Shown piece after piece: positions 1 to 9,320 of a stretch of 9,320 nt of DNA. Numbering within the stretch: the first letter of the stretch is position 1; every line of letters begins with the position of its first letter. Made by a program: the position numbers and the translations under genes. Source of the stretch: Sphingomonas sp. Lineage in GTDB: Bacteria > Pseudomonadota > Alphaproteobacteria > Sphingomonadales > Sphingomonadaceae. The notes below the pieces were generated by a model, which made no database searches, was not told where the DNA came from, and saw only the letters and a program-made list of their open reading frames with translations. The stretch is taken from the NCBI GenBank assembly GCA_030146605.1, contig JASLBO010000472.1, positions 1-9,320 of the forward strand, in the 5' to 3' direction.

Positions 1-866
1 AGCCAGTCGGATTGATAGAGGCGGTGTTCGCGCATCAGCGGCGGCCGCTGGAGCGGAAGGACGGCGCTTGCGTCGGGAATAGGGCTGAATGCCGAGTAAT
101 AGACGCGGCGCAGGCCGAAGCGGTCGTAGAGCTTGCTCGCCTTGCCGACGATCGCCCGGTCATCGGCAGAGTCGGCGCCGATGATCATTTGCGTGGATTG
201 ACCAGCAGGCGCGAACACGGGCGCCGACTTGAAGCGTTTTCCATCGTCGCGAGCAGTCTCGATCGCCCCGCGCATGTCCGCCATTGCGCCTTCGATCTGC
301 GTCGCGCTTTTCTCAGGCGCCAATTTGGTCAGACCCGCTTCGGTCGGAAGCTCGACATTGATGGACACGCGGTCAGCATGGAGTCCCGCCTTCCTGACAA
401 GTTCCGGATCAGCGTCAGGAATCGTCTTCAGGTGGATGTAGCCGCGAAAGTCGTGATCCTCCCGCAAGCTGCGCGCCACCTCGACGATCTGCTCCATCGT
501 GTAATTCGAGGAGCGGATGATCCCGGAGGAGAGGAAGAGGCCCTCGATATAATTGCGCTTGTAGAAGGCGAGGGTGAGCTGGACGATCTCCTCAGCCGTA
601 AACCTGGCGCGGCGAGCGTTCGAGCTCTTGCGGTTGATGCAATAATGGCAGTCGAAGATGCAGCTGTTGGTCAGCAGGATCTTGAGCAGGCTGATGCAGC
701 GGCCGTCGGGCGCATAAGCGTGGCAGATGCCCATGCCCTCGGTCGAGCCGATCCCCTTGCCGCCCGCCGAGTTGCGCTTGGCGGTTCCCGAGGACGCGCA
801 GGACGCGTCATATTTTGCCGCATCGGCAAGGATCGCCAGCTTCGCGCGAAGATCGAGTTGTGCCAT
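1..866 (-). CDS. Radical SAM protein, putative DNA modification/repair family (3' end outside window)
   Basis: I translated this frame by hand from the ATG at 866-864; it stays open to base 1, giving 288 residues without a stop. The radical SAM iron-sulfur motif CxxxCxxC is at C69, C73 and C76 (CIFDCHYC). Family-typical blocks are ADAAKYDASCASSG near residues 14-27, GGKGIGSTEG near 35-44, YIEGLFLSSGIIRSSNYTME past residue 100, and LRRVYYSAFSPIPDAS near the visible end. This is the radical SAM family often encoded beside a uracil-DNA-glycosylase-like protein; its substrate is unknown and a nucleic acid role is inferred from gene linkage. C23, C48 and C57 could ligate a second metal site, but that is speculation. 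The start is firm: an in-frame TAG lies four codons upstream. There is no Shine-Dalgarno sequence, so translation may be leaderless. A LexA-type operator sits just upstream. The UDG partner, if present, would lie left of base 1. Confidence 0.93.
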   Translation of the reverse strand, partial: MAQLDLRAKLAILADAAKYDASCASSGTAKRNSAGGKGIGSTEGMGICHAYAPDGRCISLLKILLTNSCIFDCHYCINRKSSNARRARFTAEEIVQLTLAFYKRNYIEGLFLSSGIIRSSNYTMEQIVEVARSLREDHDFRGYIHLKTIPDADPELVRKAGLHADRVSINVELPTEAGLTKLAPEKSATQIEGAMADMRGAIETARDDGKRFKSAPVFAPAGQSTQMIIGADSADDRAIVGKASKLYDRFGLRRVYYSAFSPIPDASAVLPLQRPPLMREHRLYQSDW

Positions 867-868
867 GT

Positions 869-883
869 GTTCTATCTATGTTC
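869..883 (-). promoter_or_regulatory. Putative LexA (SOS) operator, GTTC-N7-GTTC
   Basis: On the + strand the sequence reads GTTC, TATCTAT, GTTC; on the - strand it reads GAAC-N7-GAAC. This direct repeat with exact 7-base spacing is the established alphaproteobacterial LexA recognition motif. It lies 2 bp from the ATG of the radical SAM gene, in the short divergent spacer. LexA bound here would cover the likely -10/+1 region of a leaderless transcript. A -35/-10 pair upstream (CTGGAC, then CATAGA about 16 bases later on the - strand) is only weakly matched. The site could also influence the divergent glycosyltransferase gene. Confidence 0.72.
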
Positions 884-945
884 TTGAAATGCCGAAGTCC
901 AGAGGCAGTGGACGCGGTTTGCCGCACCCGATAAGCCATCCCGCC

Positions 946-2166
946 ATGGGGTGGGCCGTTCCCGACGATATCGCGAGGCGCATGCGCCTGCTGTGGCTGG
1001 CGATGGCGCTTACCTGCGCCGCCGGCTATCTGTTCAAGGCGCATTGCGTGCCCGGCGGCTGGACCAACGGCGAGCAATTTACCACCGGCTGCTACACCGA
1101 CGTGCTGCCTTTCTGGCAGGCGCGCGAAGTGGCGGACGGCAAGATTCCCTATTTCGAGACCCGGATGGAATATCCGGTGCTCACCGGTGCGCAGATCTGG
1201 ATCGAAGGCGGCATCACTCGCGTGGTGATCGGGCCCAAGGCGGGCGATCGCCATTTCCTGCTGGTCGTCAGCCTCGCGAACGCGCTGCTCGCCGCGCTGA
1301 TTCTGAAGCTGTTCGTGCGAGTGGGCATGGATTGGCGGCGGCTGTGGCTATGGGCGCTGGCACCGCCGCTGGTGCTGTATCTCGGGCATAATTGGGACCT
1401 TGGCGCTGCCGCGCTGCTGGTCGGCGCAATGCTGCTCGCGCGCGAGCGACGGCTGGTGCCGGCCGCCGCTCTGGCCGGGCTGGGCGCAGCGGCCAAGCTG
1501 TTCCCGGTGCTCGCGCTGCCGCTGATCGGGCTTGCGGCGCTGTTCGGCGACGATCGGCCGTGGCGCGACCGGCTGCTGCGCGCATCGGCGCTGTCGGCGG
1601 CGGCGATCGGCGCCTGGGCGCTGGTCAACCTTCCGGTTGCGCTTGCAGCGTTCGACCAATGGAGCGAGTTCTACCGCTTCTCGCAGGAACGCTCGGGCAC
1701 GATCGCGGCGAGCTGGGACGTTCTGGATAGCCAGCGCTGGTGGGTCACCTCGATCGACGAGCGCAACCGCTATGCCGCGATATCGTTCGTGCTCGGCTTC
1801 GCCGCCATTGTCGCCTTGGGCTGGCGGCGGCATCGCACCCATCTCTGGGTGCTGACCACGCCCGTGCTCGCCTGGTTCATGCTGACCAACAAGGTCTATT
1901 CGCCGCAGTTCGACCTGTGGCTCTATCCGCTGCTGATCATGACCGCGCCGCGGCTCTGGCCGATCGGGTTGTTCGTGCTCGGCGATATCGCCGTCTATTT
2001 CGCGGAGTTCCACTGGCTCGGCGACGCGGCGGCGGACCCCACCCCGGGCAGCCTCACCCCCGTCGCCATCGCGACGGGCGTCCGGGCCGCGGCGATGCTG
2101 TGGCTGATCTGCGAGTGCGTGCTGCGCGCACCCCCGGCGTGGCTGATGCAGCGGGAGGCCCGCTGA
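946..2166 (+). CDS. GT87/DUF2029 family integral membrane glycosyltransferase
   Basis: This is a hydrophobic protein of about 406 residues with roughly eight to ten predicted membrane segments, the first at residues 13-30. The family signature is visible: a periplasmic loop with CYTD (D52 is a candidate catalytic acid), then MEYPVLTG at 74-81, later AAAKLFPVLALP, and NKVYSPQFDLWLYP in the C-terminal half. GT-C enzymes of this family transfer sugars from polyprenyl-phosphate donors on the outer face of the inner membrane; donor and acceptor cannot be read from the sequence. The start is uncertain. ATGs at 865, 889, 946 and 982 are in frame and none has a well-spaced ribosome site; 982 has GAGG only 3 bp upstream. 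I chose 946 because it leaves a short basic segment before the first membrane helix and clears the radical SAM gene. The gene stands alone, divergent on one side and convergent on the other. Confidence 0.85.
   Translation: MGWAVPDDIARRMRLLWLAMALTCAAGYLFKAHCVPGGWTNGEQFTTGCYTDVLPFWQAREVADGKIPYFETRMEYPVLTGAQIWIEGGITRVVIGPKAGDRHFLLVVSLANALLAALILKLFVRVGMDWRRLWLWALAPPLVLYLGHNWDLGAAALLVGAMLLARERRLVPAAALAGLGAAAKLFPVLALPLIGLAALFGDDRPWRDRLLRASALSAAAIGAWALVNLPVALAAFDQWSEFYRFSQERSGTIAASWDVLDSQRWWVTSIDERNRYAAISFVLGFAAIVALGWRRHRTHLWVLTTPVLAWFMLTNKVYSPQFDLWLYPLLIMTAPRLWPIGLFVLGDIAVYFAEFHWLGDAAADPTPGSLTPVAIATGVRAAAMLWLICECVLRAPPAWLMQREAR
2149..2165. terminator. Perfect inverted repeat at convergent gene ends, possible bidirectional terminator
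   Basis: CAGCGGG, a 3-base loop AGG, and CCCGCTG form a 7-bp fully paired, mostly G:C stem. It overlaps the stop codon of the glycosyltransferase and lies 8 bp from the stop of the convergent gene at 2174. Neither side has a clear T-run, so classical intrinsic termination is not assured. The position between convergent genes is what suggests the role. Confidence 0.4.
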
Positions 2167-2173
2167 GGCGCAA

Positions 2174-2578
2174 TCACGGCAGCGGCAGGTCGGTCTGTTC
2201 CTGGCGGCGGGCACTCGATTCGGCGCGCGCGCGGGTCGCCTGGCGGACGAAGCAGCCGGTCTGGCCGCCCGGGCCTACCGTCGAGCAGCTGCCGGTGCCG
2301 GTCCGTCCCGCCTCGAGCGCATCCTGCGAGCGCACTGCCCAGCTCTGGTTCGCCTGCGGGCGGCCGGGCTGCTCGCGCAGGGTCTGGGGGATGCGGAAGC
2401 GTTCGGCCTCGTCGAGGCGGTGGCAGACGACGATCTCGTCGCCATTGTCGTTGGTCGGGCATTTGTCGCTGCCGTAAATGACGAGGACGCCGTTCTGCGC
2501 GGCATTCTGCGCCTGCGCCGCCGGCACCATCAGGGGCGCTGCGGCCAGCCCTGCCACGATCACGATCCGCTTGAGCAT
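2174..2578 (-). CDS. Small secreted protein of unknown function with four cysteines
   Basis: This is a 134-residue protein I cannot assign to a named family. It starts with a clear signal peptide: basic MLKR, a hydrophobic stretch to about residue 20, and a likely cut after AQA at 23/24. The mature part holds C40, C52, C98 and C109, an even number that suits disulfides in the periplasm. A conserved-looking block runs from VLVIYGSDKCP through DEIVVCHRLDEAERFRIP (residues 31-64); the C-terminal tail is polar, rich in Arg, Glu and Gln. The start has a good ribosome site (GAGGAG at 2592-2587, 8 bp before the ATG). It is the last gene of the leftward cluster, 51 bp after coq7, and ends 7 bp from the convergent glycosyltransferase gene. 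It may be a substrate of the DsbA/DsbB system encoded nearby, which is inference from cysteine content and position. Similar proteins probably occur in other sphingomonads. Confidence 0.8.
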   Translation of the reverse strand: MLKRIVIVAGLAAAPLMVPAAQAQNAAQNGVLVIYGSDKCPTNDNGDEIVVCHRLDEAERFRIPQTLREQPGRPQANQSWAVRSQDALEAGRTGTGSCSTVGPGGQTGCFVRQATRARAESSARRQEQTDLPLP

Positions 2579-2629
2579 CCTGTATTCTCCTCGCGCAGCT
2601 TATCGCGCTTCAACGCTGAACCGCGCCTG

Positions 2630-3163
2630 TCAGATCCGTTTCGACACCGCAATGGCAGCACGGCAGCCGAGCCGGATCAATCCGGACAAGACCGGATAGC
2701 CGATCGCGGTTTCCGCGCCGTGCGCCATCGCCGTGTCGCGGTGCTCGAGCTCTTCGTCGCGAAACTCGGCGACGGCGTGGCTGAGCTCGGGGTCGCTATC
2801 GCCCAGTTCGGCGAGCTGGCGCTGATAATGCAGGTCGATCTCGGTTTCGACCGCGGCGGTACAGGCCATTACGGCGGCCGGCCCGATCGCCGCGGTGACT
2901 GCCCCCAAAGCGAAGCCGGCGACGTCCCAGAAAGGCTGGAGCGCGGTCGGGCGGACGCCGCGGCGCGCGATCATCGCATCGAAAAAGGCGCGGTGACGCT
3001 CTTCCTGATTGGCCATGCCGTTGATCATCCGCGCGGTCGGGGTCCGATCGCCCATCACCGCGAGCTGGCCGGCATAGATGCGCGTCGCGCCATATTCGCC
3101 GGCCTGATCCACCCGGATCATCGCGTCCACGCCTTCGCGGGGGTCGCCGGGCTTCCAGCTCAT
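2630..3163 (-). CDS. coq7: COQ7-family di-iron 3-demethoxyubiquinol 3-hydroxylase
   Basis: This 177-residue protein performs a late ring hydroxylation in ubiquinone synthesis, at the membrane surface. The carboxylate-bridged di-iron ligands of the family are all visible: E23 (in DQAGEYGA), E54 and H57 (EERH), E106 (CTAAVE), and E138 and H141 (EELEH). H112 in the LHY segment is also family-typical. I chose the ATG at 3163 rather than a longer frame reaching 3262, because family homology begins around MSWKPGDP and this ATG overlaps the dsbB stop in an ATGA arrangement. That overlap, with no ribosome site of its own, points to translational coupling to dsbB. The pairing makes biochemical sense, since DsbB passes electrons to ubiquinone. 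No ligand is missing, so the enzyme should be active. Confidence 0.95.
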   Translation of the reverse strand: MSWKPGDPREGVDAMIRVDQAGEYGATRIYAGQLAVMGDRTPTARMINGMANQEERHRAFFDAMIARRGVRPTALQPFWDVAGFALGAVTAAIGPAAVMACTAAVETEIDLHYQRQLAELGDSDPELSHAVAEFRDEELEHRDTAMAHGAETAIGYPVLSGLIRLGCRAAIAVSKRI

Positions 3164-3642
3164 CGGCGTGCCCGGCGCGGCGCCAGCGCGAAGATCGCCA
3201 CTGCCCCGCCCAGCGAGAAGATCGCGTTGAAGCCCGCGAGGCTGATTCCGAAGAGTGTCCATTGCGGTACGTCACAACGCACGAGCGGGCGTCGCAGTGC
3301 CTGGTTGAGCAGGTCCATCGCGTCGCCGGTGCCGATCGGCGCGGTGCAGGCAGTGATTCCCTGCCACCAATGATATTCGACGCCGGCATGGAACACGCCA
3401 ATCGTTCCGCTGACCGCGATCAGCACGCCGGCGAACAGCACGAACAGCATCTGCACCGGCCGGGCGAGCGGCGCGAACGACAGCGCCGCCACGACCAACG
3501 CGGCATAATGCGGCCAGCGCTGCCAGTGGCACATCTCGCACGGCATCAGCCCGAGCAATTGGGATCCCCAGGCGCCGGCGAGCAACGCGGCCGGGAGCAG
3601 GAGTGCGATCAGTCGCGCGGTGCGGAGCCCGTCCTTGCGCAT
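3160..3642 (-). CDS. dsbB: Disulfide bond formation protein B (DsbB family)
   Basis: This 160-residue inner-membrane protein has about four transmembrane segments. The first periplasmic loop carries the redox pair C35 and C38 in PCEMCHWQRWPHY, the hallmark of the family. The second loop carries C99 and C123, the pair that exchanges with DsbA. Its role is to reoxidise DsbA and hand the electrons to ubiquinone. It begins 3 bp after the ctpA stop and ends overlapping the coq7 start by 4 bp, so it sits inside a tight operon. The ribosome site is weak (TGAGG, partly formed by the upstream stop codon), consistent with coupling to ctpA. No dsbA gene is visible in the window. Confidence 0.94.
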   Translation of the reverse strand: MRKDGLRTARLIALLLPAALLAGAWGSQLLGLMPCEMCHWQRWPHYAALVVAALSFAPLARPVQMLFVLFAGVLIAVSGTIGVFHAGVEYHWWQGITACTAPIGTGDAMDLLNQALRRPLVRCDVPQWTLFGISLAGFNAIFSLGGAVAIFALAPRRARR

Positions 3643-3645
3643 GCC

Positions 3646-4977
3646 TCAGCGGCCCTTGGTCGCGACCTGGGGCTTGGCCGCCGAGCGCGCGATCGTCTGC
3701 AGCGCGTAGTGAAGCTGGAAATCCTCGATTCCCTGCTTCTTGAGCTGCTCCGGGGTCGCCGAGAAGCGTGGATCGGTGCGCGCATCCTGCTCGAGCGTGG
3801 CGTCGTCGACCTTTTCGGCGTTGATCAGGTGCTTCCGAAGATCCGCCTCGCGGATGACGGTGCGATCCTTGTAATTGGGATCCGAGATCTGCGGTACGAG
3901 CAGATCGGGCTTGATCCCGCCTTCCTGCACCGAATGGCCCGAGGGTGTGTAATAGCGCGCGGTGGTGAGCCGCAGCGCCGCACGCGCGCCCATCGGTAGG
4001 ATCGTCTGCACCGATCCCTTGCCGAAGCTGCGCACGCCCATGACGAGCCCGCGATGATGGTCCTGCAGCGCCCCGGCGACGATCTCGGAAGCCGAAGCGG
4101 TGCCCGAATCGACCAATACGATCACCGGCAGACCGCGGGCGAGATCGCCAGGGACCATGCTTTCGGCATAATAACGCTCGATATCGCCCTTCTCGCGGCC
4201 GCGCTGCGAGACGATCTCGCCATGGCCGAGGAATACGTCGGAGACCGCGATCGCCTCGCTCAACAGCCCGCCGCCATTTTCACGCAGATCGACGACATAG
4301 CCGAGCGGCTTGTGGCCGAGCTTCTTGTCGATTTCCTGGATCGCCTTGATCGTGTCGGCGCCGGTCTGCGCAGTGAAGGTGTTGATGTTGATATAGCCGA
4401 CGCCGTTCTTGACTTCCCACTTCACCGGCTTCTGGATGATGATCTCGCGGACGAGAGTCAGCTGCAGCGGCTTGTCGGCGCCGGGCCGGACGATCGTCAG
4501 GTTGATCTTGGTGCCGGGCTGGCCGCGCATCTGCTCGATCGCTTCGTCGAGGCTGCCGCCGACGATGAACTTGCCGTCGATATGGGTGATGAAGTCGCCC
4601 GACTTGATGCCGGCGCGGGCCGCGGGGGTGTCTTCGGTCGGCGCGATGACCTTCACCGCGCCTTCTTCCTGCGTCACGGTGAGGCCCAGACCGCCGTAAT
4701 TGCCTTCGGTCTGGATCTTGAGATTGTCGAAATCGAGCCCGTCGGCGAAGCTGGAATGCGGATCGAGCGCGGCGAGCATGCCGGCGATCGCGCCTTTCAC
4801 CAGCGTCTTGTCGTCGACCTTCTCGACATAGTTGGCCTTCACCTGGTTGTAGACTTCCATGAAGGTGTCGAGCTCGCGATAGCTGTTGGTGTCGACGCCG
4901 GCCATCGCCCCCGAAGCGACGGGAACGAGCGCGAGCGCGCTGACGGCGGCAGTGACCTGAAGGAGCGGACGAAGCAT
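3646..4977 (-). CDS. ctpA: Carboxy-terminal processing protease, S41 family with PDZ domain
   Basis: This is a periplasmic serine protease of the CtpA/Prc type that cleaves proteins near their C-terminus; related enzymes trim cell-wall hydrolases. Numbering here counts a possible TTG codon at 4980 as residue 1. A signal peptide covers roughly residues 1-28, a PDZ domain about 90-170, and the S41 core about 195-370. The catalytic set is visible: S296 in SGTASASE, K321 in SFGKGS, and Q325 four residues later, with the family's 25-residue Ser-Lys spacing. DLRENGGG (231-238) is another S41 hallmark. The start is ambiguous because TTG at 4980 is followed directly by ATG at 4977; I prefer the ATG. 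The upstream 65-bp spacer is the largest gap in the cluster and could hold an internal promoter, though I see no convincing one. dsbB follows after 3 bp. Confidence 0.95.
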   Translation of the reverse strand: MLRPLLQVTAAVSALALVPVASGAMAGVDTNSYRELDTFMEVYNQVKANYVEKVDDKTLVKGAIAGMLAALDPHSSFADGLDFDNLKIQTEGNYGGLGLTVTQEEGAVKVIAPTEDTPAARAGIKSGDFITHIDGKFIVGGSLDEAIEQMRGQPGTKINLTIVRPGADKPLQLTLVREIIIQKPVKWEVKNGVGYININTFTAQTGADTIKAIQEIDKKLGHKPLGYVVDLRENGGGLLSEAIAVSDVFLGHGEIVSQRGREKGDIERYYAESMVPGDLARGLPVIVLVDSGTASASEIVAGALQDHHRGLVMGVRSFGKGSVQTILPMGARAALRLTTARYYTPSGHSVQEGGIKPDLLVPQISDPNYKDRTVIREADLRKHLINAEKVDDATLEQDARTDPRFSATPEQLKKQGIEDFQLHYALQTIARSAAKPQVATKGR

Positions 4978-5042
4978 CAATCTACTTTCGACGAGAACAA
5001 CCCGAGTGATTTAGTGCAGGATAACGGCTTTTACACGGCCTG

Positions 5043-6212
5043 TCAGTCGAGCAATTGCGCAAGGTCCATCGGCTGCCCCCGCCGGCGCAGCTCGACGGTG
5101 ACGCGCGGATCGCCGCTTTTCCAGGTGCGACCGATCCCTTGCCCTTGCGCGACCCGATCGCCGACGCGGACCGCGAGCCCGCCCAGCCCGGCGACGAGCG
5201 AGGTCCAGCCGTCGCCGTGATCGATGATGACGACGCCGCCATAGCCGCGGAACGGCCCGGCATAGACGACGCGCCCCGCCGCGGGGGCGACCGTGCGGGC
5301 ATTGGCCGCAGTGGCGAGCGTGAGCCCGCGGGCGCGCACGCCGGTGGCGGAGAGTTCGCCCATGCCGGTGACCAGTCTTCCCGTCACCGGCAGGCGATAG
5401 GCCGGCGCGCGGCGGGGCAGCGGGTCGGCCGGGTCTTCGGGGCGGGGCAGTGGGCCGGGCAGCGCGAGAAGCTCGCTCTGGACCTGACTGGCTTCGTTCT
5501 CCGACTGCATCTGGTCGACGAGGTCGCGGGCGCGTTCGCCGAGCGCGAGGGCGCGATTGGATTCGATCAGCGCGCTGCGCCCGAGTTGTTGCGAACGTGC
5601 GCGATGGGTGGCTTCGAGCCGGACCAATGCGATCCGCTCGGCCTCGAGCCGGGCGCGGCCATTGCGCAGGCTGTTCACCGCGCCCGCGGCATTGGCGCGC
5701 AGCCGCTGGACCCGGGCGAGCTCGCCGCGAACCTCCGCGGTGCGCCGCTCCACCACCGGCAGTGTCGTGCCGAGCACCGCGCGGACATGGACGATGTCCT
5801 CGGTCGAGCCCGGCTGGATGAGCCCGAGCACCGCCGGGCGCCGCGCCATGGATTGCAATGCGGCGATCAGCCGGACGATCGGGCCCTGCCGTTCCGCGAC
5901 CTGCACGCGCTGCGCCGCGAGCAATCGGTCGACGATGGCGATCCGCGCCTCGGCGGCGGCGATCTCGGCCTGCGCCGCCTTGATCCGCTCGGCGGCTGCG
6001 GCTTCCTGGCCGCGCGCCTGGGCCGCGCGGTCGCGCTCATTGGCGGCGGCGGATTCGAGCGCCCGTGCGCGCGCCTCTGCGGCGTTCGATGCGGCGGTGG
6101 CGGATTTCAGCCGGGCCTGCTGCTCGCGCAATTCCTGCGCAGGCGCCATGCTCCCCGCGGCGAGCATCGCCAGCAAGGCAGCGGCAGTGGCGATGCTCCG
6201 CTTGGGGCCCAT
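5043..6212 (-). CDS. envC: EnvC-like murein hydrolase activator with degenerate LytM/M23 domain
   Basis: This 389-residue protein has a signal peptide (about 1-26), long Ala/Arg/Glu-rich coiled-coil stretches (about 27-115 and 150-255), and a C-terminal LytM (peptidase M23) fold at about 272-389. The fold is recognisable from PVTGRLVTGMGE, AAGRVVYAGPFRGYGGVVIIDHGDG and VTVELRRRGQPMD. The zinc ligands of active M23 enzymes appear replaced: A294 and T298 where HxGxD is expected, G342 in place of the later His, and T372 in place of the final His. This matches E. coli EnvC, which does not cut peptidoglycan but activates amidases during division. An active hydrolase is therefore unlikely. It starts 3 bp after the rlmH stop, with AAGGGTGAG just before the ATG. 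Conserved linkage to rsfS, rlmH and ctpA supports the assignment. In the same family, Caulobacter LdpF is another EnvC-like protein. Confidence 0.9.
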   Translation of the reverse strand: MGPKRSIATAAALLAMLAAGSMAPAQELREQQARLKSATAASNAAEARARALESAAANERDRAAQARGQEAAAAERIKAAQAEIAAAEARIAIVDRLLAAQRVQVAERQGPIVRLIAALQSMARRPAVLGLIQPGSTEDIVHVRAVLGTTLPVVERRTAEVRGELARVQRLRANAAGAVNSLRNGRARLEAERIALVRLEATHRARSQQLGRSALIESNRALALGERARDLVDQMQSENEASQVQSELLALPGPLPRPEDPADPLPRRAPAYRLPVTGRLVTGMGELSATGVRARGLTLATAANARTVAPAAGRVVYAGPFRGYGGVVIIDHGDGWTSLVAGLGGLAVRVGDRVAQGQGIGRTWKSGDPRVTVELRRRGQPMDLAQLLD

Positions 6213-6215
6213 CGC

Positions 6216-6638
6216 TCACCCTTCGCGATGATAGGGATGGTTGGCAAGGATCGCGGTGACGCGCCACAATTGCTCGGCCAGCATCGCGCGCGCCATCAGA
6301 TGCGGCCAGGTGGCCCGGCCGAAGGAGAGCAGCAGGTCGGCGTCCTGCCGCTGGGCATCATCGAAGCCGTCGGCGGCGCCGATCAGGAAGCGCGTCTCGC
6401 GCACCCCGTCGTCGCGCCAATGCGCCAGCCGCTCGGCGAGCACGCGCGAGGGCAGGTTCTCGCCGGTCTCGTCGAGCATGATCAGGCGCGTGCCGGTGCC
6501 GCGGTCGGGCATCCTGCCGCCGGTATCAGGGAGTTCGGTGACGCGGGTCGGCCAGGCGATTCGCCTGAGATAGCGTTCGACCAGTTCGGCCTCGGGGCCA
6601 CGCCCGATGCGTCCTCGTGCGACGATGTGGAGCAGCAT
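6216..6638 (-). CDS. rlmH: 23S rRNA pseudouridine-1915 N3-methyltransferase RlmH
   Basis: This SPOUT-class methyltransferase modifies helix 69 of 23S rRNA on the assembled 70S ribosome. At 140 residues it is slightly shorter than the 155-residue E. coli protein. Family motifs are present: LDETG at 55-59, FLIGAADGF at 84-92 (part of the SAM-binding knot), HLMARAMLAEQLWR at 113-126, and the C-terminal NHPYHRE. A88 stands where most members have a second glycine (IGGxxG), a conservative change near the cofactor site. The ATG has a near-perfect ribosome site (AAGGAG, 6-bp spacing). It lies 18 bp after rsfS and 3 bp before the EnvC-like gene, so all three are probably co-transcribed. Confidence 0.95.
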   Translation of the reverse strand: MLLHIVARGRIGRGPEAELVERYLRRIAWPTRVTELPDTGGRMPDRGTGTRLIMLDETGENLPSRVLAERLAHWRDDGVRETRFLIGAADGFDDAQRQDADLLLSFGRATWPHLMARAMLAEQLWRVTAILANHPYHREG

Positions 6639-6644
6639 GCGCCG

Positions 6645-6650
6645 CTCCTT
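6645..6650 (-). promoter_or_regulatory. Ribosome binding site of rlmH
   Basis: On the - strand the bases read AAGGAG, followed by 6 bases and the rlmH ATG at 6638. It is among the strongest ribosome sites seen in the cluster, so rlmH probably initiates independently of rsfS despite the short spacer. Confidence 0.75.
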
Positions 6651-6656
6651 ACGCGC

Positions 6657-7034
6657 TCAAGCCTGACCCGCGGTTTCGCCGAACGACCACATGCGTTCGA
6701 GATTGTAGAAGGTGCGCACTTCGGGCCGGAACAGGTGGACGATCACGTCGCCGGCGTCGATCAGCACCCAATCGGCGGTGGGCAGCCCCTCGATACGCGG
6801 CGAGCGGCCGAACTCGGCCTTGATCTTCTCGACCAGCTTGGTCGCCATCGATGCGACCTGGCGCGTCGAGCGGCCCGAAGCGACGACCATATAGTCGGCG
6901 ATGCTGCTTTTGCCGGCGAGCTGGATCGAAACGGTCTCAACCGCCTGATCGTCGTCGAGCGAGGCCATCACGAGTGCGTGCAGCGCTTCGACGCCGTCGG
7001 CGGGAGCGCGCAGCACATTGGGGGAAGTTGCCAA
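6657..7034 (-). CDS. rsfS: Ribosome silencing factor RsfS
   Basis: This 125-residue protein of the RsfS/Iojap family binds uL14 of the 50S subunit and blocks joining with 30S when nutrients are low. Family motifs are SSIADYMVVASGRSTRQV at 43-60, ADWVLIDAGDVIVHLF at 87-102 and RTFYNLERMW at 107-116. The start is unusual: a TTG at 7034. No ATG precedes it in frame, and the upstream in-frame codon four positions back is the nadD stop. GAGGA, 6 bases before the TTG, supports it. A GTG at codon 7 is the only near alternative. The reading frame is the same as that of nadD, with only 9 bp between the two genes, so the pair is likely coupled. Confidence 0.94.
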   Translation of the reverse strand: MATSPNVLRAPADGVEALHALVMASLDDDQAVETVSIQLAGKSSIADYMVVASGRSTRQVASMATKLVEKIKAEFGRSPRIEGLPTADWVLIDAGDVIVHLFRPEVRTFYNLERMWSFGETAGQA

Positions 7035-7040
7035 TTTAGT

Positions 7041-7045
7041 TCCTC
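7041..7045 (-). promoter_or_regulatory. Ribosome binding site deciding the TTG start of rsfS
   Basis: The - strand reads GAGGA, then 6 bases, then TTG. The motif shares bases with the nadD TGA stop codon (7046-7044), so a ribosome terminating on nadD would be sitting on the rsfS initiation signal. Confidence 0.65.
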
Positions 7046-7703
7046 AGGGTTGCAACAAGTCTGTGCGCGGCTGTGGAGACGGCACCAACGACGTGGATAT
7101 GGGTATTCCACGCACGTCCGGAAAGTGCCGGTGCCAGGCAGGGTCGGCGGCGCGGATCGCGGTCGCCGAAGTCGGATCGGGGCGGAAGCGCAACAGCACG
7201 AGGCCGGGCAATCTCCAACTCGTCCATTTCTTCGCCTGGCCTGCGGACCGCACAGCGCGCCGCAGCCAACTCATCGCGGGACTAGCGTGAGCCCGAGCAT
7301 CATAGCCCGGACGTGCGATAACCGCAATCGGAACCTGTCGGGCAATTCGCCGCCAGTCGCGCCACTGATGGAACTGGGCGAGATTGTCGGCGCCCATCAG
7401 CCATATGAAGCGATGCTTGGGGTGGAGCCGCGGGAGCTTGGCCAAGGTGTCGGCGGTGTAGCGGGTGCGCAGCCGGGCTTCGATGTCGCTAACCCGGATC
7501 GGTGCATGGCGGGCCATTTTCCGGGCTGAAGCGAGCCGGGCGGGGTAGGGCGCCATGCCTTGTTCGGGCTTGAGCGGATTGCCTGGGGAGACGAGCCACC
7601 ATACTTCGTCGAGCCCCAGCGCGCGAACCGCGTGGAGCGAGAGCCTGCGATGCCCGCGATGTGCGGGATTGAAGGAGCCGCCGAGGAGACCGATGCGCTT
7701 CAC
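7044..7703 (-). CDS. nadD: Nicotinate-nucleotide adenylyltransferase NadD
   Basis: NadD joins nicotinate mononucleotide and ATP to form deamido-NAD, an essential cytoplasmic step of NAD synthesis. The nucleotidyltransferase signature GGSFNPAHRGH is at 8-18, with H15 and H18 as the HxGH pair. WLMGADNLAQFHQW (101-114) and the second nucleotide-binding motif TSATAIR (178-184) are also intact. The 219-residue length is normal for the family; the last 25 residues after the fold look like a variable tail. The start is GTG at 7703, whose bases overlap the TGA stop of the upstream toxin gene as GTGA. No independent strong ribosome site is visible, so nadD translation may depend on translation of the toxin gene. 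The protein begins exactly at the family's conserved N-terminus (KRIGLLGGSFNP), so a later start is not possible. Confidence 0.95.
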   Translation of the reverse strand: MKRIGLLGGSFNPAHRGHRRLSLHAVRALGLDEVWWLVSPGNPLKPEQGMAPYPARLASARKMARHAPIRVSDIEARLRTRYTADTLAKLPRLHPKHRFIWLMGADNLAQFHQWRDWRRIARQVPIAVIARPGYDARAHASPAMSWLRRAVRSAGQAKKWTSWRLPGLVLLRFRPDPTSATAIRAADPAWHRHFPDVRGIPISTSLVPSPQPRTDLLQP

Positions 7704-7987
7704 GCTTCGATCTGCCAGTCCTCGCTCTCGTGACGAATGCGGAGAATTTCGACATTGTCTCCGGCGAGGCGGTAAATGATCAAGTGCGGGCTTTGGATCA
7801 CGCGCAGGATGCGATTTCCTTCACGGGTCGGGCGGCCGCCGCGCGGGAAATTCTCGAGAAAGCGTGCACGTGGATGAATTGCAGCCAGCGTGGCCAATGC
7901 GATCTCAGCTGAGGCGCTTTCGGTGAGCCAATCGTCTATCGACCATAGATCTTGAGTAGCCGACGGAGTCCATTTCAGCGTCGGCAT
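7700..7987 (-). CDS. parE: ParE/RelE-superfamily toxin of a type II toxin-antitoxin pair
   Basis: This 95-residue protein has the ParE/RelE fold pattern: an N-terminal strand and helices (LKWTPSATQDLWSIDDWL, 4-21), a helix with LATLAAIHPRARFLENFPRGGRPTREGNR, and C-terminal strands ending HLIIYRLAGDNVEILRIRHESEDW. ParE members act on DNA gyrase and RelE members cleave mRNA; the motif order and 95-residue length favour ParE, but the target cannot be read from sequence. The ATG lies 13 bp inside the antitoxin gene, in a different frame, the usual antitoxin-first order. Its TGA overlaps the nadD start. GC is visibly lower than in neighbours (31 of 60 bases at 7741-7800, against 43 of 60 at 7501-7560), consistent with acquisition by transfer. 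The frame is intact. Confidence 0.88.
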   Translation of the reverse strand: MPTLKWTPSATQDLWSIDDWLTESASAEIALATLAAIHPRARFLENFPRGGRPTREGNRILRVIQSPHLIIYRLAGDNVEILRIRHESEDWQIEA

Positions 7988-8238
7988 CGAGCCCGGTGCT
8001 TTTCCATGCGCGCCTCGAGTTCGGCCATCACTTCTTCATGCGGGATGAGTTCGCCACGATCGGCCTCGTCGATGCCGACTTGCACGAATGCCCTGAAATC
8101 GGCCTCGCTCTCCGCTACGCGCTGGACGGCCTCGGCAACGTAATCCTCGACGCTTCTTCCTCGCGCTTCGGCGAGTTGCTCGACCAGAGCCAGCGTTTCG
8201 GCGTTGATGGGCGCCGTGATGAAAACGGGCTTGTTCAT
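7975..8238 (-). CDS. parD: ParD-like ribbon-helix-helix antitoxin
   Basis: This 87-residue protein precedes and overlaps the toxin gene. The first half fits a ribbon-helix-helix DNA-binding domain: a strand VFITAPI, then two helices through ETLALVEQLAEARGRSVEDYVAEAVQRVAE (to about residue 44). The second half (FRAFVQVGIDEADRGELIPHEEVMAELEARMEKHRA) is the acidic-to-basic tail typical of antitoxins that wrap the toxin; the HEEVMAELEAR segment is common to this group. Such antitoxins neutralise the toxin and repress their own promoter. Here there is little room for one: only 31 bp separate it from proA. GGAGG lies 14 bp before the ATG, further than ideal. Any operator would have to lie within that spacer or inside proA; I saw no clear palindrome. 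Confidence 0.85.
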   Translation of the reverse strand: MNKPVFITAPINAETLALVEQLAEARGRSVEDYVAEAVQRVAESEADFRAFVQVGIDEADRGELIPHEEVMAELEARMEKHRARCRR

Positions 8239-8269
8239 GGTTGGAAGCTACGCCTCCTCTGTCCTGGCT

Positions 8270-9320
8270 TCAAGGCCGGGCCTGGCCGGTCCCGCGGACT
8301 ACCCATTTGTACGTCGTCAGCCCTTCCAGGGCCACGGGACCGCGGGCATGGAGGCGGCCGGTGGAGATGCCGATCTCGGCGCCGAGACCGAACTCGCCGC
8401 CATCGGCGAACTGGGTCGAGGCGTTCCACATCACGATCGCGCTGTCGACCTCGGCGAGGAAGCGCTCGGCGACCGCGGCGTCCCCGGTGACGATCGCGTC
8501 GGTATGGTGCGATCCGTGCGCCGCGATATGCGCCATCGCGGCATCGACATTTTCGACCAGCTTCACCGAGAGGATCGCGTCGAGATATTCGGTGTCCCAG
8601 TCCTCGGTGCTGGCCGCACCGACCCGTGGCTCGATCGCGCGGATTTCGGCATCGCCGCGCAGCTCGCAACCCGCATCGGCGAGCGCCGCGAGCACCGGCG
8701 CCGGATCGGCGAAGCCGCGGTCGATCAGCAAGGTCTCGGTCGCTCCGCAGATACCGGTGCGGCGCATCTTGGCGTTGAGCGCAAGGTCGCGGGCCATCGC
8801 GGGATCGGCGGCGCGGTCGATATAGGTGTGGTTGAGGCCGTCGAGATGCGCGAGCACCGGCACGCGGGCCTCGGCCTGCACCCGCGCGACGAGGCCCTTG
8901 CCGCCGCGCGGCACGACCATGTCGATCGCCCCTTCGGCCGTCAGCATCGCGCCCACCGCGGCACGATCGGTGACCTGGACGAGCTGGACCGTATCGGCGG
9001 GCATCCCGCCGGCCTCGAGCCCCCTGGCGAGCGCGGCGTGGATCGCGCGATTGCTGCGGATCGCTTCCGATCCGCCGCGCAGGATCGCAGCGTTGCCCGA
9101 CATCGCGCACAGCGCGCCGGCGTCGGCGGTGACGTTGGGCCGGCTCTCATAGATGATGCCGATCACGCCGATGGGGATGCGGACTCGGGTCAGCACCAGC
9201 CCGTTCGGGCGCTCGACGCGCTCGATCACCTTGCCGACAGGATCGTCGAGCCGGGCAACTGCCTCGACCCCTGCGGCGGTCGCCTCGACCGGCTCCGGCT
9301 GGACCGCGCCCGGGTCGAGG
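8270..9320 (-). CDS. proA: Gamma-glutamyl phosphate reductase ProA (5' end outside window)
   Basis: ProA reduces gamma-glutamyl phosphate to glutamate semialdehyde with NADPH, the second step of proline synthesis in the cytoplasm. The frame is open past a GTG at 9229 to the window edge. I translated the extra codons and they match the family ([21 protein letters not shown]), so that GTG is internal and the true start lies beyond 9320. About 349 of the usual roughly 420 residues are visible. Key features are RVPIG-like [31 protein letters not shown], and the catalytic cysteine in [13 protein letters not shown] (codon 8749-8747). The C-terminal [31 protein letters not shown] block is intact. 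proB probably lies immediately upstream, outside the window. Confidence 0.96.

Follow-up and report, generated by a model that had tools for sequence, protein, structure and literature searches.

The radical SAM proteins of family TIGR03916, which we take to be the same as COG4277, are a group to which, to our knowledge, no reaction has been assigned. In Bacteroidetes, LexA controls a two-gene operon in which a uracil-DNA glycosylase (UDG, COG1573) is paired with COG4277, an arrangement called a putative base excision repair system in the main text of PMC8565304, where UDG-COG4277 SOS operons are also cited for the Verrucomicrobia and the Alphaproteobacteria (Erill 2016 and da Rocha 2008, through PMC8565304). 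The preliminary description of the locus considered here held that the family is tied to DNA repair solely by its linkage to UDG genes, a statement that is out of date in view of this SOS-regulated operon, and the SOS membership of a radical SAM-UDG operon is not new as such, since the text of PMC8565304 reports it for other clades. As in that operon, the present locus brings a UDG-family protein and its partner under LexA control, which here is predicted. The two differ in the LexA motif, and within the main text of PMC8565304 the word 'leaderless' is absent and no arrangement in which the operator serves as the -10 element was found.

The second close system is UdgX itself, which on the account given in the main text of PMC10359453 has no settled physiological role and is recognised by two signatures, a GEQPG motif and a KRRIH R-loop. 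The partner encoded downstream of the radical SAM gene in relatives of our locus shares with this UdgX the family, the GEQPG motif and the R-loop motif but, unlike it, has DUF4130/TIGR03915 as a fusion partner and is encoded behind a predicted SOS promoter; the main text of PMC10359453 uses none of the words SOS, LexA and operon. For Caulobacter four UDG-family genes are listed (PMC1839093), and the terms 'radical SAM' and 'glycosylase' are absent from the main texts of four Caulobacter SOS-related papers, whose gene tables are in supplements. Within the main texts of the open-licence PMC literature no paper was found on UdgX with radical SAM, COG4277 was found with LexA only in PMC8565304, and neither a compressed leaderless operator-promoter of fixed spacing nor the breadth of the LexA box at this gene across the Pseudomonadota was found described.

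Two further SOS promoters invite comparison. The alphaproteobacterial SOS promoters with GTTC-N7-GTTC, those of Caulobacter and of the imuA-like genes of sphingomonads, carry the same operator as the radical SAM gene; at the imuA-like genes the geometry differs, with boxes placed mostly at about -31 to -58 and a TTGACA-like hexamer that begins 19 or 20 nt ahead of the box, never 18. Mycobacterium tuberculosis belongs to another phylum and has a LexA motif that differs from GTTC-N7-GTTC. Its lexA, again a different gene, gives a leaderless SOS mRNA in which the starts of transcription and translation coincide, as stated in the text of PMC2897130.

The window, by which is meant the whole stretch of DNA analysed, comprises 9,320 nucleotides of a Sphingomonas sp. 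contig (JASLBO010000472.1), and its minus strand carries, at 3..866, the first 288 codons of a radical SAM gene of family TIGR03916 (rSAM_link_UDG). Although truncated by the window edge, the gene scores 439.5 bits against a cut-off of 343.5, and Pfam Radical_SAM is likewise over its cut-off. The CX3CX2C cluster motif reads CIFDCHYC (residues 69-76; 639..662, minus strand), and its three cysteines are invariant in an alignment of 30 sequences of relatives. Directly ahead of the gene lies the one exact GTTC-N7-GTTC of the window, GTTCTATCTATGTTC at 869-883; GTTC-N7-GTTC is the alphaproteobacterial LexA motif given in the main text of PMC8565304. On the gene strand the box reads GAACATAGATAGAAC, followed by AC at 867-868 and the ATG at 866-864, and it thus occupies -17 to -3 of the start codon, in exact agreement with the 2-bp gap first described; motif match and conservation make it a candidate LexA-type operator. 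The in-frame TAG that had been noticed within the box is borne out at 876-878 (minus strand) and rules out, in the window, a start codon further upstream.

Promoter elements can also be placed on this strand. A predicted -10 element, TAGATA, falls inside the operator at -12 to -7 (873..878, minus strand), with three of its six bases matching TATAAT, and a predicted -35 element, TGGACT, stands at -35 to -30 (896..901, minus strand), with two mismatches to TTGACA and a spacer of 17 bp. Judged from this -35/-10 register, transcription would start at or near the A (866) of the radical SAM ATG (864..866, minus strand). Both elements are weak consensus matches, and a generic promoter scan of 780-1000 of the window reported no promoter. 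On the other strand a GT87-family gene (946..2166, plus strand; Pfam GT87) diverges from the radical SAM gene and is a neighbour outside the unit. By count alone a single operator-like site per window is unremarkable, because an exact GTTC-N7-GTTC turns up, once or more, in 32 of 200 sequences obtained by dinucleotide shuffling of the window.

The position and the conservation of the site are, by comparison, unusual. A conservation check on the upstream regions of orthologues, as had been suggested, was run on close relatives and on a class and phylum sample. The close relatives are the best 80 of 580 confirmed matches from a scan of genome contigs, most of them named Sphingomonadales and a few placed only as Alphaproteobacteria or Proteobacteria. 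Just upstream of the radical SAM start, 78 of these 80 loci have the exact box (GAAC-N7-GAAC on the gene strand), against 41 such boxes in the 811,553 bases of the 80 loci that lie outside the 120 nt ahead of the gene, and in the remaining two (L015 and L079) a copy with a single mismatch likewise stands at -17. Counting the window as well, 64 of 81 genes have a box that starts at -17; in 5 others it starts at -18 or -19, in 2 at -28 and in 8 at -37 to -42, and 2 genes have no exact copy. These positions depend on radical SAM start codons that were chosen by us: for 10 of the 80 loci, where the alignment set in only downstream of the start, we settled on a start further upstream, close to the box, and in L029 and L075 other in-frame ATGs exist.

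What follows the radical SAM gene is known from the relatives, the window's own downstream gene lying outside the window. A same-strand downstream ORF with a GEQPG-type motif is found in 73 of the best 80 of 580 loci, and of the seven loci that lack a UdgX-like ORF three end within 700 nt of the radical SAM stop. The usual partner is a DUF4130-UdgX fusion: TIGR03914 (the UdgX family) and TIGR03915 are both over their cut-offs in each of the two partner proteins tested, and one partner protein aligns with the solved UdgX-type structure 6iod at an E value of 6e-52. The R-loop pattern K[RK]R[ILV]H is present in 58 of the 73 UdgX-like ORFs, with about a fifth departing from it, and the exact KRRIH in 32. 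By distance the UdgX-like ORF is directly next in 49 of the 73 loci and not directly next in 24. In plasmid regions the annotation places UdgX directly after the radical SAM gene in 5 of 7, one of the others being unannotated and one ending there. In two Sphingomonas loci (L002:6291-6797 and L016:6285-6761) a gene for a hemerythrin (HHE) domain stands between the radical SAM gene and UdgX.

The possibility that UdgX has a LexA box to itself was considered and rejected, as an exact box occurs between the radical SAM stop and 500 nt before GEQPG in only 4 of the 73 loci. In L005, L067 and L078 that box lies inside the coding region; the box of L018, 49 nt ahead of the conserved N-terminal motif, is possibly UdgX's own. 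UdgX therefore probably relies on the operator ahead of the radical SAM gene, with predicted read-through from one gene into the next.

How widely does the association between box and gene extend? Scores above the TIGR03916 cut-off were reached in 25 of the 385 genomes sampled in the class and in 84 of the 398 sampled in the phylum, which gives 98 different genes in all. An exact LexA-type box is present within -200 to +20 in 87 of these 98, as a direct repeat in 68 and as CTGT-N8-ACAG, the enterobacterial type of LexA box, in 19, with the class sample alone having a direct-repeat box in 24 of 25 genes and with the direct repeat at exactly -17 in 23 of the 98. Within 120 nt the exact box is found in 84 of 98 genes, whereas 200 Markov resamplings gave 0.36 on average and never more than 3. 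Among the 11 genes with no exact box 5 have CTGT-N8-ACAG with one mismatch, and in the other six (G577, G212, G232, G436, G524 and G492) there is no recognisable box. Three of these genomes, G232, G436 and G524, have TTAGTAGTAATACTACTAA upstream of lexA, and at their radical SAM genes neither anything like TTAGTAGTAATACTACTAA nor a LexA-type box is found. SOS control is doubtful in these three because the lexA-upstream motif is missing at the radical SAM gene, and a loss of SOS control at that gene is possible. On plasmids, of which 158 have a match, all 7 copies that were fetched have the exact direct-repeat box. In the plasmid copies L288 and L289 (Novosphingobium, Neokomagataea) the box is about 108 bp from the start and does not adjoin it.

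The same type of box is found at other SOS genes of these organisms. Of the genomes examined whose radical SAM gene has a direct-repeat box, 18 of 18 carry an exact one at lexA as well; three of them (G344, G433 and G459) are placed only as Pseudomonadota, and the survey left out the below-cut-off lexA matches of G577 and G212. The nearest of these boxes lie at -29 to -139, which means that the organisms use the direct-repeat box, but not the -17 spacing, at lexA. For recA the same 18 genomes give a direct-repeat box in 14 of 18 loci, at -88 to -151. Where the radical SAM gene has the CTGT-N8-ACAG type, the same exact type is found at lexA in 3 of 4 genomes, with no exact box at lexA in the fourth (G186). 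When GAACNTANNNNGAACNNATG was searched in 25 genomes, 21 of its 23 matches were at the radical SAM gene, the other two falling at an imuA-like gene and at a frame of 16 codons, and the reversed control of GAACNTANNNNGAACNNATG gave 0 matches in the same number of genomes; the exact spacing is thus close to unique to the radical SAM gene in those genomes.

Of 19 genomes 15 carry an imuA-like gene, whose ImuA name is weakly founded (44.6 bits where the cut-off is 150), and at all 17 of its loci a direct-repeat box, oriented as at the radical SAM gene, stands close to the start. Alongside the common range given above a few of these boxes lie at -17 to -22, the starts being again of our choosing, and the TTGACA-like hexamer begins 19 nt ahead of the box in 5 of the 17 loci and 20 nt ahead in another 5. 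One imuA-like gene (L266; box at G463:C1:1242130-1242149) has its box at exactly -17 together with an upstream TTGACG, and would be a second instance of the predicted leaderless SOS design. In 27 of the 80 relative loci (among L030-L080 of the best 80 of 580), mainly of Novosphingobium and Erythrobacter type, the same strand also carries an imuA-like gene, 1.6-4.9 kb ahead of the radical SAM start. In those 27 loci the neighbouring gene would put the radical SAM operon beside an SOS mutagenesis cassette.

Central to the reading of the promoter is the register that the -17 class maintains between box, hexamer and start codon. Since an exact box at -17 was the condition for entering the 64- and 86-gene sets, the invariance of the GAAC half-sites within them follows by construction, which does not apply to what is observed at -35, -12, -11 and -7. 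In the 64 aligned genes there is little conservation at -60 to -39 and at -30 to -19, and between these stretches conservation peaks at -36 to -31 (T-35 in 58, G-33 in 60 and C-31 in 47). Among 77 distinct -17 promoters, defined as less than 60% identical over -60 to -18, a TTGACA-like hexamer with at most 2 mismatches stands at exactly -35 in 47, compared with 0-11 at 32 other offsets. With the hexamer locked at -35, the box should hold the -10 element, and transcription would be expected to begin at the A of the ATG. The sigma-70 elements that place the start of a leaderless message at the AUG are found in this way as a property of the group, the window's own match being weak. T-12 and A-11 are present in all 64 aligned genes, an invariance that may reflect the preference of LexA as much as a -10 element and is no independent proof of the latter. 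Base -7 has no preference (A19 G19 C13 T13), and most alphaproteobacterial sigma-70 promoters do not have a T at -7, according to the text of PMC8407463; taken with these published maps, the lack of a -7 T agrees with a start at the A of the ATG.

The sequences show the box itself, how it is spaced and conserved, the -35 hexamer tied to it in the -17 class and, in relatives, the DUF4130-UdgX gene downstream. In view of these, the 15-base direct repeat is likely to be at once the SOS operator and the promoter -10 region of a radical SAM-UdgX operon. The mRNA of that operon would start at, or within about 2 bases of, the ATG. The leaderless transcript that had been suggested for the window is supported by the fixed -17 register and by the hexamer at exactly -35, and leaderless transcription is our best reading for the -17 class and for the window alike. 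The order of the sphingomonads also includes Zymomonas mobilis. In that bacterium 119 of 2,675 TSS-gene pairs correspond to leaderless mRNAs, as reported in the text of PMC7566282. Among the sphingomonads, a TSS set has been published for Novosphingobium aromaticivorans DSM 12444 (PMC7471390).

The alternative that survives best accepts the box as a true SOS operator and places the transcription start upstream of it, with LexA acting as a roadblock over the ribosome-binding region of a leadered transcript in which an AAGGA-like spacer is the Shine-Dalgarno sequence; on balance we consider it improbable. In its favour, 30 of 86 different -17 genes reach -4 kcal/mol or below for anti-Shine-Dalgarno pairing in the 20 nt ahead of the ATG (median -3.5), a moderate match by which not all of the -17 genes exclude a leadered start, and which arises in part because the spacer of the box can read AAGGA. 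The window is not of this kind, as the same 20 nt give -0.7, essentially no pairing. Pairing is stronger where the box lies at -25 or further (34 genes, median -5.25, 20 reaching -4), and a leader with a Shine-Dalgarno-like sequence is often seen when the box is further upstream. A further point for a leadered transcript is a group of eight Erythrobacter/Porphyrobacter-type loci with the box at -37 to -42, most of whose leaders are GAAAGG-like and which often contain a GAAAGGTG-like sequence.

Against a leadered transcript in the -17 class, the 64 aligned genes show no second conserved element upstream of about -38, and the TTGACA-like hexamer begins 18 nt ahead of the box in 54 of 87 -17 genes. 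In the 34 promoters with a box at -25 or further the 18-nt distance is kept in 9, with a match 25 nt ahead of the box in 13, and the coupling to the -35 element looks looser there. The choice of a start codon upstream of the box is excluded by an in-frame stop within 45 nt, with no alternative start between, in 34 of the 86 -17 genes only.

We consider it very unlikely that the box serves chiefly to regulate the divergent GT87 gene and lies near the radical SAM ATG by coincidence: the box does end 62 bp before the likely GT87 start at 946, with an in-frame ATG of that frame at 889, but a GT87 homologue is upstream in only 6 of the best 80 of 580 relatives, against the exact box in 78 of them, and the spacing of the box is fixed relative to the radical SAM ATG. 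That the repeat reflects chance or a constraint other than LexA is barely credible, since, for all that such a site turns up somewhere in a share of the window shuffles and its bare count in the window is unremarkable, the box is conserved where its flanks have diverged in the 64 aligned genes, is replaced by CTGT-N8-ACAG in 19 of 98 genes with the same type at lexA in 3 of the 4 such genomes examined, and recurs as a direct repeat at lexA, most recA and the imuA-like genes of related genomes.

On the preferred reading of the repeat as operator and -10 region together, LexA bound at -17 to -3 would, in undamaged cells, cover both the -10 element and the start site and so keep the promoter shut. 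Upon damage, RecA-stimulated cleavage of LexA would free the promoter, and sigma-70 polymerase would begin transcription with the A of the ATG, leaving a leaderless AUG for the ribosome to bind. During the SOS response a single mRNA would yield the radical SAM protein and, in most relatives, UdgX with it.

The significance of the arrangement is twofold. The LexA-type boxes in the large majority of the sampled Pseudomonadota genes point to the SOS response as the time at which to look for function, and the box at the radical SAM gene makes that function directly testable under damage. The promoter, moreover, offers an uncommonly clear example from nature of an operator doubling as the -10 element of a predicted leaderless gene, for which the Erythrobacter-type relatives, with the box further upstream and a Shine-Dalgarno-like leader, provide a ready comparison.

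What the radical SAM protein might do can be approached through its structure only in outline. The AlphaFold model, built from 30 close relatives, is poor (pLDDT 63.3) and gives the general radical SAM barrel only; in fold searches this low-confidence relative model resembles radical SAM enzymes such as HydE, lipoyl synthase and PFL-AE. No reaction is named by the model, and the absence of spore photoproduct lyase among the 50 matches listed per fold search excludes nothing. Comparison with PDB sequences gave similarity to HydE only, and that insignificant (best E 0.072). Our best guess is a radical-based repair of a DNA lesion or adduct, coupled to the trapping of uracil by UdgX. A broader proposal, speculative and as a whole rather unlikely, would make radical SAM-UdgX a core SOS module of the Pseudomonadota, in which UdgX would form a covalent trap for uracil or abasic DNA and the radical SAM enzyme, which ends in a helix-hairpin-helix-like tail, would process the trapped adduct or set it free. 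Among sphingomonads and in part of the Rhodobacterales, a stretch of about 20 bp would accommodate operator, -10 element, start site and start codon together, and the resulting mRNA, having no leader, could be translated in damaged cells without Shine-Dalgarno pairing.

Sequences resembling TIGR03916 are also found in ten phage-labelled records (H26-H35, for example CAKLQH020000003.1 92518-93558), at about 49-58% identity, and the longer of these phage matches end at query residue 356, ahead of the C-terminal tail. Elsewhere in the window, at 7700-8238 on the minus strand, an ORF for a ParE-family toxin (7700-7987, Pfam PF05016) is overlapped by a small ORF (7981-8238) whose match to DUF6290 is weak and below cut-off. 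The two form an apparent type II toxin-antitoxin pair, flanked by genes that we take to be nadD-like and proA-like.
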